Positions 1-64,000 of a DNA stretch of 64,000 nucleotides are shown piece after piece. The DNA is from Nitrosospira multiformis (GTDB taxonomy: Bacteria > Pseudomonadota > Gammaproteobacteria > Burkholderiales > Nitrosomonadaceae): the NCBI GenBank assembly GCA_017306155.1, contig JAFKJB010000004.1:1-64000 (forward strand), in the 5' to 3' direction. Each line of letters starts with the position of its first letter. Position 1 is the first letter of the stretch. A program made the position numbers and the translations under genes. Under the pieces are notes generated by a model that was given only the letters and a program-made list of their open reading frames with translations, had not been told where the DNA came from and made no database searches.

Positions 1-1
1 G

Positions 2-136
2 AGCGGCACGGCAATGGCGCCATTCAAGCATCTGTCGGACGTGGATATTGCCTCGGTCATCACCTACCAGCGCAATTCCTTCGGCAACTCGACAGGCGAT
101 GCCGTCCAGCCATCCGAAATCAATCAACACAGATAA
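2..136 (+). CDS. coxB: Cytochrome c oxidase subunit II, C-terminal end (partial)
   Basis: Only the last 44 codons are in the window; the gene begins to the left. The visible tail has the features of the C-terminal cytochrome c domain of caa3-type subunit II: a Met in the TAMAPF segment, which by family comparison is the axial heme ligand, then the SDVDIASVITYQRNSFGN helix that closes this domain. Subunit II carries the CuA centre and takes electrons from cytochrome c at the periplasmic face. It ends 19 bases before coxA, which fits an operon. The CuA domain and the CXXCH motif lie outside the window, so the heme-carrying form is inferred from the tail alone. Confidence 0.85.
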   Translation, partial: SGTAMAPFKHLSDVDIASVITYQRNSFGNSTGDAVQPSEINQHR

Positions 137-155
137 TAGCCTCAAGGAGGAAACC

Positions 156-1736
156 ATGGCAGCAGTACACGATCACGACATTGCGCATGCCCACGATCAT
201 CATCCCACCGGCTTGATGCGTTGGCTGACCAGCACGAATCACAAGGACATCGGCACGATGTACCTCTGGTTCAGCTTCATCATGTTCCTGACAGGGGGCG
301 TGATGGCGCTGACCATCCGGGCCGAACTTTTTCAGCCGGGACTGCAGATCGTCAATCCCGAATTTTTCAACCAGCTCACCACCATGCACGGGCTGGTAAT
401 GATTTTCGGCGCCATCATGCCGGCCTTCGTCGGTTTTGCCAACTGGCAGGTGCCGATGATGATCGGCGCTCCCGACATGGCCTTCGCGCGAATGAATAAC
501 TGGAGCTTCTGGCTGCTCCCCCCCGCGGCGCTGCTGTTGCTCGGTTCCTTCTTTGCTCCGGGTGGGGCTCCAGCCGGAGGCTGGACAATCTATCCGCCAT
601 TGTCCGTTCAGATGGGCATGGGAATGGATATGGCGATCTTTGCGATTCACATCCTGGGTGCTTCATCCATCATGGGATCGATCAACATCATCACCACTAT
701 TCTCAACATGCGCGCGCCGGGCATGACCCTGATGAAAATGCCCATGTTCGTGTGGACCTGGCTGATCACCGCGTATCTGCTGGTGCTGGTCATGCCGGTA
801 CTGGCCGGTGCGGTGACCATGCTGCTGACCGACCGCAACTTCGGCACCAATTTCTTCAATGCCGCAGGTGGTGGCGACCCCGTGATGTTCCAGCATATCT
901 TCTGGTTCTTCGGGCACCCGGAAGTCTACATCATGATCCTGCCGGCCTTTGGTATTGTTTCTGAAATCATTCCGACCTTCTCCCGCAAACCGCTGTTCGG
1001 CTACTCCTCGATGGTGTATGCAACCGCTTCCATCGCCATTCTTTCCTGCATCGTCTGGGCGCATCATATGTTCACCGCGGGCATGCCGGTAACGGGTCAG
1101 TTGTTCTTCATGTATGCCACCATGCTGATCGCGGTGCCGACCGGTGTGAAGGTGTTCAACTGGACGGCTACGATGTGGCGCGGCTCCATGTCTTTCGAGA
1201 CGCCCATGCTGTTTGCCATCGGCTTCATCTTCCTGTTTACGCTCGGTGGATTCAGCGGTGTCGTGTGTGCCATTGTCCCGATCGATATTCAGGTGCAGGA
1301 TACCTATTATGTGATTGCGCACTTCCACTACGTGCTGGTATCCGGCGCACTGTTTGCGATATTTGGCGGCGCCTACTACTGGTTGCCGAAGTGGACGGGT
1401 CACATGTATGACGAGACACTGGGCAAATGGCATTTCTGGCTGTCCATGTTCTTCTTCAATCTCGCCTTCTTCGTACAGCACTTCCTGGGGCTTGCCGGCA
1501 TGCCCCGCCGTATTCCCGACTATGCGCTGCAATTTGCGGACTTCAACATGATTTCCACCATCGGCGCCTTTGGATTCGGTTTGAGCCAGTTGTTGTTCCT
1601 GTACGTGGTGCTGAAGTGCATTCGTGGTGGTGCCAAATCTCCCGCCAAGAGCTGGGAAGGTGCGACGTCTCTGGAGTGGACCTTGCCGTCGCCCCCTCCC
1701 TACCACAGTTTCGAAACTCCTCCCGTTATTCGCTAG
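156..1736 (+). CDS. coxA: Cytochrome c oxidase subunit I
   Basis: This is the catalytic heme-copper oxidase subunit, which reduces oxygen to water and pumps protons across the inner membrane. The start at 156 was chosen because AAGGAGG lies at 144-150; a longer frame from 48 runs through the coxB end and is not needed. The product has 526 residues and about 12 membrane segments. Visible landmarks are TTMHGLVMIFG (low-spin heme ligand region), WFFGHPEVYIMILPAFG (CuB His and the cross-linked Tyr), the AHHMFTAG His pair and AHFHYVLVSG (heme a/a3 ligands). The N-terminus is His-rich. It sits between coxB and the assembly genes. Confidence 0.97.
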   Translation: MAAVHDHDIAHAHDHHPTGLMRWLTSTNHKDIGTMYLWFSFIMFLTGGVMALTIRAELFQPGLQIVNPEFFNQLTTMHGLVMIFGAIMPAFVGFANWQVPMMIGAPDMAFARMNNWSFWLLPPAALLLLGSFFAPGGAPAGGWTIYPPLSVQMGMGMDMAIFAIHILGASSIMGSINIITTILNMRAPGMTLMKMPMFVWTWLITAYLLVLVMPVLAGAVTMLLTDRNFGTNFFNAAGGGDPVMFQHIFWFFGHPEVYIMILPAFGIVSEIIPTFSRKPLFGYSSMVYATASIAILSCIVWAHHMFTAGMPVTGQLFFMYATMLIAVPTGVKVFNWTATMWRGSMSFETPMLFAIGFIFLFTLGGFSGVVCAIVPIDIQVQDTYYVIAHFHYVLVSGALFAIFGGAYYWLPKWTGHMYDETLGKWHFWLSMFFFNLAFFVQHFLGLAGMPRRIPDYALQFADFNMISTIGAFGFGLSQLLFLYVVLKCIRGGAKSPAKSWEGATSLEWTLPSPPPYHSFETPPVIR

Positions 1737-1751
1737 GAATTGGGGAATAAC

Positions 1752-1856
1752 ATGAAGGACGATGCAGAAAGAAGGCGTGGTGCAATCAGAACGGCCCTCT
1801 TTCTGCTCGCGACTGTAATAGCACTCTTTGTTGCGGTTATTGTAAAAAACTGGTGA
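1752..1856 (+). CDS. Cytochrome oxidase small assembly protein
   Basis: A 34-residue protein with one membrane helix: a charged N-terminus (MKDDAERRRGAIR) followed by a hydrophobic stretch and KNW at the end. It begins 15 bases after coxA and its TGA overlaps the ATG of ctaG (TGATG), so translation is probably coupled. Small one-helix proteins in exactly this place between coxA and ctaG are known in betaproteobacterial aa3 operons and are annotated as cytochrome oxidase small assembly protein. The specific role is not established. The call rests on position, size and topology. Confidence 0.75.
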   Translation: MKDDAERRRGAIRTALFLLATVIALFVAVIVKNW

Positions 1857-2413
1857 TGAACGTAACTGAAGCGAATTCCGTCGTACTCAGGAAGCTGTTG
1901 ATCTTTACTGTAATCATGTTTGGTTTCGGCTTCGCGCTCGTCCCGTTTTACGAGAAGATATGCGAAGTTACGGGCCTCAACAATCTGTTACAGGCGGATA
2001 CCCTGACGGAAAATACCCAGGTCGATACGGCTCGATGGGTAACGGTGGAACTGGATGCCAACACACATGGGCTGCCCTGGCAGTTCAAGCCTCTGCAATC
2101 CAGTGTGCGGGTGCATCCGGGTGAGTTGACACAAGTGGTCTATGAGGTGAGAAACAACTCCGACCGGGAGATCAACGGTCAGGCGATACCCAGCTACAGT
2201 CCTCAGTTACTGGGAAAATACCTGAAAAAACTCGAGTGTTTCTGTTTCAGCAAGCAGGTATTGAAGCCGAGAGAGGTACGGCAAATGCCGGTTCAGTTCC
2301 TGATCGAACCGGGCCTGCCCGACGACATCAATACCGTTACCATCTCGTACACTTTTTTCGAGTTGGGTAACGATAATACTGTCAGCCTGGATATCAGCGC
2401 GAGCCAGCTTTGA
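1856..2413 (+). CDS. ctaG: Cytochrome c oxidase assembly protein CtaG/Cox11
   Basis: Cox11-type copper chaperone, inner-membrane anchored with a periplasmic domain, which delivers copper to the CuB site of subunit I. It has 185 residues, with one membrane segment near residues 12-30. The copper-binding CFCF motif appears in KKLECFCFSKQ at about residues 125-130, followed by the family-typical PVQFLIEPGLP segment and the ITVSYTFF-like strand. The ATG at 1856 overlaps the previous stop, and the gene ends in a 4-base overlap with the next start. Position, length and motif agree, so the assignment is firm. Confidence 0.96.
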   Translation: MNVTEANSVVLRKLLIFTVIMFGFGFALVPFYEKICEVTGLNNLLQADTLTENTQVDTARWVTVELDANTHGLPWQFKPLQSSVRVHPGELTQVVYEVRNNSDREINGQAIPSYSPQLLGKYLKKLECFCFSKQVLKPREVRQMPVQFLIEPGLPDDINTVTISYTFFELGNDNTVSLDISASQL

Positions 2414-2616
2414 AAGACGATAACAAGCAACCGCCCAAAGGAACATGGCTACAGATAGCAAAAGCGGTATTCTGGGCTTTTTTTGGAGTGCGCAAGCAGA
2501 GTGACCTCGACAGCGATGCGAGTTCATTGACGCCGGCGCAGGTAATCATCGGAGGACTTATAGGCGCCGCCCTGTTCGTCATGAGCTTGATAATAGTGGT
2601 TAAAATAGTTACTTAG
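2410..2616 (+). CDS. DUF2970 small membrane protein
   Basis: A 68-residue protein with one or two hydrophobic segments (about residues 17-26 and 44-66). The AVFWAFFGVRKQSD segment is typical of DUF2970, a family found between ctaG and coxC in betaproteobacterial oxidase operons. It appears to start with TTG at 2410, overlapping the end of ctaG by 4 bases, so it is probably translated by coupling. Function is unknown; a role in oxidase assembly or stability is inferred only from the constant neighbourhood. Confidence 0.8.
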   Translation: MKDDNKQPPKGTWLQIAKAVFWAFFGVRKQSDLDSDASSLTPAQVIIGGLIGAALFVMSLIIVVKIVT

Positions 2617-2646
2617 AATCAATTTTATATACGCAGGAGAAAGAGA

Positions 2647-3501
2647 ATGAGCCAACAAGGAGGAGGTCACTATTACGTTCCAGCGCCGTCGACCTGGCCC
2701 ATTACGGGCTCACTAGCGCTGTTATTCATGGGATTCGGTGCGGCCTTGTCGGTCAACCGGATTCCCGTGGGCTACGGAGTGCTTGCTACAGGTTTTGCTA
2801 TATTGATCTACATGCTTTTCGGTTGGTTCGGCACAGTGGCCCGCGAAAGTGAAAGCGGTAAATTCAACAAGCAGGTCGATAAATCCTTCCGCTGGGGGAT
2901 GAGCTGGTTCATCTTTACGGAGGTCATGTTTTTCGGGGCTTTTTTCGGCGCGCTGTATTACATGCGCATGCATTCCGTGCCGGATCTTGCCGACGTGGAC
3001 AACAAAATACTATGGCCGGACTTCACCGCCGACTGGCCCACGGCAGGTCCCGGCATCACTGAGAAATTCATGCCGATGGGGCCCTGGGGTCTCCCGGCGC
3101 TCAATACCCTGATCCTGCTGACCTCGGGCGTGACCGTCACCTGGGCGCACTGGGCATTGAAGCTGAATAAGCGCGGGCAGCTCAAGCTGGGATTGTTTCT
3201 CACGTTCGCCCTGGGGTTCCTGTTCGTGGGCCTGCAGGCTTATGAATATGGCCATGCCTATTCGGAGATGAATCTCAAGTTAACTACGGGAGCTTATGGC
3301 GCCTCGTTCTTCATGCTGACCGGCTTCCACGGTTTTCACGTGACGGTCGGTTCCATCATGCTGTTCGTCATCTGGTGCCGTGTGCTGAAGGGCCATTTCA
3401 CGCCCGAGAATCACTTCGGCTTCGAAGGGGTCGCCTGGTACTGGCACTTCGTGGACGTGGTCTGGCTGGGATTGTTCATCTTTGTATACTGGCTGATATA
3501 G
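2647..3501 (+). CDS. coxC: Cytochrome c oxidase subunit III
   Basis: Subunit III of the aa3 oxidase, a core integral membrane subunit without redox centres that stabilises subunit I and supports proton uptake. It has 284 residues and seven predicted helices. Landmarks are RWGMSWFIFTEVMFFGAFFGALYY in helix III, LTGFHGFHVTVGS and GVAWYWHFVDVVWLGLFIFVYWL at the C-terminus, all diagnostic. A GGAGAAAGAG ribosome site sits just upstream. It is followed by a hairpin at 3517-3542. Confidence 0.97.
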   Translation: MSQQGGGHYYVPAPSTWPITGSLALLFMGFGAALSVNRIPVGYGVLATGFAILIYMLFGWFGTVARESESGKFNKQVDKSFRWGMSWFIFTEVMFFGAFFGALYYMRMHSVPDLADVDNKILWPDFTADWPTAGPGITEKFMPMGPWGLPALNTLILLTSGVTVTWAHWALKLNKRGQLKLGLFLTFALGFLFVGLQAYEYGHAYSEMNLKLTTGAYGASFFMLTGFHGFHVTVGSIMLFVIWCRVLKGHFTPENHFGFEGVAWYWHFVDVVWLGLFIFVYWLI

Positions 3502-3516
3502 AAAGGGCAGCCAGAT

Positions 3517-3542
3517 AACCAGGGTGGGGAACCATCCTGGTT
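3517..3542. terminator. Hairpin between convergent coxC and DUF2909 gene
   Basis: AACCAGG at 3517-3523 pairs with CCTGGTT at 3536-3542, leaving a 12-base loop. It sits between coxC and the oppositely oriented DUF2909 gene and could stop or stabilise transcripts from both sides. There is no long T tract, so factor-independent termination is uncertain. Confidence 0.4.
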
Positions 3543-3730
3543 CAAAGTGGAATAAAACCGAAGTAGGTTCCAGCCATCAGAAGGGTGAACAGAAAAAGCG
3601 ACAATCCAATACGCAAGGTCAGGGACTTGACAACACGTGTGTCATGTCCCTTGTCCTTGATCAGATAGTAGAGCGCGGATCCAAGGCTGGCAAATATGAG
3701 AAACAGAAGCAGCACGATAACGATTTTCAA
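3542..3730 (-). CDS. DUF2909 twin transmembrane protein
   Basis: A 62-residue protein made almost wholly of two membrane helices (about residues 3-23 and 38-60) joined by the polar loop LIKDKGHDTRVVKSL. This is the layout of the DUF2909 family, which is common beside SURF1 in betaproteobacterial oxidase clusters. It lies on the opposite strand to the cox genes, between coxC and SURF1, so it is not part of the same transcript. Its role is unknown; co-localisation suggests a link to oxidase biogenesis. Confidence 0.75.
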   Translation of the reverse strand: MKIVIVLLLFLIFASLGSALYYLIKDKGHDTRVVKSLTLRIGLSLFLFTLLMAGTYFGFIPL

Positions 3731-3793
3731 GGCTTGATCCCAGAATTGTTAAATCTTCAGGAAGAAGTTTAGCCGAGTTTTGCATCCTATCCA

Positions 3794-4507
3794 ATGACTA
3801 TTTCAGGCTGGCGTTTTACGCCACGATTATGGTCAACAGTAGCTGCAATAGCTATGATAACGATCATGGTGCAACTTGGTAACTGGCAGCTCTCGCGAGC
3901 TCAGGAAAAGGAATCCCGGCAGGAGCAACTCGACCGTCTTTCACAGGAGCCGGCAATTACGCTCCCTGATCATCCGGTGAAGCTTGAAGACTTTCAATAT
4001 CATCAGGTTGAAGCACGGGGCGAATATGTGCCGGAATACACGATCTATCTTGATAACAAAATATACAAGGGGATCGCCGGCTACCAGATTGTAACTCCAT
4101 TGAGAATTGGTAACAGCGAAATGCACGTTCTGATAAACCGGGGATGGATAGCGGCAACCCGCGATCGGAGTAAATTGCCTGAAGTAGCCACGTCAGGCGG
4201 GAAGATTGTCGTTTCGGGCATTGCGACGACAGCAATGCAAAAAACCCTGGAATTGTCTCCGGATCAGATATCCGGCCAGGTATGGGAAAACCTGGACCTC
4301 GAACGTTATCGAAGCAACACTGGTCTGAAGCTACAGCCGGTAATGATCCTGCAGAAAGATCAAATGAATGATGGTTTGGTCCGGGAATGGATTCGACCCG
4401 ATTCCGGCTCGGCCAAGAATATCGGGTATGCCTTCCAATGGTTTGCGATGGCTCTCGCCGTATTGATTATTTATCTGGTGCTAAGTGTCAAACGAGAGCG
4501 TTATTAG
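3794..4507 (+). CDS. SURF1 family cytochrome oxidase assembly protein
   Basis: SURF1/Shy1 proteins sit in the membrane and help place heme a into subunit I. The 237-residue product has the standard form: an N-terminal helix (about 13-32) with the GNWQLSRAQEK segment, a periplasmic domain containing LDNKIYKGIAGYQIVTPL and VLINRGWIA, and a C-terminal helix preceded by NIGYAFQWFAMALA. These are family hallmarks. It overlaps the next gene by 23 bases. Presence of SURF1 implies that heme A is made, although no heme A synthase is found in the cluster. Confidence 0.94.
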   Translation: MTISGWRFTPRLWSTVAAIAMITIMVQLGNWQLSRAQEKESRQEQLDRLSQEPAITLPDHPVKLEDFQYHQVEARGEYVPEYTIYLDNKIYKGIAGYQIVTPLRIGNSEMHVLINRGWIAATRDRSKLPEVATSGGKIVVSGIATTAMQKTLELSPDQISGQVWENLDLERYRSNTGLKLQPVMILQKDQMNDGLVREWIRPDSGSAKNIGYAFQWFAMALAVLIIYLVLSVKRERY

Positions 4508-5090
4508 AAAGAATAGACGGACGCTGATATTGTTGGCGCTGGTATTCAGCGCCCCCTTTATAGCCTCCTATGCACTGTATTTCTGGAATGTGCGGCCTCA
4601 ACCTGTAAATTACGGGGATCTGATCGAAATCAGGCAATTGAAAGGCACGGGGCTGAATGATGCGGACCAGACAATTTTCCGCATGCGCGACCTTCGCGGT
4701 AAATGGGTGCTGATGTCGATCGACTCGGGTGCGTGTGACGAGCAATGCCAGAAGAAGCTCTATTACATGCGTCAGGTGCGTACCTATCAAAACGCTGAAA
4801 TGGACCGCATCGAGCGGTTGTGGCTGATTGATGACGAGCAGAAGCCTTCTCCGGAAGTACTGAGCAACTACGAGGGAATGCATGTCATCCTGGCGAAAAA
4901 CAGTGAGCTGCTCAAGGAGGTGCCGGCCGAAGGGTCGCAGCATGATCATATTTATTTGATAGACCCCATCGGAAACCTGATGATGCGGTTTCCAAAGGAT
5001 CCTGACCCTGGAAAGATGGCGAAAGACATCAAGCGGCTGCTCAAGGTATCCCAGCTGGAGCATGCAATGGGTACGGATATGAAACACTGA
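4485..5090 (+). CDS. Membrane-anchored Sco-like oxidase assembly protein
   Basis: A 201-residue protein with one N-terminal helix (about residues 12-33) and a thioredoxin-like periplasmic domain. GKWVLMSIDSGACDEQCQKKLYYMRQ carries a CXXXC pair in the position used for copper binding in SCO proteins, and HDHIYLIDPIGNLMMRFP resembles the later part of the fold. Proteins like this follow SURF1 in many betaproteobacteria and are usually annotated as conserved transmembrane or SCO-like protein. GTG at 4485 overlaps the end of SURF1. A role in copper or thiol handling for the oxidase is inferred. The gene ends 125 bases before ctaB. Confidence 0.75.
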   Translation: MSNESVIRKNRRTLILLALVFSAPFIASYALYFWNVRPQPVNYGDLIEIRQLKGTGLNDADQTIFRMRDLRGKWVLMSIDSGACDEQCQKKLYYMRQVRTYQNAEMDRIERLWLIDDEQKPSPEVLSNYEGMHVILAKNSELLKEVPAEGSQHDHIYLIDPIGNLMMRFPKDPDPGKMAKDIKRLLKVSQLEHAMGTDMKH

Positions 5091-5214
5091 AAGATACGGC
5101 AACTGGATTGAGCGTAAGCGGCGGGGACTGCTTTTGCACAGGGACAGTCGTGATTCACATTGATTTGTCGAAACGGCGGGCGCAAAACCCGCGATAATTA
5201 GGAGACGAAACGTT

Positions 5215-6111
5215 ATGTCTACAACGAGTATTGCTTGGCAGCAAACTGCTTCGCGCGTGCAGCAGTTTTACCGGTTAACCAAGCCGCGAGTTGTATCGCT
5301 TATTGTTTTTACCGCCGTTATAGGCATGTTTCTGTCCGTTCCGGGCGTTGTACCCCTGGATACGCTCATCTTTGCCACGGTGGGAATAGCGTTCGTAGCG
5401 GGGGCTGCCGCAGCCGTCAATTGCCTCGTCGAGCAGAAAATCGATGCTGTCATGGCCCGTACGCGGGGCCGTCCCCTTCCTCGCGGCACCGTTACTTCGC
5501 CTGAAACCTTTGTGTTCCTGGCGCTTGTCGGCGGCTCGGGTCTGCTGATACTGCATCAACTGGTCAATCCGCTGACCATGTGGCTCACGCTTGGAACCTT
5601 TGTCGGCTATGCGATTATCTACACTGTGATCCTGAAGCCGATGACGCCGCAAAATATCGTCATTGGTGGCGCTTCCGGCGCAATGCCGCCAGTTCTGGGT
5701 TGGGCTGCGATGACGGGTGAAGTGTCGGCTGACGCGCTGCTTTTATTTTTGATCATCTTTGCATGGACGCCACCTCATTTCTGGGCGCTTGCGCTCTATC
5801 GCAAACTGGAATACGCAAAGGTTGGCATGCCGATGCTGCCGGTAACCCACGGCGATAAATTTACGCGCCTGCATGTTCTGCTGTACACGCTGATACTCAT
5901 CGCGGTGACATTGATGCCCTATGCCACGCAAATGAGCGGGCTTATCTATCTGGTCGGCGCAATAGTGCTGGATGCGATATTTTTATACTATGCAGTAAAA
6001 ATCTATCTCAACTACAGCGATCAACTGGCCCGAAGCGCGTTTCGCTACTCGATCATTTATCTGGCAGCGTTGTTTGCCGTGTTACTGGTAGACCATTACA
6101 TACGTTTCTAA
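5215..6111 (+). CDS. ctaB: Protoheme IX farnesyltransferase (heme O synthase)
   Basis: CtaB/CyoE is a UbiA-type membrane prenyltransferase that converts heme b to heme O with farnesyl diphosphate. The 298-residue product has about nine helices and the family motifs: [41 protein letters not shown] (first Asp-rich region) and [28 protein letters not shown] (second conserved region). TAGGAGACG supplies the ribosome site. It is followed nine bases after its stop by the SCO lipoprotein gene. Heme O made here must be oxidised to heme A by an enzyme encoded elsewhere. Confidence 0.96.
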
Positions 6112-6120
6112 GGGGCATGC

Positions 6121-6738
6121 GTGAGGCATCGGCCGCACTATTATAAACTTGTGGTATGGTTGGCAGCGGCGCTATTGATGGCACCGCTCCTTTCAGCATG
6201 TAGCAAGACGGAAAAGCCGGCGTTTCTTTCGACGGACATCACTGGCGCCGATTTCGGCAAGGATTTCAATCTCACCGATCACAACGGGAAGATGCGAACC
6301 CTTGCCGACTTCAAGGGCCAGGTCGTCACGGTATTTTTCGGCTACACTCACTGCCCCGATGCGTGCCCTGCAACCATGGGCAATCTTGCGGCGGCGATGG
6401 ATATTCTGGGCGCTGATGCAGCACGTGTGCAGGTACTGTTTATTACAGTCGATCCCGAGCGAGACCGCCCTGAAGTCCTCAAGGCATACCTGTCTGCCTT
6501 CAATCCCAGCTTCCTCGGCTTGTATGGCGACGAACGTGCGATAAAGAAGACTGCCAAAGAATTTAACGTCGTCTACCAGAAACAACAAGGCGGCGCCCAT
6601 CAGCATGACAGCGTGGACCACTCCACCGGAACCTACATCTATGACACAAAGGGGAAGTTGCGGCTATACGTCAGCAATGACAAAGGCGCTGATGTCTTCG
6701 CGCACGATATCTCCCAGCTCCTCAAAACTTCAGGTTAG
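6121..6738 (+). CDS. SCO1/SenC family copper chaperone lipoprotein
   Basis: A 205-residue protein with a lipoprotein signal (hydrophobic stretch, then LLSAC, lipidated Cys at about residue 27) and a thioredoxin-like SCO domain. The copper site is visible as GYTHCPDACPATMGNLAAAM with its CXXXC, and a distal His is in GGAHQHDSVDHSTGTYIYD. SCO proteins deliver copper to CuA of subunit II. GTG at 6121 follows ctaB closely. It ends the oxidase cluster and is convergent with the flavoprotein gene 26 bases away. Confidence 0.93.
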   Translation: MRHRPHYYKLVVWLAAALLMAPLLSACSKTEKPAFLSTDITGADFGKDFNLTDHNGKMRTLADFKGQVVTVFFGYTHCPDACPATMGNLAAAMDILGADAARVQVLFITVDPERDRPEVLKAYLSAFNPSFLGLYGDERAIKKTAKEFNVVYQKQQGGAHQHDSVDHSTGTYIYDTKGKLRLYVSNDKGADVFAHDISQLLKTSG

Positions 6739-6764
6739 CAGATTCGCAAGCCGGATACCGGTAT

Positions 6765-8132
6765 CTATGGAAACAGCTTCCCGGGATTCAAAATATTGTT
6801 GGGATCAAACACGCGTTTGATTTCCTTCATGAGTTCCATGGTAGCGGGATCGATTTCTTTTCCGATATACGCTCTTTTCTCGCTGCCCACACCGTGCTCT
6901 CCTGACAAAGTCCCATTGAGTTCGATTACCAGGTCGAATATCTCGTTCAGGCACATTTCCGCCCGCTGCATCTCATCCGTGGACTCCGGGTTCACCAGCA
7001 AGTTGACATGAATATTGCCGTTGCCGGCATGACCAAAATTGACGTTGGAAAGGCGATGCTGCGCGCTCAACCTGGTGAGCCCCTGCAGAAACTCTGGCAG
7101 AGCCGAAACCGGCACGACTACGTCCTCATTGATTTTTTTTGGTGCAATATCCCGCAGCAGCGGCGATAAGGTCTTTCTCGCTCGCCATAATGTAGCAGCA
7201 TCTGCCGTGGGAACTGCGTGAATCAATGCGCTGCCGCCGCAAGATTCAAGGACAGCTTCTCGTGACTCTGCGACGGAGTGCTCGGTTCCATCCACTTCGA
7301 TCATCAGCATGGCCCGCGCATCGGCAGGAAGCATGCCCGGGAAGCGTCCCCTGATCAGGTTCAGGGAGCCGGTATCGAGAAACTCCAACGCACTGGGGGT
7401 CTGCGGAAGCGCCATGATCCGGACAATGGCGTCGGTGCAACCGGCAAGGTCGCTATAGTAAGCTGTCACGCCTCCCAGTGCCTGTGGAAGCGGAGTGAGC
7501 TTGAGGGTTGCCTCGGTAATGACCGCCAGTGTACCTTCTGAGCCTATCAGAAGCCGGGTGAGGTCGTACCCCACGACGCCCTTGGTCGTATAGCAACCCG
7601 TCCGGATCACTTCACCCTTGCCGGTGACCGCCTTTACTCCCAGTACATGATCGCGGGTGGTTCCATACTTTACCGCGCGCGGACCGCCGGCCGAGGTGGC
7701 AAGGTTTCCCCCTATACTCGAGAAAGCCGCACTGGAGGGATCCGGGGGCCAGAAGAAACCATGCGTTCTTGCAATATCCTGGACTGTCTGGTTTATGACC
7801 CCCGGCTCGGCAACGATTACGCGATTGGCAGGATCAACCTTGACAATGCGCACCATCCGTTCCAGCGATAACGCAATTCCACCGGATTCCGGGAGGCTGC
7901 CACCGGAGGTGCCGGTGCCCCGTCCCCGAGGTACAAGTGGGATCCTGGTCTCGTTACAGAATTTTACCGCTGCCTGAACTTCCAGGGTGGACAACGGAAA
8001 TACCACGGCATCGGGCGGAAAAACCTTCCGGGTATTATCGTACGCATACGCATAACAATCCACCGGATCGGTATAGACTCGATCTGGTGGAAACAGTTTG
8101 CCAAGCTGCGCAATATGGGCGGCAGAAAGCAT
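6765..8132 (-). CDS. FAD-linked oxidase, GlcD / D-lactate dehydrogenase type
   Basis: A 455-residue flavoprotein of the vanillyl-alcohol oxidase fold. The PP-loop FAD region is PRGRGTGTSGGSLPESGGIALSLERM, followed by FSSIGGNLATSAGGPRAVKYGTTRDHVLGV and the C-terminal VNFGHAGNGNIHVNLLV and LSGEHGVGSEKR, which bind substrate and metal. These fit glycolate oxidase GlcD or cytochrome-dependent D-lactate dehydrogenase; sequence alone does not settle the substrate. The ATG at 8132 is chosen over TTG three bases upstream. No glcE or glcF is adjacent, so a stand-alone D-lactate or D-2-hydroxyacid dehydrogenase is plausible. In a CO2 fixer, glycolate salvage feeding the glycine cleavage system is another option. 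Confidence 0.85.
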   Translation of the reverse strand: MLSAAHIAQLGKLFPPDRVYTDPVDCYAYAYDNTRKVFPPDAVVFPLSTLEVQAAVKFCNETRIPLVPRGRGTGTSGGSLPESGGIALSLERMVRIVKVDPANRVIVAEPGVINQTVQDIARTHGFFWPPDPSSAAFSSIGGNLATSAGGPRAVKYGTTRDHVLGVKAVTGKGEVIRTGCYTTKGVVGYDLTRLLIGSEGTLAVITEATLKLTPLPQALGGVTAYYSDLAGCTDAIVRIMALPQTPSALEFLDTGSLNLIRGRFPGMLPADARAMLMIEVDGTEHSVAESREAVLESCGGSALIHAVPTADAATLWRARKTLSPLLRDIAPKKINEDVVVPVSALPEFLQGLTRLSAQHRLSNVNFGHAGNGNIHVNLLVNPESTDEMQRAEMCLNEIFDLVIELNGTLSGEHGVGSEKRAYIGKEIDPATMELMKEIKRVFDPNNILNPGKLFP

Positions 8133-8215
8133 CAAGGATGCGCGAAAAGACAGATCATTCCATGAATGCGAAACCGGAAAATAGACCGGTTCTTCACAAA
8201 CGCCAGGCCGGAAGC

Positions 8216-8803
8216 CTACTCCATGTACTCGAACACCCCCACCACCTTCTTGACACCATCGGCCCGCTTGGCAAGATCCACGGCATTCTCCGCTTCCTCT
8301 TGCTTTACAAGTCCAAGCAAATAGACAATGCTGTCCTCGGTAACAACCTTGACGTGGTTGGCCTGAAACCGGCCAGAGTCCATGAAACGCCCCTTGACCA
8401 GAGAAGTGATCAGTGTGTCATTGCCGCGGGAAGTAAATGAGCTTGGAGTGCCGACGGTAATTTCATTGGTTACATCACGCACGTTTTCAACGCCGCTCAC
8501 AAGATCGCCAATTTCTTCTTTTATTGTTTCAGAAGGTGCCTCGCCGGTGAGCAGGACGTTCCGATTGAAACTGGTGACATTCACGTGGACGTCCGAACTG
8601 AATCTCTCATTGATACGCCAATTGCTTCTAAACTCGATACTCTCATCTTCTACAAACATGCCGCTGGTACGGCGGTCCAGCGACATTGCAACCCCTGTTC
8701 CCACGCCGGCCGCCATTCCTCCGGCCACCAGCAGGCCGCAACCAGACAAAAACGGAAGCAGAAAAGAAACCAGCAAGAGCGATCTCAAATCAAGATAGTG
8801 CAT
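8216..8803 (-). CDS. dolP: BON-domain outer-membrane lipoprotein DolP
   Basis: A 195-residue lipoprotein with signal LLLVSFLLPFLSGC and lipidated Cys at about residue 22. A glycine-rich segment is followed by two BON domains (about 55-120 and 135-195); TSFNRNVLLTGEAPSETIKEE and SIVYLLGLVKQEEAENAVD are typical BON strands. DolP (formerly YraP) is linked to outer-membrane integrity and the BAM complex. The start is ATG at 8803, with GGGG upstream, rather than TTG at 8815. It follows yraN on the same strand, the normal context, but the SIS-domain gene (diaA/gmhA-like) often found between them is absent. Confidence 0.9.
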   Translation of the reverse strand: MHYLDLRSLLLVSFLLPFLSGCGLLVAGGMAAGVGTGVAMSLDRRTSGMFVEDESIEFRSNWRINERFSSDVHVNVTSFNRNVLLTGEAPSETIKEEIGDLVSGVENVRDVTNEITVGTPSSFTSRGNDTLITSLVKGRFMDSGRFQANHVKVVTEDSIVYLLGLVKQEEAENAVDLAKRADGVKKVVGVFEYME

Positions 8804-9021
8804 CAATTCCCCCAATAAACGATAAATGTATAATAGTATGAATATGCGCTAAAGATACATCAGGATCCGGCTATGGCAAGCGGCGCGTTGAAAGCTCGGC
8901 GTCACACCACAGGCATCTCGGGAAACCAGTAAAATAATGCCTTGAAAGAAAGAATATTTCAAACGGAACGAGCATCCATGCCAGCGAGGTCATGCGTCAC
9001 TCTAACGCGCCGCAGCCAGTA

Positions 9022-9381
9022 TTACGGATAGCTACCATCAAAAGCATTCCTGATCCATTCGATGTCGCTCCCATCATTGCCGGATAACAACACGGCGTCA
9101 AAGCGGCAACAGGGCTCGGTTCTCAGCGAGAGCAGATAATGACGGGCGGCACGCACCACCTTGCGTTGTTTCGATAAAGTGATGCTGGAGCCTGGACCTC
9201 CAAAATTCCGGTTCGATCGCATCCTCACTTCGACAAACACCAGAGTTTCCTCATCGCGCATGATGAGATCGATTTCACCAAAACGGCACCGGTAGTTTCT
9301 CTGTACCAGCACAAGCTTGTGCCTTGCAAGAAACGCTTCCGCGTACCGCTCAGCCTGGTTCCCTTTCGATCGAGAGTTCAT
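9022..9381 (-). CDS. YraN/UPF0102 family endonuclease-like protein
   Basis: A 119-residue protein of the UPF0102 family, which has a restriction-endonuclease-like fold. The core is visible as GNQAERYAEAFLARHKLVLVQRNYRCRFGEIDLIMRDEETLVFVEVRMR: an early Glu, a GEIDLI acidic site and a VEV strand. Then comes SKQRKVVRAARHYLL, also conserved. Biochemical function is not established. It is divergent from rsmI, with 106 bases between the two starts; this arrangement is common in proteobacteria. Confidence 0.9.
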   Translation of the reverse strand: MNSRSKGNQAERYAEAFLARHKLVLVQRNYRCRFGEIDLIMRDEETLVFVEVRMRSNRNFGGPGSSITLSKQRKVVRAARHYLLSLRTEPCCRFDAVLLSGNDGSDIEWIRNAFDGSYP

Positions 9382-9487
9382 TTCTCGTTATCCAACTCAA
9401 TTTTTCAGAGGAATCAAACGGCGGGGATATTTTAAAATCCAGTCACTGGTAATTATCCTCAGAACAGAACCTGCGGGAATCGCTTGC

Positions 9488-10360
9488 ATGGACCAATCTA
9501 AAACGGCTGTAATCCCCGCCACGTTGTACGTCGTCGCCACACCCATAGGCAATCTGCGCGATATCACGTTGAGAGCCCTTGATGTGCTTGCTGCGGTTGA
9601 CGTCATTGCGGCGGAGGACACCCGTACGACAAAGCACCTGCTTACACGCTATGCCATCTCAAAAACGCTATTCGCTCTGCATCGCCACAACGAAAGCGCG
9701 TTGTTTACAAAAATTGCCGGACTTCTTTCGCAAGGCAAAACGGTCGCCATGGTCACCGACGCGGGCACTCCGGCAATCTCGGATCCGGGTGGGCTTATCG
9801 TCAGATTTGTGCGGGAGCAGGGTTTCAAAGTCGTACCGATTCCGGGCCCCAACGCGGCAGTATGCGCCCTGTCCGTTGCCGGCATATCCAATCCGCATTT
9901 TCTGTTTTACGGTTTCCCCCCGACCAGCAAGGGCCCGCGGCTTCGAGCGCTTGCCAACCTGAAGCCGCATCCCTACAGTCTCATATTCTACGAAGCGCCG
10001 CACCGTATTCTCGAGTGTATAGCAGATATGATGGAAGTGTTCGGAAGTGACCGCAGAATTACATTCGCCAGGGAACTGACAAAGATGTTCGAAACCATTC
10101 ATGAGTGTGCCCTGGGGGACGCGCATGCCTGGCTGGAGGCTGATTCCGATCGCCGCAGGGGCGAGTTCGTACTCATTCTGGCGGAGGCCGATCGCCCGAA
10201 AGAAGCCGAGCTGAGCGAACAGGTTCGCCATACACTTCAGCTGCTGATGCATGAATTGCCCCTCAGGCAGGCGGTGAAGCTGGCCGCGGAAATCAGCGGC
10301 GAAAGTAAAAACAGGCTTTATTCACTGGCACTCTCACTCCAGCCCCATCCAGGTTCCTGA
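9488..10360 (+). CDS. rsmI: 16S rRNA (cytidine1402-2'-O)-methyltransferase RsmI
   Basis: RsmI (YraL) uses SAM to methylate the ribose of C1402 in the 30S decoding centre. The 290-residue product begins at ATG 9488; a longer frame upstream would run antisense through yraN. Motifs are LYVVATPIGNLRDITLRALDVL, the AEDTRTTKHLL segment, GTPAISDPGGLIVR and PGPNAAVCALSVAG, followed by FYEAPHRI, all diagnostic of the tetrapyrrole-methylase-like fold. It is divergent from yraN. The C-terminal ISGESKNRLYSLAL segment is also typical. Confidence 0.95.
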   Translation: MDQSKTAVIPATLYVVATPIGNLRDITLRALDVLAAVDVIAAEDTRTTKHLLTRYAISKTLFALHRHNESALFTKIAGLLSQGKTVAMVTDAGTPAISDPGGLIVRFVREQGFKVVPIPGPNAAVCALSVAGISNPHFLFYGFPPTSKGPRLRALANLKPHPYSLIFYEAPHRILECIADMMEVFGSDRRITFARELTKMFETIHECALGDAHAWLEADSDRRRGEFVLILAEADRPKEAELSEQVRHTLQLLMHELPLRQAVKLAAEISGESKNRLYSLALSLQPHPGS

Positions 10361-10429
10361 AAGATCGATAGGGTGAGTTGCCTCCGGTTCCTCAATGGAG
10401 GAGCGCTGGCACAAGGATGAGTCCGCGTT

Positions 10430-10435
10430 TATAAT
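10430..10435 (+). promoter_or_regulatory. Possible -10 element (TATAAT) for the small thioredoxin-fold gene
   Basis: A perfect TATAAT lies 82 bases before the start at 10518. No good -35 is present; CTGGCA at 10406-10411 with an 18-base spacer is the best. Between the -10 and the gene is a small hairpin, CCACC ATCAT GGGTGG. The assignment is by eye only. Confidence 0.35.
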
Positions 10436-10517
10436 GTCGGACTCGCGTGGCCACCATCATGGGTGGTGCGAGAGGGGCAGTTCCCCATCGATATTTATTT
10501 TTTTGGAGAGATCGACT

Positions 10518-10757
10518 ATGAAAACACCTGCTACCTACTATCACGCTGGCTGTCCCGTATGCGTCGAGGCCGAGCATCAGATTGCTGAAGCTCTGGATCC
10601 CGATCGCTACGAGGTTGAACTCGTGCATCTCGGCGAGCAAAAGGACAGGATCCCGGCTGCCGAAGCGGCGGGCGTTAAGTCTGTTCCGGCGCTGGTAATC
10701 AACGGAGCACCTTTCCACATCAACTTTGGCGCTCCCATGTCGGCGTTGAAGTCCTAA
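10518..10757 (+). CDS. Glutaredoxin/thioredoxin-fold small protein
   Basis: A 79-residue protein starting at ATG 10518 behind GGAGAG. YYHAGCPVCVEAEHQIAEAL holds a CXXC redox pair at the N-terminal end of the first helix, and AAGVKSVPALVINGAPFHINFG has the cis-Pro loop of the thioredoxin fold. Size and layout match small glutaredoxin-like proteins. It lacks a signal peptide, so it is cytoplasmic. The partner is unknown. It stands alone, followed by a GC-rich hairpin. Confidence 0.75.
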   Translation: MKTPATYYHAGCPVCVEAEHQIAEALDPDRYEVELVHLGEQKDRIPAAEAAGVKSVPALVINGAPFHINFGAPMSALKS

Positions 10758-10765
10758 CCGATAAA

Positions 10766-10787
10766 AGGGCGGGCATGATGCCCGCCT
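10766..10787 (+). terminator. GC-rich hairpin after the thioredoxin-fold gene
   Basis: GGGCGGGC pairs with GCCCGCCT around an ATGAT loop nine bases after the stop. The stem is strong, but no T run follows on the plus strand, so it may be a Rho-related or 3'-end stabilising structure rather than a full intrinsic terminator. Confidence 0.45.
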
Positions 10788-11079
10788 GCCCTGTAACCAT
10801 CAGTGACCCAGGGAATAATTCCATCATTACCGGTTCTGCCTGATCCGGTTTCGATCCGCTGTACTCACTGCCTCACAACCGACCCGTCAAATAGTCAAAT
10901 AACCGGTCCGCTTCGCACAGCATACCGCTTGGTATCGCACACAAGGATGACGGTAAAGGTAACGGTAACAGGATCCTCACCTCATCGTGCTCCAGGTGGC
11001 TACTCGTGATTGCAAACGCGACAAGCGCTGAATCTCCTCTATACTTCCAGATATTACCAACGGCTCTCAGGAGAAGATC
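10788..11079. other. Intergenic, no gene recognised
   Basis: Together with the hairpin this is about 320 bases without a gene. Short frames exist, but none has a ribosome site or recognisable protein features. ATATTACCAACGGCTCTCAGGAG just before sixA supplies its ribosome site. No repeat or RNA structure was recognised. Confidence 0.4.
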
Positions 11080-11550
11080 ATGGAGCTTATACTATGGCGT
11101 CATGCCGAGGCTGAGGAGGGTATTCCCGATAGCGCGCGCGAACTTACCGATAAAGGGCGAAAACAGGCTGACCTCATGGCTGCCTGGCTCAGGCCCAGGC
11201 TTCCGAAAAATACGCGCATCATCGTCAGTCCAACCCGGCGCACCCAGCAGACGGCTTCCGCGCTCGACAAAGACTTCGAGACAATCGGAGAAATCGGTCC
11301 CGGTGTTTCCCCGAAGGCAGTTCTGAATGCGGCAGGATGGCCCGATGCGAAAGGTGCGGTGCTGGTGGTCGGTCATCAGCCTACGCTCGGGGAAGTTGCC
11401 GCTTTGCTCATGTCAGGCGATCCCGCGCAATGGACCATCCGGAAAGGTTCGATATGGTGGTTCGCCCAGAAAAAAGGGAACCATAACCTCGGGGAGTTAC
11501 TGCTCCAGGCCGTCGTTTCTCCCGGCACGCTGCAGGCAGGAGATCGGTAA
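11080..11550 (+). CDS. sixA: Phosphohistidine phosphatase SixA
   Basis: A 156-residue histidine phosphatase. The catalytic RHG-type motif is WRHAEAEEG (Arg7-His8), followed by LTDKGRKQADLMAAWL, IIVSPTRRTQQTA (second Arg) and VLVVGHQPTLGEVAALL (second His). SixA removes phosphate from His residues of HPt domains or phosphocarriers; in E. coli it acts on the nitrogen PTS. An incomplete PTS is encoded about 28 kb away in this window, so a functional link is possible but not shown. CTCAGGAG is the ribosome site. Confidence 0.9.
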   Translation: MELILWRHAEAEEGIPDSARELTDKGRKQADLMAAWLRPRLPKNTRIIVSPTRRTQQTASALDKDFETIGEIGPGVSPKAVLNAAGWPDAKGAVLVVGHQPTLGEVAALLMSGDPAQWTIRKGSIWWFAQKKGNHNLGELLLQAVVSPGTLQAGDR

Positions 11551-11603
11551 ACGCGTCGATTTTTAAAAATTCTGATGTCCTGCCCGCTACCGGTTCGGCC
11601 TCA

Positions 11604-11888
11604 TCACTTGCGTCGTACCGCTCCGATCGAATTCCAGCGATCCCACGCGCCGTAATGGCTCCTGATCGGGCCAACCGGCAACGCGAGCAGGATCAGCAAT
11701 ACGCCTGCTGTGACGCTGGCTGCCGCCCCCAGTCCGGTATAGCCAGCTAGCAGAAGGGGCGCCGGAATCAGCCAGGCGCCGAATATGATGTTGGCCAAAC
11801 GCAGCAGACGTCCCACTTCGCTCCGAGCCATGATCGAGAAGGTGACAACGAGAACACCGATCAGATGTGATCGCGCCACCTGCGGCAA
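11604..11888 (-). CDS. Small membrane protein, SPW-repeat-like
   Basis: A 94-residue hydrophobic protein with about three helices. IIFGAWLIPAPLLLAGYTG followed by a second hydrophobic run and PIRSHYGAWDRW recalls one SPW-repeat module, where a helix pair ends in an RxxYGxWDR motif. SPW proteins usually have two such repeats, so this may be a half-length member or the end of a larger ancestral protein. The start is uncertain; ATG-like codons are scarce upstream. Function unknown. It is convergent with sixA. Confidence 0.5.
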   Translation of the reverse strand: MPQVARSHLIGVLVVTFSIMARSEVGRLLRLANIIFGAWLIPAPLLLAGYTGLGAAASVTAGVLLILLALPVGPIRSHYGAWDRWNSIGAVRRK

Positions 11889-12152
11889 GACGTCATAAAG
11901 CTGCTTTTGCCATCAGCATGCATAGGTCGTGTAAAATGTGCGCAAAGCTGTTTCCTCTCAATTGCAGTGCGGTGTCACGCCTGCCGGAAAGATAGTAAAT
12001 GCTCGCGTTAAAGGATATCGACTCCTGGCCCCCTTGCTAAAGGCCGAAAGAAGAAGCTCGTGGTTTCGCCAGCCGCGAAGTATTTATCCTTTCTTCCAGT
12101 TGCTTGCTCCAAGACAGGATCCAAGTCAAGGTCTGACTCAACGTTAATCAAC

Positions 12153-14051
12153 ATGACGAATCAACAGATGCCATCGGGACGTCCTCTCGAGCACCAGCCT
12201 CTGGGTCTGCTGTGCCTTGCTGCCCTGGGAGTGGTTTACGGCGATATCGGAACCAGCCCGTTATACGTCATGAAGACGGTTTTCGACCCCATCCACGGAC
12301 TTGCTGTCACCGAGAGCAACGTGATCGGTATCATTTCGCTCATTTTCTGGACGATCATGATCGTGGTGTCGCTCAAATACGTGACGTTGATCCTGAGGGC
12401 AGACAATCACGGTGAAGGCGGGATCATGGCGCTGCTATCGCTGGCCAGCTCATCCGTTAAAGACCGTCCGCGCTTGCACAACGTTCTGTTTCTGATCGGC
12501 GCATTCGGGGCAGCGCTGTTCTTTGGCGACGGCGTTATCACGCCTGCCATTTCGGTATTGAGCGCGGTTGAGGGTCTTGAAGTTGCAACACCGCTGCTTC
12601 AGCCTTACGTGCTACCCATCACCATGGTTGTGCTGATCGCGCTTTTCATGTTGCAGCAGCGAGGAACAGGGGGAATCGGCGCCTTGTTCGGGCCCGTCAT
12701 GGTGATATGGTTCGTCAGCCTCGGACTCGTGGGTTTGATCAATATTGCGGGCGCGCCCCAGATTGTCGCCGCGTTCAACCCCATGCATGCCTTTGCCTTT
12801 TGCATCAGTAATAGCTGGCTGGCATTTATTGCCCTGGGTGCTGTGGTACTGGCAGTGACAGGCGGCGAGGCGCTCTATGCAGACATGGGACACTTCGGGG
12901 CGAGGCCGATCCGGCTGGCCTGGTATGGGGGAGTCCTTCCCGCCCTGACCTTGAATTATCTGGGACAAGGCGCGTTGCTGCTCGCCAATCCATCCGCAAT
13001 TTCCAATCCTTTCTTTTTATTGTTTCCTTCCTGGGCGCTCTATGGCGCGGTAGGGCTCGCAACTGCGGCCACTGTGATTGCTTCGCAATCCGTCATCTCC
13101 GGCGTTTTCTCGGTGACCAGGCAAGCCATTCAGCTGGGCTTTCTGCCGCGCATGCAGATCCGGCACACCTCGGAACGAAAAATCGGGCAGATATACATCC
13201 CGTTTGTCAACTGGACTCTGCTGTCAGTCGTCCTCATGGCAGTCGTTGGATTCGGTTCATCCTCCAACCTTGCGTCGGCATATGGCGTAGCAGTCACAAC
13301 CACAATGGTTATCGAAACTACGCTCACTTTTTTCGTGCTCCGCTATGCCTGGAATTATCCATTCCTCCTGGGCATCCTGGCAACCGCGTTCTTCCTGATG
13401 ATCGACAGCGCGTTCTTCTCCGCCACCATACTGAAAGTTGCCCAGGGGGGCTGGTTCCCGCTCGTAATCGGGTCCGTCATTTTTTTCATCATGATCACCT
13501 GGAGTCGTGGACGACAAATTCTGGTCGAGCACCTGCGTGCCGCCGCCATACCGCTCCAATCCTTCCTCGAATCGCTCATCGCCCATCCCCCCACAAGGGT
13601 CGCCGGTACCTCGGTTTTCTTGACGGCCAATCCTGACGGCGTGCCCCATGCCCTGCTGCATAATCTTGCCCATAACCAGGTCCTGCACGAGCGTGTGGTT
13701 TTTCTCACGGTGGCATATGAGGAAACTCCCTGGGTGCCGGTAGAGCAGCGCATCTCCCTAAAACTTCTGATGGAAAACTGTTACCAGATTACGGTGCGGT
13801 ACGGTTTCAAGGACGAGCCGAACCTGCCGTACGCGCTCGAATTGTGTGAACCGCATGGCCTCGTGTTCGAACCCTTGAGGACCTCCTACTTCCTGAGCCG
13901 CGAGATCGTGGTGCCCAGTCCGGGTGCCGGCATGTCCCTGTGGCGTGAACGCCTCTTTGCGGCAATGGTGCGCAATGCCAGCAATGCCGCCGAATACTTC
14001 AAGCTGCCGGCAAACCGGGTGCTCGAACTGGGAGCGAGAGTGGAGATTTAG
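12153..14051 (+). CDS. kup: Low-affinity potassium transporter Kup
   Basis: KUP/HAK/KT proton-potassium symporter of the inner membrane with 12 helices and a cytoplasmic C-terminal domain, 632 residues. Hallmarks are LGVVYGDIGTSPLYVMKTVFD, DNHGEGGIMALLSLA, FFGDGVITPAISVLSAVEGLEV and GGEALYADMGHFG. ATG 12153 places the first motif at the usual distance from the N-terminus, although no good ribosome site is seen. A strong terminator follows at 14112. No neighbour suggests a special role. Confidence 0.96.
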   Translation: MTNQQMPSGRPLEHQPLGLLCLAALGVVYGDIGTSPLYVMKTVFDPIHGLAVTESNVIGIISLIFWTIMIVVSLKYVTLILRADNHGEGGIMALLSLASSSVKDRPRLHNVLFLIGAFGAALFFGDGVITPAISVLSAVEGLEVATPLLQPYVLPITMVVLIALFMLQQRGTGGIGALFGPVMVIWFVSLGLVGLINIAGAPQIVAAFNPMHAFAFCISNSWLAFIALGAVVLAVTGGEALYADMGHFGARPIRLAWYGGVLPALTLNYLGQGALLLANPSAISNPFFLLFPSWALYGAVGLATAATVIASQSVISGVFSVTRQAIQLGFLPRMQIRHTSERKIGQIYIPFVNWTLLSVVLMAVVGFGSSSNLASAYGVAVTTTMVIETTLTFFVLRYAWNYPFLLGILATAFFLMIDSAFFSATILKVAQGGWFPLVIGSVIFFIMITWSRGRQILVEHLRAAAIPLQSFLESLIAHPPTRVAGTSVFLTANPDGVPHALLHNLAHNQVLHERVVFLTVAYEETPWVPVEQRISLKLLMENCYQITVRYGFKDEPNLPYALELCEPHGLVFEPLRTSYFLSREIVVPSPGAGMSLWRERLFAAMVRNASNAAEYFKLPANRVLELGARVEI

Positions 14052-14111
14052 AGGTACTGCTCTTCCCTGCGGGGTTACCTTCACCTCGAGCGAGGTAACT
14101 GCCGCTTCCTC

Positions 14112-14136
14112 AAAACCCGCTTCGGCGGGTTTTTTG
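14112..14136 (+). terminator. Intrinsic terminator after kup
   Basis: AAAACCCGC, loop TTCG, GCGGGTTTTTT: a short perfect GC stem with a stable UUCG tetraloop and a run of T. This is a textbook factor-independent terminator about 60 bases after the kup stop. Confidence 0.9.
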
Positions 14137-14304
14137 GGGATTTTTGTTTAGCCGCTCGACATTTCTAACAAATTGACTGGCCGCGCAAAACATAAAGCTT
14201 GGCATTTTTAATATCCCTTATCTATTTATCCATAAAACCCGATGCCGGTTAGATTGCCAGCTTGAGGAATTTCAGCGTGATCATTGAAGTATCAGCCTTG
14301 AGCG

Positions 14305-17300
14305 ATGGATACAGAAATCCACAAAACCCATATCCCTGGCGGCCCTGCGCTCTCCCAACGGGCTATCGCCACCCTCACCTTTGTTATTTTCATGTCGCTT
14401 ACCCTGATGAGTTGGTCTGTCGTGCAGGATCTAGGGGAACGACATGAAAATATTCGATTCGACAAGGTGCTAGCAGAAGCTACCCGTAAGATAGAGCATC
14501 ACTTTTCAGGGTATGAGCAGGTGTTGAAAGGCGGACTTGGCCATCTGCTTGCCTCCCCCTCTGTTTCGCGGAACGAATGGCGTACATACGTGAATGCGCT
14601 CCGGATAAATGATCGATATCCAGGCATTCACGGTATCGGTTTTGCCAAACATATCCCATCGTCACGGCTTGCCGCTCATATTGAAGAAGTCCGTGCGGAA
14701 GGCTTTCCATCCTATAAGGTCTGGCCTGGAACCCTGCGGCAAGAGTACACGTCGATCATATATCTCGAACCCTTTACGGGATCGAATCTGCGTGCATTTG
14801 GATATGACATGTTTTCAAATGCTGTACGGCGCGCCGCCATGTCGCACGCACGCGATACTGGAGAAGCCGCCCTTACCGGCAAGGTGGAGCTCGTACAGGA
14901 AACCGGTGAAGATTTCCAGGCAGGTGTCCTTATGTATCTCCCCTACTATGAAGCTGCAAATCTGCCGAAAACGGTGGAAGAAAGGCGCGCGTCACTGGGT
15001 GGCTACGTGTATGCCCCCTTCAGAATGGATGACTTCGTACACGCCACCCTTCGGAGGGAGCTTGATATCCTCGATTTGAGAATTTTCGACGGGGAGGCAA
15101 TGACAGAAGATTTTCTGCTTTTCGACAGTGTAAAACATCGATCTGAGCCGTCGCCCGTACCTAAATTTAAGCGCGTCATACCTGTATCTTTATATGGTCG
15201 AACATGGGCGATCGAAGCTTCCTCCCGTCCCGCATTTGAAAAGGCAATAAAAAATTACGAGGCGCTTCTCGTTCTGCTGGGCGGAATCGTGGTCAGTATG
15301 TTGACCGCCATGGTTTCCTTTGTCCTTTCGGGGAACAAAGAGAAGGCGGCGGCACTGGGACGTGTAAATAAAAAACTGCTGCTGGCCATGGAGGAGCAGA
15401 AGGCAACAACACGCGCGCTTTCAAATGCGAAGCTTCGCACGGAGAGGATTCTGGAAAGTATTACCGATGCATTTTATACCCTGGACCGGGAATGGCGTTT
15501 CACCTATGTGAATAAGGAAGCGGAGGATCTGCTACAGCGTAATCGCGAGGACCTTCTGGGCAGGGTGATCTGGGAAGAATTCAAGGAGGCAGCCGGAACA
15601 ACCTTCGGTCGCGAATACCACCGGGCGCTCATGGAAAACAGGACAGTCACGTTTGAGGAATTCTACGTTCCACTGGATGGATGGTTCGAAGTACACGCTT
15701 ATCCGTCCGAAGAAGGCTTGACTGTTTATTTTCGTGATATTACCGAACGCAAGGAGTCTGAGCAGGCGCGGCAGGAAGCCCATGCCCGCATCCGCCAACA
15801 AGCATCTCTGCTCGACAAGGCGACAGATGCAATCATTGTGCACGGCATCGATCATCGTATTCAGTTCTGGAACCAGGGTGCGGAGCGGCTCTATGGATGG
15901 ACGTCCATAGAGGTGATGGGAAGAGCGGCTGACATGCTCTATGACAATGTTGTCGCTTTTGATGAAGCAAACCGGTCGCTGCTCAGTGCTGGCGAATGGA
16001 GGGGAGAACTGGTGCAGCGACGCAAGGATCAGAGCACATTCATTGTGGAAGCACATTGGACGCTGGTCAGAAATGACGATGGAGAGCCTCAGTCTGTCTT
16101 TGCGATCAATACAGATATTACCCAGCGCAAGAGCGCCGAGAATGAAATCCGTCACCTCGCCTTCTATGATTCCTTGACGGGCTTACCCAACAGGCGGCTC
16201 TTGCTGGATCGCCTCCGGCATGCGTTAGCTGTCAGTTCCCGCAGCTGCCGCATGGGCGCGTTACTGTTTATCGACCTCGATAACTTTAAGCTGCTGAATG
16301 ATACGCTCGGGCATGACATAGGCGATCTGCTGCTTCGGCAGGTTGCGTCGCGCCTGTCCTCTTGCCTGCGCGAAAGCGATACAGTTGCGCGCCTGGGCGG
16401 CGATGAATTTGTGGTGTTATTGATGAGTGACTTTAGCGAAGATCATGATGAGGCTCTCGCCTGGATAAGCGACATTTGCGAAAGGATATGCGGTGCCTTC
16501 GCTCAGTCATTCAATCTTGATCCCTACACACATCACATTACGCCGAGCATCGGTATAGCACTGTTTAACGATCAGTCCCAAACGACAAGCGAACTGCTGA
16601 AGCGGGCGGATCTCGCAATGTATCAGGCGAAGGCATCCGGCCGCAATGCCGTGCGTTTTTTCGATCCGGACATGCAGGCGGAAATGAATGCGCGAGCGAC
16701 TCTGGAGTCGGAGTTATACAAAAGCTGGGAGAGAAACGAGATCATTCTCCATTATCAGCTGCAGGTGGATAGCCGCGGGATTATCGGTGCTGAAGCATTG
16801 GTGCGATGGCAGCACCCGCGTCGGGGTCTTTTGCCCCCGTCCGAATTTATACCGGTGGCGGAGGAAACCGGCCTGATTCTTCCCCTGGGCGAACGGGTGC
16901 TGGAAACCGCATGCAGGCAACTGGCAAACTGGGCATTTCAGCCGGAGACAGCACAGCTCAATCTCTCGGTGAATGTCAGTTCTCGCCAGTTTTGCCAGCC
17001 CGGTTTTGTCGGGCAAGTAATTTCAATCCTCGGCCGTACCGGCGCCAATCCACAAAGACTCAAGCTTGAGCTTACCGAAAGTATCCTGCTCCATGACATG
17101 GATGATGCGATCGCAAAAATGATGGCACTCAAAGCGAGGGGCGTGGGCTTCGCCCTGGATGACTTTGGCATCGGTTATTCTTCACTCTCCTATCTGAAAC
17201 GTCTGCCGCTGGATTGGGTAAAAATTGATCGGTCATTTGTGAGAGACATGCTGACCGACAATAACGACGCAACGATCATCCGCGCGATTCTGCTCCTTGC

Positions 17301-17469
17301 AAAAAGCATGGGACTGGCGGTAATTGCCGAGGGAGTGGAAACCGGAGCACAAAAAGATTTTCTTGCCAGCCACGGTTGTACTGCTTACCAGGGTTATCTG
17401 TTCAGCCGGCCTCTGCCGCTGGATCAGTTTGAGCGGTTTGTGCAGCCGACTGAAATACAGGCTGTATGA
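14305..17469 (+). CDS. CHASE-PAS-PAS-GGDEF-EAL sensor, c-di-GMP turnover
   Basis: A 1054-residue membrane sensor. Order: N-terminal helix (about 17-38); periplasmic CHASE domain (about 60-250, with INDRYPGIHGIGFA); second helix near 325-345; a short coiled region; PAS domains near 385-490 and 505-620; GGDEF at about 625-785 with an intact RLGGDEFVV; EAL at about 805-1045 with AEALVRW, NLSVNVSSRQF, KLELTES, LDDFGIGYSSLSYL and AEGVET. Both catalytic sets look intact, so it may make and degrade c-di-GMP. No obvious I-site (RXXD) is seen before GGDEF. It is a single gene 122 bases before sbcD. The ligand is unknown. Confidence 0.93.
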   Translation: MDTEIHKTHIPGGPALSQRAIATLTFVIFMSLTLMSWSVVQDLGERHENIRFDKVLAEATRKIEHHFSGYEQVLKGGLGHLLASPSVSRNEWRTYVNALRINDRYPGIHGIGFAKHIPSSRLAAHIEEVRAEGFPSYKVWPGTLRQEYTSIIYLEPFTGSNLRAFGYDMFSNAVRRAAMSHARDTGEAALTGKVELVQETGEDFQAGVLMYLPYYEAANLPKTVEERRASLGGYVYAPFRMDDFVHATLRRELDILDLRIFDGEAMTEDFLLFDSVKHRSEPSPVPKFKRVIPVSLYGRTWAIEASSRPAFEKAIKNYEALLVLLGGIVVSMLTAMVSFVLSGNKEKAAALGRVNKKLLLAMEEQKATTRALSNAKLRTERILESITDAFYTLDREWRFTYVNKEAEDLLQRNREDLLGRVIWEEFKEAAGTTFGREYHRALMENRTVTFEEFYVPLDGWFEVHAYPSEEGLTVYFRDITERKESEQARQEAHARIRQQASLLDKATDAIIVHGIDHRIQFWNQGAERLYGWTSIEVMGRAADMLYDNVVAFDEANRSLLSAGEWRGELVQRRKDQSTFIVEAHWTLVRNDDGEPQSVFAINTDITQRKSAENEIRHLAFYDSLTGLPNRRLLLDRLRHALAVSSRSCRMGALLFIDLDNFKLLNDTLGHDIGDLLLRQVASRLSSCLRESDTVARLGGDEFVVLLMSDFSEDHDEALAWISDICERICGAFAQSFNLDPYTHHITPSIGIALFNDQSQTTSELLKRADLAMYQAKASGRNAVRFFDPDMQAEMNARATLESELYKSWERNEIILHYQLQVDSRGIIGAEALVRWQHPRRGLLPPSEFIPVAEETGLILPLGERVLETACRQLANWAFQPETAQLNLSVNVSSRQFCQPGFVGQVISILGRTGANPQRLKLELTESILLHDMDDAIAKMMALKARGVGFALDDFGIGYSSLSYLKRLPLDWVKIDRSFVRDMLTDNNDATIIRAILLLAKSMGLAVIAEGVETGAQKDFLASHGCTAYQGYLFSRPLPLDQFERFVQPTEIQAV

Positions 17470-17591
17470 GTTGGAATCCGGGGGCCGGTGAGTCAGTTTC
17501 TATCCCTCTGTCTCCGAGTGATATTAAAACCGCAGAAACTGGCGCAAGGGATACATGAAATGCTTCATCTCTGTGACGGCTGGATAACACC

Positions 17592-18821
17592 ATGAAACTC
17601 CTCCATACATCCGACTGGCACATTGGCCGGACCTTATATGGCAGAAAGCGGTACGAGGAATTCGAGGCATTCCTGGCCTGGTTGTCAGATACGATTCAGA
17701 GGAACGAAATCGATGTCCTCCTGGTAGCCGGTGATATCTTTGATACCACCGCTCCAAGCAATCGTGCCCAGGAGCTCTATTACCGTTTCCTCTGGAAGGT
17801 AGCCGCTTCATCCTGTCGCCACGTGATCATCGTCGCGGGTAACCATGATTCCCCTTCATTTCTCAATGCACCCAGGGAGTTGCTCAAAGCCCTGGATGTG
17901 CATGTGACCGGCAGCGCGTCCGAATCCCTTGAGGATGAGGTGCTGGTGCTCCGAAATGAGCAAGATGTGCCTGAACTGATTGTCTGCGTTGTGCCGTATC
18001 TGCGTGACAAAGACATCCGCGTGGCGGAAGCCGGTGAGAGTGTCGAAGACAAGGAACGGAAGCTGCTCGTCGGCATTCGCAATCACTACGCTGCCATAGC
18101 CGTCCTGGCCGAAAGGAAGCGCACGGAGCTTGGAGTCGATATTCCCATCATTGCCACGGGCCACCTTTTCGCCGCTGGAGGGCAAACTGTCGAGGGTGAC
18201 GGCGTGCGGGACCTTTATGTCGGCTCCCTGGCCCATGTGAGCGCCGGGATTTTTCCTGCATCCTTCAACTACCTGGCGCTTGGTCACCTCCATGTCCCGC
18301 AGAAGGTGAACGGTTCAGAAACCATACGATACAGCGGCTCTCCCCTACCCATGGGGTTCGGGGAGGCTAAACAACAGAAGAGTATTTGCCAGGTTGAATT
18401 CCACAGTATTGCGGCCTCTGTTCAATTGGTCGATGTGCCTGTGTTTCAGAAGCTCGAACGTATCAAGGGAGACTGGGGCAGTATCTCAGCCCGGATCCGT
18501 GAACTGTCGGCAGCCGGTTCGCAAGCCTGGCTCGAAGTCATCTACGAAGGTGAAGAAGTAATCGGCGATCTGCGCGAGCGTCTGGACATCGCCATTACCG
18601 GCACTCAAATGGAAATTCTGCGAGTGCGGAACACCCCTATTATCGATCGTGTCCTTGGAAAAATCCATGAAGAAGAAACACTGGACGATCTCAGTGTGAA
18701 CGACGTATTCGAGCGATGCCTGACCGTACATGAAGTGCCTGAAGACCAGCGGCCAGAGTTACTTCGTGCCTATCGGGAAGCGCTTTCGTCTCTCTATGAA
18801 GACGACATGCAAGCGGAGTAG
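17592..18821 (+). CDS. sbcD: Nuclease SbcCD subunit D (Mre11 family)
   Basis: The 409-residue nuclease subunit of SbcCD, which opens hairpin and protein-blocked DNA ends. Metallophosphoesterase motifs are LHTSDWHIGRTL, VLLVAGDIFDTTAPSN, IVAGNHDSPSFL, IATGHLFAAGG and YLALGHLHVPQKV, giving the complete two-metal site. The C-terminal capping region is present. It lies 9 bases before sbcC, the usual operon. Confidence 0.96.
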   Translation: MKLLHTSDWHIGRTLYGRKRYEEFEAFLAWLSDTIQRNEIDVLLVAGDIFDTTAPSNRAQELYYRFLWKVAASSCRHVIIVAGNHDSPSFLNAPRELLKALDVHVTGSASESLEDEVLVLRNEQDVPELIVCVVPYLRDKDIRVAEAGESVEDKERKLLVGIRNHYAAIAVLAERKRTELGVDIPIIATGHLFAAGGQTVEGDGVRDLYVGSLAHVSAGIFPASFNYLALGHLHVPQKVNGSETIRYSGSPLPMGFGEAKQQKSICQVEFHSIAASVQLVDVPVFQKLERIKGDWGSISARIRELSAAGSQAWLEVIYEGEEVIGDLRERLDIAITGTQMEILRVRNTPIIDRVLGKIHEEETLDDLSVNDVFERCLTVHEVPEDQRPELLRAYREALSSLYEDDMQAE

Positions 18822-18830
18822 AGACTGTCG

Positions 18831-21800
18831 ATGAAGATATTGCAGGTGCGATTCAAGAACCTGAACTCGCTGGGGGGTGAATGGGAAATCGACCTGACGC
18901 ACCCGGCCTTTACTTCCGATGGTATTTTTGCCATCGCCGGCCCGACCGGTGCCGGGAAGACAACCATTCTCGACGCCATCTGCCTCGCTCTCTACGGGCG
19001 GACCCCTCGGCTGAGCAAGGTCACCAAAAGCGGCAACGAGATAATGTCTCGTCAGACCGGCGAATGCTTTGCCGAAGTGACGTTCGAAACGCAGGCTGGC
19101 CGTTTTCGTTGCCACTGGAGCCAGCACCGCGCGCGCAAAAAACCGGATGGCGAACTTCAGGTGCCGAAACATGAGATTGCTCATGCCGATTCAGGTGCGA
19201 TTTTCGAATCCAGAATCAAGGGGGTCGCCGAACGGATCGAGGCGGCGACCGGTATGGATTTCGACCAGTTCACCCGATCCATGCTGCTGGCTCAGGGAGG
19301 CTTTGCCGCATTCCTGCAGGCGTTACCTGATGAGCGGGCGCCGATCCTGGAGCAGATCACGGGCACGGAGATTTATAGCAGGATATCCATCCGCGTCCAT
19401 GAACGCCAGCGTGAAGAGCGGGAAAAACTGAATCTGCTGCAGGCTGAAACAGCAGGTATCGTGATTCTGGAGCAGGAACAGGAAAAAGATATCCAGCAGG
19501 AACTCGGGTCAAAACAGAAGGAAGAGTCCGATCTGGCCAGAAAATTAATGGAGACGGATCAAGCCATTATGTGGGTGAAGGCCGTAGATGGACTGAGGAA
19601 GGAAATCGGCAGCCTGGCAGCGGAAGCGGACAAACTGCAAGCCGACATCAATATTTTCAAACCAGAGCGTGACAAACTCAGCCGGGCAATTCAGGCAGCA
19701 TCACTGGAAGGTTCCCATGCAACGCTCACAGCAATCCGGATACAACATGCGGATGAGCAGAAAGCACTGAAAACCGGGGAAGTAGTCCTTCCTGAACTGG
19801 CATCCTCTGCCAGGGAACAAGCCGAATCACTGCAATCGGCTGAGCGGCAGTCCACTGGAGCCAAAGCGGAGCTGGAAGCTGCTTTGCCGCTCATCAGGAA
19901 GGTTCGTTCCCTCGATCAGACGCTTGCTGACCGGAAAAAGGCTATTTCGAAAGATGAAGACAACTGCAGGAAAGACACAATAAAGATCGATGCTGACAAA
20001 CAGGCCAGGCTGAAAGAACAGGAAAAGCGCGCTACTGCTGAAAAGAATCTGAAGGTTGCCGAAGACTATCTGAAGGAGCATGCCCAGGATGAGTGGCTGA
20101 TAAGCAGCCTGGCCGGTGTCGAGGAACAGCTGGGCAATTTACTCATCAGGCAGAAAGAAATAGCACAAAAAGAGGCCGATAAAGAGAAGGCAGTGACGGC
20201 TCTGGAACAGGCGACAAAAAAACTGGCTGCCTGCCGGAAGCAATGTGTAACCTGGAAACAGGAACTGGAGGAGGTCTCAAAGAATCTCCAGCAAGGTAAA
20301 GATAAATTAAGCCAGTTGCTGGGCGACCGGCTATTGCGTGAATACCGCGCAGAAAAGGAAACCCTGCTTCGGGAAATGGTTTTCCGGAAAAAAATAGCGG
20401 AACTTGAAGATCACCGGGCCAGATTGGAAGATGGCAAGCCATGCCCGCTTTGTGGTGCAACAGAACACCCGTTTGCAGAGGGTAATGTTCCCATTCCCGA
20501 TGAAGTCGAACGGAAGATCGGGGTGCTCGATAGACTGATAAGCAAAGCTGAAGATCAGGAAAGTATCATCAAGAAACTTGAAGGAGTTGAGGTCAGAGCC
20601 CGTACAAATCTGGCGGATGGTGAAAAACAGGAAATAACGGCAGTTAATAACAAAAAAACTGCCGGGCAAACCCTTTCCGAGTTGAAGGAGTATCTGGAAA
20701 AACTCCAGGCTGGTATTACCGGATTGAAGCAGGCTGTATCAGCGAGACTCCAACCGCTCGGGATTGCGGAAATTCAGGATTCCAATGTTCCAACACTGCT
20801 GGAATCCCTTCGGGAGCGCCTGAAGGCATGGCAGGCACAAGTCAGGAAAAAGGCTGATATCGAGAAACAGATTGGAGATTTCGATAGCGAGTTGAAACGG
20901 CTGGAGGCAGTCATTGAAACTCAAAGCAATGCATTGAATGAAAAACGGGAATATCTGGAATCCCTCAAAAAGGATTACGCCGCTGGATGTGATGAGCGGA
21001 AAGAATTGTACGGTGATAAAAATCCTGATGATGAAGAACCCTGTCTGAACAAGAGTATTTCCATTGCAGAGGAGGCGGAAAGGAAAGCCAGAGCCCTGCA
21101 TAATGCTCTGCAACAGAAATTGAATACTGCGAAGACTCAAATTGAAGCTCTGAAAAAGCGCATCGGTCAAAGAGATCCAGAACTGAGAGAGCTGGAAGCC
21201 GAATTTACAGGAGCGCTTGGACTGGCCGGTTTTTCGGATGAAAAACAGTTTCTTGAAGCCAGACTCACTGTTGGGCAAAGAGATGCTCTGTCTGCAAAGG
21301 CAAAGAATCTGGACGATCACCAAATAGATCTCAAGGCCAGACAAAAGGATCGGGAAGCGCGTTTGGCCACGGAAGCCGCCAGGAAAGTTACCGACAAATC
21401 TCTTGAGGAACTGGAACCGCAATTCAAGGATTACGAGGAGTTCCTGAAACAGCTGCGGGATACTATTGTCCGCCTCAAACACAAACTGAGCGAGAATGCC
21501 GCTGCCAAGGAACGGCTGGAGGCCAAGCAAACGGCTATCGAGGCTCAAAAAATAGAGTGCCGCCGATGGGAAAATCTGCATGCATTGATTGGCTCAGCGG
21601 ACGGAAAGAAATACCGGAATTTTGCCCAGGGGCTGACCTTCGAGATGATGATTGGCCATGCTAACCTGCAACTGCAGAAAATGACCGATCGCTATCTGCT
21701 GGTTCGCGATGATACTCAACCCCTGGAACTCAACGTGATCGACAACTATCAAGCGGGTGAGATTCGATCCACGAAAAACCTCTCAGGCGGCGAGAGTTTC

Positions 21801-22097
21801 ATCGTCAGTCTGTCGCTGGCGTTGGGGCTGTCTCACATGGCCAGCAAAAATGTTCGCGTGGACTCGCTTTTTCTGGATGAAGGCTTCGGCACGCTGGATG
21901 AAGAAGCACTGGATACCGCTCTGGAAACTCTTGCGAGCCTGCAGCAGGACGGCAAGTTGATCGGCGTGATCTCGCATGTCTCGACTCTCAAGGAGCGCAT
22001 CAGCACGCAGATTCTGGTAATTCCTCAAACCGGCGGAAGGAGCGAGATATCCGGACCAGGCTGCAGAAGAAACCTAACCGGTCAGACTTCTATTTAA
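18831..22097 (+). CDS. sbcC: Nuclease SbcCD subunit C (Rad50 family ATPase)
   Basis: A 1088-residue SMC-like ATPase and partner of SbcD. Walker A is GPTGAGKTT at residues 37-45. Two long coiled-coil arms rich in Glu, Lys and Gln flank a zinc hook CPLCG near residue 539. The C-terminal half has the ABC signature LSGGESFIVSLSLALGLS (about 983) and Walker B SLFLDEGFGTLD (about 1012). Length and layout are normal for the family. The last 20 residues after the D-loop and switch region look unconserved. Confidence 0.96.
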   Translation: MKILQVRFKNLNSLGGEWEIDLTHPAFTSDGIFAIAGPTGAGKTTILDAICLALYGRTPRLSKVTKSGNEIMSRQTGECFAEVTFETQAGRFRCHWSQHRARKKPDGELQVPKHEIAHADSGAIFESRIKGVAERIEAATGMDFDQFTRSMLLAQGGFAAFLQALPDERAPILEQITGTEIYSRISIRVHERQREEREKLNLLQAETAGIVILEQEQEKDIQQELGSKQKEESDLARKLMETDQAIMWVKAVDGLRKEIGSLAAEADKLQADINIFKPERDKLSRAIQAASLEGSHATLTAIRIQHADEQKALKTGEVVLPELASSAREQAESLQSAERQSTGAKAELEAALPLIRKVRSLDQTLADRKKAISKDEDNCRKDTIKIDADKQARLKEQEKRATAEKNLKVAEDYLKEHAQDEWLISSLAGVEEQLGNLLIRQKEIAQKEADKEKAVTALEQATKKLAACRKQCVTWKQELEEVSKNLQQGKDKLSQLLGDRLLREYRAEKETLLREMVFRKKIAELEDHRARLEDGKPCPLCGATEHPFAEGNVPIPDEVERKIGVLDRLISKAEDQESIIKKLEGVEVRARTNLADGEKQEITAVNNKKTAGQTLSELKEYLEKLQAGITGLKQAVSARLQPLGIAEIQDSNVPTLLESLRERLKAWQAQVRKKADIEKQIGDFDSELKRLEAVIETQSNALNEKREYLESLKKDYAAGCDERKELYGDKNPDDEEPCLNKSISIAEEAERKARALHNALQQKLNTAKTQIEALKKRIGQRDPELRELEAEFTGALGLAGFSDEKQFLEARLTVGQRDALSAKAKNLDDHQIDLKARQKDREARLATEAARKVTDKSLEELEPQFKDYEEFLKQLRDTIVRLKHKLSENAAAKERLEAKQTAIEAQKIECRRWENLHALIGSADGKKYRNFAQGLTFEMMIGHANLQLQKMTDRYLLVRDDTQPLELNVIDNYQAGEIRSTKNLSGGESFIVSLSLALGLSHMASKNVRVDSLFLDEGFGTLDEEALDTALETLASLQQDGKLIGVISHVSTLKERISTQILVIPQTGGRSEISGPGCRRNLTGQTSI

Positions 22098-22531
22098 CCG
22101 TAAGGCTTGTGCATTCCATCATAGGGTTTTGGTGAAAGCGGCCTGGCTTGGTAAATTTTTGCTTCAGGCTAGATAGTCGTCCCGCCATTGCTTTTCCTTG
22201 TGATCGTGTCGAAAATATTTCCAAAAGCAGTTGTTGATTCAATGAGTACTTTTATAACATAATGAAAATTAATCATTATTATAATAGGTATAGATTTTGC
22301 TTCTTAGAGATTAAGTGCGAAAGTATGGGAAGGCGCTGTGAGAATTTCGATCTGGGAATATTTGTCTTGACAGATAAGGGTGGTTATAGTAATTCGTAAC
22401 TTATCCAGCATGTGCTATGGTTTCCTTCGAATTAGGTATACTGCTATTTATCAATAAATGGCAAGTTCAGGAATTGATGGGTATAAGCATATGGTTCAAA
22501 CGCACTCTACATGCCGCGAAAGGCCAATATC
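22098..22531. other. AT-rich intergenic region before the HPr-rel-A locus
   Basis: About 430 bases without a gene, distinctly more AT-rich than its surroundings, notably at 22250-22300. It probably holds the promoter of the locus that starts at 22532. No convincing -35/-10 pair or sigma-54 site was found. An AT-rich leader ahead of a small accessory operon is compatible with horizontal acquisition, but that is an inference. Confidence 0.4.
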
Positions 22532-22975
22532 ATGTCTGAAAAGCAATCAAATAAACAAGAATCAGAGCCGCTCAGTTTGAAAGAACAAGCTGGCAATCTG
22601 TCTGAATCGAGTAGGAGGCGCCTACTCAAGGGTACGGTAGCAATTCCCATAATCATGACTCTACACAGTGGTGCTGCACTGGCGCGTACGAGCAATCTCG
22701 TGGGACCTACTGAAGATATAAATAGCGCAAAGAAGGATGAAACCGGGGATTTATATTGTGTCCATCCAAGCTCAGATGGGAATGCCAGCACTATTCCCGT
22801 TGATCTTGGAACCAGTCCAACCGCCACCGTCAATCAGATAAGAGGAGCGAATGGCCTGCCTGATCTGCAAGCTCAAGCTGCAGCATGCCAAAACGGGGGC
22901 GGAATTCTGGTGTCTGCAACTGCTTGGGGTTCTGTTTTGCCAAAGTTAAGCAGTATCTCAACCATCACGACGTAA
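22532..22975 (+). CDS. RR-signal exported protein, putative substrate of the HPr-rel-A system
   Basis: A 147-residue protein not recognised as any characterised family. Residues 1-26 are polar (Glu, Gln, Lys, Ser). Then comes ESSRRRLLKG (27-34), a hydrophobic run to about 47, and ALAR at 49-52, giving a twin-arginine-like signal with likely cleavage after ALA. The mature part is about 96 residues, polar, Ala/Gly/Thr/Asn-rich, with two Cys (DLYCVHP and AAACQNGG). ATG 22532 is preferred over the upstream frame from 22511. It begins a co-oriented run with a PqqD-like gene, an HprK-related kinase and a nucleotidyltransferase-like gene. Its place as first gene with a small exported product makes it a candidate for the modified substrate; this is an inference. 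Confidence 0.7.
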   Translation: MSEKQSNKQESEPLSLKEQAGNLSESSRRRLLKGTVAIPIIMTLHSGAALARTSNLVGPTEDINSAKKDETGDLYCVHPSSDGNASTIPVDLGTSPTATVNQIRGANGLPDLQAQAAACQNGGGILVSATAWGSVLPKLSSISTITT

Positions 22976-23015
22976 ATCACATTCGTCCTATAACGGACTC
23001 TCTGGCAACAAGAGC

Positions 23016-23318
23016 GTGCCTTCAAAAGTTTGCTGGCGGTCGGTCGGCTTCTCATTTCTGCAAATCCAGGAATGGAATGAGGAATTCACCGTATTCCAAC
23101 CTGATTCGGGAAAAACCCATTTTCTGAATCAGATGGGAATGCAGATTCTTTCGACTCTTGACCAATCTCCTGCGTCGACAGATGACGTCTGCATTTTACT
23201 GACCAAGCAATTTCAGTTGCCACAAGACCGGAATTTTCTCCAGCAGATCATAAAGACTCTTCATCACCTTGACGAACTTGGCCTGATTGAGAAGGCAGGA
23301 CAGGAACCGTCGACGTGA
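23016..23318 (+). CDS. PqqD-family peptide chaperone, HPr-rel-A system
   Basis: A 100-residue protein. The segment WNEEFTVFQPDSGKTHFLNQ followed by MGMQILSTL and a C-terminal helical part ending LHHLDELGLIEK has the PqqD fold: a beta-hairpin, THxLN turn and winged-helix-like tail. PqqD proteins hold precursor peptides for modifying enzymes. TIGRFAMs describes a PqqD family restricted to loci with HprK-related kinase A, and this gene sits directly before that kinase with GTGA overlap. GTG 23016 is the likely start. Its peptide partner is unknown; the upstream RR-signal protein is the obvious candidate. Confidence 0.82.
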   Translation: MPSKVCWRSVGFSFLQIQEWNEEFTVFQPDSGKTHFLNQMGMQILSTLDQSPASTDDVCILLTKQFQLPQDRNFLQQIIKTLHHLDELGLIEKAGQEPST

Positions 23319-24223
23319 TAGTGGGACAGATCCCGTTCAGCGAATTTTTTTCGTTGCTCTCAAATCAGGGACTCAGAGCCAAGATGGGTCCTTTCAATAT
23401 GCAAATCCGTACAGCGTCTTCAACGCTTGCGGAGCATTTATACAGTCTCTATGGGAATTACGAACTGGTGGAGCGTGATCTCGTCGAGTTTCACGTGCAG
23501 ATCAGTCCAGTACGGCTCATAAAAAAACCCTTCTCTCCGCATGCACTTTTTTTTCTTGACGGGCGCTCGTTATTTCCGCCGTTTCCCGCGGAGCAGGCAC
23601 TTGCGGCACTTGAGTGGGGCATTAATCTCGCGGTTGCGGCAAGGATCAATCATTTATTATTATTTCATTCAGCCATAGTTGAGAGAAAGGGTTACGCAGT
23701 AATACTTCCTGCCAGCCCAGGCAGTGGCAAAACCACGTTATGTACAGCCTTGGTGCATCGGGGATATCGGTTGTTCTCGGATGAATTTGGACTGATGGAT
23801 CCCGGTCGTGAAATTTTTTTACCTATTCCAAGGCTGATGCCACTCAAGAATGAGTCTATTCGTGCCATAAGAAATTACTTGCCGGAAGCAGTTCTCGGAC
23901 CTGAAATAAGAAATACGCACAAAGGTACAATTACGCATGTTCGTCCTCCCACTGAAAGTATCGCGCGCTCCGACGAAACTGCAAAGGCAAAGTGGATTAT
24001 ATTCCCCAAATGGGTGTCTGATGCTCCGCTCAGATTGGATCCTCTTCCTGACTCGGAAGCTTTTCTCCTTTTAGCCAGTAACTCATTCAATTATGAAGTT
24101 TTGGGCGATACGAGTTTCCAGGCTGTCACCCGCCTCATAAGAAGCTGCCGCTGCTATAAACTGATCTATTCGGAATTTGACGCCGCATTAACTGCTATAG
24201 ATGCATTGACTGATGACATATAA
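23315..24223 (+). CDS. HprK-related kinase A
   Basis: A 302-residue P-loop protein related to HPr kinase/phosphorylase. FHSAIVERKGYAVILPASPGSGKTTLC gives the strand and Walker A (133-141), and RLFSDEFGLMD (152-162) the acidic Walker B-like site, with IPRLMPLKNESI downstream as in the family. It lacks the extended bona fide HPr-binding region, and a true HPr in this window is 17 kb away, so HPr need not be the substrate. GTG 23315 overlaps the PqqD-like gene by 4 bases, and the gene overlaps the next by 11, indicating one transcript. Substrate unknown. Confidence 0.88.
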   Translation: MIVGQIPFSEFFSLLSNQGLRAKMGPFNMQIRTASSTLAEHLYSLYGNYELVERDLVEFHVQISPVRLIKKPFSPHALFFLDGRSLFPPFPAEQALAALEWGINLAVAARINHLLLFHSAIVERKGYAVILPASPGSGKTTLCTALVHRGYRLFSDEFGLMDPGREIFLPIPRLMPLKNESIRAIRNYLPEAVLGPEIRNTHKGTITHVRPPTESIARSDETAKAKWIIFPKWVSDAPLRLDPLPDSEAFLLLASNSFNYEVLGDTSFQAVTRLIRSCRCYKLIYSEFDAALTAIDALTDDI

Positions 24224-25310
24224 GCCACCAGCGCACCACGCGCTGTTATTGAACGCGCTTATTAATCCAGCGTCTCTGGTTGAATACAATGCGACAAAAT
24301 GGGAACTGTTATTACGATTGGCGAGAAAGGTGAAACTACTGGGCCGCCTTGCGATAGATCTCAAAAATAGAGGGCTTCTGGATCATATTCCATTACGGGC
24401 GGCCAATCTACTGCAATCAAGCCTCATCCAGGTAAAGAGACTACAGCAAATCACACACTGGGAATTGAACCGGATTTCGTGGGCACTGAAGGATACGGGC
24501 GCACCGGTCGTCGCCCTGAAGGGAGTTGCTTATTTTCTTGCGGGAGTGCCTGAATCAGACGGTCGAATGTATGTTGATCTGGACATCATGGTTCCAAAAG
24601 ATCGGTTATCAGACGTTGAATCAACACTGACGAAGAAAGGATGGGTGCATCATCATAAGCTTTCCGCCTACGATGAACATTACTATCGGGCGTGGAGCCA
24701 TGAAATACCACCCCTGATTCATTCTGAGCGAGAAACGGAAGTCGATATCCATCACACACTCTCCCCGCCGACAAGCAGGTTGGAAATAAATACCGGTTTG
24801 CTATTTAGTGCTGCTGTGACAGCCGGCAATTCCGGCTACAGGATCCTCTGCCCGGCCGACATGGTGCTCCACTGCGCTGTTAACTTGTTCCAGAATAATG
24901 AGCTTGCAGATGATTTGCGCGATTTACTCGATATTCACGACCTATTGCTGTTTTTCAGTAAAAATGAAAAGGATTTCTGGGAAAAATTAATAGAACGTGC
25001 AAATCAGTTGAATCTTGGCAGGTCTCTTTTTTATGGACTGTACTTCAGCCGTTTCATTTTTCAAACGCCGATTCCTGAAAATTTGGAAAACGATCTGAAT
25101 GAAAAGCCCAATCCGCTTTCACGAAGGATCATGCATTACCTCGTTCCACAAGCGTTATTCCCATTGCATCCGGACAAACATTCCAGGCATGCCCTGGTAG
25201 CTCGTTCATTGCTGTATCTGCGCAGTCACTGGATACGGATGCCAATTCACCTTTTAGTCCCGCATCTTGCATATAAAACTTATTTATCAATATTCCGGGC
25301 AAAGCAGTAG
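24213..25310 (+). CDS. Uncharacterised nucleotidyltransferase family protein (PF14907-like)
   Basis: A 365-residue protein. PVVALKGVAYFLAGVP (98-113) followed by MYVDLDIMV (119-127) gives the GS/KG-type turn and paired Asp (122, 124) of a nucleotidyltransferase fold. Later, EVDIHHTLSPPTSR has another Asp-containing strand, as in the PF14907 family. Such proteins recur beside HprK-related kinases and in exopolysaccharide loci, but the acceptor is unknown. It ends the four-gene run. The frame overlaps the kinase gene by 11 bases. Confidence 0.82.
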   Translation: MTYKPPAHHALLLNALINPASLVEYNATKWELLLRLARKVKLLGRLAIDLKNRGLLDHIPLRAANLLQSSLIQVKRLQQITHWELNRISWALKDTGAPVVALKGVAYFLAGVPESDGRMYVDLDIMVPKDRLSDVESTLTKKGWVHHHKLSAYDEHYYRAWSHEIPPLIHSERETEVDIHHTLSPPTSRLEINTGLLFSAAVTAGNSGYRILCPADMVLHCAVNLFQNNELADDLRDLLDIHDLLLFFSKNEKDFWEKLIERANQLNLGRSLFYGLYFSRFIFQTPIPENLENDLNEKPNPLSRRIMHYLVPQALFPLHPDKHSRHALVARSLLYLRSHWIRMPIHLLVPHLAYKTYLSIFRAKQ

Positions 25311-25568
25311 GCACGTCCGCTGAAAAATTGCCGAACGATGAAACCCGCGAAAGTGAAATCCGGAGCATGGAAATAAGCGCGGACTGAGCGAACTACTGGA
25401 CCGTACATTCGTCATTTCTCGGTAGCGTCCCGCCGCTTCGTTCTCACCGATATATTTGGAGGGAGGTAAACCAGATTTAGGGAGCATGCTGCAGCCGAAC
25501 ATCGGTATTTCTCTGTTTGACGTGCCTTCAAGGTCCTAGCGGATTTTTCCAACGATGAAACAGGAGAA

Positions 25569-25645
25569 TGGCGCGCCCAACACGATTCGAACGTGTGACC
25601 CCCGCCTTCGGAGGGCGGTACTCTATCCAGCTGAGCTATGGGCGC
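25569..25645 (-). tRNA. tRNA-Arg (anticodon CCG)
   Basis: On the minus strand the cloverleaf is complete: acceptor GCGCCCA with TGGGCGC, D-arm AGCTCAGCTGGATAGAG, anticodon loop CTCCGAA giving CCG (reads CGG), T-arm with GTTCGAATC, discriminator G, and CCA encoded at 25571-25569. It stands alone between the nucleotidyltransferase gene and the cytochrome c gene. Confidence 0.96.
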
Positions 25646-25746
25646 GAACAGGATGCATTTTTGAATCGGGCGCATAGGATAACGCTTTTTAATCCCTCCG
25701 TCCAACCTGAATAAAACCGCTTTTGCTTGGATAGATGAACCTATAC

Positions 25747-25769
25747 AATAAACGTTCTTAACGTTTATT
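25747..25769. promoter_or_regulatory. Perfect 10-bp inverted repeat before cytochrome c gene
   Basis: AATAAACGTT, CTT, AACGTTTATT: ten perfect base pairs around three bases, 15 bases before the GTG start of the cytochrome c gene. It abuts a possible -10, TACAAT at 25744-25749. It could be an operator or a 5' leader hairpin. There is no T tract, so it is not a terminator. Confidence 0.55.
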
Positions 25770-25783
25770 ACTGGAGAGTTATT

Positions 25784-26341
25784 GTGAGCGACGTTGAAGA
25801 CGAAGGGCATTCCACGCCTATCCAGACACCGGGTCAGTTGATTGTTGTCGTCCTGGCCGCTTTCATAGTTCCAGTCGTTGTTTTGTCAATGATCGGACGG
25901 TTTGCCATCGGAGAAAGCTCCATGGATCCAAGCAGTCCTGCTTTTTCGGAAGAGGCCATAGCGAAGCGTCTTCATCCGGTGGGCAATCTGGTGATTGCAG
26001 GCGACTCCACCCAGCCCGAAGCGCAAACGGGGGAAGGCGCAGTCGTGGCCACGGCCGCTCCGGCAACTGCCAGCGCCGCTCCTGCGGCGGAAGACCCGGC
26101 GGAAAAAGCCAAGAGAATTTATACCGCCAGTTGCGCCGCCTGTCACGCCACCGGCGCTGCCGGCGCACCCAAACTGGGGGACAATGCAGCATGGGCGCCT
26201 CGCATCAAGACAGGCACGGAGACGCTTTATACCAGCGCATTGAAAGGCAAGAATGCCATGCCACCCAAAGGCGGAAACGCCGGGCTGCCTGATGACGACG
26301 TTAAAGCCGTTGTTGATTATATGATCAGCCAGTCCAAATGA
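25784..26341 (+). CDS. Membrane-anchored c5-type cytochrome c
   Basis: A 185-residue protein with an N-terminal membrane helix (about 19-40), a low-complexity Ala/Pro/Glu linker (about 80-105), and a monoheme domain with CAACH (about 118-122) and distal Met in NAMPPKGGNAGLPDDDVKAVVDYM. This is the cytochrome c5/c555 form, an electron carrier facing the periplasm. GTG 25784 has GGAGAG upstream. It may feed the aa3 oxidase at the left of the window, which is inference. A perfect inverted repeat lies just upstream. Confidence 0.92.
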   Translation: MSDVEDEGHSTPIQTPGQLIVVVLAAFIVPVVVLSMIGRFAIGESSMDPSSPAFSEEAIAKRLHPVGNLVIAGDSTQPEAQTGEGAVVATAAPATASAAPAAEDPAEKAKRIYTASCAACHATGAAGAPKLGDNAAWAPRIKTGTETLYTSALKGKNAMPPKGGNAGLPDDDVKAVVDYMISQSK

Positions 26342-26472
26342 CCTGCTGAGAAGTTGAAGGCGGGGCAGGTGCAGCGGGCGATAGGGAGAATTCCATATCG
26401 CCCTTGTTTTTTCTTCAAGGATAATTCGGCGTATCTCTCTACTCAGCCTGTTGGCAATCATCCTTCCATCTC

Positions 26473-27300
26473 ATGGCCATTTACACAATCGGTGACTTGC
26501 AGGGTTGCTATCGCGAATTCCGGGAACTCCTCGACCTGGTCCGTTTCGACGAGACGAAAGACAAGCTGTGGCTGGTGGGAGACCTGGTTAACCGCGGGCC
26601 GGACTCACTCTCGGTATTGCGCTTCGTAAGAGAGCTGAACGACTCCGCAGTAACGGTGCTGGGCAATCATGATCTGCATCTGCTCATGGTTGCGGAAGGA
26701 TGCGTAGGGCTAAACCGAAGCGATACCTTGCAGGACATCCTCGATGCGCCCGATCGGGATGAGTTGCTCGGTTGGCTGCGGCAACAGAAGCTGTTGCATG
26801 TGGACGGCAACTACGTCATGGTGCACGCTGGCCTGCTGCCCTCTTGGAGTATCGGCCAGGCGCAAGTGCTTGCCACACTGGTAGAGAACGCCTTACGAGG
26901 AAGCGAATTCCATGAATTTTGCCGTCAGATGTACGGAAATCAGCCGGATCATTGGAGTGAGACCCTCAACGGATATGAACGGCTACGTGTGATCGTCAAT
27001 GCCATGACACGCATGCGCGTCTGTACTCCTCAGGGAAGAATGGATTTTTCCTACAAGGGTTCGGTGAAGGACATTCCACCCGGCTATTTGCCCTGGTTCG
27101 ATGCGCCCGGGCGAGCCAGCCGGAAGGCAACCGTTATCTGCGGTCACTGGTCGGCACTGGGTCTTGAGATCAGGAGCAACCTGATGGCGCTCGATACCGG
27201 GTGCTTATGGGGAAGCAGCCTTACCGCTGTTCGTCTGGAAGATCGGAAGGTTTTCCAGACGGCTTGTGGGGCAGGGGGAGCGCCAAAGCGTTGGCAATAG
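26473..27300 (+). CDS. apaH: Bis(5'-nucleosyl)-tetraphosphatase, symmetrical
   Basis: ApaH hydrolyses Ap4A to two ADP and removes Np4 caps from RNA. The 275-residue product has the calcineurin-like metal motifs YTIGDLQGCYREF, LVGDLVNRGPDSL and VTVLGNHDLHLL, later MVHAGLLPSW and VICGHWSALG. It starts at ATG 26473. Its last 80 bases overlap the end of the plsC-type gene on the other strand, an unusually long tail-to-tail overlap. Confidence 0.95.
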   Translation: MAIYTIGDLQGCYREFRELLDLVRFDETKDKLWLVGDLVNRGPDSLSVLRFVRELNDSAVTVLGNHDLHLLMVAEGCVGLNRSDTLQDILDAPDRDELLGWLRQQKLLHVDGNYVMVHAGLLPSWSIGQAQVLATLVENALRGSEFHEFCRQMYGNQPDHWSETLNGYERLRVIVNAMTRMRVCTPQGRMDFSYKGSVKDIPPGYLPWFDAPGRASRKATVICGHWSALGLEIRSNLMALDTGCLWGSSLTAVRLEDRKVFQTACGAGGAPKRWQ

Positions 27301-28036
27301 CATGTTCCGCGCTCCGCGCAAGCTCCCGGCGATTTTTCCCGTGGCTATCGATCGCCTCCACAAAGACGAGTTCGACATCGATGTGCGGCTGACTCAATAC
27401 TTGTCTTACCGATTCAAGTAACGAAATACGAAAGTATGCCGCGGCCTTGCTGATGTTACCCGCCATGTCGGTATAGCGGATGGCCACCGGATGCAGCATG
27501 GCCGAGACGTTCACAGCAGATTGCAGCAACGAGGCATGGAAATGATGGAGTACGGTGCCATCGCTGGTGCCGCCCTCAGGAAATACGACTACCCGATCGC
27601 CGTTGTTGAGCGCTTCTGCAATGTGGTCGTTTATTCTGACTGTGTCACTGCGCTTCGCGCGCTCGATGAACAAGGTACCCACATTATTGCTCAGCCAGCC
27701 AAACAGGGGCCAGCCGCGGATTTCAGATTTTGCGACAAACCGGGTCGGGCATACGCTCATAATCGAATACACGTCCAGCCAGGATACATGATTGGCCGCC
27801 AGCATGACGCGCTGTGTTCCGGCGGCAGGCAATATTCCTTGATAGCGCAACCTGACCCCCAGAATTGAGAGAAGCCGGGTTGACCACTTTTGCGCCATGC
27901 GTCTCTGGGTGCTTTGACTGACATGCGGATAGATCGCAGATTGAATCAATCCGGAAGCGATGTGAAGCAGCAGGCGAGCAGAACGGATAGCTCGCGTCAG
28001 TCGACTGGTTGCGGCCCTGTTTGTAACGTTGGACAT
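27221..28036 (-). CDS. 1-acyl-sn-glycerol-3-phosphate acyltransferase (PlsC family)
   Basis: A 271-residue membrane acyltransferase of phospholipid synthesis, adding the second acyl chain to lysophosphatidic acid. The HX4D motif is AANHVSWLDVYS and the second block is VVFPEGGTSDGTVLH. FIERAKRSDTVRIND is also typical. One or two N-terminal hydrophobic segments anchor it. The start may be the first ATG at 28036 or slightly inside. The C-terminal 27 codons are encoded antisense to the end of apaH. Confidence 0.88.
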   Translation of the reverse strand: MSNVTNRAATSRLTRAIRSARLLLHIASGLIQSAIYPHVSQSTQRRMAQKWSTRLLSILGVRLRYQGILPAAGTQRVMLAANHVSWLDVYSIMSVCPTRFVAKSEIRGWPLFGWLSNNVGTLFIERAKRSDTVRINDHIAEALNNGDRVVVFPEGGTSDGTVLHHFHASLLQSAVNVSAMLHPVAIRYTDMAGNISKAAAYFRISLLESVRQVLSQPHIDVELVFVEAIDSHGKNRRELARSAEHAIANALALPLPHKPSGKPSDLPDEQR

Positions 28037-28119
28037 CTCATAATATTAGCGCATTCCGGATGCGGGAACCCAAGCCACCGCATGCCTGAGTTCACATCCT
28101 GCCTGCTGCCCGAGGTCAC

Positions 28120-28578
28120 CTAATGGGTAACGCGGGAGACTCCGCCACCCGATAAAATCCTTACCCGTTCGCCTGGCCTGAATGCTTCGTCGGCCGCCTG
28201 CGTGATAGCCACAAGAGAACCGTTGTCGAGTCTCACCGTGATTTCAAGTCCCTTCCCGCCGGTTACACCTTCCTCCGCCGCCTGGCCGAGCAGGCCTCCG
28301 CCCATTGCTCCGGCAAGGGCTCCCAGGGCGCCAAGCCACCCATGTGCAATCTGGGCGCCTCCGATTCCACCGGCTACACCCCCTGCTACTGTCCCGATAC
28401 CGCTGCGCGTGCCTTCCAGTCTTACTTCACGCACGCTTTCGACCACGCCCGTTCGCACACTCTGCTCCTGCCGCGCCTGGCCGCGAGCATAGTCGCCTCC
28501 TCCCTGCCCTGCAACGCAGCCGCTCAAAAGCACCGTACCTGAGCAAAGGAAGGTTATGGCTAAAATATGCTGTTTCAT
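28120..28578 (-). CDS. Glycine-zipper outer-membrane lipoprotein, SlyB/Pcp-like
   Basis: A 152-residue lipoprotein: signal with VLLSGC, Cys at about 21, then a glycine-zipper segment GTVAGGVAGGIGG...LGALAGAMGGGLLGQAAEE and a C-terminal domain ITVRLDNGSLVAITQAADEAFRPGERVRIL that matches SlyB proteins. SlyB-type proteins stabilise the outer membrane under envelope stress. Its start overlaps the stop of the PfkB kinase gene by 4 bases, so the two are translationally linked despite unrelated functions. Confidence 0.88.
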   Translation of the reverse strand: MKQHILAITFLCSGTVLLSGCVAGQGGGDYARGQARQEQSVRTGVVESVREVRLEGTRSGIGTVAGGVAGGIGGAQIAHGWLGALGALAGAMGGGLLGQAAEEGVTGGKGLEITVRLDNGSLVAITQAADEAFRPGERVRILSGGGVSRVTH

Positions 28579-29528
28579 TGCGCCCTCTCATTCCATAGAA
28601 TGCGGTTGCCGAAAACCTCAAAGTAACGCTGGTCGATCTCATCCCGGGTGAAGCGGTGGTTCTGCCCGCCACGCTGGCCGATTTTCAGTGCCCCCATGAG
28701 CGAACCGAGCCGCCCGGCGCTTTGCCAATCCATTCCCCTGGCGATTCCATAGAGCAGGCCTGCCCGGTATGCGTCGCCACAACCGGTGGGATCGACCACT
28801 TTATCCGGCTTAACGCACGGAATCTCGATCTGTTGACCATCGGCGTAAACTGTCGATCCTTGTGCGCCCTTCGTGATAATCAATCCCTTTACGAGTTTAG
28901 CCAGTGCCTCCAGCGTGAGACCGGTTCGTTCCTGCAGCAACTGACCTTCATAATCGTTGGCGGCGACATAGTCCGACTTATGGATGAAATCAATCAGCTC
29001 CTCGCCATTGAACATGGGCAGTCCCTGGCCCGGATCGAACATGAAGGGAATGCCGGCTTCATGAAACTCGCGCGCATGCTGCAGCATGCCGTCACGCCCG
29101 TCAGGCGCCACAATGCCGAGGCTCACGTTTTCCGCGGCGGCGATGTGATTTTCATGCGAGCTGTTCATTGCTCCCGGATGAAAAGCGGTTATCTGGTTAT
29201 CGGCCAGATCCGTAGTAATGAACGCCTGGGCAGTGAAGGAGCCTTGCACGTGCCGTATATGTGTTTGCGCCAGATTGAGAGTTGAAAGGCGATCAGCATA
29301 CGGCTGATAGTCATCCCCCACCGTTGCCATGATGAGGGGAGAACCTCCCATCATCTGTAAATTGTAGGCGATATTGCCGGCGCAACCGCCAAATTCCCTG
29401 CGCATATCCGGTACCAGGAAAGCAACGTTCAGTATGTGAATTTTCTCCGGCAGGATATGGTTCCTGAAATGATCGCCGAACACCATAATGGTGTCATAGG
29501 CGATGGAGCCGCAAATGAGTGTATGCAT
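28575..29528 (-). CDS. PfkB family carbohydrate or nucleoside kinase
   Basis: A 317-residue ribokinase-type kinase. N-terminal GSIAYDTIM and EFGGCAGNIAYNLQMMGGSPLIMATVG are the substrate-binding part; KVVDPTGCGDAYRAGLLYGIARG holds the catalytic Asp and anion hole. The pattern is closest to adenosine kinase-like PfkB proteins found in proteobacteria, but the substrate cannot be fixed from sequence. It runs into the SlyB-like gene and lies 25 bases after gcvPB on the same strand, so it may be the distal part of the glycine cleavage transcript. Confidence 0.85.
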   Translation of the reverse strand: MHTLICGSIAYDTIMVFGDHFRNHILPEKIHILNVAFLVPDMRREFGGCAGNIAYNLQMMGGSPLIMATVGDDYQPYADRLSTLNLAQTHIRHVQGSFTAQAFITTDLADNQITAFHPGAMNSSHENHIAAAENVSLGIVAPDGRDGMLQHAREFHEAGIPFMFDPGQGLPMFNGEELIDFIHKSDYVAANDYEGQLLQERTGLTLEALAKLVKGLIITKGAQGSTVYADGQQIEIPCVKPDKVVDPTGCGDAYRAGLLYGIARGMDWQSAGRLGSLMGALKIGQRGGQNHRFTRDEIDQRYFEVFGNRILWNERAQ

Positions 29529-29553
29529 GAGGAAGTGTCTGAGAAGCGAGCCG

Positions 29554-31071
29554 TTAAGCTACGCTTACGCTTGGGATCGCGGTGAGGGTTTCAGTCCTGG
29601 TTACGCTTATGTTGCGCGTGGGTGCTTTCCAGGCCAGATCCGGCTCGCGCGCGGCCTTGACATCATCCAGCCTGCGGACGGGCGTGGCATGAGGTGCGCT
29701 TTTCACCACATCCGGCTGCGTATGGGCTTCCTCCAGAATCTCCTTCATTGCGGTTACGAAGGCGTCCAGTGTCTCCTTCGATTCGGTTTCGGCCGGTTCA
29801 ATCAGCAGGCATTCCGGCACGAGGAGCGGAAAATAGGTCGTCGGGGCATGGTAACCCTTATCCAGCAGACGCTTGGCAAGGTTCATCGCGGTGACGCCGG
29901 TTTTTTCCTTCAGGTCCTTCAGGGTGACGATAAATTCATGGCTGGCACGGCGATTGGGGTAAGCAATCTCGAAACCCGCCTTGCGCAGTTCGGCCATCAG
30001 GTAGTTGGCGTTGAGCGCCGCAAACTCCGCCACCCGGTGCATGCCTTCCGCTCCGAGCAGCCGTACGTATACATAGGCGCGCAACAGAACCCCTGCGTTC
30101 CCCATGTGCGCCGAAAGTCTTCCGATCGATTGCGGGATGTCCTTCTCCGTTTGCCAGCGATAGGCGCCGTTTTCAAATGCCACGATAGGCACAGGCATAA
30201 ACGGCAGCAACCGTGGTGCGACACCCACGGGGGCCGAGCCCGGGCCTCCGCCGCCGTGCGGGGTGGAAAACGTCTTGTGAAGATTGATGTGAATGACATC
30301 AAACCCCATGTCGCCTGGCTTGACTTTGCCAAGTATGGCGTTCAGGTTTGCGCCATCGTAATAGAGCAATCCGCCTGCCTGATGGACAATCCTGCTCATT
30401 TCGGCGACATTCTCTTCAAATACACCGAGCGTGGAAGGATTGGTCAGCATCAGTCCAGCCGTCTTCGGGCCAACCGCTGCTTTCAGGGCAGCCATGTCCA
30501 CATTGCCTTCCTTGTCGGTGGCGATCTCAACGACCTTGTAGCCGCACATGACCGCTGTGGCAGGATTGGTGCCATGCGCCGCGTCCGGGACGATGATTTC
30601 TGTTCGGTCGGTGTCCCCCCGCGACTCATGGTAGGCGCGTATCATCGCGATCCCGATCAGTTCGCCCTGTGCTCCCGCCATGGGTGTCAGGCTTACCCCG
30701 GCCATGCCGGTTACGTCTTTCAGAATTTCCTGCAGCTCGTACATGCACGCAAGAAATCCCTGGCCGGTGCTTTCCGGTGATCTGGGATGGCGGGCCAGAA
30801 ACTGGGGCAGCATCGCAAGTGAATTGCACGCCCTCGGGTTGTACTTCATGGTGCAGGAACCCAACGGATAAAAATGCGTGTCTATCGAAAAATTCTTTTG
30901 CGACAGCCGTGTGTAGTGGCGCACCGCATCCATTTCGGACACTTCCGGCAGCAGCGGCAGGGTCTTGCGCAACAGTTTCTCCGGAATATCCGTTGCTTCC
31001 GCAGCTTTCGGAGATTGGGAATAATTGCGCCGGCCAGGGCGAGAATGTTCAAATATCAGCATGGGTTTCAA
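29554..31071 (-). CDS. gcvPB: Glycine dehydrogenase (decarboxylating) subunit 2
   Basis: The PLP-carrying half of split P-protein, which decarboxylates glycine and passes methylamine to GcvH. The 505-residue product has the PLP lysine in [23 protein letters not shown] and the upstream YDGANLNAI Asp. [11 protein letters not shown] near the N-terminus is typical. Length is slightly above the usual 480-490 because of a C-terminal tail of about 40 residues. It is separated from gcvPA by tpx. Confidence 0.95.
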
Positions 31072-31099
31072 TCCGGTGTTTGCTAAGTGAATGTGTTGA

Positions 31100-31131
31100 A
31101 AAATATTGACAGGCAGGCATCGCCCGCCTGT
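31100..31131 (-). terminator. Hairpin with U-rich tail after tpx
   Basis: On the minus strand, ACAGGCGGGC, loop GAT, GCCTGCCTGT: a ten-pair stem with one mismatch, followed by CAATATTTTTC. It lies between tpx and gcvPB and could partially terminate, lowering gcvPB relative to the upstream genes. Confidence 0.45.
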
Positions 31132-31224
31132 ACCTCAGAGCAAGGAAGGCACCGCGCATTCCATGGGCGCCGGATACCGATGTCATCGACTGTCGCGATA
31201 CATTCCGCATCCCTCCCGGCATGT

Positions 31225-31722
31225 TCAGGATTCCAGCGCCTTCAGCGCCGCATCATAATCCGGCTCGTCCTTGATTTCCGGCACGAGTTGCGCATGGATG
31301 ACCTTGTCGTTTTCATCCAGAACCACGACAGCCCGGGCCGTAATACCCGCAAGAGGGCTGTCCGTAATCGCCACTCCATAGTTTTCCATGAATTCCGAGC
31401 CGCGCATCGTGGAAAGCGGTACCACCTTGTCGAGTCCTTCCATGTCACAAAAGCGGCTCATCGCGAAGGGCAGATCGGCAGCAATGATCAGCACCACCGT
31501 GTTTTCCATGTTGCTGGCCTGCTCGTTGAACTTGCGCGTGGACATGGCGCAGACCGGGGTATCAAGGCTGGGAACAATGTTGAGCACTTTTTTCTTGCCG
31601 GCAAAATCGGCCAGGGTGACATCTTTCAAATCCCTGTTTACCAGAGAAAAATCGTGTGCCTTGTCGCCTACCTTGGGAAAGGTTCCTTCAACTCTGATGG
31701 GGTTGCCGGCTAGAGTGACCAT
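31225..31722 (-). CDS. tpx: Thiol peroxidase, Tpx type (atypical 2-Cys peroxiredoxin)
   Basis: A 165-residue peroxiredoxin that reduces peroxides with thioredoxin. [18 protein letters not shown] holds the peroxidatic Cys (about 60), and [17 protein letters not shown] the resolving Cys (about 94). [20 protein letters not shown] at the N-terminus is typical. An AGGAGAAA ribosome site is visible. It is inserted between gcvPA and gcvPB, which normally adjoin. The glycine cleavage enzymes have sensitive thiols and a lipoate arm, so a protective role is plausible but unproven. Confidence 0.95.
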
Positions 31723-31777
31723 ACTGTTTCTCCTTTATGATATGGGATGGTTGTTAAACGTCCGATGCATATCGGTG

Positions 31778-33136
31778 CTATGAATTCCTGATGACGTCGC
31801 CCAGCTGCATAACGTAATTCTCCATATCCGCCGACGTCTTCGTTTCGGTTGCACATACCAGCACGGCTTCTCCCAGTTCCGGATAGTACTCCTTGAGATT
31901 GAGGCCGCCCAATATCCGCCGGGCTTCGAGCGTCTGCAATACGCTGGCAGCGGGACGGGGCAGGGAGATAACCGCTTCATGGAACAGAGGGCCGTTGAAC
32001 ATTCTTTTCACTCCCTTCAGCCTTTCGAGTTTTTCCAGTAACCCTGCCGTGTTTGCATGGGATTGGGCAGCAGTCCGGCGCAAGCCTTCGGGGCCCAGCA
32101 AGGCCAGGTAGATGGTTGCCGCCGTGACCATGAGTCCTTGATTGGTGCAAATATTGGAGGTAGCCTTGGATCGCCGGATGTGCTGTTCCCGCGCCTGGAG
32201 CGTAAGCACGAAGCCATCGCTGCCCTCCTGATCGGTCGTGCGACCGATAATGCGGCCCGGCATCTGGCGCACCAGGGGCTGCTTGCAGGCCATAAAACCG
32301 AAATACGGTCCCCCGCTGGACAAGGGAATGCCCAATGGCTGTCCCTCGCCGACGGCAATGTCTGCGCCTCTCTCCCCCCATTCGCCGGGCGGAGTCAGCA
32401 TTGCCAGGGCCATGGGGTTCACAACGGCAATGGCAAAAGCATCCCTGCTCTGAGCCCAATGGGTGAGGGCGTCGACATCTTCGAGCACGCCAAAAAAGTT
32501 CGGCTGGGGAATCACGAGCGCTGCAAATTCTTCGCTGCCGAAGTTTTCCAGCCCATCCAGTGAAGTTTGTCCGGACAGTTTGTCGTAGGGAATCTCCACC
32601 ACCTCGATTCCCTGGTTTTTGACAATGGCACGGACCACGCTGCGATAGACCGGGTGAACGGCCTGGGGAATCAGGATCCGCCGCGAGGTCCGGTGAGAAC
32701 GCACCGCCATCAGGGCGGCTTCCGCCAGGGCCGAAGCGCCGTCGTACATGCTGGCGTTGGAAACATCCATCCCCGTCAGCGACGCCATCATGGTCTGGTA
32801 CTCATAGAGCAGCTGCAGGGTGCCCTGGCTGGCTTCCGCCTGATAGGGCGTATAAGAGGAGTAAAACTCCCCCCGCGTGGCAATCTGCCAGACGGCCGCG
32901 GGAATATGATGCTCGTAAGCCCCCGCGCCGATGAAGTTCAGGTAGCGTCCATCCTGCTCGGCGCGCTCCAGCATCAAACGCGATATTTCCATTTCGCTCA
33001 AACCAGGTGGCACCCGCTTCAGGGTACCGGTTTTCAGCGTGGGTGGAATCTCATCGAACAGCTCATCGATGCTGCTTGCACCGATGCTTGCGAGCATGGC
33101 TTGTATATCTTCTTCAGTATGTGGAATGAACGGCAT
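31778..33136 (-). CDS. gcvPA: Glycine dehydrogenase (decarboxylating) subunit 1
   Basis: The non-PLP half of split P-protein, 452 residues, which pairs with Gcv[33 protein letters not shown] is the normal N-terminus, and [52 protein letters not shown] and [11 protein letters not shown] are conserved. It follows gcvH by 94 bases on the minus strand and precedes tpx by 55 bases. Confidence 0.96.
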
Positions 33137-33230
33137 GATTTGTTCCGTGAATCGTCGGTGAGGCGTAAAAGAGGCAGGCGAAATGACGACGGGGGAAACA
33201 GACCTGTTCCATTTCCCTCAAGTGATTTGA

Positions 33231-33620
33231 TTAATGATCTTCGCTTTCGAGCAGTTTCTGGTATCCGGTGGAATCGAGCAATTTTTCCAGGTCAGCGGCG
33301 TTCGCCGGTTTCAGTCTGAAAAGCCAGGCGGCATAAGCATCCTGGTTGATTTTTTCCGGAGCGGAGGTGAGTTCCTCATTGGCGGCAGTGACTTCCCCCG
33401 TAATCGGCGCATAAACATCGGCCGCCGCCTTTACCGATTCAACTACGGCACATTCATCGCCTTGCTTGAGTTGGCGACCGACTGCGGGAGTTTCAACGAA
33501 TACCATGTCCCCAAGCAACTCCTGGGCATGCTGGGTAATACCGATAGTTGCCGTGCCGTCATCTTCGAGATGCACCCATTCATGGGACTTCGTGTATTTC
33601 AAATTATTCGGAATACTCAT
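33231..33620 (-). CDS. gcvH: Glycine cleavage system H protein
   Basis: The 129-residue lipoyl carrier of the glycine cleavage system. The lipoylated Lys is in [50 protein letters not shown] and the C-terminal WLFRLKP segment are standard. It lies between gcvT and gcvPA. Confidence 0.97.
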
Positions 33621-33661
33621 GTTTTTGCTCCAGAATTAAATGATATTGCTTTGTCGTTTCA

Positions 33662-34744
33662 TCAAACGAGAATCTTGCCATTGCGGACGAAAGGATATTT
33701 CACGACCTTCGCTTTCAGCTGCTTATCCCGAACGACGACTTGAACTTCGTCTCCGGGAGATACGGCCAGGGGCAGACGCGCCAGAGCGATCGACTGATTG
33801 AGCGTGGGCGAAAAGCCTCCGCTGGTAATTTCGCCCTTGCCCTCGTCTTTTGGCGTAACCACTTTCTGATGGCTGCGCAATATCCCGCGATCCAATAACA
33901 CCAGGCCGATCAGTTGCTGTGTGACCGGTTGGGTGAGAAGCGCCTGCTTGCCGATGAAGTCGCGCTCGCTCTTCAAATCCACCGTCCAGCCCAGTCCTGC
34001 TTCCAGCGGATTGATCGTTTCGTCCATATCCTGCCCGTAAAGGTTCATGCCTGCCTCGAGCCGCAAGGTATCTCTTGCACCCAGGCCTGCGGGAGTCACC
34101 CCTGCGGCATGGAGCTTATTCCAGAAGCTCGCGGCGTCGGCTGCCGGAAGCGTAATCTCGAAACCATCTTCGCCGGTGTAGCCTGTGCGGGCAATGAAGT
34201 ACCTGTCAAAAAAGGCCGCCTGGAACAGCTTCAGATTCTCCGTGTCCACCTGCGAGCCCGGAAGTACCTGCCACACCTTGTCACGGGCATGGGGGCCTTG
34301 CACTGCGATCATCGCCAGATCCCTGCGTGGTGTGATTTCGAGACCGGGCGCTATCCGGTCGCGTTGCAAAAGCATCCAGGCCATATCCTTATCGGCGGTC
34401 CCTGCATTGACCACCATCCGGAAATGCGATTCCGTCAGAAAATAGATGATAAGATCATCTATCACTCCGCCATCGGGGTTGAGCATGCAGGAGTAAAGCG
34501 CCTTGCCTGGCTGCGTCAGTTTGTCTATATTGTTAGCGACCAGTTGCCGCAGGAACGCGCGTGCGCCCTCTCCTTCGATGTCGAGGGTGAGCATATGGGA
34601 CACATCGAACATTCCCGCATCACTGCGCACCTTGTGGTGTTCATCAAGCTGCGAGCCGTAATGCAGGGGCATGTCCCAGCCGCCAAAATCCACCATCTTG
34701 GCGTTCATATCGCGGTGGGTTTGATTTAGAGGAGTTGTTTTCAC
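33662..34744 (-). CDS. gcvT: Aminomethyltransferase, glycine cleavage T protein
   Basis: A 360-residue T-protein transferring the methylene group of aminomethyl-GcvH to tetrahydrofolate and releasing ammonia. The start is GTG at 34744, giving [27 protein letters not shown], the normal N-terminus; longer frames would run into the terminator and riboswitch. [20 protein letters not shown] and the C-terminal barrel are present. It is the first gene of the operon, so its expression depends on the leader with glycine aptamers and terminator. The ribosome site is weak (GGGA about ten bases upstream). Confidence 0.95.
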
Positions 34745-34757
34745 GGATCGATGTCCC

Positions 34758-34796
34758 AAAAAAAAAAAAGGTGAGGTCATGCCTGATGACCTCACC
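34758..34796 (-). terminator. Strong intrinsic terminator in the gcvT leader
   Basis: On the minus strand, GGTGAGGTCAT, a five-base loop, ATGACCTCACC: eleven perfect pairs, followed at once by twelve T. It lies between the glycine aptamers and the gcvT start, only 13 bases before GTG. Its position makes it the likely expression platform of the riboswitch. Confidence 0.93.
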
Positions 34797-35005
34797 CCTC
34801 TGTCCTTTTTACCTGAGAGATTTCGGACAGGATATTTCCTGCTCCGTCTGCCCCTTCGGTGGCCGGCCAATGGCGGCACTCTCCAGATTGCCTTTTCGCA
34901 AGCGGTTATCAGAGATCAAGATCGACATGATCTGCGCCTGAGCGATTCCGGGGGGTTGCGCCTTCGGCGGCGACGATTAGTTCGCGCTCTTCCGCTTGGA
35001 TATAA
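34797..35005 (-). ncRNA. Tandem glycine riboswitch
   Basis: Two glycine aptamers on the minus strand. The second (about 34800-34885) has the consensus GGAGAGTGCC, CACCGAAGGGGCAG, the GGAAATATCC stem and ATCTCTCAGGTAAAAAGGACAGA. The first (about 34900-35005) has GCGGAAGAGCGC, GCCGCCGAAGGCGCAA and GAATCGCTCAGGCGCAG. The paired aptamers with a short linker are the classic form. Glycine binding controls glycine cleavage genes in many bacteria. The following terminator implies control at the transcription level, with ON regulation by glycine being the family norm. Confidence 0.93.
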
Positions 35006-35019
35006 ATGGCGAAACTCGA

Positions 35020-35049
35020 ACTATACCCTAGCAAGCGGGATCAATACAA
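35020..35049 (-). promoter_or_regulatory. Promoter of the glycine cleavage operon
   Basis: On the minus strand TTGTAT (35049-35044) and TATAGT (35025-35020) are 18 bases apart, directly upstream of the first aptamer. The predicted transcript would start near 35013, a few bases before the riboswitch. Position agrees well with the RNA; strength is not known. Confidence 0.6.
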
Positions 35050-35184
35050 GGTTTAAAGCTCCTTTGGAACTCTTTTGGAAGTCAGGCTCCCCGGATGGTT
35101 TCATTCCAGTTCATATAGGATATCTGGTTCATCAAGGAATTTTATGTTCCGTAGTGTATCTTATTCAGAATTCTTGATTGGCTT

Positions 35185-35218
35185 GGACTGGATTCCGGTC
35201 CAGGCCCGGAATGACGGG
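35185..35218. repeat. Palindromic REP-like fragment
   Basis: ATTCCGG and CCGGAAT pair around a seven-base loop, within GACTGGATTCCGGTCC and CCCGGAATGACGGG. The CCCGGAATGACGGG end resembles the widespread GGGAATGACGG-type intergenic palindromes of proteobacteria. Only one copy is in the window, so repeat status is inferred. Confidence 0.35.
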
Positions 35219-35293
35219 ATTCATAGATGGTATTTTTTCTGATCGAATCAATTACGAAACACATCCCCAGGCGAATCGGACAACGAGGCACCA

Positions 35294-37033
35294 ATGTATC
35301 TTGATCATTTCGGTTTATCCAGGCAGCCATTTTCTCAATCGTCAACCACTGAGGATGACTATTTCTATGAAGGAGGAGGGCGAGGCGCAACTCTGGATGC
35401 CCTTATCTATGTATTGACGCACGGCGAAGGCGAAGAGGGCATGATTGCTCTCACCGGCGAATCGGGCAGCGGCAAAACCGTGCTATGCCAGGCATTGATG
35501 AAACGGCTGTCCGATAGCATGCGGATTATTTATTCTGCAAAGAAAGATTCGTCGAAGAAAGCTTTACTGAATTACATAATGGACGAATTGAAGTTTCAGT
35601 CGGAGAAAGAAGGCCTAGTCCTTCCACCTGCGCCGGCTGATGTCGATGAGCTGCAGGAAATTCTTGCCGCCGTACAGGCTGGCGACAGGCAAGTCGTGTT
35701 ACTGATAGATGAAGCGCATACTCTGCCAGCAGAAACACTGGAAGCCTTATGGCTGTTATATCAGTGGGCATCGTCTCACCATAAATTGCTGCAGATCGTT
35801 CTAGTGGGTGAGCCGGGACTGGAACGCACACTGGCTTCACAGCAGTTTATCCAGATCAGAACAGCGGTTCGCCATCGTTATGTTTTGCAGCTACTGGATC
35901 GCAAAGCCGCGAGCGAATATCTGCTCTATCGGATGAGGACGATCGCGGGTTATAAAGGGCCGGACATTTTTTCACCTGCCGCGCTGCGATTGATCGACGT
36001 TGCCGCCGGTGGACTGTTGCGTCAACTGAATATGATCGCCGACAAGTCGCTGATAACAGCGTTTCTTGCGCAGGCTTCGAGCGTGGAGGCGGATCATGTC
36101 AGGAAAGTGATGACAAATCTCGGACTCAAGCCGCATCCCGATTGGAGAGACAAGCGCAATCGTCCCGATTTCGTGGGACATCTCATAGCCGGAGCGGGAG
36201 TCGCATCCTGTGCGGCAGTCGTAATAGTGCTGGGCGTGGCGGGCTGGCAGGTCTTGCACTCTCAGCCAGCAGGCAGCGGCAATGCCTCTGCTTCCTTGCC
36301 GCTTGAAGCGGCGGCGCCAGCGACATTGCCTGCTCCCGCTATCACGACTTATCCCGCAATGATCGCGACCACTCCCCCAAGCGTGCCCGCGAATACTCCA
36401 TCTTCCTCTTCCATTTCTGCTACCACTCAGGCTCCTCCCGACGGGAGCAACAAGGAGGCTCCCCCCGGCGGGAACAACAAGGAGTCCGGGGAAAAGATAC
36501 CGCCTGTCAGCAACGCCACCGCCAAGATTGCTACGGATAAGGCCGCTGCGGGCAAGGCAAAAAAGGAAGCTGCCGCAGTGACCAGAGCTGATAAAACGCC
36601 TTCCGAAAGCGGAAAGGCAGCGGCGGCAGGTGCGCCTGCGCAAAGCGGGCTTTCTGCCGAAGGCCAGCCCGCCGGAGGCGCAACAAACACTATTGCAGGA
36701 GTCGATCTGGCGAAGTACAAGTTGCTGAAACAACGGGTCGAGGCGACTCTTGGGGCTTTCTCCAAAGCGGACCGGAATCTGTACACTATCCTGCTATACA
36801 TTACCAGCAATGCTAAGCCTGATCGCGTGGAACGGTTTCTGGTGAGAGCCCGCGCGCTCGTTGATTTGTCGAATATTTATGTTTATCCCTTTTCCAGGGA
36901 CAAGACCGGGTTTGTCGTCACCTATGGCCTTTATCCGGATGAATACGAAGCGAGCATGGCGGTGGCTGGACTCCCCGAGAAATACCAGACCGCTTTCGAT
37001 CCGGAATTGCGTACCCTGGGTGAGCTGAAATAA
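35294..37033 (+). CDS. ExeA/GspA-like AAA ATPase with membrane anchor and extracytoplasmic domain
   Basis: A 579-residue protein. MYLDHFGLSRQPFSQS is the ExeA-family start; Walker A is LTGESGSGKTVLC (about 50-62) and Walker B VVLLIDEAHTLP (about 137-148). A helix at about 295-315 crosses the membrane, followed by a long Ala/Pro/Ser/Lys-rich low-complexity linker (about 320-465) and a C-terminal domain with VERFLVRARALVDLSNIYVYPF and FVVTYGLYPDEYEA, SPOR-like in layout. ExeA-type proteins bind peptidoglycan and help assemble secretion or pilus machines. No secretion genes are adjacent, so the client is unknown. Confidence 0.82.
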   Translation: MYLDHFGLSRQPFSQSSTTEDDYFYEGGGRGATLDALIYVLTHGEGEEGMIALTGESGSGKTVLCQALMKRLSDSMRIIYSAKKDSSKKALLNYIMDELKFQSEKEGLVLPPAPADVDELQEILAAVQAGDRQVVLLIDEAHTLPAETLEALWLLYQWASSHHKLLQIVLVGEPGLERTLASQQFIQIRTAVRHRYVLQLLDRKAASEYLLYRMRTIAGYKGPDIFSPAALRLIDVAAGGLLRQLNMIADKSLITAFLAQASSVEADHVRKVMTNLGLKPHPDWRDKRNRPDFVGHLIAGAGVASCAAVVIVLGVAGWQVLHSQPAGSGNASASLPLEAAAPATLPAPAITTYPAMIATTPPSVPANTPSSSSISATTQAPPDGSNKEAPPGGNNKESGEKIPPVSNATAKIATDKAAAGKAKKEAAAVTRADKTPSESGKAAAAGAPAQSGLSAEGQPAGGATNTIAGVDLAKYKLLKQRVEATLGAFSKADRNLYTILLYITSNAKPDRVERFLVRARALVDLSNIYVYPFSRDKTGFVVTYGLYPDEYEASMAVAGLPEKYQTAFDPELRTLGELK

Positions 37034-37147
37034 CCTGCGCAAAACATTGTTCCCTTGTTCAGGCGCCGCAGCTTTGTGGGAGGAGCGGCTTATTCCCTGC
37101 TTTCCTGATGTTACAATCGCCGTTTCCTGTTGATACTCGCTTCCTTC

Positions 37148-38443
37148 ATGCCTTCGCCCCATCTTGATACTGCCCTGAGCGGTCCCATTCTTGATCTTGA
37201 AAAATGTATCCTCAATGCCATGCCTTCGATCGAGCAATGGTTGCGCAATGAATGGCAGACGCATGCGGCGCCTTTTTACTGCTCCGTGGATTTGCGCAAT
37301 AGCGGGTTCAAGCTGGCGCCCGTTGATACTAACCTGTTTCCAGGTGGTTTCAATAATCTCAACCGCGAATTCATGCCTTTATGCGTCCAGGCGATGATGG
37401 CGGCAATCGATAAAATCTGTACCGGCGCGCGCAGCGTGCTGCTGATTCCGGAAAGTCACACGCGCAATACTTTTTATTTGCAAAATCTGGCGACTTTGCA
37501 CGCAATCATGCGGCATGCCGGCATTCACGTCCGTATCGGTACGCTGCTCCCTGAGATCACCGCACCCACTGCGCTCGATCTGCCAGATGGAAACAAGCTC
37601 ACGCTCGAACCGATCCAGCGGAAGGGCAATCGGGTCCTTCTGGAAGATTTCGATCCCTGCGTCGTGCTTCTCAACAATGACCTTTCCACCGGCACACCGG
37701 CTATCCTGCGGAATCTCGAGCAGACGGTCATTCCTCCCCTGCATGCGGGATGGACCAGTCGGCGGAAATCCCATCACTTCACCGCCTACGATAACGTATC
37801 GCAGCAGTTTGCGAGTCTGATCGGTATTGATCCGTGGCTTATCAATCCATATTTCGCTTCCTGCGGAAAAATCAACTTTCGTGAAAAAAAGGGTGAAGAT
37901 TGCGTGGCCAGCACAGTGGATGAGATCCTGGGCCAGATCCGGGAGAAATATACCGAATATGGAGTCAGGAAAGATCCCTTCGTGATTGTGAAGGCCAATG
38001 CCGGTACATACGGAATGGGGATAATGACCGTAAAAGATGGCGCTGAAGTGCGCACGCTCAGCCGGAAACAGCGCAACAAGATGGCGGTCGTAAAAGAAGG
38101 ATTGCAGGTGACCGATATCCTGGTGCAGGAAGGGGTTTATACGTTTGAGAGTGTCAACGACGCCGTAGCGGAGCCTGTCATCTATATGATCGACCGCTAT
38201 GTCGTCGGTGGTTTCTATCGGGTGCATACCGGGCGGGGCGTCGACGAGAACCTTAATGCTCCCGGTATGCATTTTGTACCGCTGGCATTCGAAGACACCT
38301 GCCTTCTGCCAGACCGGGAAGCGCAGCCAGGTTGCAGTGCCAACCGGTTTTATGCTTATGGCGTCATAGCCCGGCTGGCCTTGCTGGCTGCTGCACAAGA
38401 ACTGGAAAAAAATGACGTGAGAACCGAAGCCATCGTGGCTTAG
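37148..38443 (+). CDS. gshA: Glutamate-cysteine ligase, Thiobacillus ferrooxidans-type
   Basis: First enzyme of glutathione synthesis, of the family first defined in Thiobacillus ferrooxidans, unrelated in sequence to E. coli GshA. The 431-residue product carries LNREFMPLCVQAMM, VLLIPESHTRNTFYL, VLLNNDLSTGTP, DPFVIVKANAGTYGMGIMTVKDG and VTDILVQEGV, an ATP-grasp-like layout. ATG 37148 gives the usual N-terminus MPSPHLDTALSGPILDLEK. gshB follows after 260 bases. Confidence 0.93.
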   Translation: MPSPHLDTALSGPILDLEKCILNAMPSIEQWLRNEWQTHAAPFYCSVDLRNSGFKLAPVDTNLFPGGFNNLNREFMPLCVQAMMAAIDKICTGARSVLLIPESHTRNTFYLQNLATLHAIMRHAGIHVRIGTLLPEITAPTALDLPDGNKLTLEPIQRKGNRVLLEDFDPCVVLLNNDLSTGTPAILRNLEQTVIPPLHAGWTSRRKSHHFTAYDNVSQQFASLIGIDPWLINPYFASCGKINFREKKGEDCVASTVDEILGQIREKYTEYGVRKDPFVIVKANAGTYGMGIMTVKDGAEVRTLSRKQRNKMAVVKEGLQVTDILVQEGVYTFESVNDAVAEPVIYMIDRYVVGGFYRVHTGRGVDENLNAPGMHFVPLAFEDTCLLPDREAQPGCSANRFYAYGVIARLALLAAAQELEKNDVRTEAIVA

Positions 38444-38704
38444 CGTAGCCTCATCCATCCATTCTCTCCCGTTTTCCTTGGAAAATTTCCCCGAAAACGA
38501 ATCCCGAAAATGGACAGCGACTTCTTTAGGGATGAGTCCGTTAAAAACCGCACAGCTTGATGAAAGAGGCAAGCAATCTGTCCCAGATGCCATGCTGATA
38601 ATAATAGCCTCCCGCACATTTTGGTTTGATAACGCGCGTTTTGTTCGCTCTCCCGTCTCCGATGCTTCATCATCCCGTTCTCCATATAATCCTCCTGATA
38701 ACTC

Positions 38705-39655
38705 ATGAGACTTGCCTTTGTTCTTGATCACCTCGAATCAATCAAAGCGCGCAAGGATTCGAGTGTCGCCATCATGCGCGAGGCGGCAGCAAGGGGTCAC
38801 ACATTATTCTCGATGCAACAGGGAGACCTGGCCTGGCAGCGAGGGGACACGGTCGGTTTCGCGCGCACACTCGAATTGACCGGTGAGGATCTTCAGGGAC
38901 GGCTGTGGTATCGGGTGGATGAGCCCGAAGAAATACCGCTACAGGAATTCGATGCCGTATTGATGCGCAAAGATCCGCCGTTCGATATGGAGTATGTCTA
39001 CAGCACTTACTTGCTGGAACTGGCTGAAACGCGTGGTGCCCGCGTCATCAATAGCGCACGCGCAATCAGGGACCATAACGAGAAGCTCGCGGTGGCGAAG
39101 TTTCCCGAATATGCCGTGGAAACGCTGGTGACGCGAAGCGAAAGCCTGCTGCGCCATTTTCTTGCAGAGCACGACGACATCATTCTCAAGCCGCTTGACG
39201 GCATGGGCGGGGCAAACGTGTTTCGGGTTCACCAGGGGGATCAAAATATCGGGGTGATAATAGAAACATTGACGCACTATGGCACGAAGACGATCATGGC
39301 TCAACGGTATATCCACGAAATCACCCAGGGGGACAAGCGCATCCTGCTGATCGCGGGGGAACCAGTCCCTTATACACTTGCCCGCATCCCCAGGCCCGGG
39401 GAATTCCGGGGTAATCTGAATGTGGGTGCTACCGGCGTCGCTCAGGCACTCAGCCCCCGGGATCATGAAATTGCCGAAGCACTCGGTCCCGCATTGTTCA
39501 ATGAAGGTTTGATGCTGGTGGGACTGGATGTCATCGGGGATTATCTTACCGAGATCAACGTCACCAGTCCTACGGGTATGAGGGAAATTTCAGACCAGAC
39601 CGGCTTCAATGTGGCTGGAATGATGGTGGATGCCCTTGAAAAGATGCCGCGTTGA
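38705..39655 (+). CDS. gshB: Glutathione synthetase
   Basis: ATP-grasp enzyme joining gamma-glutamylcysteine and glycine. The 316-residue product has FVLDHLESIKARKDSSVAIMREAAARGH, DAVLMRKDPPFDMEYVYSTYLLE, ILKPLDGMGGANVFR and GLDVIGDYLTEINVTSPTGMREI, all canonical for GshB. It starts at ATG 38705. It is followed by PTS genes, the common betaproteobacterial order gshB-EIIA-HPr-EI, probably one transcript. Confidence 0.97.
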   Translation: MRLAFVLDHLESIKARKDSSVAIMREAAARGHTLFSMQQGDLAWQRGDTVGFARTLELTGEDLQGRLWYRVDEPEEIPLQEFDAVLMRKDPPFDMEYVYSTYLLELAETRGARVINSARAIRDHNEKLAVAKFPEYAVETLVTRSESLLRHFLAEHDDIILKPLDGMGGANVFRVHQGDQNIGVIIETLTHYGTKTIMAQRYIHEITQGDKRILLIAGEPVPYTLARIPRPGEFRGNLNVGATGVAQALSPRDHEIAEALGPALFNEGLMLVGLDVIGDYLTEINVTSPTGMREISDQTGFNVAGMMVDALEKMPR

Positions 39656-39695
39656 TCCATTCCATTGCCTTCTTGTTCCTGCTGCTGACAATATC

Positions 39696-40088
39696 ATGAT
39701 CGGGATTTTGATTATTTCTCACGGCAATCTGGGCGAAAGCCTCGTCGAGAGCGCCAATCACGTGATGGGAAAGAAATTGCCGGACCTGGCACACATTGCC
39801 ATTCACCCTCGGGATGATCCTGACGTTATCCTTTCAAAAGCAGTGGAATCGGTAAGGGAACTGGATAGCGGCGAGGGTGCGCTGGTATTGAGCGACATCT
39901 GCGGCGCAACCCCGTGCAATATAGCCACCCGGCTTGCAGCTTCCACAGAACGGGTGATATGCCTTGCCGGAGTGAATCTGCCCATGCTGGTGCGGGCGCT
40001 TACTTATCGCACCGAGCCGCTGGAATCGGTGGCGGAGAAGGCGCTCTCAGGCGGACGGAATGGTGTTTTTCGTATAAACCCAGGTTGA
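39696..40088 (+). CDS. PTS EIIA component, mannose/fructose type (regulatory)
   Basis: A 130-residue EIIA of the mannose superfamily. IGILIISHGNLGESLVESA holds the active His (residue 9), with VLSDICGATPCNIATRLA and VNLPMLVRALTYR downstream. In organisms without sugar permeases, this EIIA-HPr-EI set serves regulation rather than transport. ATG 39696 is preferred to the longer upstream frame. It lies three bases before ptsH. Confidence 0.93.
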   Translation: MIGILIISHGNLGESLVESANHVMGKKLPDLAHIAIHPRDDPDVILSKAVESVRELDSGEGALVLSDICGATPCNIATRLAASTERVICLAGVNLPMLVRALTYRTEPLESVAEKALSGGRNGVFRINPG

Positions 40089-40091
40089 TAA

Positions 40092-40361
40092 ATGCAACAT
40101 AAAGAGATCAGGATACTGAATAAACTGGGAATGCACGCCCGTGCCTCCGCCAAATTCACCCAGTTGGCCAGTCGATACCGGAGCGAGGTATGGTTGACCC
40201 GAAACGATCGCAAAGTCAACGCAAAAAGCATCATGGGAGTCATGATGCTGGCGGCGAACCAGGGTGCGACTCTGGTCATCGAAACCACGGGTGAGGACGA
40301 GATTGAGGCAATGCAGGCCTTGATACAACTGATCGAGGATCGCTTCGGAGAAAGCGAATGA
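40092..40361 (+). CDS. ptsH: Phosphocarrier protein HPr
   Basis: 89 residues. The phosphorylated His is in LNKLGMHARASAKF (His15 by alignment) and the regulatory Ser in KVNAKSIMGVMML (Ser46). It passes phosphate from EI to EIIA. It overlaps ptsI by 4 bases. A conserved Ser46 means an HPr kinase could act on it; the HprK-related protein in this window is not known to do so. Confidence 0.96.
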   Translation: MQHKEIRILNKLGMHARASAKFTQLASRYRSEVWLTRNDRKVNAKSIMGVMMLAANQGATLVIETTGEDEIEAMQALIQLIEDRFGESE

Positions 40362-42085
40362 GCTTTGTACTGCATGGCGTGGGCGTTTCGGAAGGTATCG
40401 CCATAGGCCATGCTCATCTTGCCTCTCATGCCGCACTCGAGGTTGCCCACCACGTCGTGCCCGAGAATCAGGTCGCCAATGAAATCTCCCGGCTGGACAC
40501 CGCTTTCACAACCGTCCGCGAAGAGCTTCAGGCATTGCACGACACGATCGTCAGCGGACCCGCGGCCGCGGAATACGAAGCGTTCCTCGATCTGCACCGG
40601 ATGATTCTGGATGATCCCACGCTCTTGACGGCGGCAAAAGCGTACATTGCCCAGAATCAGTGCAATGCCGAATGGGCCATTACCCAGCAGATGGGGGTAT
40701 TGATGGCGCAGTTCGAGGAAATAGAAGACCCCTATCTGCGCGAACGTAAAACGGACGTCATCCAGGTGGTGGAGCGCGTTCTCAAGGTATTGCTGGGGCA
40801 TCCCGGATATATCCCCCCTGCGCAAAAGCGGGATGGCGACAGTGTCCTGGTAGCGCACGACTTGAGTCCGGCCGATGTGCTTCAATACAAGCAGTATTCG
40901 TTTACTGCATTCCTGACGGATCTTGGCGGCCTGACTTCGCATACCGCCATTGTCGCACGCAGCCTGAACATCCCCTCCGTCGTCGCGCTTCACCATGCCC
41001 GCCGCCTCATCCGGGAAAATGATGTTCTGATCGTGGATGGCAACCAGGGTGTGGTCATCGTAGATCCGGACGAGCATGTGCTTGCGGAATATCGGCTGCG
41101 CCAGAGCGAACTGGAACTGGAGAAGCAGAAACTCAAGCGCTTGAGGACGACGATAGCGGCGACGCTGGATGGTACGGTAGTGGAGCTGTATGCAAATATC
41201 GAGTTGCCGCAGGACGTCGATCAGGTAAAAGAAAATGGAGCGACCGGCATCGGCCTGTTTCGAAGCGAATTCCTGTTCCTCAATCGTGATAGGCTGCCCG
41301 ACGAGGAAGAGCAATTCGAGGCTTATCGAACCGTGGCGCGAAAAATGCGGGGAATGCCGGTGACGGTGCGCACGTTCGATCTTGGCGCGGACAAGAACCT
41401 GGACAATGCCAAGCGGGTAGCCGCGAATCCCGCCCTGGGACTGCGCGCCATCCGGCTGAGTCTGGCCGAACCCCAGATGTTCAATATCCAGTTGCGCGCT
41501 ATTTTACGCGCCTCGCGCTATGGGCAGATCCGGATTCTGGTGCCGATGCTTTCCAACGTTGCTGAAATAACGCAGACGCTGCATTTGATCGAGAGCGCCA
41601 AACAAAGCCTGCGTAAGGAAAAGATTCCTTTTGATGAAAAAGTGCAGGTGGGAGGGATGATAGAAATTCCAGCCGCTGCGCTGAGTCTTGACATTTTCAT
41701 GCGCAAGCTCGATTTCCTGTCAATCGGCACCAATGATCTCATCCAGTATACGCTGGCGATAGATCGTGCCGATGACAGTGTCGCGCACCTTTATGATTCG
41801 CTGCATCCTGCAGTGCTGCGTTTGGTAGCGCATGTCATACGCAGCGCGAACCGGGCAGGCATACCCGTGTCCGTATGCGGCGAGATCGCAGGGGATGCGG
41901 TATTTACCCGTCTGCTGCTTGGTTTCGGCTTACGGGTGTTTTCCATGCACCCTGCCCAACTGCTGACCGTAAAACGTGAAATCTTGCGCGCAAATCTGCC
42001 CGACGTCATTCCGGTCACGCAAAAAATACTGAAAGCCGCTGATCCGGAGAAAATTCACGCACTGCTGGCGAAGCTCAACGGTTGA
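40358..42085 (+). CDS. ptsI: Phosphoenolpyruvate-protein phosphotransferase (EI)
   Basis: 575 residues, the first enzyme of the PTS. The active His is in DLGGLTSHTAIVARSLNIPSVV, the PEP-binding Arg region in GIGLFRSEFLFLNRD, and the PEP site continues in LSIGTNDLIQYTLAIDRAD and VCGEIAGDA (Cys). Full length and intact. With HPr and EIIA but no sugar EIIB/EIIC, it forms a regulatory chain sensing PEP/pyruvate. Confidence 0.96.
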   Translation: MSFVLHGVGVSEGIAIGHAHLASHAALEVAHHVVPENQVANEISRLDTAFTTVREELQALHDTIVSGPAAAEYEAFLDLHRMILDDPTLLTAAKAYIAQNQCNAEWAITQQMGVLMAQFEEIEDPYLRERKTDVIQVVERVLKVLLGHPGYIPPAQKRDGDSVLVAHDLSPADVLQYKQYSFTAFLTDLGGLTSHTAIVARSLNIPSVVALHHARRLIRENDVLIVDGNQGVVIVDPDEHVLAEYRLRQSELELEKQKLKRLRTTIAATLDGTVVELYANIELPQDVDQVKENGATGIGLFRSEFLFLNRDRLPDEEEQFEAYRTVARKMRGMPVTVRTFDLGADKNLDNAKRVAANPALGLRAIRLSLAEPQMFNIQLRAILRASRYGQIRILVPMLSNVAEITQTLHLIESAKQSLRKEKIPFDEKVQVGGMIEIPAAALSLDIFMRKLDFLSIGTNDLIQYTLAIDRADDSVAHLYDSLHPAVLRLVAHVIRSANRAGIPVSVCGEIAGDAVFTRLLLGFGLRVFSMHPAQLLTVKREILRANLPDVIPVTQKILKAADPEKIHALLAKLNG

Positions 42086-42276
42086 ACGATCAGTTCCCTG
42101 TTTCATTTCACAGAATGTCAATGCATATGCGCAGCGTGTACGGCTATAATTGCCGGTTACAATCAGGCGATGCGATTATTTGACAGAATGGGAATTCCTC
42201 CACCAAGCCGGTTTTATTTTCTGGAGACCGGGTTCGGGAAGGAACAAATCGTGACATCAGCCTCCTGACTTTTTTC

Positions 42277-43410
42277 ATGCTCATGCAAGATTCGAATTCA
42301 TTCGGTACTGTTACTCCGCAGGTGGCGCGTTTTGACACGCCTTTGCATTTGAAGAGCGGCGCGGTGCTCGACAGCTACGAGCTGGTGTACGAAACATACG
42401 GGGAACTCAATGCGGCGCGCTCGAATGCCGTACTGATATGCCATGCCCTTTCAGGAAACCATCATCTCGCAGGTTTTTACGACGATAACCCCAAGAGTGC
42501 CGGCTGGTGGAACAATATGATCGGGCCCGGCAAATCGATCGATACCCAGAAATTTTTCGTAATCGGGGTAAACAACCTGGGCGGTTGTCATGGATCCACC
42601 GGCCCGGCGAGTATCGATGCCAGGAGCGGAAAGTGTTACGGCCCGAATTTTCCGGTTGTGACAGTGGAAGACTGGATACAGACACAGGTTCGCCTCGCTG
42701 ATTATCTGGGCATCGACCAGTTTGCCGCCGTGGCGGGGGGCAGTCTTGGCGGAATGCAGGCTTTACAGTGGACACTTGATTTTCCCGAGAGAGTGCGTCA
42801 CGCGCTGGTCATCGCCGCGGCTGCAAAATTGACTGCGCAGAACATCGCATTCAACGACGTCGCCCGCCAGGCTATCATTACCGACCCTGATTTTCACGGC
42901 GGCGACTATTATTCACACGGCGTCATTCCGCGGAGAGGATTACGGCTGGCGCGCATGCTGGGACATATCACCTATCTCTCGGATGATTCGATGGCCGCCA
43001 AATTCGGCCGGGAACTGCGGAACGGGACGCTTGCCTTCGGTTACGAGGTGGAGTTCGAAATCGAATCGTATCTTCGTTATCAGGGAGATAAATTCGCCAG
43101 CCAGTTCGACGCGAATACCTATCTGCTGATGACAAAAGCATTAGACTATTTTGACCCTGCCTTCCCGCACAACAACGACCTGAGTGCCGCATTCCGATTC
43201 GCCAAGACGAATTTCCTGGTGTTGTCGTTTACTACCGACTGGCGCTTTTCCCCGGAGCGTTCGCGCGCTATCGTAAGAGCGCTGCTGGACAACGAACTGA
43301 ACGTCAGTTATGCCGAAATTACATCCAGCCACGGCCATGACTCGTTCCTCATGGAGGATCGGCATTATCACAGGCTGGTGCGGGCTTACATGGATAACAT
43401 TGTCGTATGA
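42277..43410 (+). CDS. metX: Homoserine O-acyltransferase MetX
   Basis: Alpha/beta hydrolase-fold enzyme that acylates homoserine for methionine synthesis, 377 residues. The nucleophile is in [22 protein letters not shown] and [13 protein letters not shown] form the oxyanion region, and [10 protein letters not shown] and SSHGHDSFL supply Asp and His. MetX enzymes may use acetyl- or succinyl-CoA, and the sequence was not resolved to either. ATG 42277 is used; 42283 is an alternative. It overlaps metW by four bases (ATGA). Confidence 0.93.
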
Positions 43411-44027
43411 CGAAATCCCCTGGCATGAATTCATCGTTTAAGGTTGCCCGGCCCGATTTTGCCCTGATTGCAGCATGGGTCAGACCGGAATCCAAGGTGC
43501 TCGATCTGGGTTGCGGCGACGGTTCGCTTATACGTTTTTTGCGGGATTCCCGTGGGGTACGCGGCTACGGGGTGGAGATTGACGATGTCAACGTCCTGGC
43601 CTGTTTCAATAATGGTGTGAATGTGATCCAGAGCGACCTGGAGTCCGGTTTGCAGAGTTTCGAATCCGGGTCGTTTGATTACGTGGTGCTCTCGCAAACC
43701 CTGCAGGCTGTGAAAAATACCGAGAACATCATCAAGGAAATGCTCCGGGTGAGCAAGGAAGGCATCGTGTCATTCCCCAATTTCGGCTACTGGAAAAACC
43801 GCTTGCAGGTGCTTTCCGGTCATATGCCGGTTTCCGAAGCACTGCCCTACCAATGGTTCGACACTCCCAATATCCATAACTGCACGCTGGGCGATTTCGA
43901 GGAATTCTGCGGCCAGCACGGGGCACGCATTCTCGAACGCAGGGTAATGAGTGGAAATTACCAGATCACGTTCATGCCCAATTTGCTGGGAATGTTAGCC
44001 TTTTACCGGTTTGAGCAGCAGAAATAG
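43407..44027 (+). CDS. metW: Methionine biosynthesis protein MetW
   Basis: A 206-residue methyltransferase-like protein. [15 protein letters not shown] is the SAM-binding motif [12 protein letters not shown]-like and [35 protein letters not shown] are diagnostic of MetW. MetW partners MetX and is required for its activity in several proteobacteria. It ends directly against the stop of the oppositely oriented transporter gene with no gap. Confidence 0.94.
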
Positions 44028-45443
44028 CTATTTTTGCGAAAGCTGTTTCCCCGAAAAAACCTCAACCCTCTGGGGTTCTGCGCGCTCGAAGCTTGCGCGG
44101 CCAGCCAGCCAGACCAGAACCAGCACCGGGAGGCCGAGCAGCGCCGTGCCAGTAAAGAAGCTGGCATAACCGTACGCATCCACGAAGTCTCCGCTGAATC
44201 CGGCGATAAATTTCGGCAACAACAGCATCACTGAACTGAATAGCGCATATTGAGTAGCGGAATAGGCGGAATTGGTCAGGCCGGAAAGATAAGCGATAAA
44301 AGCGGAGGACGCTATCCCGGCTGAGAGATTGTCCGCCGATACGGTAAAGGTCAGACCCGTCAAGTCATGCCCGCGTCCTGCCAGCCAGACGAACAGCAGA
44401 TTGGTTGCCGCGGACAAAACCGCTCCCAGGAACAGTGTGCGCATGATGCCGATTTTGGCTGTCAGAACGCCCCCCAGCGCTGCGCCTGCAATCGTCATCA
44501 GGACGCCGTAGACCTTGGAAACGGTTGCCACTTCATCTTTCGTATAACCCATGTCGACGTAGAAAGGATTGCTCATGACCCCCATTACCACGTCGGAAAT
44601 GCGGTAGACCGCGATCAGGGCGAGAATCAGCAAGGCTTGTCCACCGTAACGGACGATAAAGTCGCGGAAAGGGGCGATCACGGCCCCATACAGCCAGGCC
44701 AGCATCTGCTTGAGGGTCGTGCTGATCGGCCAATGGGCAATGGCGGCCCTCGCGCGCTCCTCATTTTCCGAAATCAGGCGGGTGAGAGGAACTTCCGGCT
44801 CGCGGATGATGAGCGTAGTGATGATCCCTACCGACATGCAGGCAGCCATGCTCAGGTAAGCGATGCGCCAGGTCGCGTAATCGTAGATTTCTGCTGATGA
44901 GCCTGCGGCGGCGGCTATCCACAGCGCGCCCGCGGAAGCCAGGATCATTGCCAGACGATACCCTGCCTGATAGGTCGCTGCCATCGCGCCCTGGAGCCTG
45001 GGCGCGACCGCCTCGATCCGGTATGCATCCAGGGCAATGTCCTGGGTTGCGGAAGCGAAGGCCGCCGCCAGGGCAAAAAAGACTGTATGCGAGAGATTCT
45101 GGAGTGGATCGGTAAGTGCGATACCGATGAGAGCAAGGGCGATAACGATTTGTGACAGTAACAGCCATGCGCGGCGGCGGCCCAGCCATCGTGTCAATAA
45201 TGGCAAAGACAGACGATCCACCAGGGGAGACCACATCCATTTGAAGCCGTAAGCCAGCCCGATCCAGCTCAGGTGACCTATGGTGGAACGGTCGATTCCC
45301 GCTTCCCGCAGCCAGAAGGAAAGCGTACCCATCACCAGAAGCAGGGGCAATCCCGCCGAGAAGCCAAGAGACAGCATGCCCAGTACCCGGGGATGGGTAT
45401 AGATGCGAAAAGCGTGCAGCCAACTCGAAAGGGTAGCTGACAT
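44028..45443 (-). CDS. AmpG-like muropeptide MFS transporter
   Basis: A 471-residue protein with 12 to 14 helices. LGFSAGLPLLLVMGTLSFWLREAGIDRSTIGHLSWIGLAYGFKWMWSPLVDR and FFALAAAFASATQDIALDAYRIE are hallmarks of AmpG, the importer of anhydromuropeptides for peptidoglycan recycling. No beta-lactamase or other recycling gene is next to it. Its stop abuts the metW stop. Confidence 0.9.
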   Translation of the reverse strand: MSATLSSWLHAFRIYTHPRVLGMLSLGFSAGLPLLLVMGTLSFWLREAGIDRSTIGHLSWIGLAYGFKWMWSPLVDRLSLPLLTRWLGRRRAWLLLSQIVIALALIGIALTDPLQNLSHTVFFALAAAFASATQDIALDAYRIEAVAPRLQGAMAATYQAGYRLAMILASAGALWIAAAAGSSAEIYDYATWRIAYLSMAACMSVGIITTLIIREPEVPLTRLISENEERARAAIAHWPISTTLKQMLAWLYGAVIAPFRDFIVRYGGQALLILALIAVYRISDVVMGVMSNPFYVDMGYTKDEVATVSKVYGVLMTIAGAALGGVLTAKIGIMRTLFLGAVLSAATNLLFVWLAGRGHDLTGLTFTVSADNLSAGIASSAFIAYLSGLTNSAYSATQYALFSSVMLLLPKFIAGFSGDFVDAYGYASFFTGTALLGLPVLVLVWLAGRASFERAEPQRVEVFSGKQLSQK

Positions 45444-45511
45444 TATTCTGGATCAGTCATTCTGGCGGGCCATTTCCGGACATCATCGGCGCTTCGCGGC
45501 AAACCGCCGGA

Positions 45512-46291
45512 TCAGGCGGATAAGCTGTAATCGTAGTCAATGATAAGGGGGGAATGATCGGAGAAACGCTCGGTCTTGTAAATCGAAACTGCGCTGGCCC
45601 TGGCTGCGATACCGGGGGTGGCAATCTGATAATCGATACGCCAGCCGACGTTCTTCACCCAGGCCTGCCCGCGATTGGACCACCAGGTATACTGATCCGG
45701 GTCCGGATTTATCCGGCGGAAAACGTCTACGAATCCAAGCTCCTGAAATACATCGGTAAGCCAGGCGCGCTCCTGCGGCAGGAAACCGGAATTCTTCTGG
45801 TTGGAACGCCAATTCCTGAGATCGATTTCCTTGTGGGCGATGTTCCAGTCCCCGCACAAAATAATCTCGCTGCCGCATGCTGCCAGTTTCTCAAGCATAG
45901 GGAAAAATTGCTCCATGAAGAAATATTTGACGGTCTGACGATGTTCACCCGCGGAACCGGATGGAAAATAGATCGATATGACGCTCAGTCGCCCGAAATC
46001 GACGCGCAGGTAACGCCCCTCCGCATCGATCTCCGGCACGCCGACGCCTTCGGTCACGTTGTCCGGTTCATGCCGCGTGTAAATGCCTACTCCGCTGTAT
46101 CCTCTTTTTTCAGCGCAGTGGAAATGGCCGTGGTAGCCATCAGGGGAGACCACTTCCCCGGTAATATCGCCCACCTGAGCCTTGAGTTCCTGTACACAGA
46201 CGATATCTGCGTCCTGCAAAGGCAGCCAGCGGAAAAAACCCTTGCTGGCAGCGGAGCGTATTCCGTTGAGGTTAAGCGTTATAATTCGCAC
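45512..46291 (-). CDS. xth: Exodeoxyribonuclease III
   Basis: A 259-residue AP endonuclease/3' exonuclease for base excision repair. [52 protein letters not shown] and [14 protein letters not shown] give the complete Mg site. GTG at 46291 is the start. It is divergent from pyrE with only 23 bases between the starts. Confidence 0.95.
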
Positions 46292-46314
46292 GTCGATTTC
46301 CCGAAGCCATTATC

Positions 46315-46965
46315 ATGCCCGATTTCCGAAAGGAGTTCATCGAATTTGCCATCAGCCGGAATGTCCTGTGCTTTGGCGAATTTCAGACCAAGGCAGGACG
46401 TCTTTCGCCCTACTTTTTTAATGCCGGACTGTTCAACGATGGGGAATCTCTCGGAAAGCTGGGGCAATTTTACGCCAAAGCCATTCTTGCTGCCCAGCTT
46501 CCGTTCGACATGCTTTTTGGTCCTGCCTATAAGGGCATTCCGCTCGTAAGTTCCATTGCCATTGCCCTGGCTGCCCGGGGCAACAACTACCCTTTCTGTT
46601 TCAACCGCAAAGAGGCGAAAGACCATGGAGAAGGAGGGAATCTCGTGGGCGCGCCCCTCGCCGGGCGGGTGCTGATTGTGGATGATGTGATTTCCGCCGG
46701 CACGTCGGTGCGGGAATCGGTCGAGTATATTCATGCCGCAGGCGCCGCTCCCGCAGGGGTGGCCATCGCCCTGGACCGCATGGAACGGGGCAAGGGCGAG
46801 CTTTCCGCCGTACAGGAAGTGCGCCGCATGTATGGAATTCCTGTCACGAGCATCGTCAACCTGGAGAGCATTGTCGATTACCTGGGCCAGAGCCCGGGTC
46901 TGGCAAATCACCTCCTGGCAGTGGAAGAATATCGTAGCCATTACTCAGCCAGTAGGGACGGTTGA
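46315..46965 (+). CDS. pyrE: Orotate phosphoribosyltransferase
   Basis: 216 residues. It makes OMP from orotate and [56 protein letters not shown] and the PRPP motif [17 protein letters not shown] are all standard. The pair xth-pyrE in divergent orientation is common in betaproteobacteria. Confidence 0.96.
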
Positions 46966-47002
46966 ACGCGTCGATGGCATTCATCGCGCCGGCTGAGGTG
47001 TT

Positions 47003-47476
47003 TTACCGGACCTCCTGCGCCGGCAGATCGGGAAGTGTGATTTCACCCTTGGCATCAAAATGGCGCCCAATGGCAAAGCCCGGCGCACCAAGCTGACCAC
47101 GCAGTTCGTAATCGGTCCTTCCATGATCGCCTGTGGTCAGGCGAAATACATGCCGGATGATTGCGCTGGCAGGAACCGTTATCGGAACGATGATGACCGT
47201 TTCGCCAAAGCGGGGAATCGTGCCCTGCTGATCGCTCACTCCGCTGGCAAAACTCATTCCACGCAGGTCCAGGTCGAGTGCAACGCCATCATAGTCCAGC
47301 GGAACCGCGCCATGATTCTGGATTCTCAGGCTGACCGCAAAGCGGGCCTCCATGCCTCTTCCTTCAAGCGGCTCAAGCCCGGCAACGGAAATTCGCAACG
47401 GCTCCTGCGGCCTGAGAGCCGCACACGCGGAAAGGCAAAAAATCAGGGCCGATATAACCAGTACGCTTCGTCTCAT
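47003..47476 (-). CDS. LEA type 2 (WHy domain) lipoprotein
   Basis: A 157-residue lipoprotein with signal ALIFCLSAC and a WHy/LEA14 beta-sandwich: RISVAGLEPLEG, EARFAVSLRIQNHGAVPLDYDGVALDLDLRG, FASGVSDQQGTIPRFGETVIIVPITV and the closing FDAKGEITL strand. These proteins are common in proteobacteria, with a presumed role in stress or envelope protection that is not established. It is convergent with pyrE. Confidence 0.82.
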   Translation of the reverse strand: MRRSVLVISALIFCLSACAALRPQEPLRISVAGLEPLEGRGMEARFAVSLRIQNHGAVPLDYDGVALDLDLRGMSFASGVSDQQGTIPRFGETVIIVPITVPASAIIRHVFRLTTGDHGRTDYELRGQLGAPGFAIGRHFDAKGEITLPDLPAQEVR

Positions 47477-47566
47477 GATTCTACCTGTGGCAACGGGGAA
47501 ATCATACCCGAATATCTCACTCTGTTCTGCTGAGCATGGTCATTGGTGGCAGGGGAGTGCGGAGGT

Positions 47567-47596
47567 TTGCGGTGCATAAGGACTTTGGGCTATCAT
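47567..47596 (+). promoter_or_regulatory. Promoter of rnpB
   Basis: TTGCGG at 47567-47572 and TATCAT at 47591-47596 are 18 bases apart, six bases before the conserved RNA 5' end at 47603. Confidence 0.6.
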
Positions 47597-47602
47597 TGTA
47601 CC

Positions 47603-47900
47603 GAAGCTGGCCAGGCAGTCGCTGCCTGCCCTCGGTGACGAGTGCAGGGAGAGGAAAGTCCGGGCTCCGCAGAGCAGGATGCCGGTTAACGGCCGGCCGC
47701 CGCAAGGCGAGGAACAGGGCCACAGAGACGAGCGTATTAAGTTACGGTGAAACGCGGTAACCTCCATCCGGAGCAAGACCAAATAGGCAGGCGATGATGC
47801 TGCTCGCTGAGCCTGCGGGTAGGTTGCTTGAGCGTGCGGGTGACCGTACGCCTAGAGGAATGACTGTCCTTGACAGAACCCGGCTTATCGGCCAGCTTTT
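47603..47900 (+). ncRNA. rnpB: RNase P RNA, type A, reduced
   Basis: The 5' end GAAGCTGGCCAGGCAGTCGC pairs with GCTTATCGGCCAGCTT at the 3' end. Conserved blocks are GAGGAAAGTCCGGGCTCC, ACAGAG, GGTGAAA, GGAGCAAGACCAAATAG, GGGTAGGTTGCTTGAG and AGAGGAATGACTGTC, ending with GACAGAACCCGGCTTATCG. At about 298 nt it is clearly shorter than the 377 nt E. coli RNA. Compared with E. coli, the segment holding P13 and P14 is missing and P12 is very short, while P18 is kept. A short T run follows the RNA. Confidence 0.96.
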
Positions 47901-48140
47901 TTCCTGAATTCCTGATAATTCTGACTCCATAAAGGCGAAAGCGCACTGTCCCGGCCGCAAGCCCATCAGCATATCCCGGGCAGCATGGAACAGAAAAGAT
48001 ATCCCTCTCGACCGCCCTTTCGCAGCCTGTTGAGTGAACATTCTCTGTTTCCTTTTCCGTACAGGTTTGTTATACAATCGACGATTGTTCCCGTTTGCGC
48101 GGGGCGTCAGATTAAATGCGGATACAAAACCGGAGATATT

Positions 48141-48737
48141 ATGAAGAAAATTTTTGAGTGGGCTGCCGTGCTGGCATCGGCTATGATGATAGCTTTCATG
48201 GCTGTTCCTGCCCATGCACAGCTCATGCTTGCGCATGAAGGCCACCATTCAGGCGACTGCGCCATCAAATCGGGCGCTTTTCCTGTAGCCTTCAGCGCCT
48301 ATGAGAAGCCCAAGGGCGAGCTTCCGCCTACTCATGCCTATTGCGACCATGTTCCTGAAACCGGCGAGCTGTATTTCACGGTGGATCTGACCGATCCGGA
48401 ATCCCGCGAAATTCCAATCGCCCTGCGCCTGGTGATGGAAGGTCATGGAGAGGGCGGGCATGAAATCATGTCGATACCAGCCAAACCCTACCCTTCCGGA
48501 AGCATTACATTTACGGTAAACCTGGAAGAACTGGGGCAGTACGCGTTGCTGCTGGAAACCGAGAAGGATGGCAAGATGACTCAGGCGGTACGCATTCCGG
48601 TACATGTGGGCGGAGGTGGCGGCCATGATGGACATGGGGGTGGTATCGGCATGACGGAGATTGCGCTGATACTGGGTGCAGCTGGCATAGCAGCCTTCTT
48701 CCTGCTGCGTCGGCGGACGAGCGCCAAAATGTCCTGA
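48141..48737 (+). CDS. His-rich exported protein with C-terminal membrane anchor
   Basis: A 198-residue protein, family not recognised. It has a Sec signal with cleavage after AHA (about residue 26), then HEGHHSGDC, a beta-rich middle part (FPVAFSAYE, ELYFTVDLTD, IALRLVMEGHGEGGHE, SITFTVNLEELGQYALLLETEKDG), a Gly/His linker GGGGGHDGHGGG, one membrane helix (about 172-190) and a basic tail RRRTSAKMS. It looks like a periplasmic domain tethered by its C-terminus. Clustered His near both ends suggests metal binding, perhaps copper or nickel; this is inference. It stands alone after rnpB. Confidence 0.75.
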   Translation: MKKIFEWAAVLASAMMIAFMAVPAHAQLMLAHEGHHSGDCAIKSGAFPVAFSAYEKPKGELPPTHAYCDHVPETGELYFTVDLTDPESREIPIALRLVMEGHGEGGHEIMSIPAKPYPSGSITFTVNLEELGQYALLLETEKDGKMTQAVRIPVHVGGGGGHDGHGGGIGMTEIALILGAAGIAAFFLLRRRTSAKMS

Positions 48738-49020
48738 TAGCGTCTGAGCAGAATCAGCGTCATTCAATTCTCGATCCGCGAAATCAAAAGCACGCATTTC
48801 CGCGGATCCTCCTGAACGAACGGCGGCGGGTTTTAAGGGACTGTCATATTTCCCTTCTTGATCCGGCGCCGTTTTCTTTTACTCGTCATTGGGCCTGCTC
48901 CGAACCTCACAGCATACTTCTGTGACTACTGTAACGTGAAGTGACGGTGTAAGGCGGGGTAGCAAGGACGGGAATCTTTCTCTCCAGGCTGGCTTTCAAG
49001 CGGCGGAAAACGGGAAATCC

Positions 49021-50208
49021 TTACTGAAAAACAGTCTCGCGCAACCTGGCGAAAGTTTTGCCGACATGATTCATCTGCTCGCTGGTATGGACGGCGCTTA
49101 CGCTGCAACGCACCAACGAATTGCCCTCCGGCGTTGCGGGCGGCAAAACCAGATTCACATAGATGCCGTTTTCAAGCAGCCCTTTCCACAGGGCCAGCGC
49201 CTGTTGCGGCGTTTCAAGTATGGTTGCGATAACAGGACTCGGCTCCGGTCCCAGTCGGTAATCCAGTTCCTTGAGTTGCGAGTAGAGCTGGTGCACATTC
49301 TTCCAGAGCTGCCGGCGTAATTCGACACCCTCCCTCAGCAGCCTGAGAGCTGCCCGGGTGGAGGCGATGGTGGCAGGCGTAGGCGAGGCAGTGAAAATAT
49401 AAGGGCGGCTCACGTAGCGTAACTGATCCAGTTGAGGATGATTGCTCACACAGTAGCCGCCGATTCCGCCCAGGCTTTTGCTGAAGGTGCCTGTGATGAA
49501 GTCTACCCTGTCGAGGAGGCCCGTTTCTTCTACCAGACCTTGCCCGGTCTCACCGAGTACTCCCAGTGAATGCGCTTCATCGAGAAGAAGTGTGCTGTTA
49601 TACGCATCCTTTACCTTGACGATATCCGCCAGCGGCGCGCGATCTCCAAGCATACTGTAGATGCCCTCGGCAATGATGAGCGTGGAGCGGGATCGTTCTC
49701 CCAGGCGGCGCAGGCGCTTCTCCAGATCTGCTGGATCATTATGTTTGAAGCGGATTATTTCTGCGCCGCTCAAGCGGCAGCCATCGTAGATGCTCGCGTG
49801 GGAATCGCCGTCAATAAGAACGATGTCGCCAGGCCCAGCCAGACCTGATATGGTCGCCAGATTGGCCTGGTACCCCGTGGTAAATACGATGCAGGATCGG
49901 CATTGGTAAAACTCGGCGAACTCGCGCTCGAGTGCCCGGTGTCCCCTGTAGCTGCCATTGGCCATGCGCGATCCGGTTGTACCTGTACCTTCACTGTGAA
50001 TCGCTTCCTGCGCTGCATCGCGGCACTCCTGCGCGAAGGTAAGCCCCAGATAATTGTTTGTTCCCAGAAACAATATCCGGTGATCCCCGATCCTGGCTTC
50101 AGTCGAGGAATAAACTTCTTCTATGGGCGTTCCAAAAACCTCAACGCCTTCAGGCAACAGGGCTTTTCTCGCCGCCGCCACGGCATCCAGTTTATCTAGC
50201 AAACTCAT
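49021..50208 (-). CDS. spt: Serine palmitoyltransferase-like alpha-oxoamine synthase
   Basis: A 395-residue PLP enzyme of the alpha-oxoamine synthase family (SPT, KBL, BioF). LGTNNYLGL, GTGTTGSRMANGSYRGHRALEREFAEF, DGDSHASIYDGCRLSGAE, LLDEAHSLGVLGETGQG and the PLP Lys in ITGTFSKSLGGIGGY are all present. BioF would fit alone, but here it overlaps an ACP gene and follows a reductase and an acyl-AMP ligase, which is the gene order of the Caulobacter ceramide locus (spt, acpR, cerR, aasR). The likely reaction is acyl-ACP plus serine to 3-ketosphinganine. Confidence 0.85.
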   Translation of the reverse strand: MSLLDKLDAVAAARKALLPEGVEVFGTPIEEVYSSTEARIGDHRILFLGTNNYLGLTFAQECRDAAQEAIHSEGTGTTGSRMANGSYRGHRALEREFAEFYQCRSCIVFTTGYQANLATISGLAGPGDIVLIDGDSHASIYDGCRLSGAEIIRFKHNDPADLEKRLRRLGERSRSTLIIAEGIYSMLGDRAPLADIVKVKDAYNSTLLLDEAHSLGVLGETGQGLVEETGLLDRVDFITGTFSKSLGGIGGYCVSNHPQLDQLRYVSRPYIFTASPTPATIASTRAALRLLREGVELRRQLWKNVHQLYSQLKELDYRLGPEPSPVIATILETPQQALALWKGLLENGIYVNLVLPPATPEGNSLVRCSVSAVHTSEQMNHVGKTFARLRETVFQ

Positions 50209-50459
50209 TGTTCTTGAGCCTTTATCCGGTGGATCAAGCTGGCGAGCTCATGAACGGTCTGTACATCCGCAAGTGCATTGATCGGTACGGAAATGTCAAA
50301 CTCGTCCTCGATTTCCATGATCAGGTTCAGCAATTTTACAGAATCGATTGCAAGCTCGTTGATAAGATCGGTCTGCGGTGTAATTTCCACCCCCGGACCA
50401 ACAAGCTGTTCGAGGTGATGGCAAAGTTTTTGCAGAACTTCGTTATAATCATTCAACAT
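50205..50459 (-). CDS. Dedicated acyl carrier protein (AcpR-like)
   Basis: An 84-residue ACP. The phosphopantetheine Ser is in LAIDSVKLLNLIMEIEDEF. It is more divergent from housekeeping ACP than usual (HLEQLVGPGVEITPQTDLINE in place of the common form). It overlaps spt by 4 bases. In the Caulobacter system a specialised ACP carries the fatty acyl chain to Spt, and the same role is inferred here. Confidence 0.87.
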   Translation of the reverse strand: MLNDYNEVLQKLCHHLEQLVGPGVEITPQTDLINELAIDSVKLLNLIMEIEDEFDISVPINALADVQTVHELASLIHRIKAQEQ

Positions 50460-50488
50460 CTGGATTCAAAATGATTCAATGATTGAAA

Positions 50489-51403
50489 TTAGACCGCTTG
50501 CGGCAAAGCCTCGCGGAGGTGGATGCGGGGTCGCCAGTCAGGGAGTGCCCGGGTTAAGGGATCAATATCACAAACCCAGTCAGAATGCCGCAATTCTCTC
50601 ACTTTTCCCGGGGTCAGCATGGGTGAATAGCCTAATAATCGGGCAGACCATAAGTTGACGTTTGCGATCAATGAAATCAGTGACGCGGGGAAAAAGATGC
50701 AGCGCACCGGACGTTTCCACACTTCCTGCGCAATAGCGGCTACTATCTTGCTATCGTAACCTCCCGGCCTGCCATCATCAAGCTCGTAGGTACCTTGTAC
50801 AGGCACCGCAGTCGAAAGCCAGCAGGTGATGGCTGCTACCAGGTCTGCGACATGCAGTAATCCAAACCGCATGTCAGGTTGTCCCACCATTGGTAAGACA
50901 CCGCGGCGTGTTGTCCTGAAAAGCGGGCTCATTTCCTTGTCTCCGGGGCCATAAACAGCTGTTGGACGAAAAATGGCACAAGCCATCCCAGCCGAACGCT
51001 CATTTACCAGTCGTTCAGCCATGTGCTTGCTCATGGCATACCAGGAAAGCTCGGGTTGGCGTGCGGCCAGAGAAGAAATCAGCAGGAAACGTGGAGGCGG
51101 GTTTTGTTCCAGAGAAGCCTGCATCAGGCTGCTCGTACCTTCCACATTGGTATGGACAAAACTCTCGAGAGAGCTTCCCCGAACCTGACCAGCGCAATGG
51201 ATAACAGCTGAAACGCCGATTACGAGCTTTCGCAGTGCGTCGAGGTTATGTAAATCACCTTCTATCCATTGCGTGGACCCGTCATCGACTCGCGCACGCC
51301 TTGTCAGAGCCCTGATTTTCCATCCTTCCTTTGTCAGGGACTGCAACAGCGCATTCCCGATAAAGCCAGTGGCGCCGGTAACGGCAACCCAGGGACCCGA
51401 CAT
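50489..51403 (-). CDS. NAD-dependent epimerase/dehydratase-type reductase (CerR-like)
   Basis: A 304-residue extended SDR. VTGATGFIGNALLQSL is the nucleotide-binding motif, VSAVIHCAGQVRGSS follows, and the catalytic YxxxK is in ELSWYAMSKHMAERLV. FRPTAVYGPGDKEMSPLF is typical of the family. In Caulobacter, CerR, an epimerase-like protein in the same gene position, reduces 3-ketosphingolipid. This product is placed in that role from context. Confidence 0.82.
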   Translation of the reverse strand: MSGPWVAVTGATGFIGNALLQSLTKEGWKIRALTRRARVDDGSTQWIEGDLHNLDALRKLVIGVSAVIHCAGQVRGSSLESFVHTNVEGTSSLMQASLEQNPPPRFLLISSLAARQPELSWYAMSKHMAERLVNERSAGMACAIFRPTAVYGPGDKEMSPLFRTTRRGVLPMVGQPDMRFGLLHVADLVAAITCWLSTAVPVQGTYELDDGRPGGYDSKIVAAIAQEVWKRPVRCIFFPASLISLIANVNLWSARLLGYSPMLTPGKVRELRHSDWVCDIDPLTRALPDWRPRIHLREALPQAV

Positions 51404-51410
51404 ACGCCGG

Positions 51411-53273
51411 TTATTTGTCCCCGGATTCGGCAGATAACTGGTCTGTCATCTGCGTTCGCTGGATAAAGCCTTGGCGTGCCGCAAAACGGGACAGTTTTCC
51501 GGAGGAAGTACGTGGCAGGGTGTGCGGTGGAACCAGTTCCACCAGACAGTTCACGCCAAACGCCATATAGACCAGGCGTTGCAGGCGGCTGGTAAGGGAC
51601 TGACGATCCGTGACCGAGGTAAGCCGGCATTCGATGACCAGGACAATGGTGGTGACGTCATTGGCATCGGTAATCCCGAAGGCAGACGCTTCACGCGTTC
51701 TCACCTCGGGCTGCTGTTCGGCAAGCTCCTCGATGTCCTGGGCGCGGATATTGCGTCCATTGACAATGATTACATCGGTGCGACGCCCGGTAATATATAG
51801 ATCACCTTCAAAGAGGAACCCCAAGTCACCGGTATCCAGCCAGTTCCCAGGTTTGAGTGTCTTGCAGGTATCTTCCGGATTGTTGAAATATCCTGTCATG
51901 ATACTGCTGCCCTGCACGAGTACGCTGCCCACGCGCAAATCAGGGAGTTGGCCGCCGGCCTCATCGACTACCTTGACGGTATGCCCCGGTAACGCGCGGC
52001 CGCAGTTGACGAATTCACTATATTTCCGGCCTTCCACCTGTAACCGTACTGCCACTTTCTTATCAACGAGGGTGGCCGCGTCGACTCGCAAACTCTGAAA
52101 GCCCTGGCCACCCTGGGAGAAAGTAACGGCGAGCGTCGATTCGGCCAGCCCATAACAGGGGAGAAATGCGCGCGCGTCAAAACCGGCGGGTGCAAATTTT
52201 TCCGCAAAACTCCTCAAAGTGTCCGGGCGGATCATTTCCGCGCCGACTCCTGCTGCACGCCAACTGCTGAGGTCAAGATCTTCCAGGTCGGAATCGCGCA
52301 CGCGAAGCGTGCAGAGCTTGAGCCCGAAGGGTTGACTGAACGCAACAGTAGCGCGATTTCTGCTGATCAGGCGCAGCCATTGCAACGGCCTGATCGCAAA
52401 ATCACGGGTAGCCAGGTAATCTACCGAAACCTGCGCCACCATGGGCGCCATTACCATGCCGACCAGACCCATGTCATGATAAAACGGCAGCCAGGACGCA
52501 CAGCGGTCTCCGGCCCGGATATTCAGGCCGTGACGGACAATGCCCTGGAGATTGCTCATCAGCGCGCCTTCGGTAATTACCACTCCACGCGGCATGCGCG
52601 TGCTTCCCGAAGTAAATTGCAGGTACGCGATTTCATCGGGACTATTTGCCGCAAGCTCGGTGTTCAGCGCCGGCAGCTCCCGGAGCTGCTCCGGCGTTCC
52701 CACCCAGCGCAGATCTCGCGACTCCTCGGCTGCTTCTTTCAAAAAGCCGACATAGTCAACGTTCGCCAGGGCGGCGCTTGCCTGACCTGCCTCCAGCATT
52801 CCGCGCAACTGCCGAACATAAACCGCATGGCTGCCGAGGTTGACAGGAACAGGCATTGCATAAGGTACCAATCCTGCGTAGCGGCATGCATAAAAGATTT
52901 CCACGAACTCTGGCGTCGTGTCGGCAATAATCGCAACTCGGTCCCCTCTCGCCAATCCAAGTCCGAGCAACTGGCGCGCCGCTGCCTGGGCATTTTGCCT
53001 TAGTGCCCGATAAGAAAGAACGGAGCGGAGATTACCCTTGGCATCATAAAAGTTATACCCGGACGTACCGGACGCGGCATACTCGAGCGCAGCGATCAGG
53101 GTGTCGAAGTCGGCTAATCTCTGAGCTTGAGTGTTATAGGTAGGTGTGGGGATCGCAGCTGCCGGCTGCTCGCTTGATAATAATTGAGGGTTAAACGCTT
53201 GCGTCAGCGGAGCGTTCAACTTCGCTATTGTTGAACTCAAGGTCTTCCCCTCCAAATTAATCGTACTAGTCAT
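51411..53273 (-). CDS. Fatty acyl-AMP ligase / acyl-ACP synthetase (AasR-like)
   Basis: A 620-residue adenylating enzyme of the FAAL group. It activates a fatty acid as acyl-AMP and loads it on ACP. AMP-binding motifs are LQFTSGSTRMPRGVVITEGAL, CYGLAESTLAVTFS, NWLDTGDLGFLFEGDLYITGR and VIIVNGRNIRAQDIEELAEQQ. ATG 53273 was preferred over TTG 33 bases upstream. It is the first gene of the sphingolipid-type operon and has the longest leader. The adjacent ACP is the likely acceptor. Confidence 0.86.
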   Translation of the reverse strand: MTSTINLEGKTLSSTIAKLNAPLTQAFNPQLLSSEQPAAAIPTPTYNTQAQRLADFDTLIAALEYAASGTSGYNFYDAKGNLRSVLSYRALRQNAQAAARQLLGLGLARGDRVAIIADTTPEFVEIFYACRYAGLVPYAMPVPVNLGSHAVYVRQLRGMLEAGQASAALANVDYVGFLKEAAEESRDLRWVGTPEQLRELPALNTELAANSPDEIAYLQFTSGSTRMPRGVVITEGALMSNLQGIVRHGLNIRAGDRCASWLPFYHDMGLVGMVMAPMVAQVSVDYLATRDFAIRPLQWLRLISRNRATVAFSQPFGLKLCTLRVRDSDLEDLDLSSWRAAGVGAEMIRPDTLRSFAEKFAPAGFDARAFLPCYGLAESTLAVTFSQGGQGFQSLRVDAATLVDKKVAVRLQVEGRKYSEFVNCGRALPGHTVKVVDEAGGQLPDLRVGSVLVQGSSIMTGYFNNPEDTCKTLKPGNWLDTGDLGFLFEGDLYITGRRTDVIIVNGRNIRAQDIEELAEQQPEVRTREASAFGITDANDVTTIVLVIECRLTSVTDRQSLTSRLQRLVYMAFGVNCLVELVPPHTLPRTSSGKLSRFAARQGFIQRTQMTDQLSAESGDK

Positions 53274-53918
53274 CTTTTTATAATATAAAGGATTCCAGTC
53301 GGGCAATCGTTGTTTTGGCCGTCATCCGCTGTCGCGTCGTTCGAGTTGCTGCTTGAAAATATCGACTCTACCTGGCTCCCGGTAAAGGCAGTAGCTCGAA
53401 AAACAAAAAATAAATACGCTAATCTGTGAATTAACGAACCTTCTTATATTCAGTTCTCATATCGTGACAGGCATGTACTTCGGTATTACCGGATCATGTT
53501 CCTTTCACGTGCAAGAGACTGTCTCTAGCTCGCAGTCTGCTTTCGATACTTACCAGATAAGGACAGGCGATAAGCTCCATTCTGTACGAGTTGGCAGATG
53601 ATATAAAGAAGTTTTGGAGAATGGAAGGGAAATGTGTGTCTTTTTTGCAACACTTGCCGGAACCGGCCCTTCAGCTTTGCGTTGGACCTGATCTCAATCT
53701 CTTTCGCAGCCGGGCGATATTTTACAGGAATCCATCTCTCGATGGATCAACCCTTCTTTTATTTTTGAGGCGGATTATTGCAGGAGCCGGCCGCGGTTTT
53801 CCGGAATTGCACCACGCACCACACGAAATCCCTGAAAAAATTCTCGCCTCGAATGAGGAGCTTCTACTGATGCCAAAGGCGCAAGGCCGGATTTACACTC
53901 ACTCAGCATCGGGTCACT
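53274..53918. other. Long intergenic region, probable operon leader
   Basis: About 645 bases without a convincing gene. A TTG-started frame of 129 codons at 53591-53980 has no ribosome site and no domain, and overlaps the next gene antisense; it is left out. The part from 53390 to 53470 is AT-rich and is the probable promoter region for the leftward operon. No clear -35/-10 pair or structured RNA could be identified by eye. Confidence 0.4.
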
Positions 53919-54263
53919 TCATGCCTCGAGCCATGCCGTTGCTTCGGCATAATCCCGAAATACCCGTATATCGGCATTGACAAATAGATTGGATACCCAG
54001 GCCGCCCAGGCGCGCCACTGGTTTTCAGTGATTATCGCGATGCGGTTGAATTCGCTGCCGTGTTCGTGCACGAATTTGATGTCCTCCCAGGCGACATCGA
54101 TGGTGTAGCTCAGCATGTCCCGCCAATCGAACAATACGTTCACCTTGCCGCCGGGACCAGCCTTGCGAAGCACCTTGTCCTCGAATTCACGGTAATCGGC
54201 CAATGTGAATTCACCGAAAACAGCGATACTGATCAGGTTTTCTGTTTCCTCAATGGTTATCAT
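53919..54263 (-). CDS. SpoIIAA-like (STAS fold) protein
   Basis: A 114-residue protein. Strands ENLISIAVFGEFTLADYREFEDKVL, VNVLFDWRDMLSYTIDVAWEDIKFVHEH, RIAIITENQWRAWAAWVSNLF and IRVFRDYAEATAWLEA fit the SpoIIAA-like family (PF11964), a STAS relative of unknown role often linked to stress or lipid context. No Ser in the usual phosphoacceptor place is evident. It stands alone before the Rieske oxygenase gene. Confidence 0.82.
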   Translation of the reverse strand: MITIEETENLISIAVFGEFTLADYREFEDKVLRKAGPGGKVNVLFDWRDMLSYTIDVAWEDIKFVHEHGSEFNRIAIITENQWRAWAAWVSNLFVNADIRVFRDYAEATAWLEA

Positions 54264-54372
54264 GTGTTACCCACAATATAAAAATTGCGCGGGCAGGGAA
54301 AAATCCGGGTAGCCCGAAAAAATTCAGGCTACCGAAGAAAAATATGCTCAGCAAAAGGATATCACTTATCGT

Positions 54373-55470
54373 TCAGATGTGCGGTTCAATTTCTCGCCGC
54401 AGAAATTTGTGAAAGTGCACCATGCCATCTTCCAGCGGCGATTGATACGGCCCGATCTCGCTCACGCCTTGTTTGTACAGCGCACGGCGCCCTTCCGTCA
54501 TCAGCTTGCAGATTTCATCATCCTCAGCAGCGGTTTCATGATAGGCAGCCTGTTCCGCTTCAATGAATTCACGTTCAAACAAAGCGATATCTTCAGGATA
54601 ATAGAACTCCACCACGTTGGTGCAACGTTCCGCTCCGGCAGGAAGCACCGTGCTGATGACCAGTACATGGGGATACCATTCCATCATGATGTTAGGATAG
54701 TACAGCATCCAGATTGCACCATGCCTTGGTATTTTGCCCGCTGTCTGTAGCAGCAATTGCTCGTGCCATTTTGCATAGACGGATGTTCCCGGCCGGGTCA
54801 GGGCGTTATTGATCCCCACAGTCTGAACGTTGTACCACTCCCCGAACTCCCATTCCAGCGCAGTCGTGTCAACAAAGTTGCCCAGGCCCGGATGATATGG
54901 CTCGACGTGATAATCCTCCAGATAAACCTCTATGAAGGTTTTCCAGTTGCAGGCGTATTCATCTACCTGAAGGCGTTCCAGCACATGACCCGAGAAGTCG
55001 AAATTCTTCAGGACTTGCAAGTTGCCCAGATCGCGCGCAACGTTTCGCCCACCTTGAAACAGGAGTCCGTTCCAGCTCTGCAAAGGCGTATTGGAAAGAT
55101 TGAGGCAAGGGTTTTCGGGGAAATGGGGGGCGCCGAGCAGCGTGCCTTTCAAGTCATACGTCCAGCGATGCACGGGACAAACGATGTTTCTGGTGTTGCC
55201 ACTCCCTTTGAGCAGCAGCGACTGACGGTGGCGGCAGACGTTGGACAGCAGCTCGATGCCATCCTTGTTGCGCACCAGCATTTTCGCGTTATCCATCCAT
55301 TCAGGCACATAGTAGTCGCCAATGTTTGGCACCATGATCTCATGGCCGACATAGCCTGGTCCCTGGTCGAACAGAATGCGTTTTTCCAGTTCAAGGATTC
55401 GAGAGTCAAGATACCAGTCAACCGGCAGTTGCGTTGGAGCCAATTGGCAAACATCAATCAGATCGACCAT
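54373..55470 (-). CDS. Rieske non-heme iron oxygenase, alpha subunit
   Basis: A 365-residue ring-hydroxylating-type oxygenase. The Rieske cluster ligands are in NVCRHRQSLLL and IVCPVHRWTYDLKG. The mononuclear iron ligands are in YLEDYHVEPYHPG, with a bridging Asp nearby. It resembles choline monooxygenase and related aliphatic Rieske enzymes more than aromatic dioxygenases. No ferredoxin or reductase gene is next to it. Its closeness to the sphingolipid-type operon allows a lipid or quaternary-amine substrate, but this is a guess. Confidence 0.85.
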   Translation of the reverse strand: MVDLIDVCQLAPTQLPVDWYLDSRILELEKRILFDQGPGYVGHEIMVPNIGDYYVPEWMDNAKMLVRNKDGIELLSNVCRHRQSLLLKGSGNTRNIVCPVHRWTYDLKGTLLGAPHFPENPCLNLSNTPLQSWNGLLFQGGRNVARDLGNLQVLKNFDFSGHVLERLQVDEYACNWKTFIEVYLEDYHVEPYHPGLGNFVDTTALEWEFGEWYNVQTVGINNALTRPGTSVYAKWHEQLLLQTAGKIPRHGAIWMLYYPNIMMEWYPHVLVISTVLPAGAERCTNVVEFYYPEDIALFEREFIEAEQAAYHETAAEDDEICKLMTEGRRALYKQGVSEIGPYQSPLEDGMVHFHKFLRREIEPHI

Positions 55471-55702
55471 ATGCTACTTTTCACCTTTCAAATAAAGATG
55501 GCTGGATTATCAAAACCAGGAACGACAGGGAAGACAAGGAAGAGAATGAGCATGTCCTCATGCCCTTGCCCTGAAACACTTATAATTCGACTAAGAAACC
55601 TCTTTCATGGGAAAGTTTCATGGATTTAATTGACCTGCCACCACTTATTGCGTTATTTTTGCCGTTTGTCCGCAATACACCCATTCTGACAGCGCGTTTA
55701 TC

Positions 55703-55957
55703 ATGACAAAGCCCGCCGACTCCGTCAAATTTTCCCCTCCGGGAGGTTTTGAAGCTGCACTGATTGAGTTGGAAAGCATTGTTCTGGAAATGGAAGCAGG
55801 GCAAATGCCGCTTGAAGAATCCCTCGAAGCTCACAAACGTGGTGTGGAATTGCTACAATACTGCCACTCCAAGTTGCAGGATGCGCAGCAACAGGTACGC
55901 CTCCTTGAAGCCGACACACTGAAAAATTTCCCCCCTTCCGGTATTGATGACCGCTGA
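55703..55957 (+). CDS. xseB: Exodeoxyribonuclease VII small subunit
   Basis: An 84-residue protein with FEAALIELESIVLEMEAGQMPLEESLEAHKRGVELLQYCHSKLQDAQQQVRLLE, the standard XseB helical form. xseB leads the isoprenoid genes ispA and dxs in many proteobacteria; it overlaps ispA here by 11 bases. ATG 55703 gives a slightly long N-terminus. Confidence 0.94.
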   Translation: MTKPADSVKFSPPGGFEAALIELESIVLEMEAGQMPLEESLEAHKRGVELLQYCHSKLQDAQQQVRLLEADTLKNFPPSGIDDR

Positions 55958-56840
55958 TTTCCAGGATTGGGCGAGAAGCCACCAGGTACGCATCGAAAAT
56001 TCCCTGCAAGCCCTGCTTCCCGCCGCAGACATCGCGCCTGAGCGTTTGCATGAAGCGATGCGCTACACCGTTCTGGGCGGGGGCAAGCGCGTACGGCCCC
56101 TGCTCGCTTTTGCAGCGGGTGAGCTGAACAATGCGAATAAGGAGAGGGTAACGATTGCTGCTGCCGCGGTGGAACTCATTCATGCCTATTCACTTGTGCA
56201 CGATGATTTGCCCTGCATGGATGACGACGTATTGCGTCGGGGCAAGCCTACCTGCCATATCGAGTATGGGGAAGCGATCGCGCTGCTGGCCGGTGACAGC
56301 TTGCAGAGTCTTGCTTTTCAGTTGCTGGCTGAATATTCCCTGGCTGACGCTCCGCAGATGCAACTCGAAATGATCAGGCGTCTGGCTCAGGCAGCAGGGT
56401 CGCGCGGCATGGCGGGAGGACAGGCTGTCGATCTTGCCAGTGTCGGCAGGACATTAAGTCTGCCCGAGCTGGAATTCATGCATATTCACAAGACCGGCGC
56501 GCTTATTCGTGCCGCGGTAATGCTGGGTGCCTATTGTGGCAACAGGTTGGACGAAGCCCAGTTGGCAGCCCTCGATCATTTTGCCAAATGCATTGGTCTT
56601 GCATTTCAGGTTGTCGATGACGTTCTCGATGCCGAGGCAACCACTGCCACCCTCGGCAAGACCGCCGGCAAGGATGCCGAAAACAATAAGCCTACCTATG
56701 TGAGTATTCTGGGGAGCACACGGGCTCGCGAGCTCGCGGAGGAGTTGCGACGAGAGGCATATGCATCGCTGGAAATCTTTGACGCAACCGCGGGACGATT
56801 GAGACAGGTAACTGACTTTATCATTCAGCGGGAATTTTAA
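55947..56840 (+). CDS. ispA: Farnesyl (geranyl) diphosphate synthase
   Basis: A 297-residue short-chain trans-prenyl synthase. First Asp-rich motif DDLPCMDDD, second DDVLD; GGGKRVRPLLAFAAGE and MAGGQAVDL also fit. ATG at 55947 is preferred over TTG at 55944. It makes FPP, which also supplies heme O synthase (CtaB) in this window. Confidence 0.95.
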   Translation: MTADFQDWARSHQVRIENSLQALLPAADIAPERLHEAMRYTVLGGGKRVRPLLAFAAGELNNANKERVTIAAAAVELIHAYSLVHDDLPCMDDDVLRRGKPTCHIEYGEAIALLAGDSLQSLAFQLLAEYSLADAPQMQLEMIRRLAQAAGSRGMAGGQAVDLASVGRTLSLPELEFMHIHKTGALIRAAVMLGAYCGNRLDEAQLAALDHFAKCIGLAFQVVDDVLDAEATTATLGKTAGKDAENNKPTYVSILGSTRARELAEELRREAYASLEIFDATAGRLRQVTDFIIQREF

Positions 56841-56888
56841 GGCCGGCGTGTTTTCCGGAAAAAAGATTTTGTAATTTTCAAGGTTTAA

Positions 56889-58733
56889 ATGTATTCATTG
56901 CTCGATACCATTACAGATCCTGCGAAGCTGCGGACGCTGGAACGTAAGTTGCTGCCACAGCTTGCAGACGAGTTGCGCCAATTCCTGGTTGAATCGGTAG
57001 CCAAAACAGGGGGTCATCTATCCTCCAATCTGGGTACGGTCGAACTGACCATCGCACTGCACTATGTTTTCAATACGCCCTACGACCGCCTGGTCTGGGA
57101 TGTGGGCCATCAGACCTATGCCCATAAGATTCTGACCGGACGGCGCGGAGGCATGAGCAAATTGCGCATGCGCGGGGGCGTTGCCGGCTTTCCTAGACGG
57201 GATGAAAGTGAATATGACGCTTTCGGTACTGCCCACTCCAGCACCTCCATCAGTGCTGCGCTTGGGATGGCAGTAGCGTCGCAGCGGGAGGGCAAGAAGC
57301 GGTCCGTGGTCGCGGTGATTGGCGATGGCGCGATGAGCGCCGGCATGGCGTTCGAAGCTTTGAATAATGCTGGCGCCATGGATACCAACCTGCTGGTCAT
57401 TCTGAACGACAACGATATGTCGATTTCCCGGCCAGTGGGAGCGCTCAACAATCATCTGGCGCGGCTCATGTCCGGCCAGTTCTATGCGACTGCGCGCCGC
57501 GCCGGCGAGAAAATGCTGGGAGTGGTTCCCCATGTGCTGGAACTCGCCAAGCGGGCCGAGGAGCATGTAAAAGGCATGGTGACGCCAAGCACGCTGTTTG
57601 AAGAATTCGGTTTCAATTATATCGGGCCTATTGATGGTCATGATCTTGACGTGCTTGTTAGCACGCTCAATAACATCCGGCATCTTCGCGGTCCCCAGTT
57701 TCTGCACGTGGTCACCCGTAAAGGAGCGGGATACAAGGCAGCGGAAGATGATCCGATTCTTTATCACGGCGTAACCAGGTTCAATCCCGATGCGGGCATC
57801 ATCCCCAAAGCTTCGGCCAAGCCGTCCTATACCCAGATTTTCGGGGACTGGTTGTGCGATATGGCGGCCTTGGACCAGCGTCTGGTGGGGATCACTCCCG
57901 CAATGCGGGAGGGGTCTGGTATGGTGAGGTTTTCTCACGAGTATCCCGATCGTTATTTTGACGTAGGCATTGCCGAGCAGCATGCCGTCACCTTTGCAGC
58001 CGGCCTCGCGTGCGACGGGCTGAAGCCGGTGGTGGCGATCTATTCGACCTTTCTCCAGCGTGCCTATGACCAGCTGATTCATGACGTCGCCATTCAGAAT
58101 CTCCCTGTCGTATTTGCCATAGATCGCGCCGGGCTGGTGGGAGCAGACGGACCTACTCATGCGGGCAGTTTCGATTTGACTTACCTGCGCTGTATTCCGA
58201 ACATTACCGTAATGACCCCCGCGGATGAGAACGAATGCCGGCAGATGCTCTATACCGCATTTCAGATGAGTACCCCCGCGGCTGTGCGTTATCCTCGCGG
58301 TTCGGGCACGGGTGCAGCGCCGCAGAAAGAGATGCAGATGCTGCCGATCGGGCGTGGTGAAATACGGCGGAAGGGAGCGAAAATTGCACTGCTCGCGTTT
58401 GGCAGCATGCTTCAGCCTTGCCTCGATGCAGCGGAAGAATTGAATGCGACAGTCGCCAATATGCGTTTTGTCAAACCGCTGGACGATGATCTCATCGCAT
58501 CGCTGGCAACCAATCACGAATTGCTCGTTACAGTGGAGGAAAATACTGTCATGGGCGGCGCCGGCAGCGCGGTTCTGGAATCACTCTCTGCCCGGGGTCG
58601 TACAGTTCCGGTATTGCAGCTGGGCCTGCCGGATACTTTCGTCGACCAGGGCGATCCCTCTCAGATGTTGAGCGAGTGCGGACTGGACAGGGAAGGTATC
58701 TTACGCTCCGTGAGAGCGAGATTCCCGAAGTAA
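56889..58733 (+). CDS. dxs: 1-deoxy-D-xylulose-5-phosphate synthase
   Basis: A 614-residue thiamine diphosphate enzyme starting the MEP pathway. [60 protein letters not shown] and [19 protein letters not shown], with [20 protein letters not shown], are conserved. It follows ispA by 48 bases in the classic xseB-ispA-dxs operon. Confidence 0.97.
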
Positions 58734-58794
58734 ACCACTCACTTTTGCATCGCATGCCTTTGATATGCGATGTTCTTCCTTGCAACGATACACA

Positions 58795-59589
58795 ATGAAC
58801 GAAACGCTCATTGCAGATGTGCAAAGTGTAGCCGATACGCGACGCATTGCCCTCGACAAGGCAGGAATCAGGGCAATCCGCCATCCGGTAAGGGTAATGG
58901 ATAAGGCGCGCGTTGTTCAGCATACCGTGGCCGTGTTCAACATGTATGTAAACCTGCCGCATCACCTCAAAGGCGTGCACATGTCTCGTTTTGTCGAGAT
59001 GCTGAATGAGCATGATTCGGAGATTTCTGTTGAAACGTTTGAAAAGCTGCTGGTTTCGATGGTGAAGAAGCTCGAGGCGGAATCCGGCGATATCGAAATG
59101 CGCTTTCCGTATTTCATTGGCAAAACCGCGCCGGTTTCCGGAATAAAGAGCCTGATGGACTATGACGTTACGTTCATCGGGCAAATCAGAAACAGAGAAT
59201 ACCGCTTCACTTTGAAAGTGGTCGTGCCCGTAACGAGCCTTTGCCCATGCTCCAAACAGGTATCGGACTATGGGGCGCACAACCAGCGATCCCATATGTC
59301 CATATCAATCCGGACAAATCATTTTGTATGGATAGAAGATCTGATCCGCATCGCAGAAGACCAGGCATCCTGTGAGCTTTATGGATTGCTTAAACGCTCA
59401 GACGAAAAGTATGTCACCGAGAAGGCCTACGGTAATCCCAAATTCGTCGAGGATGCAGTGCGGGATATCGCATCAGTGCTCAATCGGGACGAGCGGATAG
59501 ACGCTTACACAGTGGAAGCGGAAAATTTCGAATCCATTCATAATCATTCCGCATATGCACTGATCGAGTGCGACAAATTGAAGAACTGA
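58795..59589 (+). CDS. folE2: GTP cyclohydrolase FolE2 (type IB)
   Basis: A 264-residue GCYH-IB enzyme converting GTP to dihydroneopterin triphosphate for folate synthesis. [25 protein letters not shown] contains the metal-binding Cys region and [14 protein letters not shown] the conserved substrate part. FolE2 can work without zinc. ATG 58795 is preferred to the in-frame start 30 bases upstream. Placement after dxs is common in betaproteobacteria. Confidence 0.95.
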
Positions 59590-59716
59590 GCCTCTTCCAA
59601 TCTCGATCTGTTTCCCTCGCCGGTCGCACCGATCCAGTACCGTGCTTCGGGGTAATGCACAGCCATATAAGCGCAATCGAGCGCCGGATCTGATTCAGCC
59701 CGAAGAGGATCTCAAA

Positions 59717-59745
59717 TTGACCTTTTTGCGGCTTAAAGGTATATT
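59717..59745 (+). promoter_or_regulatory. Promoter of the tRNA cluster
   Basis: TTGACC at 59717-59722 and TATATT at 59740-59745 are 17 bases apart and lie 11 bases upstream of tRNA-Pro. This is a good sigma-70 site. Confidence 0.65.
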
Positions 59746-59756
59746 ATCGCCCTTTC

Positions 59757-59833
59757 CGGGGTGTAGCGTAGCCTGGTAGCGCGCCTGGTTTGGGACCAGG
59801 ATGTCGGGAGTTCAAATCTCTCCACCCCGACCA
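59757..59833 (+). tRNA. tRNA-Pro (anticodon TGG)
   Basis: Acceptor CGGGGTG with CACCCCG, anticodon loop TTTGGGA giving TGG, T-arm GTTCAAATC, discriminator A, CCA encoded at 59831-59833. All arms are regular. First of three tRNA genes. Confidence 0.97.
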
Positions 59834-59868
59834 TTCATGCTAATTCGAGGCGAAATCCGATTTGAGTG

Positions 59869-59945
59869 GTGCCCGTAGCTCAACCGGATAGAGCACCAGC
59901 CTTCTAAGCTGGGGGTTACAGGTTCGATTCCTGTCGGGCACGCCA
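59869..59945 (+). tRNA. tRNA-Arg (anticodon TCT)
   Basis: Acceptor GTGCCCG with CGGGCAC, anticodon loop CTTCTAA giving TCT (AGA/AGG), T-arm GTTCGATTC, discriminator G and encoded CCA at 59943-59945. Second tRNA of the cluster. Confidence 0.97.
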
Positions 59946-60009
59946 TAAGTTATCTCCCGTCGTGTCCAGCGTCGGGTTTCGGACTGTGTTGTTGCGATTT
60001 TCTCGGATG

Positions 60010-60084
60010 GTGGCTGTAGCTCAGCGGTAGAGTCCCGGATTGTGATTCCGGTTGTCGTGGGTTCGATCCCCATCAGCCACCCCA
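60010..60084 (+). tRNA. tRNA-His (anticodon GTG)
   Basis: Acceptor GTGGCTG with CAGCCAC, anticodon loop TTGTGAT giving GTG, T-arm GTTCGATCC, discriminator C with encoded CCA. The base before it, G60009, is the His-specific G-1 and pairs with the discriminator C. The phage-like element begins just to the right. Confidence 0.97.
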
Positions 60085-60091
60085 ATAAAAC

Positions 60092-60120
60092 AAAGACTTG
60101 GAATTTCTAAGTCTTTTTTT
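60092..60120 (+). terminator. Intrinsic terminator after the tRNA cluster
   Basis: AAAGACTT at 60092-60099 pairs with AAGTCTTT at 60109-60116, then TTTT. Eight bases after the CCA of tRNA-His. Confidence 0.8.
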
Positions 60121-60140
60121 ATGTCTCCTATTGGGGAAAA

Positions 60141-60158
60141 TGTAACCGATTTGTAACC
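60141..60158. repeat. Phased direct repeat TGTAACC beside tRNA-His
   Basis: TGTAACC occurs at 60141 and again at 60152, eleven bases apart, about one helical turn. Short phased repeats next to a tRNA are typical of integrase arm-binding sites at an element boundary. No integrase is in the window. Confidence 0.4.
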
Positions 60159-60179
60159 CGCTTTTATAAATTGTCACAT

Positions 60180-60195
60180 GTGCAGACGTCTGCAC
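60180..60195. repeat. 16-bp palindrome, copy 1
   Basis: GTGCAGACGTCTGCAC is a perfect palindrome. The identical 16 bases (17 with the next T) occur at 63448-63463. This copy is noncoding, between the tRNA-His terminator and the element's left-end terminator. Confidence 0.8.
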
Positions 60196-60205
60196 TTTTC
60201 CCTGG

Positions 60206-60241
60206 ACAAATAAAAACCCCTCATTTTTCAGATGAGGGGTT
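60206..60241 (-). terminator. Intrinsic terminator closing the phage-like gene run
   Basis: On the minus strand, AACCCCTCAT, a seven-base loop, ATGAGGGGTT, then TTTTATTT: ten perfect pairs with a T-rich tail, 32 bases after the stop of the last leftward gene. Confidence 0.9.
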
Positions 60242-60272
60242 GCTTTACCTGGTGCGTTCAAGCTGGTTTAGC

Positions 60273-60890
60273 TTAAACAGGCGTCGGTGGATTTATAGGC
60301 TTTTTTCGAGCTTCCTTTTGCGATTCTACTGCGGCCTGCACCACTCCAAAATCATTTATCCCGGCCTCGATCTCCTCTATTTGGGCTTGCAGTTCAGAGT
60401 TCTCTTTCGTCAGCTTATCGATTTCAGCCAGTCTTCTCGGCATCGTAGGTCCGACAATGGTCGGGTATTCCATCTCCTGTATCGCTCGCCGCACACCCGC
60501 CTTTAATTGATCTCCGAGCATGTAAAACAGTGCTCTTTCAATCGTTTTTGTCGTGGGCTGCATATTGCTATGCACGGTTGCCTGTAATACCCGCAAAGGG
60601 GTACCCAAGTTTTCCACCAGGCGCGCTGGACCGTTTTGATAGGAGTATTTCTGCGGACTATCCATAGGATTTGATACAAACTTATTTAGTTCAGCTTGAA
60701 GCAATTGCGGATAGTCACTGCCAGAATCATCCATCCACTTGCTGACCAATTCGATCAATTCCTCCTTTGGCAGCGGGAGTTTCCGAAGTTCCTCTATCCG
60801 GAGCTTATTCTTCTCCATTGTCGCTCGCATCTTCTTGCACTCGTTAAGAGCGCTTTCCAAAGTGCTTTTCACTTTCAACCAGTCAAACAT
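60273..60890 (-). CDS. Phage-element protein of unknown function, coiled coil
   Basis: A 205-residue protein not recognised. Residues 5-45 (Lys/Glu/Leu-rich) and about 150-185 (LAEIDKLTKENSELQAQIEEIE) are predicted coiled coil; the middle part is mixed. The C-terminus is basic and Pro-rich. The start is ATG 60890, or TTG six bases upstream. It is the last gene of the leftward run and lies where a decoration or capsid gene would be expected, but neither the length nor the sequence supports capsid. Confidence 0.6.
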   Translation of the reverse strand: MFDWLKVKSTLESALNECKKMRATMEKNKLRIEELRKLPLPKEELIELVSKWMDDSGSDYPQLLQAELNKFVSNPMDSPQKYSYQNGPARLVENLGTPLRVLQATVHSNMQPTTKTIERALFYMLGDQLKAGVRRAIQEMEYPTIVGPTMPRRLAEIDKLTKENSELQAQIEEIEAGINDFGVVQAAVESQKEARKKPINPPTPV

Positions 60891-60921
60891 GATCAATATT
60901 CCTTTGTCTTTTCAGGTTTGT

Positions 60922-61293
60922 TTAAACGCCGCTTGCATCGCGGCGTAATAATTGGAAGCGGTTTTCCGCAGCTGCCTTGGTATAGGCCGTGAAGCCTTCG
61001 AGTGTCACGAATTCCTCTCGAATCTGCGGATCACTGTCCCACTGGGCAGCGCAGGATTCTTCCAGATGCGCAGGGTCTGGTGCCTGCCTTGTCGCACCAA
61101 GCGCAGCCACAAACGCTTTGGCCGTACCAGTGGCATAAGGCTGGTCGACCCTTACTACCCTATTACCGGTCCCCCTGATGTTGCCTGCCGCAGCTGCCCG
61201 CGTATAGGCCGTGAAGGCCTCCAGCGTTACGAATTCCTCTCGAATCTTCGGATCAGCGCGCCATTGGGCAGCGCAGGATTCTTCCAGATGCAT
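60922..61293 (-). CDS. Nested in-frame C-terminal product of the S49 gene, scaffold-like
   Basis: Within the protease gene, AAAGGAGGAGAAAATCACT precedes an in-frame ATG at 61293; the Shine-Dalgarno match is stronger than that of the outer start. The product would be 123 residues and contain just the two repeated modules. In phage lambda, scaffold Nu3 is made from a nested in-frame start within protease C, so the layout suggests an analogous scaffold or assembly factor. The sequence is not otherwise similar to Nu3. Confidence 0.5.
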   Translation of the reverse strand: MHLEESCAAQWRADPKIREEFVTLEAFTAYTRAAAAGNIRGTGNRVVRVDQPYATGTAKAFVAALGATRQAPDPAHLEESCAAQWDSDPQIREEFVTLEGFTAYTKAAAENRFQLLRRDASGV

Positions 61294-62121
61294 AGTGATT
61301 TTCTCCTCCTTTTTCGTTGACCTGGCTGCGCTGGGCATTGCGCCAGGCGAAACCAGGGTACTTTCAAACGTGCCAATGGCGTCAGCCAGTCCCGCCCTTA
61401 CTGCCGCAATGCCAACCAATACGCCGCCTTGGCCAAAGTCGGAGTTGACCTTCTGTTCGGTCACTCCGCGAAAGCGGGCAACTTTGGCGGTAAATACGAG
61501 GCCAATGCCGTCGATTTCATTCTGCAGGACCTGGCGCCCTTCAGGGGTTGCCGGATCAGGTCTTTTCTTCGGTGCATTGGAAGAAACGATCTGATGAAAA
61601 GTGACTCCCTGCATTTTCTGGCGCTCTCTGTCATCGATGGCTGTGCCAACCACTCCAATGCTGCCTACCAGGGCTGTATCGGAAATTGTGATGCGGCTGG
61701 TAGCGGAGGCCAGCCAGTAAGCAGCGGAAGCTCCCATTCCGGACACAAAAGACTCTATTGGCTTGATGGATCGAGCCGAGAATATTTGATCCGCCAGCGG
61801 AGATATTCCGGATACAGCGCCTCCAGGTGAATCGATGTTCAGTACGATCTTGTTAATGGACGAGTCGGCCAGGGCCGCACTGAATTCCTGCTGGATGGTT
61901 TCCACATCCGTGCCGCCAAAGAGCATGTTGAGGAAGCTTGCGCGCGGCGTGATAGGGCCAGTGACATCGATAACTGCCACGCCGTCCTGAGAAACGCTTT
62001 TGCGCTGAATCGCAGGAAGTCTGAGGCCCGGGCCGGCGGCGTTCTCGTTTCGGACCCAGCTTTCAAATGTCTCCTTGTGCACTGCCCAGGGCAGGCCATA
62101 GAGTTCGGCGCGAAGGTTCAT
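60922..62121 (-). CDS. S49-family phage head maturation protease
   Basis: A 399-residue protein. Residues about 50-265 are an SppA/ClpP-type S49 protease: LNIDSPGGAVSG, ESFVSGMGASAAYWLASA (catalytic Ser) and ALVGSIGVVGTAID, with a Lys following. In tailed phages this enzyme trims scaffold and portal during head assembly. The C-terminal 123 residues carry two copies of a module, HLEESCAAQW(x)DP(x)IREEFVTLE(x)FTAYT(x)AA, of about 40 residues each, separated by about 40. A strong internal start at 61293 marks the boundary. ATG 62121 overlaps the preceding gene by four bases. Confidence 0.85.
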   Translation of the reverse strand: MNLRAELYGLPWAVHKETFESWVRNENAAGPGLRLPAIQRKSVSQDGVAVIDVTGPITPRASFLNMLFGGTDVETIQQEFSAALADSSINKIVLNIDSPGGAVSGISPLADQIFSARSIKPIESFVSGMGASAAYWLASATSRITISDTALVGSIGVVGTAIDDRERQKMQGVTFHQIVSSNAPKKRPDPATPEGRQVLQNEIDGIGLVFTAKVARFRGVTEQKVNSDFGQGGVLVGIAAVRAGLADAIGTFESTLVSPGAMPSAARSTKKEEKITMHLEESCAAQWRADPKIREEFVTLEAFTAYTRAAAAGNIRGTGNRVVRVDQPYATGTAKAFVAALGATRQAPDPAHLEESCAAQWDSDPQIREEFVTLEGFTAYTKAAAENRFQLLRRDASGV

Positions 62122-62363
62122 AAGCTTTTTGCCTCCGTAGCCGTATGCCGATAGGCTGATCTAAGCGCGTTTTCGATCTGCTCCTGGCTGAGCACATCAG
62201 TTATCAAAGGCGGCAGTTCGCCTTTTTCATCATCGCAGTCCATCGCCTGGCGAAGGATGCGTTCATGATAATCGGTGAGGTCATCACAATGGCGCGCTCG
62301 CAGCTCCTCAGATTCCTTCCAGGCGTGAAGCGTGAGAACAGCCAGCTTTCCCAAAATATCCAT
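62118..62363 (-). CDS. Small phage-element protein, unknown
   Basis: An 81-residue acidic protein, mostly helical (MDILGKLAVLTLHAWKESEELRARHCDDLTDYHERI). AGGA lies 8 bases upstream of ATG 62363. It overlaps the S49 gene start by four bases. No family recognised. Confidence 0.6.
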   Translation of the reverse strand: MDILGKLAVLTLHAWKESEELRARHCDDLTDYHERILRQAMDCDDEKGELPPLITDVLSQEQIENALRSAYRHTATEAKSL

Positions 62364-62408
62364 GTACGGTTTTCCTATGTGAATTGATGGATTGATCGCG
62401 GTAGTCGA

Positions 62409-62987
62409 TCAAGGTTGATCGTACGTATCGGCATGGACGTGCAACAAGATGGAGGAGGTGCATGAAGCTGTGGCATGTTCCTGCACTATCTTTTTCAGCT
62501 GGACCCAGCCATGAGGCACTACGCCATTTCCAAACTTGAAGGCAAAGAATAGTGCGCAGCGCAAAGGGGTCGTATCTTCAGGAGGAAGTGCGCGATCCTC
62601 CCAGTCAGGCCAGAAAACCTCCTGGAAGGTGTCAATGTGCTTACCCAGTTCCACGCAACGGCTGTATTCTTTCGTTCCATCGATAAGTTCGAAAGCACGA
62701 ACGAGCCAGGCATTGCGCGCTTCGAATCTATCGACGGTGCGCCAGTCGCGCTGAGCCGCTGAAGGCGCAAGATTCATCACCTCATCGAGGGCGCGCATCC
62801 CATTCACGTATTCCCGGATTTTCGCTCTAACCCACAGAAGAGTTTCCGCTGGAACCGGTTCGCTATCAGGTGCGGCAAGTGCCTTGATATGTGTCGCAAT
62901 ATCAGGTGGAAGTCCGTCCTGCCTCTCTGGTTCACCTCCCGCTGCCAGTTGCCCCCAATGATTCGCCGGGATGTGGGACGCACTCAT
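62409..62987 (-). CDS. Phage-element protein, unknown
   Basis: A 192-residue protein, not recognised. Trp- and acid-rich: VRAKIREYVNGMRALDEVMNLAPSAAQRDWRTVDRF and TFQEVFWPDWEDRALPPEDTTPLRCALFFAFKFGNGVVPHGW. No transmembrane or signal segment. The position between the small terminase and the S49 gene is where a large terminase and portal would sit, but it lacks a Walker A motif and is too short. Confidence 0.6.
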   Translation of the reverse strand: MSASHIPANHWGQLAAGGEPERQDGLPPDIATHIKALAAPDSEPVPAETLLWVRAKIREYVNGMRALDEVMNLAPSAAQRDWRTVDRFEARNAWLVRAFELIDGTKEYSRCVELGKHIDTFQEVFWPDWEDRALPPEDTTPLRCALFFAFKFGNGVVPHGWVQLKKIVQEHATASCTSSILLHVHADTYDQP

Positions 62988-63238
62988 TGAAGGGTCCCTC
63001 CGGGTGCGGACACTCCCTGATTTTGCGTTTCGGTTCCTTCGGTATCCTCAAACCAGTTTTCGCGAGAAATCGGGGTAAGCAAGTGCCAGGCAATACCGCT
63101 ACCAGTGAGGATTCCGATCCCTCCGGTCTTATTGTGGCCACAGTAAGCCGAGATGGTATTTTTATCACGCCGGATAATGACATTACGAGGATCCTCCAGG
63201 CACTTGATGCAAATTCCACCTGGCGCTTTAATTGCCAT
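62984..63238 (-). CDS. Small zinc-ribbon-like phage-element protein
   Basis: An 84-residue protein with GGICIKCLEDP and SAYCGHN; the CXXC pair plus later Cys/His could bind zinc. It overlaps the next gene by four bases and the small terminase gene by 11 bases. Function unknown. Confidence 0.55.
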   Translation of the reverse strand: MAIKAPGGICIKCLEDPRNVIIRRDKNTISAYCGHNKTGGIGILTGSGIAWHLLTPISRENWFEDTEGTETQNQGVSAPGGTLQ

Positions 63239-63737
63239 GGCTGAAGCCCTCCTCCTGGATAACCGTTAATTCTTTTTTTGAATACTCATCAAATTTTTTG
63301 TGGAGCGAGTCGGATACCGACCTGAGTTCTCGATTCAGCAGGAAGAAACAACGATTGGGATCACTTTCTCCGGCAAGGGCGGTTGAGGCGCGACTGGCAA
63401 TGCTTTCGTACTGTTGTTTTATTTCTCTTATGATCGAGTAAACCGCAGTGCAGACGTCTGCACTACTTACCAGGGCATGTATCTTTTCCAGATACTCGAT
63501 TTCCGCTAAATCCGCTTTGTTCTTCAGGAGCCGATGGCGCTGCGTCTCCGTCGTTGAACCATGCGCGGCCATGGCACGAGCAATCATCCATTCGATAACA
63601 GCAGCGGTGTCGTATTGGTTCTCGCCACCACGTCCGGCATCGAGGAGGATGGGAAGCCCCTCTTTTTCCTGCCAGGTCGTCAGGGTACGTTCAGAGCGTC
63701 CCAGGATTCCGGCGAGCTCACGCTTGTTTACTATCAT
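63228..63737 (-). CDS. Phage terminase small subunit (Nu1-like)
   Basis: A 169-residue DNA-packaging protein. The N-terminal winged-helix domain reads VNKRELAGILGRSERTLTTWQEKEGLPI with GGENQYDTAAVIEWMIARA, followed by the helical part TETQRHRLLKNKADLAEIEYLEKIHALVSSADV and a C-terminal helix pair. This is the Nu1 layout, which recognises the packaging site. No large subunit follows. The repeated 16-bp palindrome at 63448 lies inside this gene. Confidence 0.85.
   Translation of the reverse strand: MIVNKRELAGILGRSERTLTTWQEKEGLPILLDAGRGGENQYDTAAVIEWMIARAMAAHGSTTETQRHRLLKNKADLAEIEYLEKIHALVSSADVCTAVYSIIREIKQQYESIASRASTALAGESDPNRCFFLLNRELRSVSDSLHKKFDEYSKKELTVIQEEGFSHGN
63448..63463. repeat. 16-bp palindrome, copy 2, inside the small terminase gene
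   Basis: GTGCAGACGTCTGCAC, identical to 60180-60195. Here the symmetry extends by one pair to 18 bases. It encodes the SADVCTA segment of the small terminase. Confidence 0.8.
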
Positions 63738-63795
63738 TCGGATAACTCCGTAACCAGATTTTTAAAAAAACGATCAGGCAATTTTTCATTTGTAT

Positions 63796-63993
63796 TCAAT
63801 ATGATATGAATAACAAGGTGCTATTTACCTCCTTAAAAGGAAGGAAATGTTTAATTAAATCAATGACTAGCGCTTTTTCGCGGTCGTTCGCGCCGCATCT
63901 AAAAGACTTCCTGGGAGGACCCGTGAATTCTGGCTGGCTAAGATGCTCATCTAAGGTGCTCATGTGAGCATCTTTGTCAAAGCCTTTATCCAT
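63796..63993 (-). CDS. Possible small protein at the right edge
   Basis: A 65-residue frame, MDKGFDKDAHMSTLDEHL at its start, not recognised. It lies upstream of the terminase gene on the same strand. The window edge hides its ribosome site, and alternative starts exist at the internal Met. It contains the inverted repeats at 63941-63973. It may be a real small phage gene or noncoding. Confidence 0.3.
   Translation of the reverse strand: MDKGFDKDAHMSTLDEHLSQPEFTGPPRKSFRCGANDREKALVIDLIKHFLPFKEVNSTLLFISY
63941..63973. repeat. Inverted repeat at the element's right part
   Basis: AGATGCTCA (63941-63949) pairs with TGAGCATCT (63965-63973). A second, inner hairpin, GCTCA-TG-TGAGC, can form instead (63958-63969). 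Such exchangeable structures near a phage promoter could be an operator, but no regulator is visible. Confidence 0.35.
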
Positions 63994-64000
63994 GCGGGTT

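Follow-up and report, generated by a model that had tools for sequence, protein, structure and literature searches.

A likely substrate for the HPr-rel-A kinase cassette: a small protein with a Tat-like signal encoded beside an HprK-related kinase in a probable Nitrosospira

What does the kinase of an HPr-rel-A cassette act on? The family names that NCBIfam gives to this system include no substrate, and we found no paper on HPr-rel-A, HprK-related kinase or TIGR04352 in the open-access literature. The window analyzed here (a stretch of 64,000 nucleotides, the host of which is probably an ammonia-oxidising Nitrosospira) encodes a member of this set, with TIGR04352 and TIGR04353 both matched above their curated cut-offs. 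Judged from sequence comparisons, the missing substrate is likely to be the product of the first gene in the cassette, a small protein with a twin arginine (the RR protein). It is followed on the same strand by genes for a PqqD-like protein, an HprK-related kinase A and a nucleotidyltransferase:

22172..25544, no strand assigned: whole cassette, a discrete indel, missing in two sister genomes; G+C 46.1% vs. 54.0% in the rest of the window
22532..22975, + strand: RR protein gene, candidate precursor/substrate; 147 amino acids, ATG start, two Cys; such a gene adjoins the kinase gene in 105 of 114 loci
23016..23318, + strand: PqqD-like peptide chaperone, candidate recognition element; GTG start; TIGR04353, PF05402
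23315..24223, + strand: HprK-related kinase A; GTG start; TIGR04352 HprK_rel_A
24213..25310, + strand: nucleotidyltransferase, PF14907; D122-x-D124 (24576-24584) and D178 (24744-24746)

Genes 2 and 3 overlap by 4 bases and genes 3 and 4 by 11 bases; between genes 1 and 2 there is a gap of 40 bases. These coordinates bear out the sequence-only reading, which had described four co-oriented genes, two cysteines in the RR protein, and genes 2 to 4 as overlapping or nearly abutting. Its family calls for the latter three agree with matches above cut-off: TIGR04353 ‘HPr-rel-A system PqqD family peptide chaperone’ for gene 2 (63.6 bits, cut-off 35; NCBIfam), TIGR04352 HprK_rel_A for gene 3 (339.6 bits, cut-off 200; NCBIfam) and PF14907 for gene 4 (173.8 bits, cut-off 31.2; Pfam). 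Gene 2 also matches PF05402, barely above the cut-off (24.3 bits, cut-off 23.4; Pfam).

The 3.4-kb cassette lies between sbcC and a tRNA-Arg gene, and is missing entirely from two sister genomes with flanks that are ~90% identical; its distribution within the genus is patchy (3 of 23 genomes). The indel (22172-25544) holds four genes only, with no lasso cyclase or leader protease among them, nor is there a transporter, immunity or radical SAM gene in the cassette. Counts of promoter- and terminator-like sites were close to the shuffled numbers.

To what extent the RR gene accompanies the kinase was assessed in 116 genomes encoding a kinase above the TIGR04352 cut-off, with neighborhoods read in 114. 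An RR gene adjoins the kinase gene in 105 of the 114 loci (104 identified by HMM and one by eye), and in those 104 there is exactly one RR HMM match per locus, among 16804 ORFs. For the other nine loci, the RR gene is elsewhere in the genome in five. No RR gene was seen in G275, where the PqqD-like gene is at the start of a contig, or in G597, which has an RR kind to which the A2 model is blind. Within the window's family, an RR model (A1) has matches in 30 of the 32 genomes that encode the kinase and in none of the 93 that do not; in the phylum set, a second model (A2) has them in 40 of 61 kinase genomes vs. 1 of 337 others; in this one genome a neighboring protein matches the kinase HMM at 1.7e-20. 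The sequence-only reading had proposed the RR protein as substrate, an idea that would fail were its gene missing from other HPr-rel-A loci. The gene is there, and the idea is supported both by the adjoining and relocated genes and by their absence from the 93 kinase-less genomes of the family. Together with the discrete indel, the frequency with which the two genes adjoin indicates an association beyond chance. We regard it as very improbable that the cassette consists of ordinary co-inherited neighbors, a conserved block in which gene 1 has no functional linkage to the rest. Related genomes do share loci by descent, and a few families account for many of the 114, but genomes have or lack the cassette as a whole, it is patchy in the genus and low in G+C, and relocated RR genes persist where the kinase does.

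A tree of 110 kinases sorts by the kind of substrate, with 3 label changes vs. 49.8 in shuffles. Such matching of kinase and substrate kind could also be plain co-inheritance.

The RR protein carries two constant regions, a leader and a tail, on either side of variable middle parts (alignments A1 and A2):

22532..22684, + strand: leader, residues 1-51, a Tat-like signal; invariant columns of the A1 alignment
22613..22618, + strand: twin arginine R28-R29; from the sequence and the A1 alignment
22922..22936, + strand: C-terminal motif A131-W-G-S134-V135; A131 and S134 invariant in all 23 A1 sequences; shuffle control

Conservation is highest in the leader, with R28, R29, L31, K33, P39, T43, L44, S46 and A49-x-A51 invariant in A1 (n = 23). 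A2 (n = 18) has nine invariant columns (R, R, L, K, P, T, C, C and S), of which the leader residues R, R, L, K, P and T are invariant in both alignments. By sequence, the window protein has the features of a Tat signal, i.e., a twin arginine, a hydrophobic stretch and an A-x-A site (SRRRLLKG...SGAALA), and the genome encodes TatC. The protein does not score above cut-off for any Tat model in NCBIfam or Pfam; its relative in L057 comes closest, with 18.3 bits for PF10518 (cut-off 22.7) and 14.3 for TIGR01409 (cut-off 16.7). Gene 1 has no family over cut-off in Pfam and NCBIfam, its best match being formate_TAT (12.9 bits, cut-off 48.45). Searches of NCBIfam with the window protein and 8 others singly, the 23 proteins of A1 and the 18 of A2 gave no convincing match; formate_TAT was matched weakly by 4 of 23 and 4 of 18 proteins, respectively, and the best E value (2.1e-4) was to AmiA, for 3 of the 23 in A1.

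The tail motif with its serine is found in 82 of 112 RR proteins (a pattern search matched 83, including one type 1 protein by chance), and in a shuffle control on 92 pooled RR proteins it appeared 1.4 times on average, with a maximum of 8. In A2, the counterparts of A131 and S134 are Cys and Ser, both invariant. The tail Cys is replaced by Ala in the relatives of the window protein. Across the 83 pattern-matched proteins, 1 to 16 residues follow the serine, which is never last; in the window protein Ser134 (22931-22933), the proposed phospho-acceptor, is 13 residues ahead of the C-terminus. At two loci, G057 and G565, the mature parts comprise only ~12 and 20 residues, and the tail motif is kept. 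A weak match at G057 runs beyond the stop codon, and the gene could be truncated there. The remaining 30 of 112 proteins (type 1) have no tail motif, so a single acceptor site cannot fit all RR proteins. Type 1 proteins keep a C..S..S-x-N-x-S stretch (20 aligned), their mature domain is found also away from the system, and a type 1 profile detected no credible relative in the PDB.

These data bear on an explanation in which the RR protein is just an exported partner, the PqqD-like protein is its Tat proofreading chaperone, and the kinase and transferase target another protein or a small molecule. The prominence of the leader would suit such a role, as would the pairing of the RR gene with the PqqD-like gene, which persists in 4 of the 5 genomes with the kinase apart. 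We nonetheless judge it unlikely, since an unrelated target would not need the kinase to track RR presence so closely; the sorting of the kinase tree by RR kind and the invariance of the tail serine in proteins that otherwise vary also argue against it.

The enzymes of the cassette retain the residues expected for catalysis at the following position in the kinase and at three aspartates in the transferase:

23666..23785, + strand: kinase active-site stretch; H118 (23666-23668), Walker A K139 (23729-23731), D156-E157 (23780-23785)

The H, K, D and E at HprK active-site positions are invariant in 114 of 114 rows. A profile of 27 kinases recovers HprK (1jb1, E 5.4e-5), a P-loop kinase whose His, Walker Lys and Asp align with those of the cassette kinase; the match is confined to the P-loop region, and the kinase scores below the cut-off for Pfam Hpr_kinase_C (14.9 bits, cut-off 33.3). 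HPr itself is an unlikely substrate. In the nucleotidyltransferase, D122, D124 and D178 are invariant in the 20 sequences of alignment A7 and in 95 of 95 rows with a letter there, and its profile had no match in the PDB up to E 0.5. For the PqqD-like profile, the best PDB rows were designed helical proteins, with the lasso recognition protein TbiB1 at just E 0.1. AlphaFold2 runs from four-sequence alignments gave poor models (mean pLDDT 36.0 for the kinase and 44.4 for the nucleotidyltransferase).

By analogy, the nearest chemistry on record is that of the lasso-peptide kinases, which the sequence-only reading had not mentioned. Phosphorylated lasso peptides (paeninodin PadeK, ThcoK and SyanK; pseudomycoidin PsmK/PsmN) resemble the cassette in having an HPr-kinase homolog, a Ser toward the precursor's end and a B1 adaptor, the latter presumably PqqD-like. 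Pseudomycoidin also has a nucleotidyltransferase, PsmN, likened to ours by description rather than by PF14907 membership. According to two reports (PMC9266682, PMC8498205), PadeK acts on the linear lasso precursor, phosphorylating its C-terminal Ser, the recorded lasso kinases target the very last residue, a His-Lys-Asp-Asp motif is required, and psmN is required for a hexose on the phospho-Ser, with a host enzyme left open as the one that adds it. Three of the four motif residues are identical in our kinase (H118, K139, D156), and the fourth is Glu (E157). The cassette differs from lasso clusters in its larger precursor and Tat-like leader, in having neither lasso cyclase nor leader protease, and in a serine that is near, never at, the C-terminus. 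It also resembles systems with PqqD or other RiPP recognition elements, in which a discrete small protein is likewise encoded directly 3' of the precursor gene, but has no radical SAM gene and a Tat-like signal for a leader. Searching two recognition-element papers (PMC7470986, PMC12710340) for ‘kinase’ and ‘HPr’ gave no occurrence, and the open-access literature yielded nothing evidently related that joins a RiPP recognition element with a twin arginine.

The position of the serine, never last as it is in lasso precursors, is among the observations that would fit modification of the RR protein at another residue (a Cys or a different Ser/Thr), with the tail motif used for docking or folding and a phosphoglycosyl or nucleotidyl group attached. 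The invariant Cys residues of A2, the conserved stretch in type 1 proteins and the psmN-dependent hexose addition are compatible with this; the mature part of the two shortest precursors is little more than the tail motif, and the recorded lasso kinases modify Ser (PMC9266682, PMC8498205). We consider this variant quite improbable.

On balance, we favor a RiPP-like protein-modification cassette, in which, as in RiPP clusters, a precursor-like gene adjoins genes for a recognition element and tailoring enzymes. The RR protein would be a dedicated precursor, with an N-terminal Tat-like signal that doubles as the leader recognized by the PqqD-like protein. The chemistry that the sequence-only reading suggested, phosphorylation or nucleotidylation followed by Tat export, is still a proposal, but it is sharpened by the conserved tail serine and by reports that HPr-kinase homologs phosphorylate lasso precursors and that a sugar on the phosphate depends on a nucleotidyltransferase gene. 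The HprK-like kinase would phosphorylate the serine of the C-terminal motif (Ser134 in the window), or, in the other kind of substrate, a serine within C-[TS]-x-S-G-x-x-S-G-N-L-S, the stretch that follows the signal. The nucleotidyltransferase may then cap the phosphate with a nucleotidyl or sugar group, and the modified product would leave via Tat, with cleavage after A-x-A.

HprK-like kinases under the TIGR04352 cut-off in G101, G184 and G452 also adjoin RR-leader peptides, which suggests that such arrangements extend past this family. The sub-cut-off kinases of L060-L062 were considered as lasso clusters and rejected, based on Pfam searches of seven neighboring frames; two of these loci have a TrmB-like methyltransferase, the third has glycosyltransferase domains in the kinase frame, and no RR match was found at any of them. 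Tentatively, and with confidence somewhat short of even, we propose that RiPP-like phosphopeptides and phosphoproteins form a class, widespread and undescribed, in which the Tat signal serves as leader, first for a PqqD-type adaptor and then for Tat, and whose mature parts might range from ~12 residues up to domains of ~200.

The result is a system that can be tested, built around a kinase family with a targetless name: a candidate substrate and a serine in it can now be named, and there is a hypothesis for the leader. Should the Tat signal double as a modification leader, the fields of RiPP maturation and Tat proofreading would be joined, and, if true, similar reasoning would help to annotate small exported proteins elsewhere in the phylum that are without a family in the libraries searched.

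The four plus-strand genes that the sequence-only reading had located at 22532-25310 are borne out in position. Genes 2 to 4 belong to the NCBIfam/Pfam families TIGR04353 (PqqD-like protein), TIGR04352 (HprK-related kinase A) and PF14907 (nucleotidyltransferase), while the first, encoding a small protein with a twin-arginine signal (RR protein), matched no family over cut-off. Among named genomes, the RR gene has its nearest relatives in Nitrosospira multiformis Nl12 (L031) and Nl18 (L032), at 86% identity, which makes a Nitrosospira the probable source of the window; because both proteins align with that of the window from MSEK onward and diverge upstream, the gene start at 22532 is supported. 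In Nl12 the PqqD-like match (L031 6419-6768, also L091) is divided between two frames, and the RR protein, kinase and nucleotidyltransferase are each matched in a single frame.

The genes lie in a cassette of low G+C next to a tRNA gene:

22172-25544: low-G+C cassette, directly before the tRNA-Arg gene
25569-25645, minus strand: tRNA-Arg gene, adjoining the cassette

Sister genomes G370 and G372 match the window at 20749-22171 and 25545-27000 (from 25527 in G372) with ~90% identity, and the two flanking stretches are only ~50 to 65 bases apart, so the cassette is absent there. The kinase occurs in 3 of the 23 genomes of the genus. The absence pattern alone fits either gain or loss, and the G+C content (46.1% vs. 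54.0% for the rest of the window) leans towards gain of the cassette.

Over-cut-off TIGR04352 kinases are encoded on 32 of 125 family genomes, 27 of 274 class genomes and, with the first 6 candidates per genome scored, 61 of 398 phylum genomes. Removing overlaps left 116 kinase genomes, counting that of the window, and 114 kinase neighbourhoods were examined, leaving out G557 and G573, both with partial kinases. The RR protein had been proposed as the substrate of the system, to be checked by looking for its gene next to HprK-related kinase A elsewhere; such a gene is present at 105 of the 114 loci, 104 found with an HMM grown from the window RR protein and one (G722), missed by the HMM, by eye. 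The HMM matched one ORF in each of the 104 loci, among 16804 ORFs of ≥30 codons; 103 are on the kinase strand and one (G521) is on the opposite strand, and all have their ends within a range from 690 bases upstream to 475 bases downstream of the kinase frame start. The HMM was iterated on the same loci and single weak matches (E near 1e-5) need care; position and leader agree. Two of the nine remaining kinases are at a contig end (G259, G276), five genomes carry the RR gene elsewhere (G415, G457, G469, G509, G651), in four of them adjoining a PqqD-like gene, and no RR gene was found in the kinase genomes G275 and G597. In G557, the RR gene, PqqD-like gene and a kinase fragment lie together at a contig end; G573 has no match in the search of phylum genomes with the A2 alignment described below. 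G569, which has an RR gene beside its kinase, also carries a second RR and PqqD pair (L184, G569:C66:1-5500), with no kinase match within that stretch.

Three alignments were used to compare presence and absence. A1 (23 RR proteins of the window's family) has matches in 30 of 125 family genomes. All 30 are among the 32 that carry the kinase, a share that is largely built in since these sequences helped make A1; the 0 of 93 for genomes without the kinase is not. A2 (18 RR proteins from other classes of the phylum), which is blind to type 1 and to most of a third RR kind, finds 41 of 398 phylum genomes, among them 40 of the 61 that carry the kinase and 1 of the 337 that do not; the first 9 candidates per genome were scored (6 for the kinase), making absences less sure than in the family. 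With up to 12 candidates scored, A3 (type 1, without the C-terminal tail motif) has matches in 30 of 274 class genomes: it finds 23 of the 27 that carry the kinase, plus 7 of the 247 that do not. Four of these seven (G080, G084, G099, G215) show the match only within the mature domain (TPGYWKNH ... HAVAALLNA), and the same holds for second sites in G015 and G249, indicating that this domain also occurs outside the system; there the open frames that carry it are 207 to 1352 residues long (G015:C37, G080:C1, G084:C6, G099:C48, G215:C152). No Pfam family was found in the type 1 proteins scanned. In two further genomes (G101, G184) it is the leader that matches, and an HprK-like kinase below the TIGR04352 cut-off lies alongside; the match in G262 looks spurious.

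The sole A2 match lacking an over-cut-off kinase (G452, E 9.2e-4) adjoins a protein matching the kinase HMM (E 1.7e-20), with a PF14907 protein and a radical SAM/SPASM protein also alongside (L185, G452:C20:110000-115500). The RR-leader protein there has a Cys-rich stretch, and the locus is possibly a mixed RiPP cluster. At L176 (G101:C1:1-10000), two RR-leader peptides (4576-4749 and 6212-6391), 57 and 59 aa long and each containing basic G-S-R-K stretches, flank the HprK-like kinase (4843-5730). L177 (G184:C15:47000-52379) encodes, at 2609-5141, a PqqD-like protein, an 87-aa RR peptide containing S-N-L-S-G-N and the sub-cut-off kinase. L060, L061 and L062 carry a PF14907-like protein (own HMM), a PqqD-like protein and a sub-cut-off HprK-like kinase with no RR match; a TrmB-like methyltransferase adjoins the kinase in L060 and L062, and glycosyltransferase domains lie within the kinase frame in L061.

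The RR leader follows the pattern R-R-x-L-x-K ... P-x-x-x-T-L ... A-x-A. Invariant in A1 are leader residues R28, R29, L31, K33, P39, T43, L44, S46, A49 and A51 and mature residues including C76, C119, S128, A131 and S134; A2 has only nine invariant columns, R R L K P T, two Cys and the tail Ser (Ser134 in the window). Most of the window's relatives have a tail of the form S-A-x-A-[FYW]-x-S-[IL]; its form is S-C-W-x-S-F in the majority of A2 proteins and T-C-F-A-S-L in the third kind. The pattern [CA][WFYLIMN]xS[FLIVM] falls within the last 30 residues of 83 of 112 RR proteins (the 104 HMM-found, G722, the second copy in G569 and six whose loci are split or broken), and the Ser is followed by 1 to 16 residues. 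When the mature parts of 92 proteins (the carriers and nine others that the pattern did not set aside as type 1) were shuffled 500 times, an average of 1.4 proteins per round carried the pattern, and never more than 8; the pattern was written after viewing the sequences and the pool split after applying it, and the shuffle tests chance, not pattern choice. Since the match in G088 is a chance one in a type 1 protein and the nine look like type 1 on inspection, the tail is counted in 82 proteins and type 1 makes up the other 30. If cleaved after A-x-A, the mature parts in G057 and G565 are ~12 and ~20 residues, ending S-C-N-A-S-L-I and S-C-L-D-S-F-N-G-L with the motif kept; given a weak read-through match beyond the stop, the gene in G057 may be truncated. 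The 20 type 1 proteins that were aligned all share C48 and S55, with S51, N57 and S59 almost invariant.

The His, the Walker Lys, the Asp and the Glu of the kinase (H118, K139, D156 and E157 in the window) are unvarying in 114 rows. HprK structures are matched by a profile built from 27 kinases (E 5.4e-5), and the His, Lys and Asp fall on their counterparts there. In the nucleotidyltransferase, D-x-D and one further Asp are conserved. In a tree of 110 kinases, a quick build with long branches flagged, the substrate kinds are separated almost completely: the three labels change 3 times, against a mean of 49.8 in shuffles, and one of these changes is the mislabelled G088. Both kinds occur within the class and within the order, indicating that taxonomy alone does not set the kind, which follows the kinase.

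The open-access papers searched make no mention of HPr-rel-A, HprK-related kinase or TIGR04352, and two papers on recognition elements, searched by term, mention neither kinase nor HPr. The HPr-rel-A trio resembles the adaptor, kinase and transferase of phosphorylated lasso clusters. According to two reviews (PMC9266682, PMC8498205), PadeK, an HPr-kinase homologue, phosphorylates the C-terminal Ser of a linear lasso precursor, ThcoK and SyanK can add several phosphates, a His-Lys-Asp-Asp motif is required in these kinases, and psmN, an annotated nucleotidyltransferase, is required for one or two hexoses on the phospho-Ser of pseudomycoidin, where a host enzyme may instead add the sugar. In contrast to lasso precursors, the conserved Ser of the RR protein is near, never at, the C-terminus. 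By analogy, the system would work like the phosphorylating branch of lasso peptide tailoring, and is not a lasso cluster. TatC is encoded on the window's genome. Beyond the co-occurrence itself, we infer a likely order in which PqqD would bind the leader of the RR protein, a Ser would be phosphorylated and its phosphate capped, and the product would be exported by Tat and its signal cleaved.
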